This document shows, piece by piece, positions 1 through 64,000 of a DNA stretch of 64,000 bases. Numbering within the stretch: position 1 is the stretch's first letter; each line of letters begins with the position of its first letter. The DNA comes from Prostheceraeus crozeri (lineage: Eukaryota > Platyhelminthes > Polycladida > Euryleptidae): assembly GCA_907163375.1 (NCBI GenBank), contig CAJQUW010004413.1:47587-111586 (forward strand), read 5' to 3'. The position numbers were made by a program, and so were the translations under genes. The notes beneath the pieces are model-generated. The model was given only the letters and a program-made list of their open reading frames with translations. It was not told where the DNA came from and ran no database searches.

Positions 1-3000
1 TATTAATAGGCCCGGTTTCTATTAGAGGATATACGGTATAGAATGGCGGCTTCCAATGGTTGACAATCGAAAGGAACGGTACCCTGTCAGTGTGCTTTAC
101 AATTATTCATGGTTATTATCATTTTTCTTTATAACCATTTTGCTAAAGTAACTTGCAATAAATCGGCATACGGCAAGAATCTACAACTGCTGCAAACTTC
201 AGTAATTTGATTCTTCTAAGGATCTACACTACAGACTCTAAGCACCCACTCAGCAGACCATTTGTCAGAAAAATCAGTATTTTGGCTGATGCTGCGTATT
301 ATCAGACGAATTTCCTGCTTATCAGACAATTTTTGTCTCATCGCACGGACTAATGTATTTTATTGCGTTTGCTGCATATCATACTACTTATGCCAAATAT
401 GTACACTTTTATCAAAATTAGATGGTATCCTTGATAATTTTCAGTTATAAGAATATCCAATGTTTTAAATAAGTAGTGTTCTTTTTATAGACCTAGAGGC
501 ATGGCAAATACATGTCTGCATATTTCACGTATTGATGTCATCTATTAATTCTGTTTTTACAATGTTCTTCACAATTTTTAAGGGCATATAATATACTTCA
601 CTTAAATATAAGTTGCCGTAACGAATGACAACTTACAAGGTATCGAAGTGGTTCATAACTTGCAAATGATTGGAAGGGTGATTGGGTAGGACACAGTTAG
701 AACGAATATGATAAGGAGTGCCTAGATATAATTGGCTGGTGTTGAATCATTTCCTAGACTTCATTTTTTGAAAATTAGACAGCATTGTCTGATATTTTGT
801 CTGAGCATCATTTGTCTGATAGTGATGCCGTCAATGCCTTTCGTTCTCAAAAGGCCTTATAGTGGCGTCATCTCGCCGACACGACCATATTACATAATAC
901 GCAATCCACTGCTGTCTCATAATGCCTGAGCACACTGGCGCTGCAATGACGCCTGGCGTAAAGGTCGTCGATCGGAATTCGCCATTTAGCCCTGATTTTT
1001 TGTGTGGACCTTCCGATTAAAGGGTTTCAAGTCTCAGCTGGCACGCCATACTATCTGGTTGTACCAAGAATGAGGAGTGCCATGCCTATTGAACAGCGTG
1101 AAAGTCGGAGGCATTGACTTCGTTTCAGAATTGTGTTTTAATTCTATTGAAGGATGATACTGACTTCACAACAGTTGATAACTCACAAACTTTAATTTTT
1201 CCGGTCCCTGGTAATAAAATCTTCTAGAAAGACTGCTCAAGGCGTCAGGGATAAATCTTTGATGCTAGGTTTGTCGTCATTTAGAATTTATGATTTGATT
1301 ATGTGCTGAAACTCAGAGATATTGTGCTGGTTTATATATAAATGCTATCTTTGATAACTTTTGTATATTCGCGCTTTCTTTGAGTCTTTTGTTGTATTAA
1401 TGATCATTTTTGTTTTCAACACTTCAAAAAGCTTTTTCATGAGATGAAAATTTATGACGAAATACTTGTGTAATTCTAAAATGATTCTAAAAAGATCAAA
1501 GGAAGTAGTCAATCTCATCATTCAATGAGTGACATGATAAGCAGATGATGAAACTCAAACGTGCTGTCAGCTTAATAATTCAGCTTTTCCATGCTAGATC
1601 AATTTTGGAGTCGTGTTTCTGTCACGAAACAGAAATTCACGGGAAGTCAGGTCACACAACTGTTCATCGGATTGCATAATCGACCAAACACAAGGTGAAG
1701 CATACTGAAAAGAAGATTCAAAACACAAAAAAGGGTCAACATATCTTCAAAAGACAGTCAAGCCTTCTCAGCTAGTGAAATCAAACACATTTCGTGGTGG
1801 TGTACTTAATAATCGAGTTTGTAAATGAAATTGGTGGAATCACAGCTGATAATATGTTTGATAAAAATTCATCAACATCCCGTTAACCCCATCAGGAGCG
1901 GGCGATTTTTAGCGTCGTAGGACCCCTCAAATTTTCCATGTTCCGATGGATAAAACTTTTTGAAAACAGGGTTGCTGCATGTTTCGAATCTCCTTTTAGC
2001 ACCATAAATAGAAATTTGAACGTAAATATTGTCTTTTCATGTATTATTGCAGTTTTCTATCTTAAAAATGTCTCGTAATGACTTATTCGTTGCAAAGACA
2101 AGGTTGTGATATTTTCCTAATGCAATCTTTCGAGTGGTGATATATATTTTGAATCATTCTGTCGCTTTCATATCTAATTATCTGCATACGTACATGTAGG
2201 CCTATACTATATGTATATTACAGATGTGCAATTACATGACATGTGTGCTATTACATTACATGTGCAATTCTCATTTTGGGAGATAAGATCAATGTGTATG
2301 TTGACAATCTTGAATTGCACATGTATAAATATTATGCAAATATGATACAGAAACATTATATTAATATTCAATGCTACTCAAAATGGAAGCCATCAATTTT
2401 CTAAAAAGTACTTTTGAAAATGACTTTTGAAAGTGACTTTACAGCAAATCAATTTTGTCCACATTTTTTAGGAAACTTCAACATGCATACAAACTAAAAG
2501 TCAGAAAAAATTAAACTTCTATCTGACTTATTTTAGGAGGTGTAAAAGGAAGTTGATAGGGGGCTCCTCGGTCCTGATAGGATCAAAAGAAGTTGTGCTC
2601 CCTACTTCCTCCATATTAACGCAACATCAACATCTTGACTGGCCGCATTTTGTGACACCTTTTATTAATTTTTTTTCCCGACGCAAGATAGGCCAAGGAG
2701 ATTTCATTTGTCTCTAAGTGCCTTGAAATTTGTGATTTTTTGAATTTATTCAATGACTTCCAAGTGTTCAGGAAAGGATAAATGATTTCATGGCATACTT
2801 TAGGACTTTTGGGATTGAAACTATGTACAAACGGAATAACTTTTTCTTCATTGCTCTCCGTCCATGCAGTACTAAACATAGCGTCATATCAATCGCGTAA
2901 AACACAAATAATGGAATTCTACTGAATCTGGATGTTCGAGTCATATGCATTACTGTGCACTCATTGGCGAACACTCATCATCTTATCGCAGTCTTTGCCT

Positions 3001-3767
3001 GAATGCCATTATCTGCCGTTGGCTAATGTGTGACCTCTCTGAAAAGCAGCGAAGACAGTCACAATTGGGCTTCGCTTCCCTTTCTATATTTAGGTACCGC
3101 GCCTCGATCAACAATTGCAGATTTTGCCAATGAGGCAAGTAGAATTTCATGGCAAAAATTGGCGAAGGCAAAGCATTATGTCTATCGACGGGAAACCCGA
3201 GATTGACGTGGGCGTGCGCTCACTGAGGATCAATGCTCCGCCTGAACACACCACTACTAGCGAAGAAAACAGTTGTGATTCGGCACGCGCGGTAAAAATG
3301 TTCACTCTGAGCGTCTAATTTTAAGACGGAAAGCTGTGCGCAGCTATTACGAGAAGCCATCATGTTTAAATGAAATATAATGAATGGTGACACTTTCATT
3401 TTTATAGATGTTGGTAAATATTTTAGAATATGCGCTGAAGATCTCGCAGGCACGGGGAAGACGCCACTGCTTAAAATACTTTTATGGCGACGAGGTTTGA
3501 TGATATCCACAGACCTGGATCTACGTCGTATGGCCCATGCATTAAATACATGTATTCTATAAAGTTTGAAAATTACTATGTTCCATGGGGCATTAATGTC
3601 GGACAATGAAAATTATGCAAAATGTGTCATCACCAAGCCGTCAGTTTTAATCCTTGTAGCACAGAAGTTGCTGATCAGAAGTCGCTAAGATCATGCGACT
3701 TCCTAATTGTAGACGAATATAATTTTGCAGTAAATATATGGACAGATCTAGACGCGTAAGTAGACAA
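1..3767. other. Gene-free stretch, 3' of the last recognised synapsin exon
   Basis: AT-rich sequence with only short chance-like reading frames. Around 2,960-3,600 composition rises and opposing frames of 60-128 codons overlap, one of them minus-strand at 3,220-3,606. None shows a family motif, splice pattern or repeat I recognise, so I call no gene. The C-terminal exons of synapsin could lie here unrecognised, because domains beyond C diverge fast. Confidence 0.4.
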
Positions 3768-3864
3768 TGGAAATACCACATGAGATTTCTCGTTAAGCAG
3801 TGAACAAATAGTCGGGCGCTTCGGCCTATGTACATTGCTTACCATGAAATCTCATGTGGTATTC
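3768..3864. repeat. Near-perfect 20-bp hairpin with a 55-nt loop
   Basis: Arms at 3,768-3,789 and 3,845-3,864 pair over about 20 bp around the core ACCACATGAGATTTC. One arm carries a single extra A. It could be a decayed MITE end pair or a small hairpin RNA; nothing in the sequence decides between these. Confidence 0.6.
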
Positions 3865-5478
3865 CTACATTACATTCTCTTTAAAAATTCGAAATTTGGA
3901 ATTCATACACTGAGGATGTGCGAACTACAACAAAGCACAACCCCTTCAAAAAAATAGATTATTTCTGAGCATCCACACAGTTACAATCCAGACTCATGTG
4001 CTATATACGTTGAATTCCAATTATTATTATGTTGGGAATTCAAATACAATAAAGTGAATGGATTTCGATGTCATTTGCTCTATTTGAAAATATCGATGCT
4101 TATTAGATAGTATGGTATAGAATATAGTTTACATATATACGTGAATATAGGTTATATACAATATAGTTTACCTATAGAATATAGTTTACATCATTGGATT
4201 TCAAATCAACTGATCTCATAGCAATACCAGTTAGCACAATACTATTTTCCCATAGACATAGACGTCAGCTGTACAAGGGCAACCTATTCAATGGTGCGGA
4301 TGATATTTCAAATCAATTCCTGTCCGTTTTAAATTTCAGGTGCGAGTGAGAAGTCATAAGACTTGAAACCGTAAAAGAAAGTTGAATAATTCTATCTTCC
4401 TCAGGTAAACAGCTTTCTAGCTTGAAACTAGAACGCTGAGTGAGCATAAATTATTTACTTGGCTATTGATTCGCTTGAGAAGGATTGAATAGTTTTCTTT
4501 CATCGATCGCACAAACTCTACTCGTGTTGTTACTTCCGATTTTGAAGTACAACTCTCAACGAATGGTTGATTATTCTAAGCTATCGGAGAAAGCATCGTC
4601 ATGAAATGGAGTTTCATATCTCGTTGATGAGAAACAGCACCGTGATAATTCATTTTCAGTTGTAGGAACAAGATCCTTTCAAAATTATTGTAGCAATTGA
4701 AATTCAAAGACTATTACGCAACCTGACGCATTGATTAGAAGGAAATAGGTCGAAAGAATAATTCAATCAGTGGGTAGCATATCGATTCGAGGCTCTTTGC
4801 GAACTCTACAACGTTCAGTTCCTGTGTCAGAGCATTTCGATATTCCGATTGGCAAATAATATGAAAGAAGAAAGTTGTTTGCCTGATGTATTCAACACTT
4901 CCTTTTTAGCTGATAGTCATCCGCGAAGTTAGCTGATCAATGATTGCGATGGAGCGAAACGAAATTATTTTGGCCTTTAAACGTTTCCTTACCTATCGAT
5001 TTCAAATCAAATTTTCTTCCGTCTTTATCTGACGCTTTGCCGATCTGACAAAAAAAGCAATTGAGGTCTAACATGCCATTATCAGCATTTGCGACTAATC
5101 CCCTTCTCCTGGAATGTTTACCAGTTGCGTTTATTTACAAGCACTGTGAATGAAGTATTCAAATCTGCTCATAATAAGACAAAGTACTAGGGTACAACAT
5201 GTGATGATAAAGGAAAATGGAAATTATATGATTGTTCCGGATGAAAAAAATTGATTTGCCGTGAGATTCTGCGTATAACTCAGAAACCGAATAGGAATTC
5301 GAAATTTCCAATGCTTTTACTTCAAACTTTCTAATGCCCCTAACTGAAGGAGAATTTTGAATTGGAAATACTTAATTCATGTGTGAATCATTCTATCTAT
5401 TATCTGATGCTAATATTGACAACAAAAGTATGTCGTAATATAATGACTATCTGAAGAGAATGAGAACTAATAAGTCAA

Positions 5479-5652
5479 TAAGACACCGACAACCTTGATT
5501 TCCGATAGCACTCGTCTGACCCAGGAATCGAAACGAATTGGTGTCATCAGCGTGGCCTATAGTGAAGAAGGTGTGAACTCTCCACCGCGGACCTTTGGTT
5601 CGTTTCATAGGTCAGGCTAGTGCGGTCGGCGAATCAAGGTTGTTGGTGTCTT
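5479..5652. repeat. Fold-back element, ~43-bp imperfect arms
   Basis: Arms at 5,479-5,522 and 5,609-5,652 both begin AAGACACC read inward and share ACAACCTTGATT. They match over about 43 positions with roughly seven differences. The pairing continues inward through GAAACGAA against TTCGTTTC. About 174 bp in all. It looks like a short non-autonomous fold-back transposon. A GTTTCGATTCC string on the minus strand resembles a pol III B box, but no A box or clover-leaf was found. Confidence 0.6.
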
Positions 5653-8600
5653 TTATAGACTTCATGCTTAATGAAACAGACTAATTGATTAACAGACAAT
5701 TAGATAGGAACATAAATTAAAGATTGTACTGAAGAAGACCAATGCAGAAAGTAAAGGCATCGACTATTCGTCTGACAGTAAATACAGAAGTATTGAAAAC
5801 ACTCATGTTGTAAAATACCAGCAGTCTATCTCACAAATTGAATGCAAAATAGATTCACAGACAAATATAATGCATTATAAAGCTTCTCATCTTCTACACT
5901 GAGGCAAAGTGCAGTGTCCACAATTAGATAAAATAGTCACACTCATGAAATAGAATAGTATTTCTTTGCTGTACTCCTTAAGGCGCACAATATGTATTAT
6001 TTTAATTTACACGCAAAGTGCAGAATACGTTTTATTAGGACCCTAGCACATGTTGCTTGGCTACCTCTTTATATCGTAATCAGCTTTAAATCTAGATTGA
6101 CATGATCACGCTAGCTTATTTATATCACAATTGATTTCATGAAAGCGATTTATACAATTAAAGATAATGATCTTTTTAATAGCAGTTGTGAGACGAATAC
6201 GTCTCCATTCGCTTCTGCAGTAGAGGAGGAGTGAAGCGTAGATGCCCCATGCGTCCTTAAATCACGCCTGGAACTATTATTAGTCAATCAAAATGATTTT
6301 CATCAAAGATATTTCATACAATTTAAGTGGTGCGATGGCAAGCTGTGACAATTCAAAATGAACTTTGATTGAGTGATGAAATGTCAGTTCTCATTACTTC
6401 TAGTGAATGTCAAAAATTCTTATAATCCCCATAAAATTCTTATACGCGTGTAGATCCATGGGTACACCCGCAGAATCCCCATGCCCACGGCAACTCTGCA
6501 TAAAAGTCTGATGCATGAATCGACCGGATCCATGACCAGCCTGAAAATTCCAGATTAAATATATTTATATTCGAAAGTTTTATCCATGTAATGATTCCGT
6601 TCATTCTTATAAGACAACTACGAGAGACAAATTCTCATTATGGTCGATCAGGTTTTATTCTTTATTGATATTTGAATGATAATTGATGTACAACAATCCT
6701 GATCTTCGGTTCTGCATGCATGAATGATAAATGCAAGCTTCCATTGAGGTCAAATTAAAGTGTCAAAGCATCGTAATATTTGTCTGGAAATCGAATTGAT
6801 CATGTGAAACTACGGGTGTCTGTCTGAACAGTTCAATTGATTTTCCCTGATTGCATGGAGTTTCATTGTTGGGTACAGATTGCTGGTTGATATATTTTGA
6901 GATGATTGTCAATAAAATAAGAGATCAGGATTTAGAAGGAAGAATACTTTGAGCACGTTCTCAACATGGAAATAATGAAACATCCGCAATCCTTTGCAAA
7001 ACATTCATGAAGATTTAGTCTCAGTAGCTTTGAAAGAACTGAAATAATGGCACACAATAGGAATTGTCCGTAACAGATGTAGCTGGAAGTGAGATAAGAT
7101 AATTTTGGCTGATTCCTTTGTTGACAGTTCATTCAATTGTTTTATTCCACCAAAAATGGTAGCGCTATTTTTTAAACAGAAGTACATGTATAATTATATG
7201 GCGATCAAAAACAAGTTTATTTCAGCCGGACATGTTTCAGTAATGACCATGACCATGACCATCTTCAGCGGACAAATCGCGTGAAATAAAGTAGAATTCG
7301 TCCTTTATATGAAAAAAATTAAAAACATAAAATTGAATAAAATTTACAATTGCTATCAGTCAGACAATCCGAGGTAGAGCGAGTGATATCCATTCTGTTC
7401 ATTGGACAGGCATTTTGCATCTTGTTTAATGAATATTGTCTAAATACTAATATGAATATACTAATATGAATCAGTTTTATGGAAATTTAGTTCCAGTCAC
7501 AAATATACAGTACATTGCCTAAATGCATAGAATTCAGCTTTTGGTCGTTCTGAACACATGTAAAATGCACAGCTACGTATGCAATGCAGACATTCACTGA
7601 ATTTTCAGTAAATATGCAGGCAATCTAAGGCATATCGCTAAGGTTTTTATGGGCGAAATCTTCAGATTAAGTTGAATTCAGTGGACCCCGAAGGTATATT
7701 TTTCTATTTCACTTTTTCTGCTGATGATATATCAACCGCTCATGCCCATGTAAAATCATCATTTTTGACAGTGAATCTGTATGTGCTACTTCATTTCAAT
7801 TGAATCAGTAGAAGTATGGTAGATAGGTCAAAGGGGTCCACTGGTGTAGAAATTCCAATAACAAAATTTTTGCTGAGATGAAAAATGATTTTGTGCATGT
7901 CCACGATGGTGCAGAAAGAGTGAAAACAATTTATTCATTGTTTATATCATGCTCGTGCATGTGCTTTATGTTAGAAGATCACAGAATGTGAATATTTTGC
8001 TTTCGCACATGATCGTGCATGACTGGCTGGCCTACATGAACAAATCAACATAAATCAATGTTCAAAATGAAAGCTATCGTTATATTCATAATTCAACACT
8101 AAAAAGAGACTGTTGGCAAAGCTATCACAACAGCAATTGATGATTTTGAGATCTCCACAGCAGTTTGAGAGTCTTAAAATGCTGCCATTATGGCCAAGTT
8201 TAGGCCTATTTCCGATTGAAATGAAAAATTTGAAGAATTGCTAAATGTGAGGGTCATGCTGCATGGGATCTGAGCTATCTGAGGCTATATGGTGACAGCA
8301 AACATCCGCCTCTTAGTGCAACTGATACTGCGCTAAATGTCGTTGAATTTCAAAAACATCACGTTTTTGCATGTGTTTATTGAAAGGGCTGAACATAATT
8401 GTTTTACTTAAAATCAACTTTCCTAATGATTTGTTTTCGATTCTAGCACGTAAAATAAGACTTTGCAAAAGGGGTCCACTGGACCCCCCCCCTCAGGTTT
8501 CAGAGGGTGTGAAAAAGCTCAGGTCTCTGAGCGTTAATTTCCCTATCTGTGAAATAAAGAGAAATAAAGAATAGTGTAAATACATGTAATGCATGACATG

Positions 8601-8840
8601 CAGCAGTGTATTTATTCAATAGAGACGTAGGAGGACTAGAGAAGACGCTCTTAGTGCACGAATTTGCTTGACGTTGGCGGACGGCGACTCTTTCTGTGAT
8701 GGACAAGTGAAGACGATCTTCAGCCAGTTCGCATGTACACTGAGTCCTTTGTCTTTAGTAAGAATTCTTCATTTCCTTGTTATAGCATGTCATAAGGTGA
8801 TAAGGTATAAGGCCTATAGTTCTTGTATTTGAAGTTGCAG
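5653..8840. other. Gene-free stretch
   Basis: AT-rich intergenic or untranslated sequence. It includes a short C-rich run near 8,484 (GGACCCCCCCCCT). I saw no recognisable gene, RNA or mobile-element end. Confidence 0.4.
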
Positions 8841-8937
8841 GACAGTTTGGTACATGGTCTTTCTTCCTGAAGACATCTTTCACATTTACCACTGTACCCT
8901 GCTCAACAAGGACAAGAAAGTATTCCTCTTCAGAGAG
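8841..8937 (+). CDS. Possible 97-bp exon of an unknown gene
   Basis: A plus-strand interval bounded by a good acceptor (gttgcag) and a good donor (GAG then gtgagc), open throughout in one frame. It starts with the last base of a codon and holds 32 codons, encoding for example WYMVFLPEDIFHIYHC and LLNKDKKVFLFRE. I do not recognise the family. The opposite strand is also open here (about 60 codons), so strand is not certain. It lies just past the last recognised synapsin exon and could belong to an antisense neighbour or be chance. Confidence 0.25.
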
Positions 8938-9091
8938 GTGAGCATGGCATAAGATAGTTGTTCTGGCTTATTCATGAAGTTATTTCTTTACAAGATGACT
9001 TCAACTACAGGTTTGCACCTGTTCACCACGCCTCCCCTTCTGACATCATGAATTTTTCAAGAGTGTAACAAATATGGAAATGAGAACTCAC

Positions 9092-9201
9092 GTCATTACT
9101 GGTTTGCAAAACATCTGCATGCGATGTAGAACAACGTCTGCTATCACCCTTCGATCTTCCTCCTGTGTTTCACCAAGCAAGTTGAGATCAGAACCTGTAA
9201 C
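9092..9201 (-). CDS. Syn: Synapsin exon: end of the ATP-grasp C domain
   Basis: Internal coding exon on the minus strand, 110 bp, starting at a codon boundary and ending after two bases of a codon. The acceptor reads cttcag and the donor gtgagt. The peptide begins VTGSDLNLLGETQEEDRR and continues VIADVVLHRMQMFCKP. This matches the end of the synapsin C domain, where vertebrates have VVGSSMPLIGDHQDEDKQ followed by LIVELVVNKM. Synapsin is a peripheral phosphoprotein of synaptic vesicles that controls the reserve pool; its C domain binds ATP and dimerises. The exon joins in phase to the one at 13,383-13,485. The next downstream exon was not recognised. Recognition rests on remembered family sequence, but six collinear exons agree. 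Confidence 0.9.
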
Positions 9202-9725
9202 CTGAAGAAATAACAAGTTTCATTTTCAGATCAATTAGCTACAAGAGTGAAAATTATTAATTAACTTTATTAATAAAGCTAACCCTAATTTGTAAATTAA
9301 GCTAGCCCTAATTTTTAAGCCTTACACAAAAAATCGCTGGATTTGATCCACTGAAAGGTCAGTTTTTATGACCTAAGCTTATATTGAAAAACTGTTTTTG
9401 AAGATCTAAAATTTTGCCACTTTTCGCTAACATTTTGTACTGTAACTTTCAACAGAGCGCCTCAACGTTCGAATGTGCGTACAGAATTATGCAAAATTGC
9501 ATCGATGCATCAAATCATGATCATCTGTTAAATGAAAGACATCGTATACAGCATTGGAAATTCAAATGTAATACGTAAATACTACTTATTAAACCTTTTT
9601 CAGTAGAGTAGACAATTTTCTGATTTTGAATTTATTTAAAACTGCAAAATACTGTAGAATGCCTAGCGATTTTAGAAAAATGATAGATAATTAACCGGGA
9701 TATTAGAGTAGCGTAGATATTAGAT

Positions 9726-10252
9726 CACAGAATTTTATATTTTGTCTATCTGCTTCGTTTTGTTAGAAGTGTGATTAATACGAAATCGCCGCCACATCGA
9801 GGAACCTATTAAGTGGGCAAAAAGGAATTCCTAATACCTTACAGAGATAGGAAAAAAGTCGTGCGTCGCCTGCGGATCAATGTGAGTTCCAGCAAAGTGC
9901 TTCGATTGCCAGAATTCCTTCAGATTCGAAGAATTCAGATCATTGCGCACAAGTTTTCTTCATAATGTTGGCCCTTCCCATCGTTATTAAACAAAGTAGC
10001 AGACGCACGAAAATTAGTTAGTTCACTTGATGTTTTCACATCCTCTCATCGACATTTCTCACTGTATAGTGCATGCACTGAATCGAATGTTAGCCAGACG
10101 TGTGCTTTGGTGTGTGCGAAGTGATATCACAGCACGCACGCATCTCTCACTGGCTCTGGTGTCCTCTGCTGACAGCTTATTGTTTGCCATTTCCAATAGC
10201 AAGCGATACACGAATTATCCATTCGAGAAGGAGCAAGTTGTCTAATTCAGTA
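9726..10252. mobile_element. X-family MITE, copy 1 (variant B)
   Basis: Begins CACAGAATT and ends GTCTAATTCAGTA. The interior shares long stretches with the copies at 16,133 and 39,722, such as TTAAGTGGGCAAAAAGGAAT and CAGATCATTGCGCA. The right half matches only the 39,722 copy, so these two form a subfamily. No coding capacity. No clear target duplication was found. A second terminus-like motif (TCTAATTCTGTG) lies at 10,331-10,342, so the right boundary is uncertain. Confidence 0.7.
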
Positions 10253-10342
10253 ATTTTGTGATGTGCCATTTCAATTTTAATGTTACATATTACTCTTCCT
10301 TTCTAGGAAACCGACGCGCGCGCAGATGAATCTAATTCTGTG

Positions 10343-13300
10343 CTGGATAGAGAGATGGCCTTGTGTATACGGAGCAGGAACTTCACTTCGCTGACAATTG
10401 ACATGAAATAGTTTACGGACACATAGTAAGAACAAAAAATGGCTGGCTGAAACAAAAGCGAGCGATTGAATTTGCTAGAACATGGAGATAATATCAAAAT
10501 AAAATGTATGGATGATCAGTAAATTATTGTAAGTCAAAGATGAATAAAGTAAACTATCCGAAACCATGTGAGATTCGTTTATTAAAAGACATTTATTTAC
10601 TGCGAAGCACTTTTGTGATCTGCTACCGACGCTATTCAATCAATATTCCCCGACGAAGCCATTCCGCTGTAAGTTGATTGCCGTCTGGAAAATCCAATTA
10701 CGTTAAATGTTAGATACTTACGTGTATTACGAATTCCGAATCAAATTGTTAAGAATCTGTTTTGGGAATATGCTGCTGTTGTCTTTCAACAAAGCTGAAA
10801 GTTGTTACTGCTATTACTTTGCGCGAATTCGAAGTGTTTCGCCTCATAGGACAAATTGGTTTGGCGGAAAACCGAAACGTTTCTGTCCTTTTGCAGCAAT
10901 TCCTTCGGCAATGAATTGAACTTGCGATAACTGCAAATTCAACTTTAAGTATAATTTTCCGTATTTTATTCTTTGATAAATAAATGTAATTAAATAACAG
11001 ATTGCGTGATACAATATTGCAGATTAAGTGCTTGATATCATGAACATATTGACTGGCAAGTTTAAAGTTCCCTTTAATAAAATGAAAATAAAATCCGAGA
11101 TGAAGTCATGGCTTATGGCATGGCAGGGACTTTTTACGTGTGAATATGTAGCGATATGCAATGGAAATTTGATGATATGAAGCTTGGTAATTGTAAGAAA
11201 ATCTCAATCCATGGTCTGGGCCGGGATTGTTGATGCGACATTAGGTGTCAAGTCAATGTCAGCAATTTACGTGCATCAGGGTTGAATCTGGACCCGGACG
11301 ACCTGGAGGTTTCGGGTCAGGCAGACACGCGGACCCGACAAACCCTAGCACGCTGGACCGGACGGCCCCGCGGACCCGGAAATTTTATCAGGTAGACTTA
11401 ATTCAAATAATCAGGTAGATGCTCTTAATGCTGGACGAATGCTCAGGTTAACATATGCGCTCCACGTGAATTCGTATCACTGTAAAATTGTACATAGATA
11501 TTTGACAGATATTTTGACATTCGAATCAGCATTTAGGCTGATGCAACGTGTCAACATACGACTTTCATGCTTATCAAACAATTTTTGTTTGATCGCAGGG
11601 ACTTATTTGCATCATGTATATTAGTGCATATTACACTGCTTATAGTTGTCATGTCAACTTTTAGAGGTAATCTTCAAAAATGCACATTCGCTGTGCATAC
11701 TTGGACTTTTTTTCTTTTACATGTTCTTTTCATTTAAGGGCCTCATCCAAAGGGCACAAAAAAGTGTAGACGACCACAGAAGTCAACTGATAGAATCAAT
11801 GATTCCACATATCGTTGCTCTGTATAAAAGATCTGTAATTACAAGTGCTCCGCAAAAACGCATCAAAATCTTCGTCTTTCCACCATCCATCTTTCCAGCC
11901 CACTTTAATTTATTTGAGACTTTTGCTCAATCGTGCTGTCATATACGCGATATAATGCATTTATCATATCATCAGCATATTATTCAAGCGTTGTAGAGGT
12001 ATTAAACACAGGTTGCAGGGTTGAGACATACACACCAAAATGGTATGGACCCAAGATGTTGTGCGCTACTGTATTAATGTGTCGAACATCGATATTTTGT
12101 CCGTTCAAGCGCACTCTCTGATGTCGATGAAAAAGACAGTTTTCCAGCAAAAGGATAAATTCATTTGTCTAGTCTTGCATAGCAGCGTCATGATAAACAT
12201 GCATCGTCATAGGCTTTATAGACAAATCAAAACTGAGAAAAGCGGTTGCGCTTATGTTGAAGTCGTCGGTGTGTCTCGTCAAAGTGTCATGAGCAGCAGG
12301 GACTGCATGAGTTGTTAATAAATTCCTCCTCACTCCAAATTGATTCTCTCACAAAATCAGAGTCAATCGAGCTCTGAGACTGCTCAAGACAATCCATTCC
12401 ATCAATTTTGCAGGAACAGACAGTAGGCTGATTGTTCAGAAATCGTGTGGAACCGGAGAAATATCGGCGAAATTAAACAAGGCAGGAACCTTTCTTTGTG
12501 GAAGACTTTCGAACAAGAAATGAAATCTAATTAAAATAAAATTATAGATCTGCAAGAGTAATGGCCGACTTTTTGTCTAAAAGTCTTGGAACAGAGTCAC
12601 TTCCAGTTGACTTGGCAGGTAGGTGAGACAACTTTTGCAAACATTCACAACATCAAAAGACGAGAACCAGTCATCATCTCCCATATCATCGCTTATAAAT
12701 TGACTGAATGCTGCATTCATTGCATTGCAAAACTCATCATTGATAGAATTAAGCAATTGGTACGGAGAGGAAGTGTCCTTCAACTACGGAATCAACTATT
12801 CCAAACAGTGACTGAGTCATATGTGCTTAGGTTTGAATAGCGGAATTAGACTGCACAATTTTGAAAAATATAAAGAAATGAAAGATCTCTTGAATCCGGG
12901 TCCTTCCGATATTCAAACCTAAATACGGAATCAACAGATTTTGTTATTTAACAAGCTCTATGTCAAGGAAAGACCATAAACCGAATATGAACTCCAACTC
13001 CAACCTACCGTCGAAGCAATAAGGTATTTGCAAATATCAAGGCTATCAGAATAAATAGCCTCAAATAATTCTACTCAGAGTCAGATTGCAAATAAAATGA
13101 AAAGAACATGGATGGATCAGAAGAATATCTTCAGATTTTAGAGAATTTCCGTGTAGGCCTACAGTGGATTCAAAGAGCACAATCTAATCAAACTGGATTG
13201 CAGTTATTTATGACTATTAAGACATGGTAGCAATGAAAATCTTACTCTATGCGCAGATGGAAGCAAGGTTAAAATAATGCCTAAATATCAAGCTGGAATC

Positions 13301-13382
13301 ACCAATTGAGACAAAGAAGTGTGCATCAGTTTCAGTACTGATCAATTTCATGTTTTCTATTGTGGTATACGTGAACACTTAC
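10343..13382. other. Synapsin intron sequence, no clear gene
   Basis: Contains a 110-bp GC-rich patch at about 11,285-11,390 with repeated GGACCCGG-like words. Open frames occur at 11,646-11,996 and 12,040-12,318 (plus) and 12,577-12,783 (minus, acidic). None has a recognisable domain. They may be remains of an old element or chance frames. Confidence 0.35.
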
Positions 13383-13485
13383 TTGATAGATATAGATTTG
13401 TCCATCTTTGCCTTGTAGAGCTTCTATCGAGCAAATATCGAGTCCTCCAAATAGCTTGGAAACTTCATCCATCCAGAGTTTGAAT
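13383..13485 (-). CDS. Syn: Synapsin exon: FGGLDIC-IEAL segment of the C domain
   Basis: A 103 bp minus-strand exon bounded by an acceptor ending ttgtag and a donor gtaagt. It completes the codon begun by the exon at 22,609 and ends at a codon boundary. The peptide is [18 protein letters not shown] followed by [16 protein letters not shown]. Vertebrate synapsin reads YKLWVDTCSEIFGGLDIC and AVEALHGKDGRDHIIEV, so identity is very high in the metal and nucleotide-binding part of the ATP-grasp fold. One oddity: the acidic residue of the vertebrate IIEV strand is Gln here (YIYQ). Whether that alters metal binding is inference only. Confidence 0.93.
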
Positions 13486-16132
13486 CTACAAAAAGACGAA
13501 TTTTATTATAGAAAATCATGTTTTATGATCTGCAAATGAGTTGCATGAACTTCGCCAAATTGACATTGCTCCTCTATTTCATCGTATTCCAATGCGTCTA
13601 GCCAATTGTGCATCTCAAATTTACCGAAAGTGACACTGCATGAATTCGAGAGTTGCTCTGATGTCGGGAGATGTGAACTACTGGTATTCCTGACATTGGT
13701 TGAGATGGCTAGCTATTCAGGACTTCCTATTTTTAATTGAGGAGGAACTCAATATTTTGCCCTGGAGAGCCCAATGGACCAATGAAAGTGATGATGTTCA
13801 AGGGCAAAAATTTCCACCAAAAACGATTTTTAGAGTTTTTTCTGTACCCAGCCCTTGGTAACAATCTGATAGTCAATATAATTTCAAACAATATTTTATG
13901 AACTTTCGATTCAGTCCATTTAAACCGTTAAGAAAAATGTGTGGTGCGTTTTACACTATATTCTGTGCCATTTCGTAGAACTAGACTTGGTGTATGGACG
14001 GACAATGTTCTGTATGTACCAAGAGAGAAGTTTCTACACCGAATCCTTACTTCAGGAAAAATAATGGAGGTTCACCTGTGACCCATTGGGTTGCGGTGGT
14101 AGAAAAAAATGATCTGCGCTTATTGATGCAAAAGTAACCTAGTTGAAACAACCTAAAAAGTACAGGTCAGATTAAGGCTCTCAGTGAAAGGAGGCTTACT
14201 ATATCATAGCTTTTGAACTAAAACATATTCAATGTTTTGTGAACAAGTGACGAATTATATGCTAATTTATTGTGTGCCATGATGAATTCAATTATTCATT
14301 ATTTCAAAGAAGAACATGACTGCTTCTTCAGTTTTCATCACTGCCAAACCGTATTGATGGTGATATACGTAGGTTTTTTAGTAGTATATGTACATGTATT
14401 TTCGGAATACCAAATCAGTAACAAGAGTTGGAAGCACGGAGTAATCAGCAAGTCTTTTGTCTCAGGAAATATCATTTTACTGAGGTTGTAATGTATTAAT
14501 CAGCAATTTCGAAGAGTATCAATGAGTTTTTCTTTTATCGAAAGTTCCGGAGTTTCACTACCATGAAAGCCCAATGACCCATATACAAATTAGCACTTAA
14601 TTATTTTCAAGTTTCAAAGTTTCATGTTGTTGAAACCTAAGTGTGTAAATAAGCAATTTTGGAAAGTATCAATCATTTTCTATCATTAATTATTATACCG
14701 GTTTTTCCGGGGTTAACGATTCTAATTGCATTACCCATCTATGTTTTATCACATGTGTTCGTCCTCATGGAATTCATTACATGCAAGCACGTTGAGAGAC
14801 GCGAATATTGAAAAAATATTGCTATCAAGAAATGTCAATGAAGTAAATATGAAAATCTAGTAATGAGTGATTTTGAAGCCACTCCCACAGCAGTTTATAA
14901 CAAAGCGCGAAGTCAGTAGATGCCTCCACCCAATGACAAAACAAAACAATTTTCAATTAGTCCACTGTTTGGTTGTCGTGTCAACAAATAGCGTCGGTTG
15001 TCAGGCGAACATTCCAATTGGTTCAAAAACTGTAGGAGTGTCAATTGACGATGTGGGAGTTGGATGTCAAAAAAAGCAAGTCTGCAGACATTTTTCTTTG
15101 CGTCTCATCGCAGTAAAATTGGCAAAAGGAAACGATCTTCAACATCAAAGTAATAGCATTTTATTGACTCAAAGTCACTATGGAATTGTAGAGGTGTAGT
15201 GAGCAATAAATCGATCATTTCTATGCTATCCATTCATATTCCGATCATATAATAAGCCCCATTCCAATGAAATTATATTTATAGAATAGAATGTTCATAA
15301 TTTGTTGCATTGCCACATGAAGAACACAATGACAGCAAAACATTCAAGTGGTATTATTTTCATGTTAAAACCCATTTTCTTTTTGTCAATTTTGCTGCAA
15401 TGTGATGGCAAGAAAAAGTTCTCAGATAGGAAGCCTAATCAGTCATTAAAATCTTATTGTGATTGGACTCCATGCAGGCGATCCGCCACTACAAAGCTGT
15501 GAAGGAGTACAGTGGGAGCACTGACAAAGTGCGGGTGCTCAAAAAGTGTCGACCACTGGAAGCCACCATCGCTTTCGCACTGTTGTTATGACAAACACGT
15601 GTCCTCGACGTAGCGTTGCTTTCTATGTACATGTCCTCCAATATTATAGTGTTGGATTTCTCAGGTCTGAACACTGACTGGTGACGCACGAAGCAAGATT
15701 ATTGAAGGCGCGTATTTATTTTCTCATCGCATTAACACAATTTCTCACTAACCATATTCGTCCATCCTATTCTGACTCATCATGGATTGACTAATTAAGT
15801 GTCAGGAATTAGTTTGCTCGTGCAAACGCACCTCAAATGTTCTATTTCTATGCTCACTATTCCACTTCCGTTCATATTACCACACTTCCTTCCACATTTC
15901 GTTGCCGGAGGCACACAGAACAAGCCATTTTGACAATATTTTTCTCATGACGCCCAATGCAGAAGAAGAAAATTGTGACATTTTACTAATTTTCGTAAGA
16001 GCATGAGCATAAGAAGCGGCGTGTTTTGTCACAATAATAAACAAAGCACATTTACATTTACATTTACTTTGATGAAAGTGAGAAATTTATATTACTTTGA
16101 ATATACTTTTAATACTATATTACTATTGAAGA
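13486..16132. other. Synapsin intron sequence, no clear gene
   Basis: AT-rich. A 110-codon plus-strand frame at 14,867-15,199 has no recognisable motif and no codon signature I trust. No repeats with clear ends were seen. Confidence 0.35.
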
Positions 16133-16659
16133 CACAGAATTAGATTGTTTAACCGCATCACTTTGCTAGAAGTGCAAACTGATTCAAAGCAATGGCAAAT
16201 GAAGGAACTTATTAAGTGGGCAAAAAGAATTTCTTAATAACTTGCAGAGATAGGAAAAATAGTCGTGCGTCGCTTGCGAATTGCTCTGAATTCCTTTAAA
16301 ATGCTTCGATCGCCACGATTTCTTCATATTGGAAGATTCAGATCATTGCGCAGAAGTTTTCTCGATAATGTTGGGCAGTCCGATCATTATTCAAAAAGTT
16401 AGCAGGCGCACGAAAAAGCGTTCACAAAATTCTCTGTAGAACTTGACATCGACTGTGTCTCTTTGCTGTGTGATCCGGTTGATAACTGTCACTGAAACTT
16501 CAGACAATTTTGCGTGTTTAATGTTAAACTGGCTGCTCATTATTCGATTTCTATGGTATTTAGTCAGCAGATTGTGTCATTTCATAGGCATTACCATGGA
16601 CTCCTAGATAGTTAACAGCACCTGGACGGATAGGTCAATGAATTATGCTGTCTGCGCTA

Positions 16660-16813
16660 TACCAACCACGGCGGACTGATTCATTGCTTCGTTGTGTCCG
16701 CGTAGATCGGACGTCAGATATCTTCACTGCAGGTGGTGATGGTCACCAGTCAACGCATCATTATTAGTCAGTCAATGATCACTGCACTCTTTGTTATAGC
16801 AACCACGGCGGAC
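16660..16813 (+). promoter_or_regulatory. Candidate P transposase-binding repeats
   Basis: CCAACCACGGCGGAC-type words occur at about 16,661 and 16,799. A reverse-complement copy lies 52 bp inside the right end (19,702-19,719). Drosophila P has internal inverted repeats and transposase sites near its ends, so binding is a reasonable inference. The sequence itself shows only the repetition. Confidence 0.5.
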
Positions 16814-16893
16814 TGTTGAAAGGATTTTGCTAACTGCTCGTTTTTCTATTGCAAGTTTCGTTCAAAGAGTTATATTATTAGAGAGTCATATAG

Positions 16894-19409
16894 TCAAATA
16901 GATGCTCGGCATATGGTTGTCGCAGTGGCCTCGATCCACCAGAAAATGAGCAAGGAATTTCGTATCATGCCTATCCCCTAAATGAACCCGAGAGACTCCG
17001 ACTGTGGATATCCAGAAATCCCAGGAAAAACTTTACCCCCACAAAGCATTCCTACTTGTGTTCTCGACATTTCATACACACAGATTACGCTGAAGAGCGT
17101 CAGGATTCCAACAAAAACCGTGTGAAGAACCGATCTTCAAAACGAAAATTGAGGTTACTGAAAAAACGGCTGTTCCCAGTGTTTTTCCAAATGCACCGTC
17201 TTACCTCTCCACCGCCCCTTCTATTGAACGAATGACATCAGCCACCTCAAGCAAGAGATTGAAGCTTTCGAATGATCGCCTGGAAGTGAGAATAGAAGAA
17301 TTCATGGAGAGCGATCGCCTTTCTTCCCTAGCTGATCTTAAAGTGGCCGACAAACTGCGCAAGTGTTACGAGGAGACAATGAAAACCTTGAGGAAGGTAT
17401 CTTTGAATGTGGTCGGTATCTCGGTTGATAATGCGACTGTGAATCGGAAATTTCTTGTTGATCTCTGCGGAGGATAATTGCAATCCTACATTTTGGATCC
17501 AGTGACAGGGCAACCAATATTTCTTTCCTTCGATCCTGTCCATGGAATTAAGAACATTTACAACAATTTTCAGAAGAGACGAACCTTTACTTGTCCCCCT
17601 ATGCCTCACTACTTTCCGGATGGCTGTTCACCCAGCTTCGATCACATTGTTCAGCTATATGAACATGAACAATCAATGACCCTGAAAAAGGCTTACAAAT
17701 TGACGCCTGCAGTGCTTCAACCGAAAAGCATTGAGAAAACTTCGGTAAAGCTGGGACTGCGTATATTCTCTGAATCCACCAGGGATGCACTTGTGTATTA
17801 TTCGAGCACGGAGAGAAGCCATGGGTCGATACGGCGAACTTTATTTCGTTCGTAATCAAAATGTGGACAATTTTGAATGTCAAAACGCCGAACAAAGGAG
17901 AACACAAGCGCAACATCGCCGCAGACCCGGTTCGCCATGCGTCTGACTGGAAATTGGTGTTTCTTCAGGAGTTTTCCGAGTTTCTTCAGGTAAGACTACA
18001 GAAAATTTTGAGATGATGTATAATTCGTATGATTCATAATAATATTCTATAGTAAGATTCATAGTAATTCATATACCCGGTATTTTTTCCTTTACAAATG
18101 CAATATTCATTTATCGCATTCTGAGACATAGGCCTAACTGTACAACATACAATTTTGATGCGTTAGCATGCAGGTGTAGCTGTGCATGCGTAGGAATCTG
18201 ATTATGAAGCATGACTATTTTGAAATCAAATAATCATCGTAGGCCTTACGTGCTAGCTCCTTACATGATACGATCAGATAGATGGAATAGCGACGTATAC
18301 TAGACAGTCGCCACACAAGTGATATGAATATGCTGAATCATCAGGATTTGTGAATATACCGTACATGTCTAGCAAGACAAAATATTGCAAATGCATTATT
18401 GTTGATTTATTGCTATTTGATCATATTTGTCTATATTTTATTTACAATCTAAGAAATCCATCAATTTATTTTCCAGAGATGGGAAGATTCAAGGAAACCT
18501 GGTCTTTCAAAACAGACATTTCTCGCTCTTCGGGACACTTGTACTGCCTTGCCCCAGTGCTGTTACTATATGTTCACGCGCCTCGAATTTGATTATATTC
18601 TTCTTGGAAAACTGCAGTCCGATAACATTGAATATCGCTTCGGACATTACAGGCAGATCTCTGGAGCCAATTATTTCATTTCGGTCCGAGACATTGTGTA
18701 GAGTGAGCGCAAGATACGCGCGTTATCACTTCTCAAGTTCTCCAATGTCACCATACAAGATATTGATGCCGCCTTACAGGACCAGGGTGAAGAACAAGAC
18801 AAGGACATGCTGAAAATGGCGAGTGAAATTGGAGAGGCGCTTGAAATGGATTATGATCCAACCACTAGTGAGCAGAGCACAGTCTTGTTTGTCTGTGGTG
18901 CCATTTGCAGGAGTACATTGAACACAACAAAATGTGAATCGTGTAAAGAAATCTTGTGCCGAGATAACCGAAAGCTCATAGTTGATGTCGAGTCGAGTGC
19001 CGCTAATATTCCTGAGTCTGCATATGATTTCTACAACACTGTTAACCGTGGAGGTCTCATCAATCCAACAGATTTCGCGTTCAATGTGTGTCTCTTTTCC
19101 TTCTGCGTTTTTCAGGAACTGCAAAGCAATGCCATGATGAGGACTGCCTTGCTTCAGTCCACAAAGCAACGGCAACTCTTCCATCAAATTGTAGAATACG
19201 CCATGGATGAGTCGTTTTTCTCCGAAGTGATATTTGGACATGACATGTGTACCCATGGTCACAAGGTGTTTTCATATATTGTACAGAGATTTTTTAATAC
19301 CATGATGAAAGGATTGACCACGAATCTGACGATTGATGCTTCAACAGTAAAACAGAAGACCACTTGTTCCGACCGAAAAATTGCAAAAGTGAGCAATAAA
19401 AGAAACTGA
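16894..19409 (+). pseudogene. THAP-domain P-element transposase, decayed
   Basis: Two exons are inferred. The first holds a THAP zinc finger at 16,903-17,080 (CSAYGC ... YLCSRHF, a C2CH pattern) and the THAP box AVPSVFP near 17,168. After these come transposase segments GISVDNATVNRKF, FDPVHGIKNIYNNF, and KLTPAVLQPKSIEKTSVKL. An intron at 17,990-18,476 (gtaaga ... ttccag) separates the last exon. That exon has YRFGHYRQISGANYFISVRD, KIRALSLLKFS and a C-terminal cysteine cluster (CESC ... C). This order is typical of P/THAP9-type transposases, which cut and paste DNA in the nucleus. Breaks: frameshift near 17,130, TAA at 17,475, frameshift near 17,810, TAG at 18,699, and no clear start codon. 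Confidence 0.88.
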
Positions 19410-19890
19410 TTGGATGAAAATGACTTGTTCTTCCGTAATTGTTTTCCATAGCACTATATTTTCAGTAGTAGAGCATTGGGAATATTTATACAGTCTATTC
19501 CCTGTGTTCATCGAGAATAATTAACATAACGCAGCTTCATATCTTTAGTATCTATCTATCTTTAGTATCTATCTTTAATATCATATCTTTTCATGACCCG
19601 TGAAGATCTCTGATAATTACAAAATAGCAGATCACTTTTACCATTTTAAGTTTACTTCACTGCACAAAAGACAGTAACTGCGGTGAATCTGATTTAGCTT
19701 TGTCCGCCATGGTTGGTATTGGCGGAATTTGACCTATCCGTCCAGGCGCTGTTAATTATCTAGGAGTCCATGGCATTACATGTTCCAATGCTTCCTTTCT
19801 AGTCAAACAGAAGAAGAGGCGACCGGTCTAATTCTGTGATTGAAGATCCTCACCGAATGATTGTCATCCGGTGATGGGAATGGTTTATTC

Positions 19891-20417
19891 CACAGAATTA
19901 GACAGGTCGTCTCTTCTTCTGTTTAGCTAGAAGGGAAACATTGGAACATGTAACGTAAATGAAATGGCACAATCTCCTGACTAAATACCATAGCAATCGA
20001 ACAATGAGCAGCCAGTTCAACATTAAACACGCCAAACTGTGCAAAGTTTTTCGATGACTGTTGTCAACCAGATCACACAGCAAAGAGACACAGACGATGT
20101 CAAGTTCTACAGAGAAGTTTGTGAACGTTCTTTCATGCGCCTGCTAACTTTTTTTAAAATGATCGGAGGGCCGAACATTATCGAGAAAACTTTTGCTCAA
20201 TGATCTGAATTCTTCGAATCTGAAGGAATCGTGGCGATCGGAGCATTTTGAAGGAATTCACAGCAACCCGCAAGCGGCGCACAACACAATTTTTTTCATA
20301 TCTCTGCAATGTAAGAAACAAGGAAGGTCCCACTTAATAAGTTCCTGCATGTGCCATTGTTTTGAATCAGTTTGCACTTGTAGCTAAGTGATGTGCTTAA
20401 ACAATCTAAGTCTGTAG
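19891..20417. mobile_element. X-family MITE, copy 3 (inverted relative to copy 2)
   Basis: Starts CACAGAATTAGACAGG and ends AAACAATCTAAGTCTGT. It is a near full-length reverse-oriented relative of copy 2, from which it is separated by 52 bp. It shares the GTTTGACTAG-type end and the ATCATTTTTAA/GCAGGCGCA interior. No coding capacity and no clear target duplication. Confidence 0.75.
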
Positions 20418-21323
20418 TATCGACTCTACCAGTATTTGCGGCTTATGGTTTATCGTGCGTGTCTCAGGTCTGAGAGTCTCGAGGACTACAATACACGTAT
20501 TTGACAGGTTCAAGACCGATAATGCAAATAGGCTTAATGTTCTTCAATGAGGCAACTGTCTGCCACTCCAAACCAGCCTCCGACAACCTAATTGCAAAAT
20601 GTGCTACACTGTGACAGGAAAATTGAAGGATGCAGGAATCAGACCGGAAAAATATTCGCCATCGACTACATGCAGACAAGAAACTTGTCAGACGCATGTC
20701 AAACCGACATGGATATTAATCAGAATGTTGCGTTATGATTGGGTGACTCTGACTTCACAATTTAGCTAAAAGTTTGCCACTATGGCTACACAAAAGCACC
20801 TAAGTAAAAAAAACTGGTCATCGGCTCAGTCCCGGAATGATGCTTTTGACCCGCTGACCCTGATTCATCGCTGGTATGTAAACTTGAAAAAATATGGTGT
20901 TCTAGCTTTCAGCTTCTAGCTTTCTAAAATTCAGCAAGCAATTTCCATTCATCGGATTAAGCAAGAGCCCTGAGTGTCGTTTCGAGGAACAAGTCAAATT
21001 AGTCTGGCAGACCCATCTGGCGAACTTGTCGCTGAGATGCTCTTAGGATCTCTTGGTCAAGTTGTCATGCTGTCAGAAATCAATCCCATTCTGATGTAGG
21101 GAAAAAGAGATTGACATACGGATGGGATTTCTTAAAATTTGATGGAATTCGTGGCGATGTGAATAATCTGAAAATATTCATGACATAAGATATGGGCAAG
21201 CGATATAAGCCCTAGCGAAAATTCCCGCTCATCGCATCTTCAGCGAGATTAGCAGAACAAACAATCTAAGTCTATGGGGTCCTGTTGGCCTCTGCATCAC
21301 TGAAGTCGCTGTAGTATAATGTA
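20418..21323. other. Synapsin intron sequence, no clear gene
   Basis: No repeats, RNA genes or recognisable coding segments seen. A 77-codon minus-strand frame at 20,464-20,697 has no motif. Confidence 0.4.
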
Positions 21324-22334
21324 CACTGTAAATCGCTCAATACCAATCACATACGAAGGATGCATACCAAAATATTTTTTTGGTATATTTCTGTATTCTC
21401 TTGGTATATATTTGTATGCCTTTCGTATGTTTTTTCAAATGTGGTATGCTTTACATACCAAAGCCATACCAGCACAATGTTAAAAGAAAGCATAAATCAT
21501 TTCCAAAGTATGTTGATTTAAGGCCCTTTGTCAATAAAGATCACACTAATGTTACTACTGTTTTGTAAGTAGTGAGATAATGACATTCAAACGTCATACT
21601 TTCAATAATGAATTCGATTTTAGTACACGTAAGTCTAAGGTATTTCATGAATTATCAATAAGTATTCAATCATCAACAATTATGCATTATGTAATTTTGA
21701 AATTAAGCACATTATCAATCCGAAATAAAAACACATTATAATTCATGAACGCAAAAAATAGTTATGTTTGAGATATATGAGTCAACATGATTGCACGAAA
21801 AATATCGTTTGAGTGAACTGATGTTTATCAACTTGCCCCAAAAAGTAGAGCTAACTAAGCGTCCTGTTAATGTTGCTAGACATGTAGCATCGACCGTATA
21901 GTCGTGGAATATAAAATTCACAATAGATCTAATGTACTCAAATATCACTCTATCAAACAAGAAATATTCACCACTAGTATTACCGAAAAACGTTATTTGA
22001 GACTAGTATGTAATACATACATTTTTTTGCTATGTGACTTAAAGCTGCACATACCAAATGGATACCAGAGTCATACGAATAAGGATGAATTTGCATCGGG
22101 TCTCGTATATAAAACATACCAATAATTCGTATTTCAGTGTAAAACATCCAATCACAGATAGAATAGTTCGTATCGCTACATACCAATCACATACGAAGGT
22201 AAATTAGATTTGGTATGAAAAACATACCAGATCTCTGTAAACATACGAGAATCTCGTATCAGATGTTAGTTTCAAATTGTATGTAATTTTGGTATATGTT
22301 TGTATGTAATTTTCGTATCGAGCGATTTACAGTG
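21324..22334. mobile_element. Y-family MITE, copy 1 (1.01 kb)
   Basis: TIRs start CACTGTAAATCGCTC and end GAGCGATTTACAGTG, flanked by TA on both sides (21,322-21,323 and 22,335-22,336). Both ends carry dense inverted words (CATACGAA/TTCGTATG, TTGGTATG/CATACCA), so each end is itself rich in hairpins. No transposase. The TA duplication suggests mobilisation by a Tc1/mariner-superfamily enzyme; that is inference. Confidence 0.8.
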
Positions 22335-22608
22335 TAGTTCTGTTTCATTCATGCACAATCATGAGCCAATAGTTAGGGCCTCAACCTAACTATCTCGTGT
22401 AGAAGATCCTTTCAGAGTTGAGCTCCGTGAAATCTCAATGGATTAGATGATCACAGGTTGTCCGTTTCGGCTTTGTAGACTAAATTCCTACAACAAATCA
22501 CGATCAATGGAAACGCACTTAATAACAAATAAATTGATAAATTAATAGATGGAATGAATTTTCAAACTTCATTAAGCAAGAAATCAAGAGAGCTATAACT
22601 TTGCATAC

Positions 22609-22683
22609 CTGTCAGTTAGGTTGATTTGTTCCAAAACAGAAGAACCGATATTGGCTTTCCACATTCCAGAAATTGATTTTCGA
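22609..22683 (-). CDS. Syn: Synapsin exon: SGMWKANIGS segment of the C domain
   Basis: A 75 bp minus-strand exon with acceptor ttttcag and donor gtatgc. It starts with the last base of a codon and ends after two bases of an Arg codon. The peptide is RKSISGMWKANIGSSVLEQ then INLTDR. The vertebrate counterpart is RTSVSGNWKTNTGSAMLEQ then IAMSDR. The segment is part of the ATP-grasp C domain and includes the conserved W and the GS turn. Phase with both flanking exons is exact, which argues for an intact gene rather than a processed pseudogene. Confidence 0.93.
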
Positions 22684-22795
22684 CTGAAAATGAAAAGCTT
22701 TGATTTCATAACAGCATCCACAACATTCAAGCGAAAAGCTTGCTAAAACCTTTATTACAGCATTCACATCTTTATTCACATTCACAGCGACAAAT

Positions 22796-23245
22796 TTAAC
22801 AACTTTTAACTTTTAATTTTAGACTTAAACAGCTTTTTTGACAACTTCTTCCAATAGGAAGCCCGCCATAGACTTTTGCAGTAAATGATATAACAAAATA
22901 ACCACTTTTATACTTAAATTTCAATGAAATCATGCTATGTATCCAGGGAGTTTCAGTAGGAACATCAAACTCATCAGGGAAATAATCTTCCTGAGAGATA
23001 CATGTACATAAATCTCTCCTTAAGATATTCAAATCTGTAAACGTTGCAGACTGTTGGACGACACGAACGAAGAAGATGAGATATCCTTGCGGAAAAACAG
23101 AATTAAGGGTATTTTGGATGATGGATGTTGGTAATGAGAATGGGGCCCGGTGGCGAAATCCAGTCCTTGGCAAGAGTTTGAGGTGGAGATGCAAGGAGGA
23201 TGTGGTCCCGGATGTATCTTGAGAGAAGAGCTTGAATCTTTTCAA
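22796..23245 (-). CDS. 149-codon open frame in a synapsin intron, unknown
   Basis: A minus-strand frame about 110 bp upstream of the acceptor of the 22,609 exon, on the same strand as synapsin. The middle reads like alternating strands (FKYKSGYFVISFTAKVYGG), with a basic C-terminus. I recognise no family. An open frame this long can occur by chance in 64 kb of both strands, and no splice junction to synapsin is evident. Treat it as unproven. Confidence 0.2.
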   Translation of the reverse strand: MKRFKLFSQDTSGTTSSLHLHLKLLPRTGFRHRAPFSLPTSIIQNTLNSVFPQGYLIFFVRVVQQSATFTDLNILRRDLCTCISQEDYFPDEFDVPTETPWIHSMISLKFKYKSGYFVISFTAKVYGGLPIGRSCQKSCLSLKLKVKSC

Positions 23246-24006
23246 CGAGAAATGAATAGCGGAGGTAGAGCAGAGCGGGTCATGGCCAGGACTAAGATTT
23301 AATTTGTTCGAATTGCAATCATGTCCATCATGTCGATAGATTTAAAGTTTAGATCGTTCTTCAAAGAGCAAGTAATTGAAAGCGCTTGAAATACCAAGTG
23401 AAAATCGTGGACCAAAAAATACGTCACAGGACCAAATAAGAAGGTCCGGTCCTGCCATGGTCGGCAGAAATGTGAGACAGGGCGAGCAGAAGATGATAAG
23501 ATGAAGTTGACCGCGAGTGACTGTTCATTATCATTATCTGAATTCCATTGAATTCAATCATGAAGTTATGTTTCATCAAATGCCTCAATACTAACTGCCA
23601 TCAAATCGCATCCTAAAGGTATCTGCTAATGATCTATTGTCGTCTCAAAAATCTACGGCTTATCCGTTTATTCCATTCATCCAATCACGTTCGAGCGTAG
23701 TTGCACCTTCAAATGGGACATGATTATATTTCGCTTCAGCGTAGGTTTTCACGCTCTATAGTAGCGTAGCTTTTGAAGCTAGATGTAAGCGAGATTGAAG
23801 CCGGATATCCAATTAGTCATGATTCAAAACTGTGCTAAATTCGAGATTGACTTTTATTATTATAATTATAAATCCACTTTAATGTAGAGTGTGATTTATA
23901 GCATTGGTTAAATGATCAAATCAATAGTTTTATTGGATATTATGTATGACTTGCAAACTGTAATCACAGCTGCTCAGCAGTCAAGAGGATGCTAACATTG
24001 ACTCAC

Positions 24007-24149
24007 ATGTAGGCTCTACAACTATTTCCAATTTTTTGTATATGGAGATCAAATTTTGCATCGACGAAAGGTTCTGCAGTTGCGAAAGATCCGGCTACGG
24101 CTACTAAGGAGGCGATATCTTGCATATCATGTTGGTTTTCCACCCGAAT
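24007..24149 (-). CDS. Syn: Synapsin exon: NQHD / ATAEPF segment of the C domain
   Basis: The longest synapsin exon in the window, 143 bp, with acceptor aatttcag and donor gtgagt. It encodes IRVENQHDMQDIASLVAV, AGSFATAEPFVDAKFDLH and IQKIGNSCRAYI. Vertebrate synapsin has KVKVDNQHDFQDIASVVA, ATAEPFIDAKYDVRVQKIG and YKAYMR at the same places. These strands form the ATP-binding core of the C domain. It starts at a codon boundary and ends with two bases of an Ile codon finished in the exon at 22,609. No stop or frameshift is present. Confidence 0.95.
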
Positions 24150-24346
24150 CTGAAATTAAACAAAAGCAGTCTTTTGAAATGTGTGACATTGAAATCCATA
24201 ACACGTGACTCATTTTCTGATAGCATTGAAGAAAAATCATGCTAAGTCAGAGATGCATAGCGGTATTCTGTGCAGTTCCTAAGAAGCTTAATTATATCCC
24301 TTTTAGAAAGCCTATGAGCTGTGCAGTTGTTTCCCCCGGACATTGC

Positions 24347-24548
24347 TTTCCATGTCATTCAATATTCTAAACTATTGATTTCCATGTCATTCAATATTCT
24401 AAACTATTGATTTCCATGTCATTCAATATTCTAAACTATTGATTTCCATGTCATTCAATATTCTAACCCATTGATTTTCATGTCATTCAATATTCTAACC
24501 AATAGATTTCCATGTCATTCAATATTCTAACCAACAGATTTCCATGTC
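24347..24548. repeat. 32-bp minisatellite, six copies plus a partial
   Basis: Unit TTTCCATGTCATTCAATATT plus a 12-bp tail ending ATTGA, repeated every 32 bp from 24,347. The first three units are nearly identical; the last three drift (ACCCATTG, ACCAATAG, ACCAACAG). Confidence 0.95.
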
Positions 24549-25599
24549 TAGCCCATTGAATATGAAAATCATGTCGATTTCTAGTTCAATCAACGGACAC
24601 TAATGCCGCAGTTGGCATTATTGTCCGCTGAATTGCATTGAAATTGTATTGAGCTGAAAACTGCATTATTGTCCGGAAGAAGCAATCTATGTCGAATCTC
24701 CATAGAAATTATGCAATAGTCAGAATTTTAGAGCAACGCTTCTCAAATATCCATATTAAAAACATAGATTGTTACTAAGGAATCATTGCTTGTAGACATC
24801 ACCATATACAACGTATTTCATATTCATTGTGTTAAGGTTCTTATATCTTCAATGTTGAAATATTGAGCCGCAATATTCCTATTTAGCATATTGTGCGTAA
24901 TTGAGCCATGGTACAATGTGGAAAAAAGGAAGGCAGCAATGTATCCCGTAATGATGATATCTTTATCTATGAATGTGAAAGATATTTTTGAAATGTCAAT
25001 CAGCGTATATCTACATGTGCATTCATAGCATTGCTGCCTGCTTTTTTTCCTATATTACTACCCAGTCAATTTCAATTACGCACAATAGTATTAACATAGC
25101 TTTTTTCGGGCAACAATGTAGGACATTTTCACGCGCGTACGCGCCCTCAAATGTCCTACATTGTTGCCCTCAAAAATCAATGTTAATGTTGTTTTGCGGT
25201 TCTGCAAGGCTGACGGCCCTGAACCTTACAGCATATTGCGGTTCAGATATCTGAACTGTAATATTACATTGGGTTAGAATGCCAATAATATTCACTTCTA
25301 TCGGACACTAAATGCAAAGTTCCTCGGACGCTAACGTGTCCTTTGAATCTATGCATTTGTGTCCTCAAAAAGTGGATACTATTTCTGTATTCATTCAAGG
25401 ATAAAGCATTTAATTTCAAAGATAGTCAGTCAGTCTACATCAAGGAGACGTCATAGATTTCATTGGGAGATATCATTCGTGATATTTTACCCAATTTCTT
25501 AATAATGCAGCAAATTAGAAAACAGGAAGCAAGTTCAACTGTCAATCAATGTCAATCCATAGAACTTTTCCGCTTTTTATGATGAATTTTGTACTTTCG
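24549..25599. other. Intron stretch with hairpins
   Basis: Non-coding. It carries the perfect hairpin listed at 25,108-25,169 and words GGACACTAATGCC/GGACGCTAACGTG near 24,594 and 25,326 that may be remnants of an old element's ends. No gene seen. Confidence 0.35.
25108..25169. repeat. Perfect 21-bp hairpin with a 20-nt GC-rich loop
   Basis: Arms GGGCAACAATGTAGGACATT plus T (25,108-25,128) and its exact reverse complement (25,149-25,169) enclose a loop containing CGCGCGTACGCG. A further ATTAACAT/ATGTTAAT pair lies outside at about 25,090 and 25,185, extending the structure to about 100 nt. It could be a palindromic transposon core or a hairpin transcript. Confidence 0.85.
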
Positions 25600-25749
25600 G
25601 CATCAGTCCTGGCCATCATAATCCATCTTTCATGTAACTTTTGAAAGAAGGAAGATATATTTGACATCATGCTTTTGGCGTGAGATCTATTTCAAATTTT
25701 GAATGTTTGGAATATTTTGGCTGATTTTGGTATATTGACTTCTAATGCA

Positions 25750-27593
25750 CAGTCCGTTTCACGCTATTAAGGACACTTGAAAAATGTTGTTTTTAAGCTT
25801 ATATACTTATTTATTTATTATAAAATAACAGATAGTTGCTTGCTATTTTTCAAATGACTTTCTGTGCATAAATACAAGATTATTATACTGAAAAGAAGCC
25901 ATTAAAAAGATAAAACAACATTTATTTGACATTATTTACAACAATATTTGACAACATTTACTGTACAACTCTTCAATGCATGATTAATCAATATTCCCTC
26001 CAATTGCCATCGCAGTAGGTGTGTTGTACACGCCACCATTACACGCACCCATCCTTGCATAATGTCTGCATCTCAACATAATACTTCGTTTTTCAGAAAG
26101 CATTATCGGCTGACAGTATTCTCTGACACCCTTCTCCTATAGGCGAATGCACATTTAGCGCAATTGTCTAATACTTGCCTCTCTCTATCTCTCTCTTGCC
26201 TAGAAGCGTGATTTATTAAGGTGAAGTTTTTACTGATAGTCATTGAGTGAATCATGGGTAGGCGAACGGATCTTTCAACTGAGACTGTGGCGCAGATCAA
26301 GATATTGCTAAGTGAAGGGGTGTTTAGTTTGCGTGAAATAGCAGCAAGGTGCCATGTGAGTAAATCTAGTATGGAAAGAATAAAGAAGGAGCAAGAAGAG
26401 GGAAGAGAAGCTCACATCAATCGGCATCGCAGGGGCCAACAACGAATCTCAAGTGCTACTGATGATCGTTCACTCCTTAGAAAAGCCAGAGCCAGCACTT
26501 CCAGTTCTTTAAATGACCTGCGACAATCTTGGGAGGAGTCAGGAGTAACCGCTTCCAAAACCACAGTTTATAGGCGCCTAAAGAATGCAGGTTACAAGTC
26601 TGTGAAACCTCGGAGAATCCCCATCCTGACGCCTGCAATGAAGAGAAAGCGCCTTGCATCTGCTATGGAGCATCGCCACTGGACTGTGGAAGATTGGAGA
26701 AAGGTATTTGGAGCATTTCTTTTTAAAAAATAATACTTTTTATTCAAAATTTTTAATTAAAAAATTTTTATTGTGTTTCAGGTAGTATTCAGTGATGAGA
26801 GCTCCTTTGAAGTGCGGCCAACATCATCTCAAGGAAGAGTCTGGGCATCTCCTAATGCTGCCTGATCAACAGTTCGGCAAGCCAGGCATCCCATCAAGAT
26901 TATGGTGTGGGGTATTATCAGTTTCCATGGTGCAGGGAGGCCTCACCTCGTGGAGAGATCGATGAATCAGGTCCAGTATCTCCGGGTTCTTCAGCAGATG
27001 GCTGAATGGTTTCCGGCGGGCGATGGTGTCTTCCAGCAAGACAAAGCTCCTGCCTATGCTGCCAAACGATGCCAGGAGTACCTCCAGCAGCAGCGAATTC
27101 GAGTCCTTGAATGGCCAGGTAATTCTCCTGACCTGAACTGCATAGAGAACTTGTAGGCCATCATCAAGAGGAAGCTGGCAAAGGATGGTGGCTCTCGAAC
27201 GGCCAATGAACTCTCAGTGAAGGTGATTCGCATATGATATCATGATGCAGCACTCCCTGATATCCTGCATGGTTTGGTGGACTCAATGCCTCGAAGAATT
27301 GAGTCGGTTATCACAGCTAGAGGAGGACCTACCAAGCACTGATTTATGTGTTATTTTCTGTATGTTTTTCATGACACACATCTTTATGGCAACACATCTT
27401 CATGTTGATATTCAAATAAATGTTGTTTTATCTTTTTAATGACTTCTTTTCATTATAATAATCTTGTATTTATGTATAGAAAGTCATTTGAAAAATAGCA
27501 AGCAACTATCTGTTATTTCATAATAAATAAATTAGTATATAAGCTTAAAAACAACATTTTTCAACACTGTCCCTAATAGTGTGAAACGGACTG
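25750..27593 (+). mobile_element. Tc1-like transposon, 1.84 kb, long TIRs
   Basis: TIRs of about 180 bp lie at 25,750-25,929 and 27,412-27,593, starting CAGTCCGTTTCACGCTATTA. TA follows the right end. The left flank reads CA instead of TA, so one target copy is mutated. The paralogous arm at about 30,490 has the unoccupied sequence (CTAATGCATATTGCGGCATC). It encodes one DD34E transposase with a small intron, now broken. Confidence 0.92.
26254..27336 (+). pseudogene. Tc1-like transposase (DD34E), three stops
   Basis: Starts MGRRTDLSTETVAQIK and has a helix-turn-helix DNA-binding half (SLREIAARCHVSKSSMERIK; TASKTTVYRRLKNAGY). A 78-bp intron at 26,704-26,781 (gtattt ... gtttcag) joins WRK to VVFSDESSFEV. 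The catalytic triad is D of FSDE, D of FQQDKAPAY, then 34 residues to E of CIENL. Tc1 enzymes excise and insert at TA. In-frame stops: TGA at 26,863, TAG at 27,154 (where family members have Trp after ENL) and TGA at 27,235. All fit single transitions, so the copy died by point mutation and not deletion. Confidence 0.92.
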
Positions 27594-28559
27594 TATAATG
27601 CGGTATCAATTCTTGATGAAGTAAGTTGAGATTACATAAATGATTTTTCCTATCAATATTAGCAAGTGCAATTGAAATTATCTGCTTATTATGTAAGAAT
27701 GTTTGAAATCTGAAGTTATAATTTCAAATCTGATTTTTTCATTATTTTTGTGCTTTTTATTTCTGCATCTAATCAGCAATTATTGAAAATTTTCCGAATC
27801 ATGTTGAACTTTTAGACTCTGTAAAAGACTCGATAAATGCTCACCGCATTAGGTTTTTTCTTCACATGTAGAAACCAAATACTAAAATGTGCAATTTCGG
27901 TGCTATTTCAAATGAGCCAAAAGTTTGAGATATTTGACCCTCAGTCTGCTCTAATACAATGATGTAATCTCATTTAACAACTTTGATCATCTATAGTGAT
28001 CTAATGGAAATTTGTTAAAAATTGGCGTTTTTTGACCTTTGACCTTTGTCATGGATTAAAACTGATGCCGCTTTTCTGAATCCCCTTTCAATGTGTTTTC
28101 GATTGATGTGTGGTCTGGTTAGATTGGCATAATAGTTTGGAAGATCAGCAGGGGGGAATTCCTCCCCCCCCCCACGTTCGGAAAAATACCGCGGGCGAGC
28201 GTTAACAGCTGAATTGTCTTAACTTCTCACTTCTAGTGTAGCGAAATGTGAAATCATTAAAGCTCTTATTTGATTAAATCAGAGTAGAATCATGGAATGT
28301 GGCCTGTTTTTAAAGGGATAAACCCGGCCAGTTGATTCGCATTTTCTGTCTCGACATGCGTCTGTGATATGTACAGAAATAGTCAATTTGTATCATGATC
28401 ACTGTCATTGAGACGTCAATGGCATCTTATTATGCTACACGGATCTATAAATGAATGTTAAAAATCACTGAATCATTTCGACATGCTTGGTAAATTTGAT
28501 AAGTTTATCTACTTTTGACCACTTTACTTACAACATCTAGCCTAAGCAGCATAATCCTT

Positions 28560-28802
28560 AGCAGTCACTGCTGAGCAAGCAATTGCTGAATTATTCAATG
28601 CTGACCAAGGAGCCTTAACAAAGAAACTAATTGAAATTTAAACTGAAGCTGTTATTGAGAATCAGATGATTGAAATATGCATCAGTACAGATAAAGAACT
28701 TGAATCATCAAATTCCTTTAAAAAAATTGTGAAGTCTTTGAATCAAGATTTGGAGAAAGTCAACTTAGTTTCCACTTCTTTTAATCAGACTTTGGCGGAA
28801 TA
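28560..28802 (+). pseudogene. Possible decayed coding fragment, helical, unknown
   Basis: Lies in the spacer between the inverted-repeat arms. One frame runs about 80 codons with a single TAA near 28,648. It is rich in Glu, Lys, Gln and Leu (EQAIAELFNADQGALTKKL; FKKIVKSLNQDLEKVNLV). Composition suggests an alpha-helical coding remnant. No family recognised; it might be cargo of the long-TIR element. Confidence 0.3.
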
Positions 28803-31069
28803 ATGCAAAAGCCTTGTCGTGGGTGGATTAAATATTACAAAATCTGTTGGCGGAAATTCCATGCGCCGCTGATGAATTTCATGAAAGTGAGACAGTAACA
28901 TGTATCTGTATCAGAAAAATGTTCTTCCACCCTATCATTGTATACAAACATTGGATAACTTTTCCTTGTAATAAATATTGTGGATTGTTAACTAGTCTGA
29001 AACATTTACTGAATTTTCAGCAACGCAGGATGAAGATTAAATGAATAACATTGATCAAAATTTGATAGATGTCGCTGGCTGGCTTTACGGCTGAATAACG
29101 CTCACCTTTTGGGAATATTTATTGGCGGAGAGTGAAAGTTGTCTCGTTCTCTTTTTCATCATTTGATAAACTGAGTATTCATGTTGATGGAATTCGACGC
29201 TTTGACTTTGAAGTAGCACGATGAAATAGAACTATTCAGGGCCATTAAATTCAGAAACTCCGCTGTTTTTTTATACAGCACAGGTCGACATATCATGGGA
29301 AGTGGTTTTATGCATACAGACATATTATTTGAAAGAATATCTCACGTTATAGGCTAAGAGAATGAAATGAGCTCATTCCATCTTCAAGGGAATTAATTGA
29401 ATTTGCAGAATTATTGCAAATGCTTTATCAAATTTGTCTCTGAAACATCAGATCTGTTGGACAAGGGGCCAGATTTTTGCAGCCGGTTTTCCGTTCTTTT
29501 ATTCATAACTGGGAGCCACTAATTTTTTGAATTCATTTCTGCAGTCTCCTGAGCAGCAGCGGAAATGGAAAGTAAGAGATCGATTTCTATGTATCTTCCT
29601 ACGGGAAGGGTTTTGTAAACATCAATTCATCACAGTCAACTCTCATTTCAATTAATGCTCTTTTCTTTTGAAACTCATCCTGATTTTTAGACATCGCAGA
29701 GATCCTGTGCTTGTTGGTGAAAACTAATAACAGCATTTAAAGAAGGAAAATCATCTGTCTCTCCATTGCTGTGATTTCACGGAAGGTGTAGAGTCAAAGG
29801 AGAGCGAAACTGATTAACTTTTTCTTGTGACAGTGATTGATGGGCATTCATTGATTAAAAAATCAACTCAGCAGTATAAACGAAGTAGTAAATGATGGAT
29901 GAGTAAAGAGATAAGACTTTTCGAAAAATTTGAAAATGAAAGTATCAATCATCTAATTGGTTCATTTTCAACATTCTGGCGCAGACATAATTAGGGAAAG
30001 AATGCCATGTTTTTAAAATTGCCATTTGGGGGTTCATTTCGGCCTCCTGCTGATCCCCCAAACAATTGCACCAATTTTGATTATAAACAAACGATGATTA
30101 TAAATCGTGCTGAGATTACATGATTGCATTAGATGAGGACAAAGGTGAAATAATTCAAACTTTAAGCTCAAATATCACTGAAATCGTACATTTTAGTATT
30201 TGGTTTCTGCATGTGAAGAAACAACACAATTCGATGAACTTTTATCGAGACACTGAGGCTAAAAGCAACATGATTCTGAAAATTTTCAACAATTGCTGAT
30301 TAGATGCAGAAATAAGAAGAGCACAAAAATAATGAAAATCATATTTGAAATTATAATTTCAAATTTCAAACATTCATACATAAAAGAAGATAATTTCAAA
30401 TTCAAAACCTTTGCATTTGTTAATATCTTTTATATTGATAGGAAAAATCACTTGTGTAATCTCAACTTATTTCATCAAGAATAGATGCCGCAATATGCAT
30501 TAGAAGTCAACATACCAAAATCAGCCAAAATGCTCCGAACTTTCAAATTTTGAAATAGCTCTTAAATAGCTTTTAAAATAAAAGTATAATGCCAAATTTA
30601 TTTTCCTTCTGTCAAAAGTTGCATAATACCTAGAAACTAAGCTGTTAGATATGTGGTGGCCACAGCTTGCCTGGTTTAAAAGATATTCAAAAATTCACCA
30701 TGGGGCGTGCGAAAAACGCCCCCAGTGGGGCGAGGGTTGATGCAAAGACATTGTTTTTTTTATTATTTTTTGATGTTAGCGTTTTACCAAGTCTTTTCTC
30801 CAAGCATATAGATATTCAATCGAAATCGAACGTCGCTCGATACGAGTGAAAAATCGGTTTGTTGACGGGAACATCCAGTGGTACATAGTCAAGCTGCAAG
30901 TTTCGTAAGTTCACGGTTACTATCAAAACTCTTTAAATATAAAAGCACTCTGATAGGACAGCATGCAATATGTAGCCACACAGTGTGAATTTGCAGCTAT
31001 TGCAGGCTCAGTAATTTAATTATTTTTACCATCTATCAGCATTGAATGAGATCAACACCTAGTCGAGTA

Positions 31070-33209
31070 CCGTAAACTGGGGTAATTTGGAACGGGTTTT
31101 CAGATATTTAATTATTTTTCGCAGCAACTAAAGCTTATTTTTGTTTCTCGCTCTAAATGAACCGCAAACTTATCTTTCTTGATTAGAATGCATTTTCAAA
31201 ATATAAATAATGTGAATATTAGATCAATAAAATCACCTAGAACAAAGACTAATGATTTTCAAAACAATTGGGGTAATTCGGAACATTGATTTATTTTCGA
31301 TTTAAAATAAACTTCATGTACTCAAACATGAAAACGAAGATAATATATCACTCACACTTCATACAGATATAGTATGGGTCTTGACTACTATTGTTGCATG
31401 AACCACAGTACCAGTGGTGGCATGCAATACAGCGAATCCAATCAGGACCCTGGTACTGACTGAACCGAGAACTGCATCCATTGAATAGGTCATCTTCCTC
31501 ATCGGATGATGGTACATCTCTCTCTCTCTCTTGGTAAGTTGGACGCTGCTGCAAACGTAGATGGTCGATCTGAATACTGAATTGCTCGACCTGGAACGAC
31601 CTTTGCTCCTCGACCAGACTTTCGAGTACCGGCACCAGCTTTTCTGTTCTCCCGCAGAATGCCAATAAGAACAGAATCTAACTTTCGGCCTATTTCATCT
31701 GAGGCTTTCATTCCAGGTAAACGCTTGATGGGCTCATCCGGATTTCAAGGAACAAGACCACATGCTCGAAAACCAGATCTCAGATTGTCACCACCATGAA
31801 TTTTAGCCTTTTGCCAAAGCTGACTTAACAAGACTGGAAAGACAGTCTTTTGTATTACACCTTTCTGTCTTGTTTCTTTTCGATAATTGTCCAAGATCTC
31901 TCTCCATAACATTTTGAATGATCTGAAAACAGCCACATCAAGTGGCTGCATCAGATGTGTTGAATTTGGAGGAAAGGTGGCGAAATAAATATTGTTCTCT
32001 CTGGCTAGTTGAATCACTTCAGGGCAGAAGTGACTGCCCAGATTGTCGCCGAGCAAGAGTTTCGGACTATTCGTGGTGCTTACTCTCGGGAGAAATAGTT
32101 TTTTGAACCACATCAGGAAAGTGTCCATTTCAAACCATCCGGACCGGGTTGAAGAATATTGCGCACCGGTAGGCCCACCTTGAGCCCAACCTTCGTACAT
32201 GTTTTGAGCTTTGTAACACACAAGTGGCGGAAGAAGATCTCCAGCTGCATTGCCACACACCATGATGGATACATTAGATTTAGAATGTTCGCGTACCAGT
32301 TCGACTCTTCTTGTTCCGCGCCTCACGAGCACTTTCTTATTTCCAGGATCGTCACTCAACGCCGTTTCGTCGTAGCTATAAAAGTTCTGCGGCAATATTT
32401 CACCAGCTTTGTCCAGCTCAGAAAAGAATGCGTCTATGTCACATTTTCCGATTGCAGCACGTGATCGTTTAATATTTCCAGCAACTCGACCCACCATGTC
32501 ATTCCGTTGCATGAATCCGCGATTGAAGTCATATCCAGGATAATTGTCATTGAAATAAGACACTGATCTCCCTATCGAGTCAAGATATCTTTTGATGAGG
32601 ATTTGTACATCAGTCACACTAAATCCAACACCCCAATCAGCCATTTGTTGTAGAGTGTCAGCAATAATAGCTTCTTCTTCAGTCGAGAAAGTTTTAGGAC
32701 GTCCAACAGAACCAGTCCCATTCACATGACGCCAAAGAGTTGTTTTAGATACGCCATAAACTTGTGCTGCATTATGAATAGACATGCCTTGCGTAACGGC
32801 TTCTATAGCCTGGTTCATGAGTTGCGTACCGGCATGGGAAACGACGGTCTTTCTCTGATACGTTCTAGGCATTGTTAACTACCAAGAGAGTCACAGAAGT
32901 TTACTAAGTCACACAGTGTCTGAAGAATGAGTGAGTAACTGATGATGAAAGCTTGTCTACTACATGTAGATTCAAATCGAATTGCATTGGATTGATACGA
33001 TAGCTACGGGTCACAGGTGTATTGAATTTAAATTTTCAAATTTGAGTTAATTCTCTCGCGATCGCATTAATTCGCTATGCATAGATATCTTAATAACAAC
33101 AATTGAGAGAGTATCATAGCCATCACAGCATCCTGAAATACTTGAAAATTGATTTAATTAGCAAAATCTGCAGAAACATATTAACGTTCCGAATTACCCC
33201 AGTTTACGG
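31070..33209 (-). mobile_element. pogo/Tigger-like transposon, 2.14 kb
   Basis: TIRs start CCGTAAACTGGGGTAATT and match in inverted form over about 25 bp with one difference. They are flanked by TA at 31,068-31,069 and 33,210-33,211. A second copy of the TIR core, GGGGTAATTCGGAAC, lies inside the left end at about 31,269 and is likely a second transposase site. The transposase gene reads on the minus strand. Confidence 0.92.
31348..32872 (-). pseudogene. pogo-like transposase with psq HTH, DD35D core and C-terminal PHD-like finger
   Basis: The first 375 codons are intact (32,872 to 31,745). Residues 1-55 (MPRTYQRKTV ... GVSKTTLWRHV) form a psq-type helix-turn-helix. The DDE_1 core has D168 (YSYDETALSD), D276 (LLLGDNLGSHF) and D312 (QPLDVAVF), giving a 35-residue D-D spacing. 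A TGA at 31,745 interrupts the usual GLVP-x-NPD-KRLPG motif, which continues in frame. A frameshift near 31,650-31,680 then leads into a tail with RCIACHHWYCGSC and ICMKC, a PHD-like zinc finger seen in some invertebrate pogo enzymes. One stop and one shift suggest recent inactivation. Confidence 0.92.
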
Positions 33210-33291
33210 TACCTGAAAAGACCATCAACAAACACCCTGTTGTCCGTTCTAGTCACACTAATTAAAACCAAGCGAAACGATGCACCTCTAT

Positions 33292-34101
33292 GGACTGTAA
33301 ATCGCTCTATACCAATCACATACGAAGGATGCATACAAAAAAAAATTTTTTTGGTATATTTTTGCATCTATTTGCATGCTTTTCGTATGATTTAAGGCCT
33401 ATTGTCAATAAAGATCGCTTTAAGGTTTCATGACACTTACTGCTGTTTTGTAAGTAGTAGGATAATGACATTTAAGAATCAAACATACAATACTGAATTC
33501 GATTTCAATACACGCAAGTTTAAGGCATTTCATAAATAGTCAATAAATATATAACCATCAACGTTAATGAATTATGCAATTTTGAAATTAAACATATTAT
33601 CAATCCGAAATGAAGACACATTCTAATTCATGAAAGAAAATATAGCTATGTTTGAGATATATAAGTCAACATGGTTGCTCGAAAGTCATCGTTTTATTGA
33701 AATGATGTTTATCAACTTAGTTCATGGAGTTGAGCTAATTAAGAGGTGACATACGACATTAATTTCACAGTAAATCGAGTCTGGATCAATTTCTCTAAAT
33801 ACCACGCTATCCATAAGAATGTGTATGACTGATATTACTGACAAAAAGTTATTTAACTGAAATATGCAATATATATATATATATATATATTGCTAGGACT
33901 TAAAGCTCTACGCACTAAACCCATACGAAGTTCTGCGAATCACTACATGCCAATCACACACGCAAGTGAGTGAGCCTTCGTATGAAAAACATACCAGATC
34001 TCTGTAAACACACGAGAATCTCGTATCAAATGCTCGCTTCAAATTGCTTGTGAATTTGGTATATGTTTGTATGTAATTTTCGTATCCGGCGATTTACAGT
34101 G
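33292..34101. mobile_element. Y-family MITE, copy 2 (0.81 kb)
   Basis: Left end GACTGTAAATCGCTCTATACC and right end CGGCGATTTACAGTG, lying 82 bp from the pogo element. The interior matches copy 1 at 21,324 (CAATAAAGATC, TACTGCTGTTTTGTAAGTAG), and it has the same CATACGAA/TTCGTATG words. A (TA)n microsatellite sits at about 33,869-33,890. The flanking TA is not clearly preserved. Confidence 0.75.
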
Positions 34102-36761
34102 TGGATACAACCTATAGTCATTCTTTGTTTGATGAATTGTTCCTCCAAATTCAGGCATGGTTGATAGCCGGCGCAGCCTTTCGTCAATATAGTCAATTAG
34201 AAGTATTGAACATTTTTATCCCAAAACTGGTTTTGAGATGGATGAGGAAAGCATGCCATGACTTAGGGATGATCGTTGCTCTATCTATGTTTTGACTGTA
34301 GTCAAGTCATTCATTTTAGTGATGTGGAACGGAAGGAATTGCGAAACGATCTGTAGAATGAAGTTCTTTCCATTTCACTGAGGTTTCGAAGTGAGGAAAA
34401 TTCTCATTAGACAGTCACAGTTATTGCTGCACAAGATAAAATTCCATTGATAGCAGCTGCGTTCCAGCATTGGAGTGACTGACTCCAACAGGATAGAGTA
34501 GCTCATAAAAATTTTAGCATTGAAATCAGAACTAGAGATTTTTTTGATATTTTATTCTTACATTGTTGCTGATGCCGCAGATTGACATTCCACATTGAGA
34601 TGCGGCTTTATTTGAACTCGAGTTCATTAATTTCTCTGATTTTGAGTGACACTCATAAACTTTTGTCTCTTTGTTTCAAAGTTGAAAGAATAATTGCCGC
34701 TAGGACTTTAGAATGAGAATGATTTTATTGCTTTGCAAAGCAGTATCAAAATTTTTATGAACTCGTTGCAGAGTGGAATGTTGGCAAATATTTTCTTTTG
34801 AAATAAAAATGTAGGTCTCTATAACAGTGTGGCATACAGTCGTCGGTGGCAGAATTTATAGAACTATTTTTTGTTAGTTTTCGGGAGTTTGGAGTATTCA
34901 GAAGTTTGGATTTTCAAAATTCTCCATAATACTTGTGATGGTTGCATAGTAAACCCTAATTGCCTCAGGCCTTTTTTGTCGGTGAAGTATTAGGGGCATT
35001 ATAGCTTCCCTCCTAAGATCTTCTAAAGCATTGACAAATATGGCATATCATAGTAAGATTTACCTATTTTGGTATGCTCTATCCGATGATGATATTAGTT
35101 TTTCATTTCAAGTTGATCTCGTTGCTATAAATGGCATTTTAAAATTCAAGCAATCATTCTTTTAAATTTCGTAATTGTATCTACAGGTCGACAGAAGTTA
35201 ATGAAATTATAGTAGAAGCTATCTGATACATTCTACTGATGTTTTCGATTTTGCATTTCAAGCAAACAAATAGCTCTTGACCACTAGTTATGGATTTCCC
35301 ACCGAATTTCGTAGCGAGGAGGTCTTTCATCGATAGGAAACACACGAGATGGATGAGTTTTATTGCTTAATGAGTTCGACAAGTCACATCGCTAAATGAA
35401 ACATTCACTAGTTAGCAGTGTTGGTTTCGGATGATAAAAAAGCTTTCAAGTTAATAACTGCGGCCATCAAAAGATAATTATTCTCTTAATTTGATTTCAA
35501 TGAGAGAAAAATTAATGTAAATCTAAAACCATTTGTTACTCACTCCAAACTTGGTATTTTTCCGGAGAGGATGAGTCACTAAGTGTCTTAATAGAAAACA
35601 CTAAAGCCGCAACATACTGATTATATTTTTTGAAAGCGCACTAACGAATTTGCACTATACAATTTCGGCATTATCTGGTGGGTCCTATGTTTACATAGTA
35701 CGCACATGCAATTATATGGCTCTGAACATGCAATTTAGAGATAATTGAAGTTGATGGTTATTCGATCAAAAGTGAGAATTCTTCTTCGGATATAATTTTT
35801 TTATTGATAGCAAGTCACACGACGTCTCGCTTAGACGAGCTTGTCTACATGTGAACATTGCACACAAAGAATCGCAAAGTTTAAACAATGAGATATGTTA
35901 ACCAACAAAATATAAAAAATAGGGAAATTAATTAATCAAATACAATAAACTATATTAGATAATACTCAAAAAAGTTCGGAAAGTAAGATAGTAATATGAT
36001 AAAATGCAAGAAGAGAAGCAAATATTCACAATTAAAAGCAGGAACGGTGAATTATGTTACGTCCCCCACACTGATTCATGAAATAGAGATGGGTCGACTT
36101 TTGAAACAAACATAGATCATAGATATTATCTCTTATCTACATTTTTATGATTTATGATGAATTTTTCAGGCAGTGAAATTTGCACAAATGTCAGCATTGT
36201 GTTAATCACGAAAATGTAGTTTCACTGGAGAAAAGGTATCAGAATATGCTCACACAGCATGGTCTGTACTGACCTACCCGTGTCACCAATGAACTCTTGA
36301 TTGCATAATTTTCATGTGATTTCATATATCAGAAACTTGACATTTATTTGGACGTAGCGCATAGGCACATGTATTTGAGGAAGAATTCTGACCGCATAAT
36401 GTAATTGATGGATATTCACTTTTTCGATCAACAACACATCACACCCATACGCTACAGCCATTCTATAGTGCAACCAATGGTAAGGAATAGTGAAATTCCG
36501 GCGATTTCCGAGCTCGGTCTTCAAAGGATAATCTGCACATTACCCGACATTGGAGACGAAGCTTCGTCAAGTGCTGAACGTGTCAACTAGTTATCTCTTT
36601 CACGCCTTTTGTTCCTCACAGTAACTGAGCAAATTTGTGAGCCAAGCAGTTTCTGTCTACTTCTGTATACGAGGACCTACTGAAATGCTTTATAGAAGCA
36701 TGTTATGCTCATGAAGAGATGGTTCTCCCCGTGCCCGGATTCAAGTTGAACATGAAAGAGA
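34102..36761. other. Synapsin intron sequence, no clear gene
   Basis: AT-rich with only short frames. No repeats with definable ends seen. Confidence 0.4.
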
Positions 36762-37460
36762 AAAAGGCAAAAAAGAGAGGCAAATTTCAACAGTCATCAG
36801 ATCCTTTATTTAAGTCGTGCGAGCTTTCGGCTGTTCGCCTTAATCATGTACATAAGGCGAAAGGTAAGCAAAGAAGATCGAAAACAGAATTTACACTGAT
36901 AATCAATAAATTATTAAAGACAAATTCTGTAAATTAAATTGCAACTTGATTGCAGCTTGTGTGATGACCTTTACATTCGGTAAACTAAGCGCCTCGTCAA
37001 GTCTCGTCTTAACGAGTATTTGTTTTTAAATTCCTCTGATTCTGCTGTTCGTGATCATTTTATCACCAAGCATCCAATTCCTCAGCCTACAGTCTAATGG
37101 AAAATCGTTCATTCCGAAAGGATCTGTCAAGGAAGTTCCTTGCTAGAGTCGTTGTGCATAAACAGCACGCTCTTCCAAACTTATGAATAATTGCGAAGGC
37201 GTGCAGCTTAACATTCTCTAATTATTTTTTATTATTTCTTTACTTTACTAACTTTCTTTTTAGTAGTATGCTTGCCTTGCATTTTTGACTTTTTACTTAT
37301 AGTATTTGTCTTTAATGATTTATTGATTATTAGTGTAAATTCTGTTTTCGATCTTCTTTGCTTACCTGTCACTTTATATGTGCATGATTAAGGCGAACAG
37401 CCGAAAGCTCGCAGGACTTTAATAAAGCATCTAGTGTCCGTTGAAATTTACCTCTATTTT
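36762..37460 (+). mobile_element. Penelope-like element remnant, 3' end with inverted repeat
   Basis: Arms at about 36,762-36,925 and 37,295-37,460 are inverted copies sharing GCGAGCTTTCGGCTGTTCGC and GTAAGCAAAGAAGATCGAAA. Between them lies a GIY-YIG endonuclease fragment. Penelope-like elements are often 5'-truncated and carry terminal repeats in either orientation, which fits this layout. Confidence 0.65.
36990..37190 (+). pseudogene. GIY-YIG endonuclease C-terminal fragment (Penelope-like)
   Basis: One frame of 66 codons with a single internal TAA reads RLVKSRLNEYLFLNSSDS, then VRDHFITKHPIPQP, WKIVHSER and SLLESLCINSTLFQTYE. Family GIY-YIG domains end with an Arg-rich helix, an H-L/F segment, W-K-I-H and an E in LLESLCI. 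The GIY and YIG half is missing upstream. Alternative: another GIY-YIG retroelement lineage. Confidence 0.6.
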
Positions 37461-39721
37461 TGGTTAATTTTGCAAGAAGCATGTTAGATTGAATTTAAGC
37501 AGGATAATAGGATGAACAATGATATGCGCAGCTAGCACATTGATTGAAATTTCGACGGGTATTCATTGAGTACTACGCTTGACATATTACTGAGGTGTCC
37601 CCTAACTTAGGTGGCAGGTCAGTGGTGTGCTAAACATAGTATTTAATCAATACCCGTCGACACTTCACTAACTTCCTAATTGCGTATCTCAAATTTACCC
37701 GGGCATGGCTGAAACTTTAAATATGGAGCTGTGTCGATGTTGAAAGATATGTACTGGGCCTGCTGATGGTTCCTGACATTGAAAATCGAAAAATTCCAGC
37801 TTCTCAGGTCTGTTCCCAATTTTTCAACTGGGGGCGCAAATTAATATTTAAATTCAGTATTCTATTTACATGTATTTAATCCAAAACAGTTGTATAAGCC
37901 AGTGCCTCTCAATTTTCATTCGTCCGCCCCCTCCTAATTATTGGAAATTTTTCTGATTACCTTTTCAGAGCACCTATGCTGATTATCCATGCAGAAATTC
38001 AAAGTTGATGTATTTAGTCCACACCAGACTGTTCTGAGAGAGGGCAATTTAATTTTAATACAGGGTATTGCTTCGAGCACCGATGTCTAGGTCACCAACT
38101 TCAACGGGCTGGGTGATATAACATCATAGGAATTGTTGCAACCAAATGTAATAGTACGAGAATGCAGGAGATGTAAAAAAATAATTTCTTCTAACGATTG
38201 TTTCTTCAAGCATCTTTCAGTGAAGACATCATGAGTCGGAAAAGCTCACCCAATGCTGGGGATCAAATTTTTTTAAAATGTTTTATAGGAAGAAAACATG
38301 AAGCTTCCTGCTTTTGCGTTTTTATGTTCTCATTGTTTAAAATACTCTGAACTGAAATTCTGCTGTTAAGAAGCTAAATACACCTCATCAGAGGGTTACA
38401 TTTGTTTTCATAGGATTTATAATCTCTTCGGACGGTCTACATGCATCACATTTCATTCTTTCTGCTTCCCTTTGCTACGTTGGTACACGCCCCCTCATCT
38501 GCCCTTAGACAAGCAAGAACCACAGTTGTATTGCCTGAAACATCTCCAATAGGTGAACTATTCAAGTGAATGATTTCAACTATAGCACCGGTCTGTTGCA
38601 GATTGAAACACGACTACATCTCAACGATCGATAATTGATTGGCAAGCTATAATCTGATCCGATTCGATCTTCTACTCGCACAACAAGCTCCGTCTTGTTG
38701 CTATGTTCTGCTCGAATGAGTGAGTTGCACTCCCGTGAGTTTAGGAGTTAGAACTAATAAAAATTAATACCAAAAGATAAGTTTTATTTTAAATTAATGA
38801 GCCGAATGATCCCAAATACCAATAAAACACACAACATATGATATTAAGATTACTGTGATACATAGACTTCAATCACTAGCTTCTATGATTAAAAAAATCA
38901 CTATAATGAAAAATTCTCAACAAAACATGTTTTTTTAAAAATGCGTTTAAAAACCGTGCATTTTCTATAATTATTATAATACAAGCAATATTTTTTAACC
39001 CTACCTAAAATCGAGGTGCTACTTGTGTATACATCTACATGTAAATTCTTCAAAACTACTTCAAATGCATTGTTCGTCTTATCACATTTATTCAAAATGC
39101 TTAACTGTGGTCAAATCATCATCATGCTCACTAAGTGCGAGTGTTGGACCTTCATATCGGCTGTGAGCTACCTACGGAATTTCGAATGTGCATGCACACC
39201 TGTTTACTTCAGTGTGACAGCAGAACCATGTGGGTTGACAAGAATGATGAATTCAATCAGTTCCAAGTTCCTACATCACAGTGTAATGTCATGCTCAATA
39301 CATGATGCCATAAATTACATCCTAGTCAAACCCTTAAAGTCTAAGTAGGGTGGCTCGAGCTCGTAGCGCTTCCAAATCTGGCTTGGACATCAAAGCAATT
39401 CATTAGCCACCGGGGGTCACATGAACCATTGTTGAGAAGCCAAACCGCTCCAGAATTTTTCACCGTTATTACGGCCTGGCCTGCTCACATGGTCGACATG
39501 TCTCGTCCTTATAGAAAAATGGAAGTCTTTCTTGGAGATTATTGAATCTCGACCCTATTGTGATAATCTTACCAGTGGATTATCAATGATTTACAATGAG
39601 TCCTTCTTAAATGTCATTTTTGAATACGGACCCGGGTGCATTTGATCTATAACAGACTTTTCATTGTGCAAGAATCAAGGAAGGGGTTCTTGGACCAGCA
39701 TGGTTTCTAAATTCTTGGTTG
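37461..39721. other. Synapsin intron sequence, no clear gene
   Basis: No mobile-element ends, RNA genes or convincing frames. A 110-codon frame at 39,016-39,348 lacks motifs. Confidence 0.4.
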
Positions 39722-40222
39722 CACATAGAATTACATAGATTGCTTAACTCTTCCAGCTTACTAGAAGTGAAGACTAATTCAAAACGATGACACATGCTGG
39801 AACTTTATAATGGGCAAAAAGGAATTCCAAGGAAAGACAGATATGAAAAGTCGTTCTTCGCTTGCGGATTGCTGTAAATTGCTAAAAGTGCTGCGATTGC
39901 TACAATTCTTTCAGATTCGAAGAATTCAGATCATTGCGCACAAGTCTTCTTTCTAATGTTGGTCCTTCCAATCATTTTTCAAGAAGATGCTGATGATTTC
40001 ACGAACCTTTTCTCAGCAGTCCTCAATGAATGTAAACTAGAAAGTGATGTGTGTCCGAAATGATATTACAACGCGCCCGTCGCTCACTCACTGACTGTTT
40101 TCCAAAAGCCGCCTAACAGCTTACTGCTTGAGAGAGTGTGTGTCTCATTTTCAATAGTATGCGACAGACAACTCATCCCTTCTAGGTAACGAAGACTGCC
40201 GAGCAAGTTGTCTAATTCCGTG
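39722..40222. mobile_element. X-family MITE, copy 4 (variant B, 501 bp)
   Basis: Starts CACATAGAATTACATAGATT and ends TTGTCTAATTCCGTG. It is flanked by CTTGGTTG (39,714-39,721) and ATTGGTTG (40,223-40,230), a 7-of-8 target duplication. The right half matches only copy 1 (9,726). No coding capacity. Confidence 0.82.
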
Positions 40223-40969
40223 ATTGGTTGTGATATCATAAATTGACAACAAAATTCTGGTGTGCTCTTGTCATTAGGTTTTCCGATTTACCTAAATTTT
40301 TGATATTTGATGCTACAAAAATTCATAACAATTCATCACTTCAAGGACCTGATATTCTTTAATGAGTTATATCGGTGTTGATGTACCATGCATCTTCTTA
40401 AGCGCACTGGCGCAATTTTTCTTCTGATGTACTCTATATAACCTACGTGTAAAAGTTCGCACTTTCAAAAGCATTTCAAAAATTGAGTGGGAATTATTCA
40501 TTTTGAAACAGCGTGAGTATTATTGTCGGTTAGTAGGCAAAGGTTGTCCACCAGTAGTTTTATTGATTATACTCGTATTGTTCTAGGAAGTATTGAAATT
40601 AAACTGATGAAGTTTGCAATTTCATCAAGGCGCTGACATGAGAGTAATAAGATACATAAAATAATACAGAAAAGAGTTAGTGCCTTCCGTGCCACCTATA
40701 CTTTCTGCATACTGCAGTATGTAAATGCAGGATTAAAGAATTCTGTAAATTGCTACAGATGTTCAGCTTCGCCAATGACTTCTAAGTCTCAAAATTTGAA
40801 ATCCATTCTGTTTGGGCCAAATTCAAACGTGTCATACGCTACTGCAGAATATGTAGAGCCTAAAGGTCGCGATGAATTCACCGAACAGTGTAGGTGATGG
40901 GCCCAGAGTCCCTTTCTCCGATTTGTGGCATCATTGTGTACATTGATACGAAACAGTTTTATTCCTTAC
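40223..40969. other. Synapsin intron sequence, nothing recognised
   Basis: No features supported apart from the target-duplication copy at its left edge. Confidence 0.4.
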
Positions 40970-41032
40970 CTTTCCTTTGCCTCCGAATGTGTTTCCCACT
41001 TTAACTACCGCAGGCAACTTTGGGACGAGGAT
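40970..41032 (-). CDS. Syn: Synapsin exon: VVKVG-GGKGK glycine loop of the C domain
   Basis: A short 63 bp (21-codon) minus-strand exon, in phase 0 at both ends, with acceptor attgtag and donor gtaagg. The peptide ILVPKLPAVVKVGNTFGG ends in KGK. Vertebrate synapsin reads YPVVVKMGHAHSGMGK here: a conserved strand followed by the glycine-rich loop and Lys that contact ATP phosphates. The intron downstream is 16.8 kb and the one upstream is 15.1 kb. Both are the main landing zones for mobile elements in this window. Confidence 0.88.
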
Positions 41033-43095
41033 CTACAATACAGAGCACAATCTGAGTATAATGTAAACATGAGATAGAAGATAAGGAAAACTATATCAAA
41101 CAACAGATTGAAACGATAAGACAGACAAATAAACTTATCACAATGTCCTATCTCAGTTCGCTTCGAAAAGAGATCATCTTGGGTGAGAGATAGCGGAACT
41201 ACGGCTTCATTTAAAAAGGCAAATCTTTGATGTAAAAATCAATTAATCATCAAAATGGCAGAATCTCTTTATCTCTGGGTAAATCATAGACACACTACGT
41301 GAATTGAGCTATTCTCTACTATGTGCTATCAACTCTGCTAACATTTTATACAAATAAGAGACTATTTTCCACAGAATTTAGGTGGTCTACTCGCTAACTA
41401 ATCTCTTCGGCAAAATAAAAGATCTGGGAAATACGCATGCATTGTGAGTATCATTTTCTGTGCGTCGTGTTAGCATGCAATGCAAAGCAAAACAAAATAT
41501 CAACCTCATGCACACCAAAACAATTTGCTGTTGATCGCACAAAACGTAGGAATCATGCCATAACATCATTCCTCAGTAGGTGATATACGGATATATCTTG
41601 AATCAAATCTCATTTTCTTTATTTCTTGCGCTACTCTCCGTCGTTCTTCTATTCAGGAAAGGTGAGTCACTATCTGTGGGAGCTTCGATGGTTCTCACCA
41701 TTACTCGAGCGAACTACCCACACCTCGTAAAGTGAGACTCATCGCTTTCTGTCACTTTCAGAGTCTCGGTTGATATCACAGCGTCACATTTTCATCTGAG
41801 ATATTTTCGATGCAATTAGAATTAATATGCGATGTAATTATGCAAGTCTTTCTAGTATTCCTCTTTTACCTATTGTTTACTCTTCTTTGATGTATTGTCA
41901 TACAAATCCTTCATTTCTGAATTATTCGAAATTAGACTTTGCTTGCCAGATGATGACTGATAAAAACGCTTCTAGACTTCATGGACTAAAGCTCTCAACA
42001 CGCATGGTTTACGTAAGATACATCCTGTCTGGCAGATTAATGCTGGCTAGGCTGCAGGGCTGTAAGGCTCCGGATGATTCAGAAGAAATAATACCTATTA
42101 GTTGCCTAAACCTATTTATGCATCATTTCCTACTTCTTTAAAATTGTTCTTCATAATTGTTCCATTTCTACTCGGTCTTTGATATCACTTTTGATAGCAT
42201 TGATTGATTTGTATAACATTCTAATTGTTTTTCTAATTCTTTTCGAAAATTCGTTTTCCATAGTATTAGAGAATTAATTGTGAGCATCGCTAATCTGCTG
42301 TGTTAAACAATTAGCAAATCTGAGCTTACACAACAATATATGTGTTGAGGCGCTCTGCATAATGCATTTGTTTCTGTTTTAGGGAGCGATTGAATGCCAT
42401 AAGAAGTTTTATGATCACGGAATGATTTCATGGATTAGCAACTTAAAACGAGATGTTTTGTGAAGTATAATGACAACGCAAATGCATGAGTAGTGCGACG
42501 GTGTCGATGCTGTTAAGCTGCAAGATTTCAAAAATTATCCGGGATAGCCCTATTGACTAGGTGGTGAACAAATCGATGAATAAGATCATAGCCCTTTATT
42601 TTGCAGCTTTTAGACCAACCCGGTTGAAAATCTAGTGCATGAATACGCATCTCTAACAAAGCAATTAATCATGACATTTAAGATTATTCAAACAACGCTC
42701 TACGAAAACTGCCAACTATAGAAAACAGAGATATTGTAAGTATTAACCCAACCCTATCGGGTAGGGAGCAGATTCGGCCTCTCCGTAACTTATAAAGTAT
42801 TGCTCCAAAGGAAATGAAGTTCACCGACAACAAAACATTGTGTTTCCGTGAAATTTCTTATGATGGGTTCCATTTTCTCTAACTCATCCATCATCCCGCA
42901 ATAAATAGCAATTTAAAACTTAAGACTTAAAATCATCAAATTTGGCAGATTTTTGAAATTTACTTATCTATGACTATAAATCCTTTTATAATGATCGCTA
43001 TTTACCGTGCCAAAATGGTTAAATGGGCTGAGAAATTGCAGCGTCAGTTCAATTTCAGCAATTCAATGCGACTGCATCCTGAGAATGGTCGTCTT
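41033..43095. other. Synapsin intron sequence, no clear gene
   Basis: A 104-codon plus-strand frame at 41,827-42,141 has no motif. No repeat ends seen. Confidence 0.4.
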
Positions 43096-43212
43096 GCTCG
43101 ACACGCTCATTTGCTCGAGAAATTCATTTGTTCGACAAGATCATTTCTTAGACACGTTCATTTATTCGACAGGCTCATTTGCTTGACACGTTCATTTGTT
43201 CGATGCGTTTTA
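43096..43212. repeat. 17-bp minisatellite, about seven copies
   Basis: Six full units of GYTCGACACGCTCATTT-type sequence start at 43,096, 43,113, 43,130, 43,147, 43,164 and 43,181, followed by a partial unit. Because 17 is not a multiple of three, a plus-strand frame crosses it without stops but reads a different phase in each unit, so it is not a protein repeat. Confidence 0.92.
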
Positions 43213-44158
43213 AGTCATACTCGTGAATTTTGCATTTCTTTGAATTAACTTCAGCACATTTCTAATGGGTTCCATCGTTTACCGTTTTCCAGCAATAATG
43301 TAGGCAAATTCATTACTTGTGAGCAGAGGTCTGTCTTTTGATGTTTTTTGCTTCTTGATGCTCTATCTTATCAATTTACGAAATCAAACTAATGAATATT
43401 ATAATTTATGTTATCTAAAGCATCTAATTCAAACCTTGATTTGAGCATTTGCAGTGCATATAGATTGTGTATAGGTAGATCTCAATGCTAGAAATCCATG
43501 CCATCATAGCCGATGATAATTTCTTCGAACAATTGAACGTATCGACAAAAAATAGACCATAGAATTTCGCGCATGAGTTGTCGAAGAATAATTTAGGATA
43601 ATTTAGTTCAAAGTTAGAACTGAACATTGAAGCACTAATGAATATGAAATAGCAGTGATATCAGAGTTATGCGGCAATATATACACCCAAGTAAAGAGTA
43701 AGCTTGATGAAACGCTGTGTAGCATTTGAAAACAAAATTATAAAATCAAAAACATCAATGAAGAATGAAATTAACAACATCTAATTTGCCTACTGGTTTA
43801 TCCTCGTCAGTTGAATTCCGGAAAAAGTTGAGAATCCCCTAAAACAGCAGCAAAACAGTTTATGCGTGCACATGTGAGTGAACTATGGCATGCTGTCAAT
43901 ATATATGCGCGGCGTGCAAATGATCTATGCTCATACAAACAGTGGGTTGTATACAGCTAGGTAACCGATGGTGTATTAGTCAATCAACAAACGAAGAAGA
44001 GCAATTATAAAACTGAATAATATAAAATCTACAGCTTTGGTAATTTGAGAAAAAAGGACAGGATACTTGGGAACTGTTTGAGTTGCTCCTTGTTTCTGAT
44101 GGAGAATATGATCAGGCAAGTATCATGTTCTGGAAGTCGAAAGTATCAAATCATTTTT

Positions 44159-44183
44159 GTTGCTGTTGTTGTTGTTGTTGTTT
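44159..44183. repeat. (GTT)n microsatellite
   Basis: TTGCTGTTGTTGTTGTTG-type run of about eight triplets, directly left of the GC-rich block. Confidence 0.9.
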
Positions 44184-44189
44184 TACACG

Positions 44190-44690
44190 ACTCCGTCCAG
44201 CGTATAGGAGGCCTCGTATCAAGACAATACGAAACGACAAAGCACACCCACTAAGCAAATTACTGCTGGCGAGGAGTGCCCCGGGGAGGAGATGGCCGTT
44301 CCGATACCACAGGGTGCTTCCATGCCCAAGGCAAGGCTGCTCACAAAGAGTGAACAGGATTGGCCTATAGAGGTGGCAACCTTAATGGTCCCACCCCGCA
44401 CCTTACCTCCGAAGAGGGGCGCAGCCATTGCTGAGGGGACTTTGGGTAAGGCATAGCCAGATACACCACAGGGGAGGAAGCTCAAATAGCTCTGTTGCAT
44501 ATCCCAACAGCTAAGCATATCCGCAACATTAGTGTAGCCACTGAGGAAAGGCACTGAGAATAAGATATCAAACTTCCAACAATGCAGTGGCAAAAGGCCC
44601 CTTTTAGTCTCTCCTCTGACTACACGCACGGGAAAGTCGGTCTAATTCTAATCAGTCCCGGGAACCGCACCGGGGAAACATTTTGGTGCC
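44190..44690. other. GC-rich block of foreign-looking composition
   Basis: About 500 bp with words such as GTGCCCCGGGGAGGAGATGG and GGGAACCGCACCGGGGAAAC, clearly richer in G and C than the surroundings. A 136-codon frame is open on the minus strand (44,219-44,629) but shows no motif. Preceded by the GTT repeat. It could be the untranslated region or SINE-like part of a retroelement; I cannot assign it. Confidence 0.45.
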
Positions 44691-45103
44691 TTGTTTGCAT
44701 GAAGCGGAGCAACAAGAACATGATGTAAGTCCGAAAAATGATGCAAAATGCTTTCAGGCTTCTACTAACATGAAAGTGTTAAAATGCACTGAAAATTGTA
44801 CATCTATAATCTACATAAGCTGATATAACAAGAAAGTAACCAGAAAAAATGAAAGATACAATCGATTGTTCAACCAAATCATGATGTTGGTCATATTATT
44901 TATTTCTTCTCCAATGCAATGCGAGCGTCATGCGACCACATCCAGACGAGGTAGTGTAAATGTAATTACTATGTTCTTGTGCATTCCTGCAAACATGTTA
45001 CTGGTATTAGATAATCGCATGCTTTGAACATCATCATCCAATTATCGCTCATTATCCGAATTATTAATTGAATCTTGTGGTTTTCACGGGCGCAAGCGGT
45101 AGT

Positions 45104-45268
45104 GACAGAAGAAGAGTTAGGCGGCCCTTGTGGCTCTCACGTGATTGACTGAGCGCGCAGTGCATCAAACAGCGTATCACAGTCAAGACAGAAGTAGAGA
45201 TAGGCGCCCCCTGGCCCTCACGTCATTGCTGAGCGCGCGCAGTGCATCAAACAACGTATCACAGTCAA
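45104..45268. repeat. Tandem duplication, two ~82-bp units
   Basis: Units 45,104-45,186 and 45,187-45,268 share GACAGAAG-AGAG, TCACGT-ATTG, CTGAGCGCGC and CAGTGCATCAAAC. Roughly 85 percent identical by eye. Confidence 0.85.
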
Positions 45269-46786
45269 CTTCATCAGTTATTCATAACAGGCATCTTCGC
45301 AAGTGGTATTTTAAGTACGAACTGCACTTAATGTAAACCAAGCTTTAGACAACGTTCACTGAGGTTCACTGAGATACAGTCGTCAAATGGACACATCATT
45401 TTCGCTGGTCAACTCCTCATGATCTCAAATAACTGAACACGCTTGAAGTGAAGCTATGATCCGATTCGTCGAATTCAGACTTGAACTCAATCAATGTTCA
45501 ATGGGAAAATGCGTTTCTTGTCCTGTGGAGCAGTTTTGGCGGGCATCGTCATTGTTCTGAAATGCCTTGTTTAGACCAAAACATGGACACAACGCAGTTT
45601 ATTTCTGCGATGACAGCAACTGTTGAGTTGACACAACTCTCTGTTTGATGCCGGTAGATGCCTTTTGCTGACAAAACCGCGGTAAATTTGGGTAGCGTTG
45701 TGAAATAGCGCATCAGAGACTTAGAGTACATCAGAGTACATAGCACTGCGCAGTATTCGCAGTATTTGCGCCGTGTGTCTTTTGCTCAACACATCAAAAG
45801 TGCCATGCGCCATTTGCTCTTGGCACATCATCACCAGGCTTCGATATTTAAACCAATTTTTCATTTAGCTAGATGACTTTGATATTAATTTTGCATCTGT
45901 CGAAGTTAGACAGTTATAGGTTGCACCATGCGCGATTACACGAGCGCGAAGTACGAGTTTAATCGAGAGTGGTGCAACCAAATAATTAAATTGTTTAAGC
46001 GTGTCACTTTGCTAGAACTGCAAGCTGATTCAAAAGATGGCACATGCAGGAACTTACTAAGTGGGTAAATAGAAATGTTTAATACCTTGCAGAGACAGGA
46101 AAAATAGTCGTGCGTTACTGGCGGATTGCTGTGAATTCCTTCTAAATGCTCCGATTGCCACGATTCCTTCTGATTCGAAGAATTCTGATCATTGCGCAAA
46201 AATTTTCTAAATAATATGGGTACTTCCGTTTATCATTAAAAAGTTAGCAGGCGCACGAAAAAACGTTCACAAGCTTCTCTATAGAACTTGACATCGACTG
46301 TGTCTCTTTGCGATGTTCCGGTTGATAACAATCACTGAAACATCGCACATATTTGGCGTGTTTAATGTTGAACTGGCTGCTTATTGTTCAATTGCTATGG
46401 CATTATGTCAGCAGATTGCGCCATTTCGTAGGCTTTACATGTTCCAATGCTTCCTCTCTAGTCAAACAGAAGAAGACACGACCTGTCCAATTCTGTGGAT
46501 CCACCAGATTTAACCAATTTCTATGCATTTGCAAAAAAATATCTGGAATATATGCTTCACAATTCAATAATCAGATCCAAAGTGAATGTTTCATAGAAAG
46601 AGGCTCTTTGACTTTGTTCCCTGACACAACAAAAAGATGAACATTTCAAAGATCAGAAGAACCGTCTGAACTGCTCATGTTGAGGCGGAATACTCTCTGG
46701 ATAGTGATTGTCTAAAGAGTAAACAATTAAAGGCGCATTCAATTGATCAATTTCAATACAGAACCCTCATTCCCCCATCATAGCAT

Positions 46787-47303
46787 CACAGGTAGGTGGA
46801 AAGTGCTGAATGTCGAAAAAAATTGCTAATACTCAAATCATGTATTACAGCCTTTGTATATCCCTACTATGCGCAAAAACGAAAAAATGAAAAAAATCGG
46901 CAATCTATGTAAAGAGAAAATACAAAAAAATAAGAATTAAATATCAAAAAAATCAAAAAAATAAAAAAAAATTATTTCTAGTCACCAGACAAATTGCTAA
47001 TGTTAAATACCTATATCAGACTAATTGTAGGGTTGTTTTATACACATGAACATAAATATTGCAAAAATCGTTGGAGTAAATATTGAGAAAAATGTATAAA
47101 GGAAAGCAAAAAGCACAAAAAAGCAAAAATAATTTTTTATGCCTCCCGAACAATTGCTAATGCTTAATATCTGTATTGGAGCTATTGTAAAGTTGTTCTA
47201 TACTAAAAAACGTAAAGCTAGACAAATTGGCGGTGTAAATATTGAGAAGTTGACAAAATATAAATAAGAAAAATACACGTAGTTTTGAAATAAGTTCTTG
47301 CTT
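46787..47303. repeat. Left TIR of the RAG1-like element, with three sub-repeats
   Basis: Pairs with 50,215-50,696. ATTGCTAAT recurs at about 46,822, 46,993 and 47,153 (spacing 171 and 160 bp), each followed by related sequence including CTATTGTA/AATTGTAG and AAATATTGAGAA. The first 7 bases, CACAGGT, then 22 bases, then an A-rich run recall the heptamer-spacer-nonamer layout of RSSs. That comparison is inference. Confidence 0.85.
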
Positions 47304-47800
47304 GTCTAGCTTTTCGTTGTAGCCTATACATATTCTGATATATATTGCAAATATGTATGCAATATTGCATACAAAGATACCTAAACTTAAGTAAATTGTC
47401 ATTTTATTAAACGAAATTGAATAAAAAGGGTGTTATTACAAACAATAATTCACGAAGAAAAGTTTCCATATTGCATTAACGTGTAGTTAAGTCTTGTCTG
47501 ATAATGAGATAAACTTATGATTTCTATCTGAAGCGTGTGAAAATTTTCAGTTTTAAAATCGAAGCACGCACACGACGTGGACTCTATATATTACAGTTTG
47601 TAGATGAAAGATATCGGGCAGATGAATAGATATCTAGGAGCTCATGGCTTAACGTTATATACAACGTAAGGCTTCCCGGAGATCTATTTATAGCATCAAG
47701 AAAAGCTGTGGGAATCCCTTTGCATAAAATAACTTTACCTTAATGCATGTAGACTACACACCTAACTTCGCTCTCAGTTTACTCTGTCGTTGTCGGCATC

Positions 47801-49906
47801 ATGTCGGAATTTCATCTGAAGAACTGTGGACGAGTTTGTTTACTTTGCATTGGTAAAACAAAGAAGATGTTTAATATTACGTCACGATCTTGGGACATTT
47901 TGCAAAAGTATTTCATCGATGGATTTCAACGAAACGACGAAAGGTTTCCAACCGTGTTATGCAGCAATTGCTCCAAAGTTATTAGTGAGTATGGTCGAGG
48001 CATTTTCAATCGTACTGTAAATTTAATCGACTTTTCTAAACTCGAAATTCCTCGCACTCGAAGTGCAGCATCCGGTTCTACCTGTGGCTGCAAGATATGT
48101 GCTGTAGCTACTTCTGTTCCTAAAAATATCAGTGATTCGATATCCAAAGAACCTATACCTCACTGACGGCTAGCTGGACGTCCCTCTTCGTTTTCCAATG
48201 AGCCTTGTTCTTCGTCGTCTTCTACGGTCAAACAAAGACCCATCACATTGTGTAATTTATGTCTTTCTACTTAAGGAAGAAGTTCTTCGCATGCATGCAA
48301 TAAAACAACAAGAATTGATAATTTACGACAGCTTGCAAATGTATCGCCAACTTCAAAGGAAAAATTGACATCATCATTGATTCGTGAAAAACGTCAATCA
48401 TCTGATAATCCATCGGAAGTTACCGCTCTAAACTTTGCATCTACGACTGGCAAGCCCTTAACTATTACCATTGGATCACCGCCTGTCCCAAAAGTTAGAA
48501 AAAGTACATCGAGCTCCGTGATATCAGAAATTCAATCTAATTTAGATCTCTCCAATCAGCAAACAATCAAACTGGCTGGACATATACGGATCGCATCATC
48601 TGAACGTAAATGTATTGAACCAAACTTGAGAAATGAGCTGAAAAGTCTTAATCATCGTCTAGACGGATTTTTTCGGTTGAATCAAATCGATTTCTTTCAA
48701 AAACTTCAGTTGAACAGAATGAATTCGTTAATCGTCCATTTGTATTCTGCAGTGATCTAAATGGATTCATTAATTCAATTCAACAGCATCGACGTAAGTC
48801 CTACCAATTTGCAAAAATTGGACTGGATGGTGGTGGAGGGTTCATGAAGGTCAGTATTACTCTCCATAATTGCAATGAAGACGATGAAAATGAGCCTTCT
48901 GAGAGGCAACAGCGATTCTCTTATAGAGATGGAATAGCAAACAAAAGTAAAGATACAGGGGTGAAAAAGTCCTTTGTCATTGGTCTGGTGCCAGACCTAC
49001 CCGAAAATTACTTCAATATCATCTTGTGTTGGGTCAAGTTAGGCCTAAATGATATTTCAATTGAAAACACTATTGCGGCAGATCTAAAGTTAGCAAACAT
49101 TATTATTGGCATAATGGGACATGGTAGTAACCACCCATGTACATGGTTTGATGCCTCTAGAGCTGACATACTAGCCGGAAATTGTGGCTCACTGCGAACA
49201 CTTAGAAACCTGCGTAATCTTCATTGGCAATGGAGAAATTCTGGCAGCTGAACTACTAAAGCCTAACTAAGCTAACTAAGCTATTCTAAAGCTCAACTAC
49301 TAAGTTATTCATGGATGTATGATTAAAGGTGAAGATGATAAATTGATTCTTGACGTCATTGCGCCACCAGAGCTTCATTTGATGATTGGAGCGATCACAC
49401 ATATGTTCAAAGGCCTGAAAGAGGTATGGCCAGAGGCTGATGAGTGGGCAAATCGATGCAAAGTGAATCAATTACCATACCATGGCGGAGTCTTCAATGG
49501 AAACTCGTGTAAAGCTCTCCTGAAAAATATTCAACTTTTGAATGACTTAAACTGTCCGCGAACTGATTTCTTTGATGCTTTCCTATCATTTTGAAATGTC
49601 GTAGATACATGCTTTGGAGCATCACTTTCTGAGGACTACGTCGAACACATCAATGATTTTCATTCGAAATTCGAAGTTTTAAATCTTCGCATAACTTCTA
49701 AAATCCATACAATATTCCACCATGTTCCCCAATTTTGCGAGCGCCATATCCCGAATGGTTTAGGAGTATGGTCGGAACAGATCTCTGAGTCCATTCGCAG
49801 TGATTTTTTGAAGACCTGGTCACGATATAAAGTAGCTCCAAGTAATGACCGATACGACCAGCAACTTCTCAGTGCTGTAAGAGACCATGCAAGCAAACAT
49901 ATTTGA
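47801..49906 (+). pseudogene. RAG1-like / Transib-type transposase, decayed
   Basis: The N-terminal 121 codons (MSEFHLKNCGRVCLLC...) have zinc-type pairs C13/C16, C54/C57 (LCSNC) and C97/C100 (CGCKIC). An LCNLCLST ... HAC motif follows. This is the cysteine order of the RAG1 N-terminal region. The core then reads FAKIGLDGGGGFMKVSI, HPCTWFDASRADI, PPELHLMIGAITHMF, and HHVPQFCERHIPNGLGVW followed by SEQISES. RAG1 and Transib have D-G, ICTLCDA/CPICGA, LHCDIG/LHAWIR and SEGNES/GENASES in that order. I infer the Asp near 48,826 and the Glu at 49,774 as catalytic positions. The middle Asp is not clear (LHLM where RAG1 has LHCD). Breaks: TGA 48,164, TAA 48,272, frameshifts near 48,705 and 49,200-49,300, TGA 49,592. 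Confidence 0.72.
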
Positions 49907-50214
49907 GTGTGCTCTGATATAATTGCTTCTATTTTAAGCTAGCCTACAGACTGAGTAAATTCAGCAAGCTGGCATTTTGAATCATGTGTAGCTATGATTT
50001 AGTTCTTGTCAGGAAGGTAAACTTCTAATACATAAACATCCTTCAATTTCGATTACATTGGTATTTTTACTTGCATATTAGATATTCCGGAAGTGAACGC
50101 TGGGCATATAATTGAGTATTCATTGAATCATATACGGGTGTGTAGTTAAATAAATAAAGAATACCCGAATAAATAAAATCATAAAACAAAATTTGAATTA
50201 TTAATTTATAAGTA

Positions 50215-50696
50215 GCAAGGAAAGCAAAAACTTATTTCAAAACCACTGTATTTTTCTTATTTATATTTTATCAACTTCTCAATATTTACACCGCCAATTT
50301 GTCTAGCTTTACGTTTTTTAGTATAGAACAACTTTACAATAGCTCCAATACAGATATTAAGCATTAGCAATTGTTCGGGAGGCATAAAAAATTATTTTTG
50401 CTTTTTTGTGCTTTTTGCTTTCCTTTATACATTTTTCTCAATATTTACTCCAACGATTTTTGCAATATTTATGTTCATGTGTATAAAACAACCCTACAAT
50501 TAGTCTGATATAGGTATTTAACATTAGCAATTTGTCTGGCGACTAGAAATAATTTTTTTGTATTTTCTCTGTACATAGACCGCCGATTTTTTTCATTTTT
50601 TCGTTTTTGCGTATAGTAGGGATATACAAAGGCTGTAATACATGATTTGAGTATTAGCAATTTTTTTCGACATTCAGCACTTTCCACCTACCTGTG
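50215..50696. repeat. Right TIR of the RAG1-like element
   Basis: Inverted match to the left TIR. ATTAGCAAT marks occur at about 50,363, 50,523 and 50,652. The terminal GCACTTTCCACCTACCTGTG is identical in inverted form to the left end. Confidence 0.85.
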
Positions 50697-51059
50697 AGCA
50701 CTAGCAATTGAAAGTTGCACTAGCATATTTGGCGTGTTTAATGTTGAACTGGCTGCTTATTGTTCGATTGCTATGGCATTATGTCAGCAGACTGCGCCAT
50801 TTCGTAGGCTTTACATGTTCCAATGCTTCCTTTCTAGTCAAACAGAAGAAGACACGACTTGTCTAATGCTGTGGGTGCAACCAAATTTTCGCCAAAACTG
50901 ATATCATTTTCCTCGATTTATGAGTTGTATGAATCATAGACATTGCACCGCATGGCCAATGGCATCTGAATGCCTATCTTAACTATCGGAGGGCAGATTT
51001 TCAACAGGCTGGTTTGTCAGTTTGTCATAGTGCCATAACCGGTAGCAAACTTCATGATT

Positions 51060-51832
51060 AACTTTCAATTGCTAGCGCTATGATGGGGGAATGAGGGTTC
51101 TATATTGAAATTGATCAATTGAATGCGCCTTTAATTGTTTACTCTTTAGACAATCACTATCCAGAGAGTATTCCGCCTCAACATGAGCAGTTCAGACGGT
51201 TCTTCTGATCTTTGAAATGTTCATCTTTTTGTTGTGTCAGGGAACAAAGTCAAAGAGCCTCTATCTATGAAACATTCACTTTGGATCTGATTATTGAATT
51301 GTGAAGCATATATTCCAGATATTTTTTTGCAAATGCATAGAAATTGGTTAAATCTGGTGGATCCACAGAATTGGACAGGTCGTCTCTTCTTCTGTTTGAC
51401 TAGAGATGAAGCATTGGAACATGTAAAGCCTACGAAATGGCGCAATCTGCTGACATAATGCCATAGCAATTGAACAATAAGCAGCCAGTTCAACATTGAT
51501 CACGCCAAATTGTCCGAAGTTTCAGTGACTGTTATCAACCGGATCACACAGCAAAGAGACACAGTCGATGTCAAGTTCTACAGAGAAGTTTGTGAACGCT
51601 TTTTCGAGCGCCTTTAATATTGGACGGAAGTACCCATATTATCTAGAAAATTTTGCGCAATGATCAGAATTCTTCGAATCTGAAGATATCGTGGCGATCG
51701 GAGCATTTTGAAGCAATTCACAGCAATCCGCAAGTAACGCACGACTATTTTTCCTATCTCTGTAAGGTATTGAACATTTGAATCAGTTTGCCCTTCTAGC
51801 GAAGTGATACGGTTAAGCAGTCTAATTCTGTG
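51060..51832 (-). mobile_element. X-family element, copy 6, with the same 3' extension as copy 5
   Basis: An X element at 51,364-51,832 is read on the minus strand (CACAGAATTAGACTGC ... GTCCAATTCTGTG). It is followed, down to 51,060, by the same ~300 bp extension found after 46,497 in copy 5. It holds the unoccupied RAG1-like insertion site (51,075-51,079). With copy 5 it forms an inverted pair about 5.9 kb across. Confidence 0.85.
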
Positions 51833-54800
51833 GGTAGATCACACTTTTAAAGACTTCGCGCTTGGCATGCCTGTCATTCTTTCAGTCTCATAACTGTGGG
51901 TGCAAGTGAGTTAGGGTTTCTGTGCTACAAGTGGACGCTACCGTACTACAATCATAGTCTAGGCAGTTTTGTGGTTAAAGTGCGTTCTTCACAAATATCG
52001 AAGTTGTCACCGTTCCATTTGAATCATAAATGTTTGATACAGTGGTGCAAAATTGTGTCGTACAACCCTGTCATCGTTGATTGGTTGCAGTTTGAATTAA
52101 GACACGAGTTAAATCAGTAAAATAATTCATAGGGATATAGAAACGCTGAAACTATCAAAAGCAAACTTCACACCACAGACAATGAACCAATTGGATAAAA
52201 TGAACATCTACATAAAATATATTTGTTATGAGAAAAATTCAGTTTATTGTAGAATTATAAATAATAATAACAAAGTGAAGTTGCATCGAATACCACAGCA
52301 GATATGCGCTCTTAAAACGTGCTATTAGAGCGGAGTACTTAACAAAATCAATTGTGACAACGCAGACAACTACAAGGTTATATGAATATCAGAGCTATCG
52401 TTGAGACAAAGAGATAGAATAGTTACCTCTCCTCGACTCTCTTTTCGAAATGGTAACATCTACAGTTAACAAAATAAGATTCTTGATTATCTAAATAAAA
52501 CCTATGGGAACAAAAGTAAGAAATGAAAGGCATCGAAAGAACTTATCATCAGAAAATTGACTGTTCAAATATGGCTGCGAACAAACCATTGAAGCAAAAC
52601 AACTTCATGGAAGCAAATTTATTTCCTGCTGTTTTCACACTGAGGTAGATTGCTTCCGTGTACTTACTCGGAATAGCGTGTCAATCGGAATAGCAAGTGC
52701 AGAGGAAACATGTGCATTATGCAGTCAACCACTCCAGAAACCATTATGACTGCGAATGACTGCACTCTTTGACTGCGAATTTATTACACCACGACCTCTT
52801 GAAGGATAGCACAGATCTCTCTGTACATTGACAGCTGACCTAGACATATATATATACACAGAAAAACCATGGATTTCTACAGTGTAAACTACAGTGTACG
52901 AACGCTGGCTGATTTCGACTACGAAAGCGATGTAAAGAACATGGAAAAATGTCATTTCGTGATGAGGAGAGTCTGTGTGTTTATATGCAACAATAACATC
53001 GGTTGTCATGACGTCTTCATTATCTTTAGCAGCAAGTAGGGCAAGCTGCCAGCTACGAGGAACATCACATTTCTGCGTACTCAGAAGGATGTCTGCCTTT
53101 AAAGTGCAATAAAAGTCTAAGACATGACAAATGTCATTTTGAGTGATTAAATGAATAAAGTAGATCATTGCGTTATCAAGTGCACAAAACTCGGGAGCAC
53201 CTGTAGAAACCCCATCTGAGGAAGCAAATGGAATTTTGCGATACTTGAATCTCCGTAACTTGCAAGACGAATGAATTCACAACCTCAGAGTTATCGTTTT
53301 GCTGATGTGAAGTGACAATCAACAAATCAAAAATAAAAAGGAGATCTTCCGCGAATTTAGGAAGAAACGTCAGTAGCTCTCGAACTATTTCGCAAATTTT
53401 CGTTTTGTATAGATTCGAATTTCAAATATTCGTTTTGTGCATCGGTTTCGTACGTAGCTTTAGTATCGTACAGTTTACAGTGTAGGTATTAGAAATAATT
53501 ATGTTACGTGAATGTGCATAGTCAATGTAAATGTCAAGTCATAGACATCTAATATCAGTTGTTCACTTTTTTAAGTTTAATGAATGCATTTTGCGTCTTC
53601 CTCGACAAGTATTCCCTGTATTTTTGCGATTCTTAACCGTTTACAGTTAACTACAGTTTATTGGACAAGAGCAAAGAAGCCATGTGTTTGCTTGTAGTCA
53701 ACTGAGTCACTTAGTTAGGTACCGATCTGCTGATGGATCTTGCAAAGAATCAAGGCTGTCAGATTTCTGTCTGCAGGCCGTGTATTGTAGAGTTATTCAT
53801 TAGGATATTTATTCATCAATGAGATTGAGAAAATCGGAAAATTTCAGAACAACTAAAGATTCTGTGATCATAAACATTCTCACCCAATGGACCACCTCCC
53901 GGTGATGCCTCTTGCTGCGGACAGGTTCGAACCATGGAACCTATTTGCCTCCGTAATGAAGCTGGATCATCAACCAACTGATCTGTCCTGCCACATATCG
54001 TCGATGAAGTGATTGGTTTCCTCTACGGAGATTGGTCAGCAGATTCAAGAAGCAAGGGAAGTAAAATTTATGTGCTTCAGCAGTTTTGCTTCATCAGTTT
54101 GTTCGCGCCCCAGAGGAAATTCATAGTAAGATAGACATGAGCGTTTATTACATGAGCAAAAGCATGAAAATGTGAGAACAGCAGAATATGCATGAGATGA
54201 TGATTTTAGCCTACAGTAGGACTTATTGCCGTTTAATCATGTTTGATAATGTTTTACGAATATTTGATTGTCGCAAATATTTCGTTTCTATATCTGCATC
54301 ATTTATATATAATCGAATAATTATATTTTTAGTCATATGCAAACTGGGTATTATCTAAATGTAATTCAATTTTATCACATCCATAGAAGTCATCAACACT
54401 TTTGATTTCCAACCGCTGGAACGGAACACTATGTGACGGGCTTATGATTGACGACATGCTGCGAGCAGTCTCATTGCTCATTGATGCTGGTGTTAGAAAT
54501 CGATCGGGAGGTTTGGATGTTGATGACCGCTTGCAATAATTTCCGGACCTAGCAATAATTGCTCTCGGAAATATGCGACTACGTACATATTCATTTATGC
54601 AGATGCATGCTGAATTGCTGTACTTTTCAAGCACTTTTCAAACATTATTGGCTAGAAACTCTACTGTAAAAAAGAGCATGGAACGCATGTAGCCTGATTC
54701 CAATATCTCGAATTTTTGATATTTCAAACAAAAGCTGCTCTAAGTTCATATATTTGATTTATTAAGAAAAATCCAGCAGATAATGATTAAAATAATCTTC

Positions 54801-56088
54801 ATTTTAACTGAACGGCACAATGTGCATCGCTTCTGTCTATTGAAAGAAGTCGTTTTTTAGAAATTTATCGAGTAGCATCAAGTGGATACTACTTATATCA
54901 CATTTGTAGGCCTACATGTATATAAAGCTGACAAGGTGAATTTCTGGCGAATTTTTCCTAAATAGGCTCATCAAAATTGCGCTATTTTATGAGTAGTGAT
55001 TAATTACTACCACTCAAATTGCAGATGTTTTATTACAAAACATAGGATGGACATGGCGTTCCGTAGCTGCAATAAGATTGACTTTTGTCTACCTTCGCAA
55101 CGATAAAATAGAAATAAAACGTATTTCTTAAGAGATAGACACTGATCACCGATTTCAAAAATATGACCACAATCAATGCTCGCCTGTATATGTTTCTAGG
55201 AATTCTAGCAATGCGTTGGAAGAACTAAGAAATTGCATGAGGACTGAGCTTTCTCTCTGCATTTGAGCATTGTAGAAGAAGAGCATGAAACTTCTCCTTT
55301 GAGGTTGCGAAGCACAGAGGTACCCTGTGCACAGCAAAAACCACTAATATGAACAGCTAGATTACAGTTCCCAATATTAGCTGTTCTTTTTGTTGCCAAG
55401 TTTGCAGAGATCCGAGAAAATATTTCCCGTTTTTCCTCTTTTTAACTGATTTCAACTGTGACGTCATCAAACTGATCTGAGATAGACGCGCATATTTCGA
55501 CATATTTTGAGGTTATTTAAAAGGTTTTGCAAAAATGTAAAATCATCTCCATAATTCCTAAGTCAGGCATCAATCGGAAATCAAATTTGATGTGCAATTT
55601 TTCAAATGACAAGAAAGATCGCTTACAATTTATAAAGTTTATAAAGCCAAATCAATTTTAGGCGTTTGAAATATATCAAGGTAAATGAAAATTCGTTTAT
55701 TCAAGCGGAACTTTGACGATGATTATAATTTGAAATGAAATAAGGTCTTCATCTGTTGCTAAATACACCGAGGCCTCTCGCCCGCTCTCATCGGGGTGTA
55801 ACGCGGGAGTGACATAACAATGCGCAATTGATAACAGCTCAACACAGGTCACACTTCCCGTTAAGCATGAATAACATAGAAATCTGAAGGAAGAGTGGCA
55901 TTAAGATACCACAATAAATAATTTTTTCTGTTCTGCGAAGCGATTTCATTCGGATTGAAGCTATGACATTATTACTGATTCATCATTTTTCATCTTATTC
56001 ACTGTCTTTGTAATATCAGTAATGATTGAAAATGGAATGAATTCTAATGCGATGAGTGATTATCTACTTTCATCTCCGAAATACTCAC
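51833..56088. other. Synapsin intron sequence, no firm gene
   Basis: Mostly AT-rich. CACTGTAAAC-like words at about 52,878 and 53,465 faintly resemble Y-family ends, too weak to call. A putative exon is listed at 54,329-54,575. A 147-codon minus-strand frame at 52,725-53,168 has no motif. Confidence 0.35.
54329..54575 (-). CDS. Possible terminal coding exon of an unknown gene
   Basis: A minus-strand frame ending in TAA encodes RSGNYCKRSSTSKPPDRF, LTPASMSNETARSMSS, then SVPFQRLEIKSVDDFYG and LHLDNTQFAYD. It is preceded by a tattgctag acceptor-like string. Composition is less AT-rich than its surroundings and serine-rich, like a cytoplasmic or regulatory tail. I recognise no family. It lies in a synapsin intron on the synapsin strand, but its phase does not fit the exon at 56,089. 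It could be a nested gene's last exon or chance. Confidence 0.3.
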
Positions 56089-56178
56089 CATATCTTTATG
56101 ACATGGGAAAAATGATTGTTCGATGAGAGGGAAGACGTCTCGACCAAGGCGATTTTGTATGTGAACCAAATGGGCAAA
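56089..56178 (-). CDS. Syn: Synapsin exon: FPLI-Q-FFP-HKDM segment of the C domain
   Basis: The most 5' synapsin exon I can see, 90 bp (30 codons), phase 0 at both ends, with acceptor tctttcag and donor gtgagt. It encodes FAHLVHIQNRLGRDVFPL then IEQSFFPCHKDM. Vertebrate synapsin reads FAQMVRLHKKLGTEEFPL then IDQTFYPNHKEM. Upstream exons should encode the NSL-S-YNFCDKPWV and LIRQHAF segments. I did not find them between 56,178 and 64,000, so that intron probably exceeds 7.8 kb. A perfect 42-bp inverted repeat starts 66 bp upstream of its acceptor. Confidence 0.92.
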
Positions 56179-56243
56179 CTGAAAGAAAATAATTGATAAT
56201 AGCAGATTTCGAAAATCATGCAGAAATGATGCAGAACAAATGT

Positions 56244-56540
56244 GAATAATAGAGTAAAAACGACCAATCTGCCAAAGGAGATTATTTATTTTATTCGTTC
56301 AATGCTGCATTAATTTGACCTATGTGTCGCTGCGCATTTTGATAATTTCAGTGCATGCTGTCCTAGTTGCTGTTCTATTGATTTTATGTTAGTGGTCTGT
56401 GAGATATCTATCTGGTATGTCGATCTTCATGCGTCTTTTAATCATAAATTGATCGCCTGATGAAGGAGCAGATTCTCCGACACATGTTGCGTATACAGAT
56501 AATCTCCTTTGGCAGATTGGTCGTTTTTACTCTATTATTC
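56244..56540. repeat. Perfect 42-bp inverted repeat, 213-bp loop
   Basis: The arms at 56,244-56,285 and 56,499-56,540 are exact reverse complements (GACCAATCTGCCAAAGGAGA within). Perfect identity implies a young event. It lies just upstream of a synapsin exon acceptor, within that intron. Flanks show no evident target duplication. Confidence 0.9.
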
Positions 56541-58225
56541 TGATTAGCAATGCGTCTGCCCTCCCATGCCATCAATGCCTTGAACAGAAGAAATGTAGAG
56601 CCACAGGACATGTTTAGCATTAGAATTATGTAGAAACGTGCAGAATCACGAGTCCTGGATGCATCAATAGCTCCAGAACTACACGTCCATTTAAATTGTA
56701 AAAGTGATAATCACCAAACCTGATAATTGTGCTGAATACCCTCTGTCGAAGTGTCTTTATCTTCATAAATTAGTGCATCTTAATCCTGCATCCTTGTTTG
56801 CACAAAATACACATTCTTAATCGGCATTCGATGTCAACGTACAATTTTGTCTAGAATTAATGAATATTGAACTGTCTGTCAAATATTTTGTATGAAAAAA
56901 CACGCCTCGTATCGAAGTCGTGCTTTGGCCACAGGCAATCGCAGGATAAGGTTTACTGCCAGCATCAGAATCAGCGAATAAACGGATAATTTTTTCAATG
57001 CTTAGTATTTGGTAGAATGATCATTTTAATCCATAGCAAAGTTGATTTGCGTCGGCGTTGACACAGGATCCGGGTAATCAATCATTAATATAACTTTTTT
57101 CAAAAAAAACGAAAATTGCTAAAACTGCACATGTGTGATATTACCGCCATCCCTAAAATGCGTATGTGCGACAACGACGAACTGAGGATTGAGACACTAA
57201 CTTTGAATTTCAATAATTGTGAGATGGCATTTTCTCATGTGTATAGTGCCTGATGTCTTAGCTATATTGAAATCAATGCTGTACGGATAGCAAGCGGATA
57301 CAAAACAATTCTATTTCATTGTATTGATGGCCCCATTTTCCAACGCGTCTATTATAATGTTAATATTTCCTATCACGAATAATGTTGATGACGTGAAACG
57401 TTTACAAAATGCAGATTTACCCGAAAATCAATTTTTCAAAAGAACTATGACGCTTTGCCAAGAATGAAGCTTTCCCCAGTAAAACTCTGCCAAGTTTTTA
57501 TATATCCTTGCGCACAAATGTTGACTATGATTTCATTTCATTTTGAAAATTAAGTTCAACAACATAAGGGAGTTGTCAAATCTCCTTAGACAAGTTCCTT
57601 CACAGCTGCATCTCCTGCAGATGATATTCCATAATCAAGCAAAACCTCGAAGTATCCTACCTGTTAAATGTGTTGATTTGCACTACATTAAACTAAATGT
57701 GTTATAATTGACGCTTTTACGATTTCTTCATTCTCTTTATTCCATCGACTAGTTCTACAATGTCCACAACTTTTGATAGTTTGTTGAAGATACTGAAGCG
57801 TGAACTTAGCAATATCTTTTGAGAAATAATGATCAATCAATTTTCAGCCATCAATTTTCATCGAGCTTTCGGTCATTTGGGTGTCATCGCGTCCTGTCTA
57901 TGCTTGCTTGGTTTTCATCCATCCATTCACAGCGGATTGCCTGCGATCGTCGTCCTTTTTCTTTCCTCCACTGACATATGAGTGTTGTTCATTTGATTTG
58001 CACAATCTGCTGATAGACGTAAAAGGGTCACAAACTTGTACGTCATCTCGCAACCTGGGCAGCGCACGCACGTGATTTTCCAGTTCTTTGATCAAGAAGT
58101 GCTAGTGTTTGTCCAACGTCCACTGTGTCTGATGTCGTTAGCGGAAAGGTCAGAGCGAACGTCCAGACAGCGTGGTTTCGAATTTGTACGGGTTTGTGAC
58201 ATTTTGTAGTTTTCTGAATTTTCAG
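56541..58225. other. No gene recognised; end may be LINE 5' leader
   Basis: The last ~380 bp (57,840-58,225) lead directly into the LINE first frame and may be its 5' untranslated region. The rest has no supported feature. A missing upstream synapsin exon was searched for and not found. Confidence 0.35.
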
Positions 58226-60797
58226 ATGACTACTGTGAACGAGATTGTCCTCATGTCTGAGGAGGAACTCTTAAGAACTAATAAAGTGAATAGGAAAGAC
58301 TTGATCAAGACCGTCTTGGAATTGTGGAAACAGCTTCAGGTTGTTGCAAACAATTCTAATGCACAGCCTACCCAAACTGTACATGCTTCTGTGTCAAATG
58401 AGCAAGCAGTTGAAAGTTTGCCTATCAATCATCTTCAACCCCTGACCACTAGGATCGAGTCTCTTTTTCATACCATGTTAGAATTGAAGAATATATATAT
58501 AATATTGATTTCATTTGATTTGTTCAGATAATAGGTAAGTTGGACCGCATTTTGATTTCGAATGATATTTTCTCCGTATATAATCCCGATAATATCGTGT
58601 ATGATGCTCCTATTGGTAATAGCGATCACGTGATGCTCTTCTGCTTTCCTGTGAATTGTATTTCTCTACCAAGGATCACACGTTGGCACAAGCTTTATGA
58701 TTTTCATCGGTCAAATATCGATGCGTTGGTTTGTCATGCGAATTTTTTCGATTGGAATGGTCTCTTTCATGATGATGACACTGTTGGTTGACACTATGTG
58801 GTTCAAATTTTCATGCTACCGAAAAACCCTTGTTCAAAGAAACAATGCCCATTACATATATGCCAATAACATCAAATGATAAAGAATGGATAACTCCTTT
58901 CACCAAGGCCTTGATACTCGATAGGTGGAAAGCCTACCATCGAAAGGAATGGTAAAAATTCAATTTTTTAAAAGAAAAAATGAAGTGCGAAGTAATCAAG
59001 GCAAAGAATAATCTGGGCAGATAGACTAATGAATTCAACGAATGGCTTATGGGATTTGGTTGGAAAGCACACTGGAAGGCAAAGAAGACTTCCTTATAAT
59101 TGCTATGACAACTGATGTGTAGTAGTGAGGGTCCCGCCAATTGACACAGTCGTGTAAGTGACTCGTAGCTTGGTTGGTAGAGCACAGGTCTAATTAACCT
59201 TGGTCGTAGGTTTGAATCCTACCAGCCGCACATCTTTTGCATGGCAATTTGATCTATAGTGTATTTAATTTCATTGTTGTTAATTGATTCTCCAAAGAAG
59301 AGGAAAAAGTCACTGTATTCAGTGAACTCAGTGATAATGTAGAAAATTTTTATTCAACGAATACTTCGATGCATTCTTCACAATCAAGCGACTCCGAAGG
59401 AAAGAATTGAGACTTTGTTATACTTGTATCTCCAGTTAAAGTTTTTCTTCAAAGATATTCGGCGAAAAAATCTTCTGGCATTGATGGCATACCCTCGAAA
59501 ATGTACTCGTCGCTTGCGGATGTTACTGCCAAGCCTTTGACGGTCATTTTAAATCACTCTTTACTAACTGAACAAACAGCATGGAAAACATGTATTATTT
59601 CGCCCATTCCCAAGACATCACCAGCAGAGATAGATAACTTGCGTTACATATCGCTTCTACCTCTGCCAGCAAAGCTATTGGAACGTGCTATATTGGATAA
59701 TCTCTGTACGTCCTTTATTCGATCAGTCTTTAGGCAATGAACAGCACGGATTCCGTCCACACTGTTCTACAACCACTGCTCTAGTTAACATTTTTGACTT
59801 AGCTCCTAAAAATCTAAGATGATAAGTCTTACTTTGGCGTTTGTATCTCAAGGTCCGATCGTTCACATGCATTCAATTCCATTACTTACGACTTTCAATT
59901 TCCAAGTGGCTTTCTACGTTGGCTTTAGAGTTGCTTTGAAGATAGAAGAGCAGTCGGTAGGTTAGAAAGTACCTTGTCCCGTGTTACATCAATAAGAAGA
60001 GGTGTTCCGCAAGACTCAGTCCATGGGCTGAGCCTGTTCTGTTCTTTCACCTGCGATTTTTATCCGGCAAATGAAAACACTGATGTGGTCAAATACGCTG
60101 ATATGTGACCCTGGTCCTGACTTTGAAGACACGATCGAATGAAAAAAAATCATGAACTAAATGAGGTGGAAATTAAGAATTTCATTCACTGGTCTAGCGC
60201 GACCGATCTTGTGGTTAATACCCATAAATCAAAATTTTTGCTTGTGACCCGTAACCCAATTGATTTACCGAAACCCACGACCATTCCTCAAGTTACAGCA
60301 ATGAAACTGTTGGGAGTAGCATTCAACAACAAACTGAATTAGATGCTCATGTTAGATACTTGCGCTGTAAGTGTAGTCAGAGACTTCATATCCTTCGCAA
60401 ATTGAGACCCATGATTCGGCTTAAGGATCTGCATAGAGTGTAAGAAGCAATTGTAAGATCAATAATGGAATACTGTTGCCCTTTAGTTGTGGGACTAAAT
60501 GACAAGCAAGCAAAGAAGTTGAGGAAAATCCATAATCGTGCGCATTGTATTATGTATGCGGGGAGTATGATATTCAAAATTGGTTGTGTTCTTGTGGTCG
60601 AACTATCCTTAATGACCGAAGTGTACACATATCGCTACGAGCCTGTGGACTCTAATATCGAAGGATGCACTTTATCTGCTTCATTCCTGTGTGCCTCCTG
60701 CACTCCTACATTCAAAAAAGTTCCGTATTCCTCTTTGTCATTATAATATCTACGCGAATTCATTTTTCGCCTACATGTGTAAACATTTCAATGCTTA
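58226..60797 (+). pseudogene. APE-type non-LTR retrotransposon (LINE), degenerate
   Basis: ORF1 starts MTTVNEIVLMSEEELLR and looks coiled-coil. It runs straight into the last part of an APE endonuclease (LDRILISNDIF ... IGNSDHVML), so most of that domain is deleted. A linker (ITPFTKALILDRWKAYH) precedes reverse transcriptase segments: SSGIDGIPSKMY, IDNLRYISLLPLPAKLLER and RRGVPQDSVHGLSLF. A damaged catalytic box YADM then stop appears where YADD is expected (about 60,095). The thumb (MKLLGVAFNNKLN; SIMEYCCPLV) and a C-terminus near 60,797 follow. Multiple stops and shifts. CR1/jockey-like by feel; clade not resolved. Confidence 0.82.
59158..59230 (+). tRNA. tRNA-like sequence inside the LINE (pseudo-tRNA or SINE head)
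   Basis: 73 nt with an A box (TAGCTTGGTTGGTAGAGC) and a B box (GGTTTGAATCC). The T stem pairs GTAGG/CCTAC. The loop CTAATTA would give anticodon AAT (Ile). The acceptor stem has two mismatches (GTGACTC against CAGCCGC) and the anticodon stem has a bulge. Lying in the endonuclease-RT linker, it is most likely a tRNA-derived SINE or tRNA retrocopy, not a working tRNA. Confidence 0.6.
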
Positions 60798-63457
60798 ATA
60801 CGCTATTTCACTTCCGTAAATTTACTTATTGCATGTTAAGATGTATTTGCTGATTTCTATTTCATCAATAAAGGCTCTTCCACTACTAAACACATTCGAA
60901 AAAGTGCGATAGGAAGTCAATCTTATTATGCATCCTGTTACAACTCTGACGGAAGGTACGTCGGAAGAGCCAGTCGAATTTTGCACATTTACGATTACTG
61001 AATACTTTCGAAGAAAAACAATCTTCTTCGAATTTTGACAAATAACAAATGGGCCCATTTTTGCTCGTCTTGTATTACAACATGCGTCCGAAGCACAGAA
61101 AGTCTTTCTTACGGATTTATGCAGATGCTACTTTGTACCTTTTTTTAAAGATCGATGTCGAGGAATCTATGAAAGTGATTGTGGAGGAATTGTCAATATA
61201 AAAAATGGGTCAGAAAATAGTTTAATAATCGTTGATTGCACTGGTTTTTAGGACTTCAAATTGAAAAGTTCCATAGTTCATTGCAAAGTTACGAAGGACT
61301 ATGAATTACATGCAATAGTACTGTAGGTAGGTATGTATTTAAATCGCAAGAGCTGCCAATGATGATAATCACCGACAATTTTGAGTCACTTTTCGATGAA
61401 GCAATAAGCCCGAAACTTTAAATGAATTCAAAATAGAAGAAATTTTACTTTATGAAAGCGAAGGCACATCTCGAAGTTTTACAGTAATACTTCCAGCTGT
61501 TCGCATCACTGCACTGATCATGGCTCTTATAAAACGAAGTACAAAAGTGATCATAAAAACATGGAAACTGAGGAGGTAGATTTGTCAACGGGATGTTATA
61601 GACAGAGCGGATTTTTTTAATTTGGTTGGTAGTCAACCTTTCATTTCGCTTCAGCTGTTGCAACATAATTTCTCAATTACTTCCTCTCGTATTTTTGCGC
61701 TCTTATCAATAATCACTAACCGCCTTTGTAAACTGCCGAAGAGAACAACTTTTATTAAAAGGTGAAAAACTATCATAATTTTCGCTTTTTCGATAAAGTG
61801 CAATCAAGTAACTTTCTTGAATTTTAAAACATTAAATCGTTAACATCACGTCAGCCACAAAATTCGAAAGTCTACCACAGTCACGTGATGCTACACAGGA
61901 AGTTCGAGCGAGGTTTTATATCAAATTGGTTGTTGGAATCAAATTTGAGCCTAGACAAAGTGTACCCTTCGCGCGGTTACCAGTTTGCAAGTTCAAGTAA
62001 AGAGAGTAGGTGTAACAGCTGCAAGGCGGCCTTTTTGAGCGGAAATATCTGTCAGATTACTCGATAGTAGATTTTTAATCGCACGATTCAGAAGGGAGAA
62101 ATTCTTGCATCAATTGCTTAAGCTTGGCTCGATTGCTACCATCAGTCTTTGATGGCACTGTTAATGATAGAAAATAGCTATATGCGGCATTCATCTGCTT
62201 CTTTTTTCATAGTGTTGGTTTAGGTTACAGGTTCACGTTGATTAAGGCAACAATTCTGTGAGCAAAAATGTGAATTTCCTAATAAAGATCTATTTGCAAG
62301 GGGAATATCAATTCGATTCATCCTAATCATATCAGTCAGCCGCCACACTCAAGAAATACATTATTGTCTACAAGTTTGGCTGCATTTCTCCTTCAGACTG
62401 GGACACCCGACTTTTCAAATAATTAAAGCAATGTCTGTCGTCGGTAAATTTGTAGACTACAAACACAACTATATTTATTCTCGAATTCATACTTTATTAA
62501 GAGCTAAAATAAGACAAATGATAAAGTTAACACCATGGAGTAAATATGTTAGGTAGAGTGGTAACTCCGCATATATTACATCCCCAGTGTGTATGCGCAT
62601 TCGATTTTATTAAATGAACTCGAGGGAGATACAGGTGGTATTGTTACCAAATGTGAGATATGCAAATTTTTTGCAGTTTTGAAGAAATTTCCAAGGAATT
62701 GGGTGATCATGATAGTAAATGTAGAAGATATGATGGTATTTTACAGATCCTCAGTGTCATGAAGCCTTGGTGAGGTAATTTGTTAATTAAATTAGCAACT
62801 CGATGACCTGATATTACTTTCATGCTCAGCCTCAAGAGAATCTTCTTAAGTGTGATCATATCATAAACAACCTGCCACTGGTAGAGCAAAATAACAGAAT
62901 CAAAGACAATGATTTCAATTAACTTTGAAAGATGTAAATGGGTCCACATCATCATTCAGATTTAAGGAATGAAACACAAATTTGGTGAATCATGCCGACG
63001 AAAATTGAAATGAAACTTGAAATTTCAGCCAAGAAAGCACAATAAGATTGCGATTTTTTCATGAAGACTTTCATTATAATGCGGTTCATGAAATTACCTT
63101 GACAATCGGCTTCATTTCCACTTAGTTAGGATGCTTATTAGCAAATATTCATTCCTTTTGATATCCAATTTGTTTCATACTACTTATAACGGGGCGTCAT
63201 GTCGGCAGTTTATAAATTGGCGAAAATTTAGCTTTTTCAAAACTGCTCAAATGATTAATTTACTGCAGGAACGTAATCTCCGCAAAAAACTGAATCTTTT
63301 CATATAAAAATTTTCACTGTATACATACACTTTTTTTAGTCGACAGTCTACCTACACATACTTACTCTATGGTTAACATCTGAACGTTTTCGCCGGCTCT
63401 TCTCAAGGGTGGACATCGGTTGACCGGTGACGGATTCCGCTCACCGGTTGTGAAGCG
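60798..63457. other. No gene recognised
   Basis: A possible LINE poly(A) signal AATAAA lies at about 60,868. Several short frames between 60,860 and 61,330 (for example SYYASCYNSDGRYVGRAS) might be remnants, but I cannot identify them. The rest is AT-rich and featureless. Confidence 0.35.
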
Positions 63458-64000
63458 GAATCCGATGATAGTCTTGCTTTTCTGGATGTTTTAGTGTCCA
63501 GAGATTGCAGCGGGAACACAGTGACCTCTACTTATCGCAAGCCCTCATGGAGGGCTTGAATTTGCATTTTTTTGAGTCATGTTCCGATGTGTTACAAGAG
63601 AAGATTAGTTCAATGTTTATTTGATGGAGCCCGTCGAATATGTTCCGATTGTTCTTTGGAGGCCAAGTGTCGCTTTTTTGTTTGATACTTTGAAGGCTAG
63701 CGGCTATCCTGAACAGTTCATTTTGAAGTACTCTGCTGCAAAATACTGCAGAAAAGGAACTACCAACATTTGGTCCCAAATATAAACCTGTTTACATTCG
63801 TGTTCCATTTCTGCATGATAGGCTTTCCACATTTTTTTGTAAGAAATGAAGTTGTGTCACTGAAAGTGTTTGTCCTGCCATCGATCATATTGTAATACAT
63901 AGTACGAGATCTATTTTGTTCGTTCTCTGAAGGATGAGTTGCCCTTCGAGAGTGAGGCCCGTGTCGTTTATAAATTTTCTTGCGGTTGTGGATGCATCTA
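63458..64000 (+). pseudogene. Penelope-like element: RT end and start of GIY-YIG, cut by window edge
   Basis: Segments in shifting frames match the family order: DDSLAFLDVLVSRDCSG, VTSTYRKPSWRA, YKRRLVQCLFDGARRICS, then LPTFGPKYKPVYIRVPFLHD and a final VVYKFSCGCGC that normally leads into the YIG motif. Penelope-like elements encode a telomerase-like reverse transcriptase with a C-terminal GIY-YIG nuclease. There are several stops and frameshifts. The 5' end is not recognisable upstream of 63,400 and the 3' part lies outside the window. Confidence 0.75.

Follow-up and report, generated by a model that had tools for sequence, protein, structure and literature searches.

The element at positions 46787-50696 of the window, i.e. 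of the whole 64,000-nucleotide stretch of Prostheceraeus crozeri DNA that was analysed, is very probably a full-length but decayed cut-and-paste DNA transposon of the Chapaev type (CMC superfamily), the placement being made by published hallmarks and not by a tree. The hallmarks described for Chapaev are 5'-CAC/GTG-3' ends, 3-4 bp target-site duplications and the C(2)C, LH and H(4)H motifs of the transposase (PMC4079192), and it is their joint presence in the family that leads to this placement. The element is ordinary for its kind, and the Chapaev superfamily is already known. The initial annotation had presented it as a RAG1/Transib-like transposon informative for the origin of RAG. Little of that significance is left: the element belongs, in decayed form, to a superfamily already described, and the 5-bp signature of RAG-type enzymes fails for the family. 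What the genome does offer is a useful resource, namely a large and diverse set of open-frame Chapaev-type transposases, together with their ends, in one genome.

The element, its insertion site and its decayed gene

The element is 3,910 bp long and is bounded by long inverted termini. The left terminal inverted repeat (46787-47311, plus strand) pairs in a self-BLAST with the right one (50214-50696, minus strand) at 89.9% identity over 525 aligned columns; the first 60 nucleotides are identical at both ends, which read CACAGGTAGGTGG and start with the CACAGGT that had been noticed at the outset. The 5-bp flanks reported for the element are also there, namely AGCAT on the left (46782-46786), delimited by end comparison and by unfilled sites, and AGCAC on the right (50697-50701), with one mismatch in five and in a family in which 4 bp is the norm. 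Likewise, the paralogous empty site AGCGC near 51,075 could be confirmed on the minus strand (CATCATAGCGCTAGCAATTG, 51060-51090), where it reads CATCAT-AGCGC-TAGCAATTG; it belongs to a larger inverted repeat, whose arms occupy 46351-46784 and 51077-51510 and extend beyond. Furthermore, 13 short stretches of the flanking repeat were compared and the element is absent from every one of them; 12 continue across the site into flank that can be recognised, and the remaining one (L151) diverges just past it. The site reads AGCA followed by A or C in eight of these stretches, AACAG in four and AGGAC in one. Since copies of the flanking repeat exist unfilled, the window element represents a genuine insertion, at AGCA(C), and the recipient is a member of another repeat family.

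The enclosed gene is a pseudogene, interrupted by three in-frame stops (near 48164, 48272 and 49592) and by two frame breaks. All of its parts lie on the plus strand. The N-terminal part (47801-48163), closed by a stop, carries a CxxC...CxxC...CxCxxC array that resembles the Chapa/RAG1 N-terminal zinc domain; a continuation with an AT-hook-like GRP motif (48167-48271) ends at an in-frame stop, and in the next one (48275-48757) the frame breaks near the end. Pieces of the catalytic core follow: one (48652-49248) with the first Asp (LDGGGG), the second Asp (ADLKLAN) and a C(2)C motif damaged by replacement of its second Cys (CTWF), another (49304-49591) with the LH motif (PPELHL), and a C-terminal one (49595-49903) with H(4)H and the catalytic Glu (WSEQISES). 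The core motifs in RAG1 order that had been attributed to the gene are therefore present, broken into pieces, and the window copy is presumably inactive. No second gene was seen among the open reading frames of the element, those of at least 80 aa being the pieces of the transposase and a single 81-aa frame that overlaps the left arm. A fold prediction for piece 48652-49248 alone was uninformative (mean pLDDT 29.6).

Relatives, duplication lengths and family placement

The host assembly (2.05 Gb, repeat-rich) contains many relatives, several of which have open frames 665-707 residues long: at least 40 scored matches, from 65 candidates, were obtained with the left inverted repeat, and at least 150, from 2,987 candidates, in the protein search. 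The inverted repeats of these elements are several hundred bp long; complete copies of subfamily B measure about 3.25 kb, of which the transposase frame takes up about 2.05 kb and each arm at least about 0.33-0.36 kb. Two homology scans and two DNA-pattern scans found no relative in viral contigs, the sole viral-contig stretch matched (L001) not being one. The PPELHL pattern picked out 48 stretches in prokaryote genomes; when the six window pieces were searched by tblastn against these stretches and L001, only short chance matches appeared.

Both ends could be read in 32 copies. Exact 4-bp duplications, of varied sequence, flank 24 of them across several subfamilies; exact duplications of 5 bp (AAACC, at L068) and of 3 bp occur once each, and in six copies no duplication of 2-10 bp is exact, the mismatch placing the window copy among these six. 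With re-paired flanks, the number of exact 4-bp duplications averaged 0.85 and reached at most 6, against the 24 observed. Left out of the count were 8 of the 21 family-A loci (20 and the window), for which one end only was found, L100 and L107 of subfamily B, in which no left end could be located, L125 and L126, with unsettled ends and the right A-run off register, and L158 and L159, which form a palindrome; L138 and L139, which showed no inverted repeat, yielded no ends. CAC is present at the seven subfamily ends aligned, and mutated single ends occur at L071, L074 and L134. Counting over many copies had been proposed as a check on a 5-bp enzyme, with 4-bp duplications in other copies as the outcome that speaks against it, and 4 bp is indeed the norm.

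Within the Chapaev explanation, the window insertion may itself have duplicated 4 bp (AGCA), an extra base having been gained later beside the left end, a possibility to which we give slightly less than an even chance. Besides agreeing with the family norm and with the AGCA followed by A or C at eight of the 13 other unfilled sites, it takes the same number of changes (4 bp and one inserted base) as a 5-bp duplication with one substitution; however, the exact 5 bp found independently at L068 makes occasional 5-bp events plausible.

As for the other Chapaev hallmarks, the termini are CAC...GTG, the 24 exact 4-bp and the single 3-bp duplication lie in the range described, and C(2)C, LH and H(4)H are invariant in nine of nine aligned proteins (C433/C436, L503/H504 and H613/H618, respectively). 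By description, the likeness to Chapaev of the CMC group also extends to the N-terminal cysteine-rich domain (PMC4079192, PMC4411706). The Chapaev3 subgroup differs in that 3-bp TWA duplications are described for it (PMC4079192), whereas those found here are mostly 4 bp long and varied in sequence. A Pfam search matched no transposase family.

A true member of the Transib/RAG1-like lineage, with an enzyme that makes 5-bp duplications and with RAG2 absent or lost, could account for the CAC ends, for core motifs in RAG1 order, for the 5 bp with one mismatch of the window and for the AAACC of L068. Indeed, Transib resembles the present family in its CAC ends with a spaced A-rich block, its RAG1-related DDE core and the lack of RAG2. 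However, a 5-bp duplication is described as nearly invariable for RAGL and typical of Transib (PMC7204232, PMC4411706), whereas exact 4-bp duplications prevail here in several subfamilies, and the canonical Transib transposase is described without N-terminal domains (PMC4411706), whereas Chapa-like cysteine clusters are conserved at the N-terminus of all nine proteins; a PDB search with the profile of the relatives, moreover, did not return RAG1. Membership of this lineage, as originally put forward, is thus not borne out and is regarded as very unlikely. RAGL, ProtoRAG and RAG1 share with these transposases the order of the core motifs and a GRP motif located some 200 residues ahead of the first catalytic Asp; RAGL/ProtoRAG differ by the RAG1L + RAG2L gene pair and 5-bp duplications, where here a single gene, as judged by the frames of the window element and the size of subfamily B, goes with mostly 4 bp. 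Of the proposed RAG1-related lineage with long inverted repeats and no RAG2 partner, the distant relation to RAG1 and the lack of a visible second gene stand; Chapaev being a known superfamily, the long repeats and the absent partner do not amount to a new RAG lineage.

The transposase and the RAG1 core

RAG1 is the enzyme that builds antibody genes, and the Chapaev transposase is a distant cousin of it. The open-frame relatives encode one transposase of about 665-707 residues, made up of N-terminal cysteine clusters (Chapa-like and presumably zinc-binding), an AT-hook-like GRP motif, a small C2HC-like motif and a DDE nuclease core carrying the C(2)C, LH and H(4)H motifs. When a profile of the relatives was compared with the mouse RAG1 core by hhalign, the two were colinear over 216 columns, from D708 to past E962, with a core score of 32.7 versus 25.2 for the best shuffle and none of 150 shuffles as good. 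The RAG1 landmarks D708, C727/C730, the LH region, an NGN motif common to both, H937/H942 and E962 are aligned in order, and the spacing from the first Asp to the Cys is 19 in both (D708-C727 in RAG1, D414-C433 in the relatives). A core colinear with that of RAG1, which marks the wider RAG1/Transib/CMC clade, is thus present, and a remote relation of the transposase core to RAG1 is supported at the level of sequence comparison. On the other side, hhalign's own probabilities are low (5.9% in one run, 7.4% and 13.3% in another), and neither a phmmer search with two of the six pieces from the window nor one with the profile of nine relatives found RAG1 in the PDB. Convergence, by which an unrelated DDE superfamily would have acquired CAC ends and some motifs like those of RAG1, and which would fit the want of a Pfam transposase model, the low overall identity to RAG1 and the hhalign probabilities of 5.9% and, for the core, 13.3%, is a very improbable reading, given a colinear alignment unmatched by shuffles and the set of Chapaev hallmarks.

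Five pieces of the window copy were compared separately with RAG1: 49595-49903 matched best at residues 931-963, around E962 (0 of 2000 shuffles as good), and 48652-49248 at 708-736, around D708/C727 (79 of 2000); no meaningful match was obtained with the remaining three (228, 1853 and 200 of 2000), and the piece with the LH motif did not align at the LH of RAG1. At the N-terminus, the order of cysteines agrees with that of RAG1; the match of the profile of the relatives to this part of RAG1 is not significant (43 of 150 shuffles as good). The N-terminal piece of the window is borderline with gap 11/1 (34 of 1000 shuffles as good, 63 with C/H/W fixed) and reaches 9 of 1000 (13 with C/H/W fixed) with gap 8/1. 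A likeness of this kind reportedly exists in N-RAG-TP of Aplysia californica, which Panchin and Moroz are said to have described in 2008 as a transposon protein, one region of which is similar to the N-terminus of RAG1; our guess is that the element encoding it is a Chapaev.

Bipartite ends and the GRP motif

The subfamily ends are bipartite, consisting of CAC, a variable stretch and an A-rich block at positions 27-40. In the window, the block of the left end is TCGAAAAAAATTGC (46813-46826, plus strand), at the same offset as in the subfamily ends compared, and end comparison places that of the right end at 50657-50670 (minus strand). Among seven subfamily ends, mean pairwise identity is 0.75 within the block, versus 0.46 before and 0.28 after it. 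The GRP motif is invariant in nine of nine aligned relatives and lies 199-209 residues ahead of the catalytic Asp; the nonamer-binding GGRPR of RAG1 has a like position, at 209.

The transposase would bind both ends through the A-rich block, the GRP motif being the candidate part for this contact, and would cut at the CAC terminus by a cleavage chemistry that we infer; insertion at staggered nicks usually 4 bp apart would then produce the 4-bp duplications. The window copy has lost its reading frame.

The layout of the subfamily ends (CAC, spacer, A-rich block) is like that of 23-spacer recombination signals. For Transib ends, an A-rich block is described after CAC and a spacer of about 20-22 bp (PMC8355894). 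The origin of the heptamer-spacer-nonamer layout is discussed in the literature between Transib, RAGL and RAG, and the Chapaev-type set provides an outgroup for dating this layout and the GRP reader. It is conceivable, though rather doubtful, that the CAC heptamer, the spacer of about 22-23 bp, the A-rich nonamer and the GRP AT-hook reader predate Transib and RAG, in which case RSS-like ends and their reading by GRP would go back to the ancestor that Chapaev, Transib and RAG have in common; the alternative is coincidence.

Near-copies of the A-rich block within the inverted repeats are not clearly above shuffles in any of seven arms from six subfamilies; AATTGC occurs at 35, 206 and 366 in the left arm of the window element. 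Genome-wide, the pattern CAC-N23-TCGAAAAAA gave 783 matches versus 524 for the reversed pattern, and the same pattern with N20 gave 450 versus 343, both modest excesses that are inflated by repeats. Among the matches listed, inverted pairs less than 8 kb apart, counted by eye, number none for N20 and nine for N23. One of the nine (CACTGGACC, C1101) is enclosed in a longer palindrome and does not mark the end of an element, and five are copies of subfamily B.

Structure and insertion site of the element

The element spans 46787-50696 (3,910 bp) and carries inverted arms (46787-47311 and 50214-50696; 89.9% match over 525 columns), the ends being identical over their first 60 bases, which start CACAGGTAGGTGG; it is flanked by AGCAT and AGCAC. 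The host site is a copy of another repeat, the arms of which form a larger inverted repeat surrounding the element (46000-46784 and 51077-51811) and belong to a family common genome-wide (760 first-look candidates, of which 40 were scored). Short stretches of 13 further copies of this repeat were aligned, together with the minus-strand paralogue in the window, as unfilled sites: the element is absent from 13/13, and 12 continue across the insertion site while one, L151, departs just past it. The CAC-ended element and its flanks, as delimited in the initial annotation, are confirmed by the arms, the shared end bases and these empty copies, and the insertion in the flanking repeat is real. At the site, 8/13 repeat copies have AGCA with A or C as the next base, 4/13 have AACAG and 1/13 has AGGAC. 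For the duplication in the window, two readings are equally economical at one change each: AGCAC bearing a substitution, or AGCA to which a base was added.

A 156-bp piece of the flanking repeat (46348-46503) is found again in direct orientation at 50724-50879. Within the inverted arms, AATTGC recurs at 35, 206 and 366 from the left end and at 35, 165 and 325 from the right end, in internal subrepeats of roughly 130-170 bp.

The enclosed gene consists of six coding pieces, broken by in-frame stops at approximately 48164, 48272 and 49592 and by two frame breaks; none of the pieces, each searched alone, matched Pfam at E up to 5. In the assembly (2.05 Gb, 14,165 contigs), the left arm gave at least 40 scored matches, and the core protein piece at least 150, with E of 1.0e-35 or lower, out of 2,987 candidates; several of these relatives have long open frames. 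The long frames of L062 (946 residues) and L069 (820 residues), loci of the window element's own family (A), may be insertions of other elements.

Duplication length and placement among superfamilies

Both ends could be read for 32 copies, namely 13 of family A, 11 of the related subfamily B and eight others (C, C2, C3, D, E, F and two of G). An exact 4-bp duplication is present in 24/32, a 5-bp one in a single copy (L068) and a 3-bp one in another; six have none that is exact, the window copy being counted among these because of its mismatch. Random re-pairing of the flanks (2000 times) gave on average 0.85, and at most 6, copies with 4 bp. The G+C content of the 24 duplications (46/96, counted by hand) is moderately above that of the window (37%). 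The RAG1/Transib-type 5-bp duplication initially proposed is contradicted by these counts, 4-bp duplications in other copies being a result that the initial annotation had itself specified as speaking against its reading.

As set out in portions of the literature on Chapaev, Transib and RAGL elements, Chapaev generally makes 3-4 bp duplications and has invariable CAC/GTG ends and the motifs C(2)C, LH and H(4)H (PMC4079192), whereas RAGL duplications are almost always 5 bp, like those of Transib (PMC7204232). All the listed Chapaev hallmarks are found in this family, and the element is filed as Chapaev for that reason, on hallmarks rather than on a tree; the TWA duplication of Chapaev3 (same excerpt of PMC4079192) is not matched by the copies. 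PMC4411706 describes canonical Transib as being without N-terminal domains and assigns Chapaev to the Transib superfamily as a remote clade, with the Chapa domain in common with RAG1; a 2025 paper (PMC12730594) places CACTA, Mirage, Chapaev and Transib together, with ends of the form CA..TG and duplications of 2-5 bp. A core resembling RAG1 is expected for the group of Chapaev.

Relation to RAG1

Nine relatives were aligned as unedited proteins (36-55% identity to the first), corresponding to about six lineages because three pairs are close copies (L100/L107, L108/L114 and L110/L112); L110 is cut short and L112 is interrupted by an internal gap. Among the invariant columns are D330, D414, C433, C436, L503, H504, H613, H618 and GRP 122-124. 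The profile of these proteins aligns colinearly with mouse RAG1 from before D708 to beyond E962 (hhalign; a single comparison of 221 columns, E 0.0064, reported probability just 5.9%). With core columns alone, 216 columns were aligned (probability 13.3%), the score of 32.7 exceeding the best of 150 shuffles (25.2) and the reversed sequence (13.8). The relatives and RAG1 agree in placing the first zinc Cys 19 residues after the second Asp, and their His pairs are spaced similarly. In an hmmsearch of the PDB, RAG1 was not recovered with the nine-protein profile, and its N-terminal part matched the RAG1 N-terminus no better than shuffles (43/150 as good).

Five pieces of the window gene were also compared with mouse RAG1, in a sequence identical to the PDB chains. 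The best alignment of the last piece falls on RAG1 931-963, which includes H937, H942 and E962 (equalled by 0/2000 shuffles), and that of the core piece on 708-736, with D708 and C727 (79/2000). Nothing meaningful was matched by the remaining three; the LH-bearing piece failed to align at the LH of RAG1. The N-terminal piece is borderline against the RAG1 N-terminus (34/1000 shuffles as good; 9/1000 with looser gaps).

From the core match, the failure to recover RAG1 from the PDB and the N-terminal comparisons, we infer that the kinship with RAG1 is remote and based on the core. The initial RAG1/Transib reading is partly supported: the remote RAG1 relation stands on the core score (32.7 versus 25.2), membership of the RAG1/Transib lineage falls with the 4-bp duplications, and what emerges is a decayed Chapaev-type element outside that lineage.

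Element ends and neighbouring elements

The layout of the ends is the part worth following. By analogy with the family, the transposase would pair the two ends after binding them, cleave at CAC and integrate through nicks staggered by about 4 bp. Two features, a block at positions 27-40 from the element end and the GRP motif, suggest how the ends may be recognized. CAC and the block, TCGAAAAAAATTGC or a close variant, are common to the subfamily ends. Among the six subfamilies A-F, found via their proteins or arms, mean pairwise identity is 1.00 at positions 1-3, 0.47 at 4-26, 0.78 at 27-40 and 0.32 at 41-48; with G, it is 1.00, 0.46 and 0.75 for the first three intervals and 0.28 at 41-54, and the best 14-base window begins exactly at 27. 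The G end is not independent evidence for the block, since G came from a search for this spacing; its element encodes a relative of the same transposase (core 25-34% identical, C-terminus up to 46%). That element, L153, lacks a duplication, and G-type ends elsewhere (L156/L157) have one of 4 bp. The fit is imperfect in C (AAGAAAA) and in F, the A-run of which lies earlier by one base; the end of L125/L126 could not be fitted. The shared block counts as one inherited trait rather than many observations, because the subfamilies are related, and A-rich DNA is common in this genome.

GRP is invariant in 9/9 proteins, 199-209 residues ahead of the catalytic Asp, and a second GRP lies closer to it in 3/9. 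In RAG1, R391 of GGRPR sits 209 residues before D600, and the GGRPR hook contacts the A-rich nonamer, as a section of PMC6941560 describes. PMC8355894 presents Transib ends as a heptamer separated by 20-22 bp from a nonamer-like block; the spacer ahead of the A-run would here be 22. A search of the open-licence literature, silent on other papers, found no paper naming both Chapaev and nonamer.

Elsewhere in the window, a 235-residue open frame (18702-19409, plus strand) matches nothing in Pfam at E up to 0.01. A 160-residue frame (26251-26733, plus strand) with a Tc3-type helix-turn-helix (PF01498, E 6.5e-17) is a Tc1-like transposase remnant, and a 377-residue open frame (31745-32878, minus strand) matches Psq helix-turn-helix and DDE_1 in Pfam and is presumably a transposase of the pogo/Tigger type. 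In the subfamily G element of L153 (contig C1120), a 196-residue frame at 1900-2487 is apparently a nested insertion, which we take, by eye, to resemble a mariner transposase.
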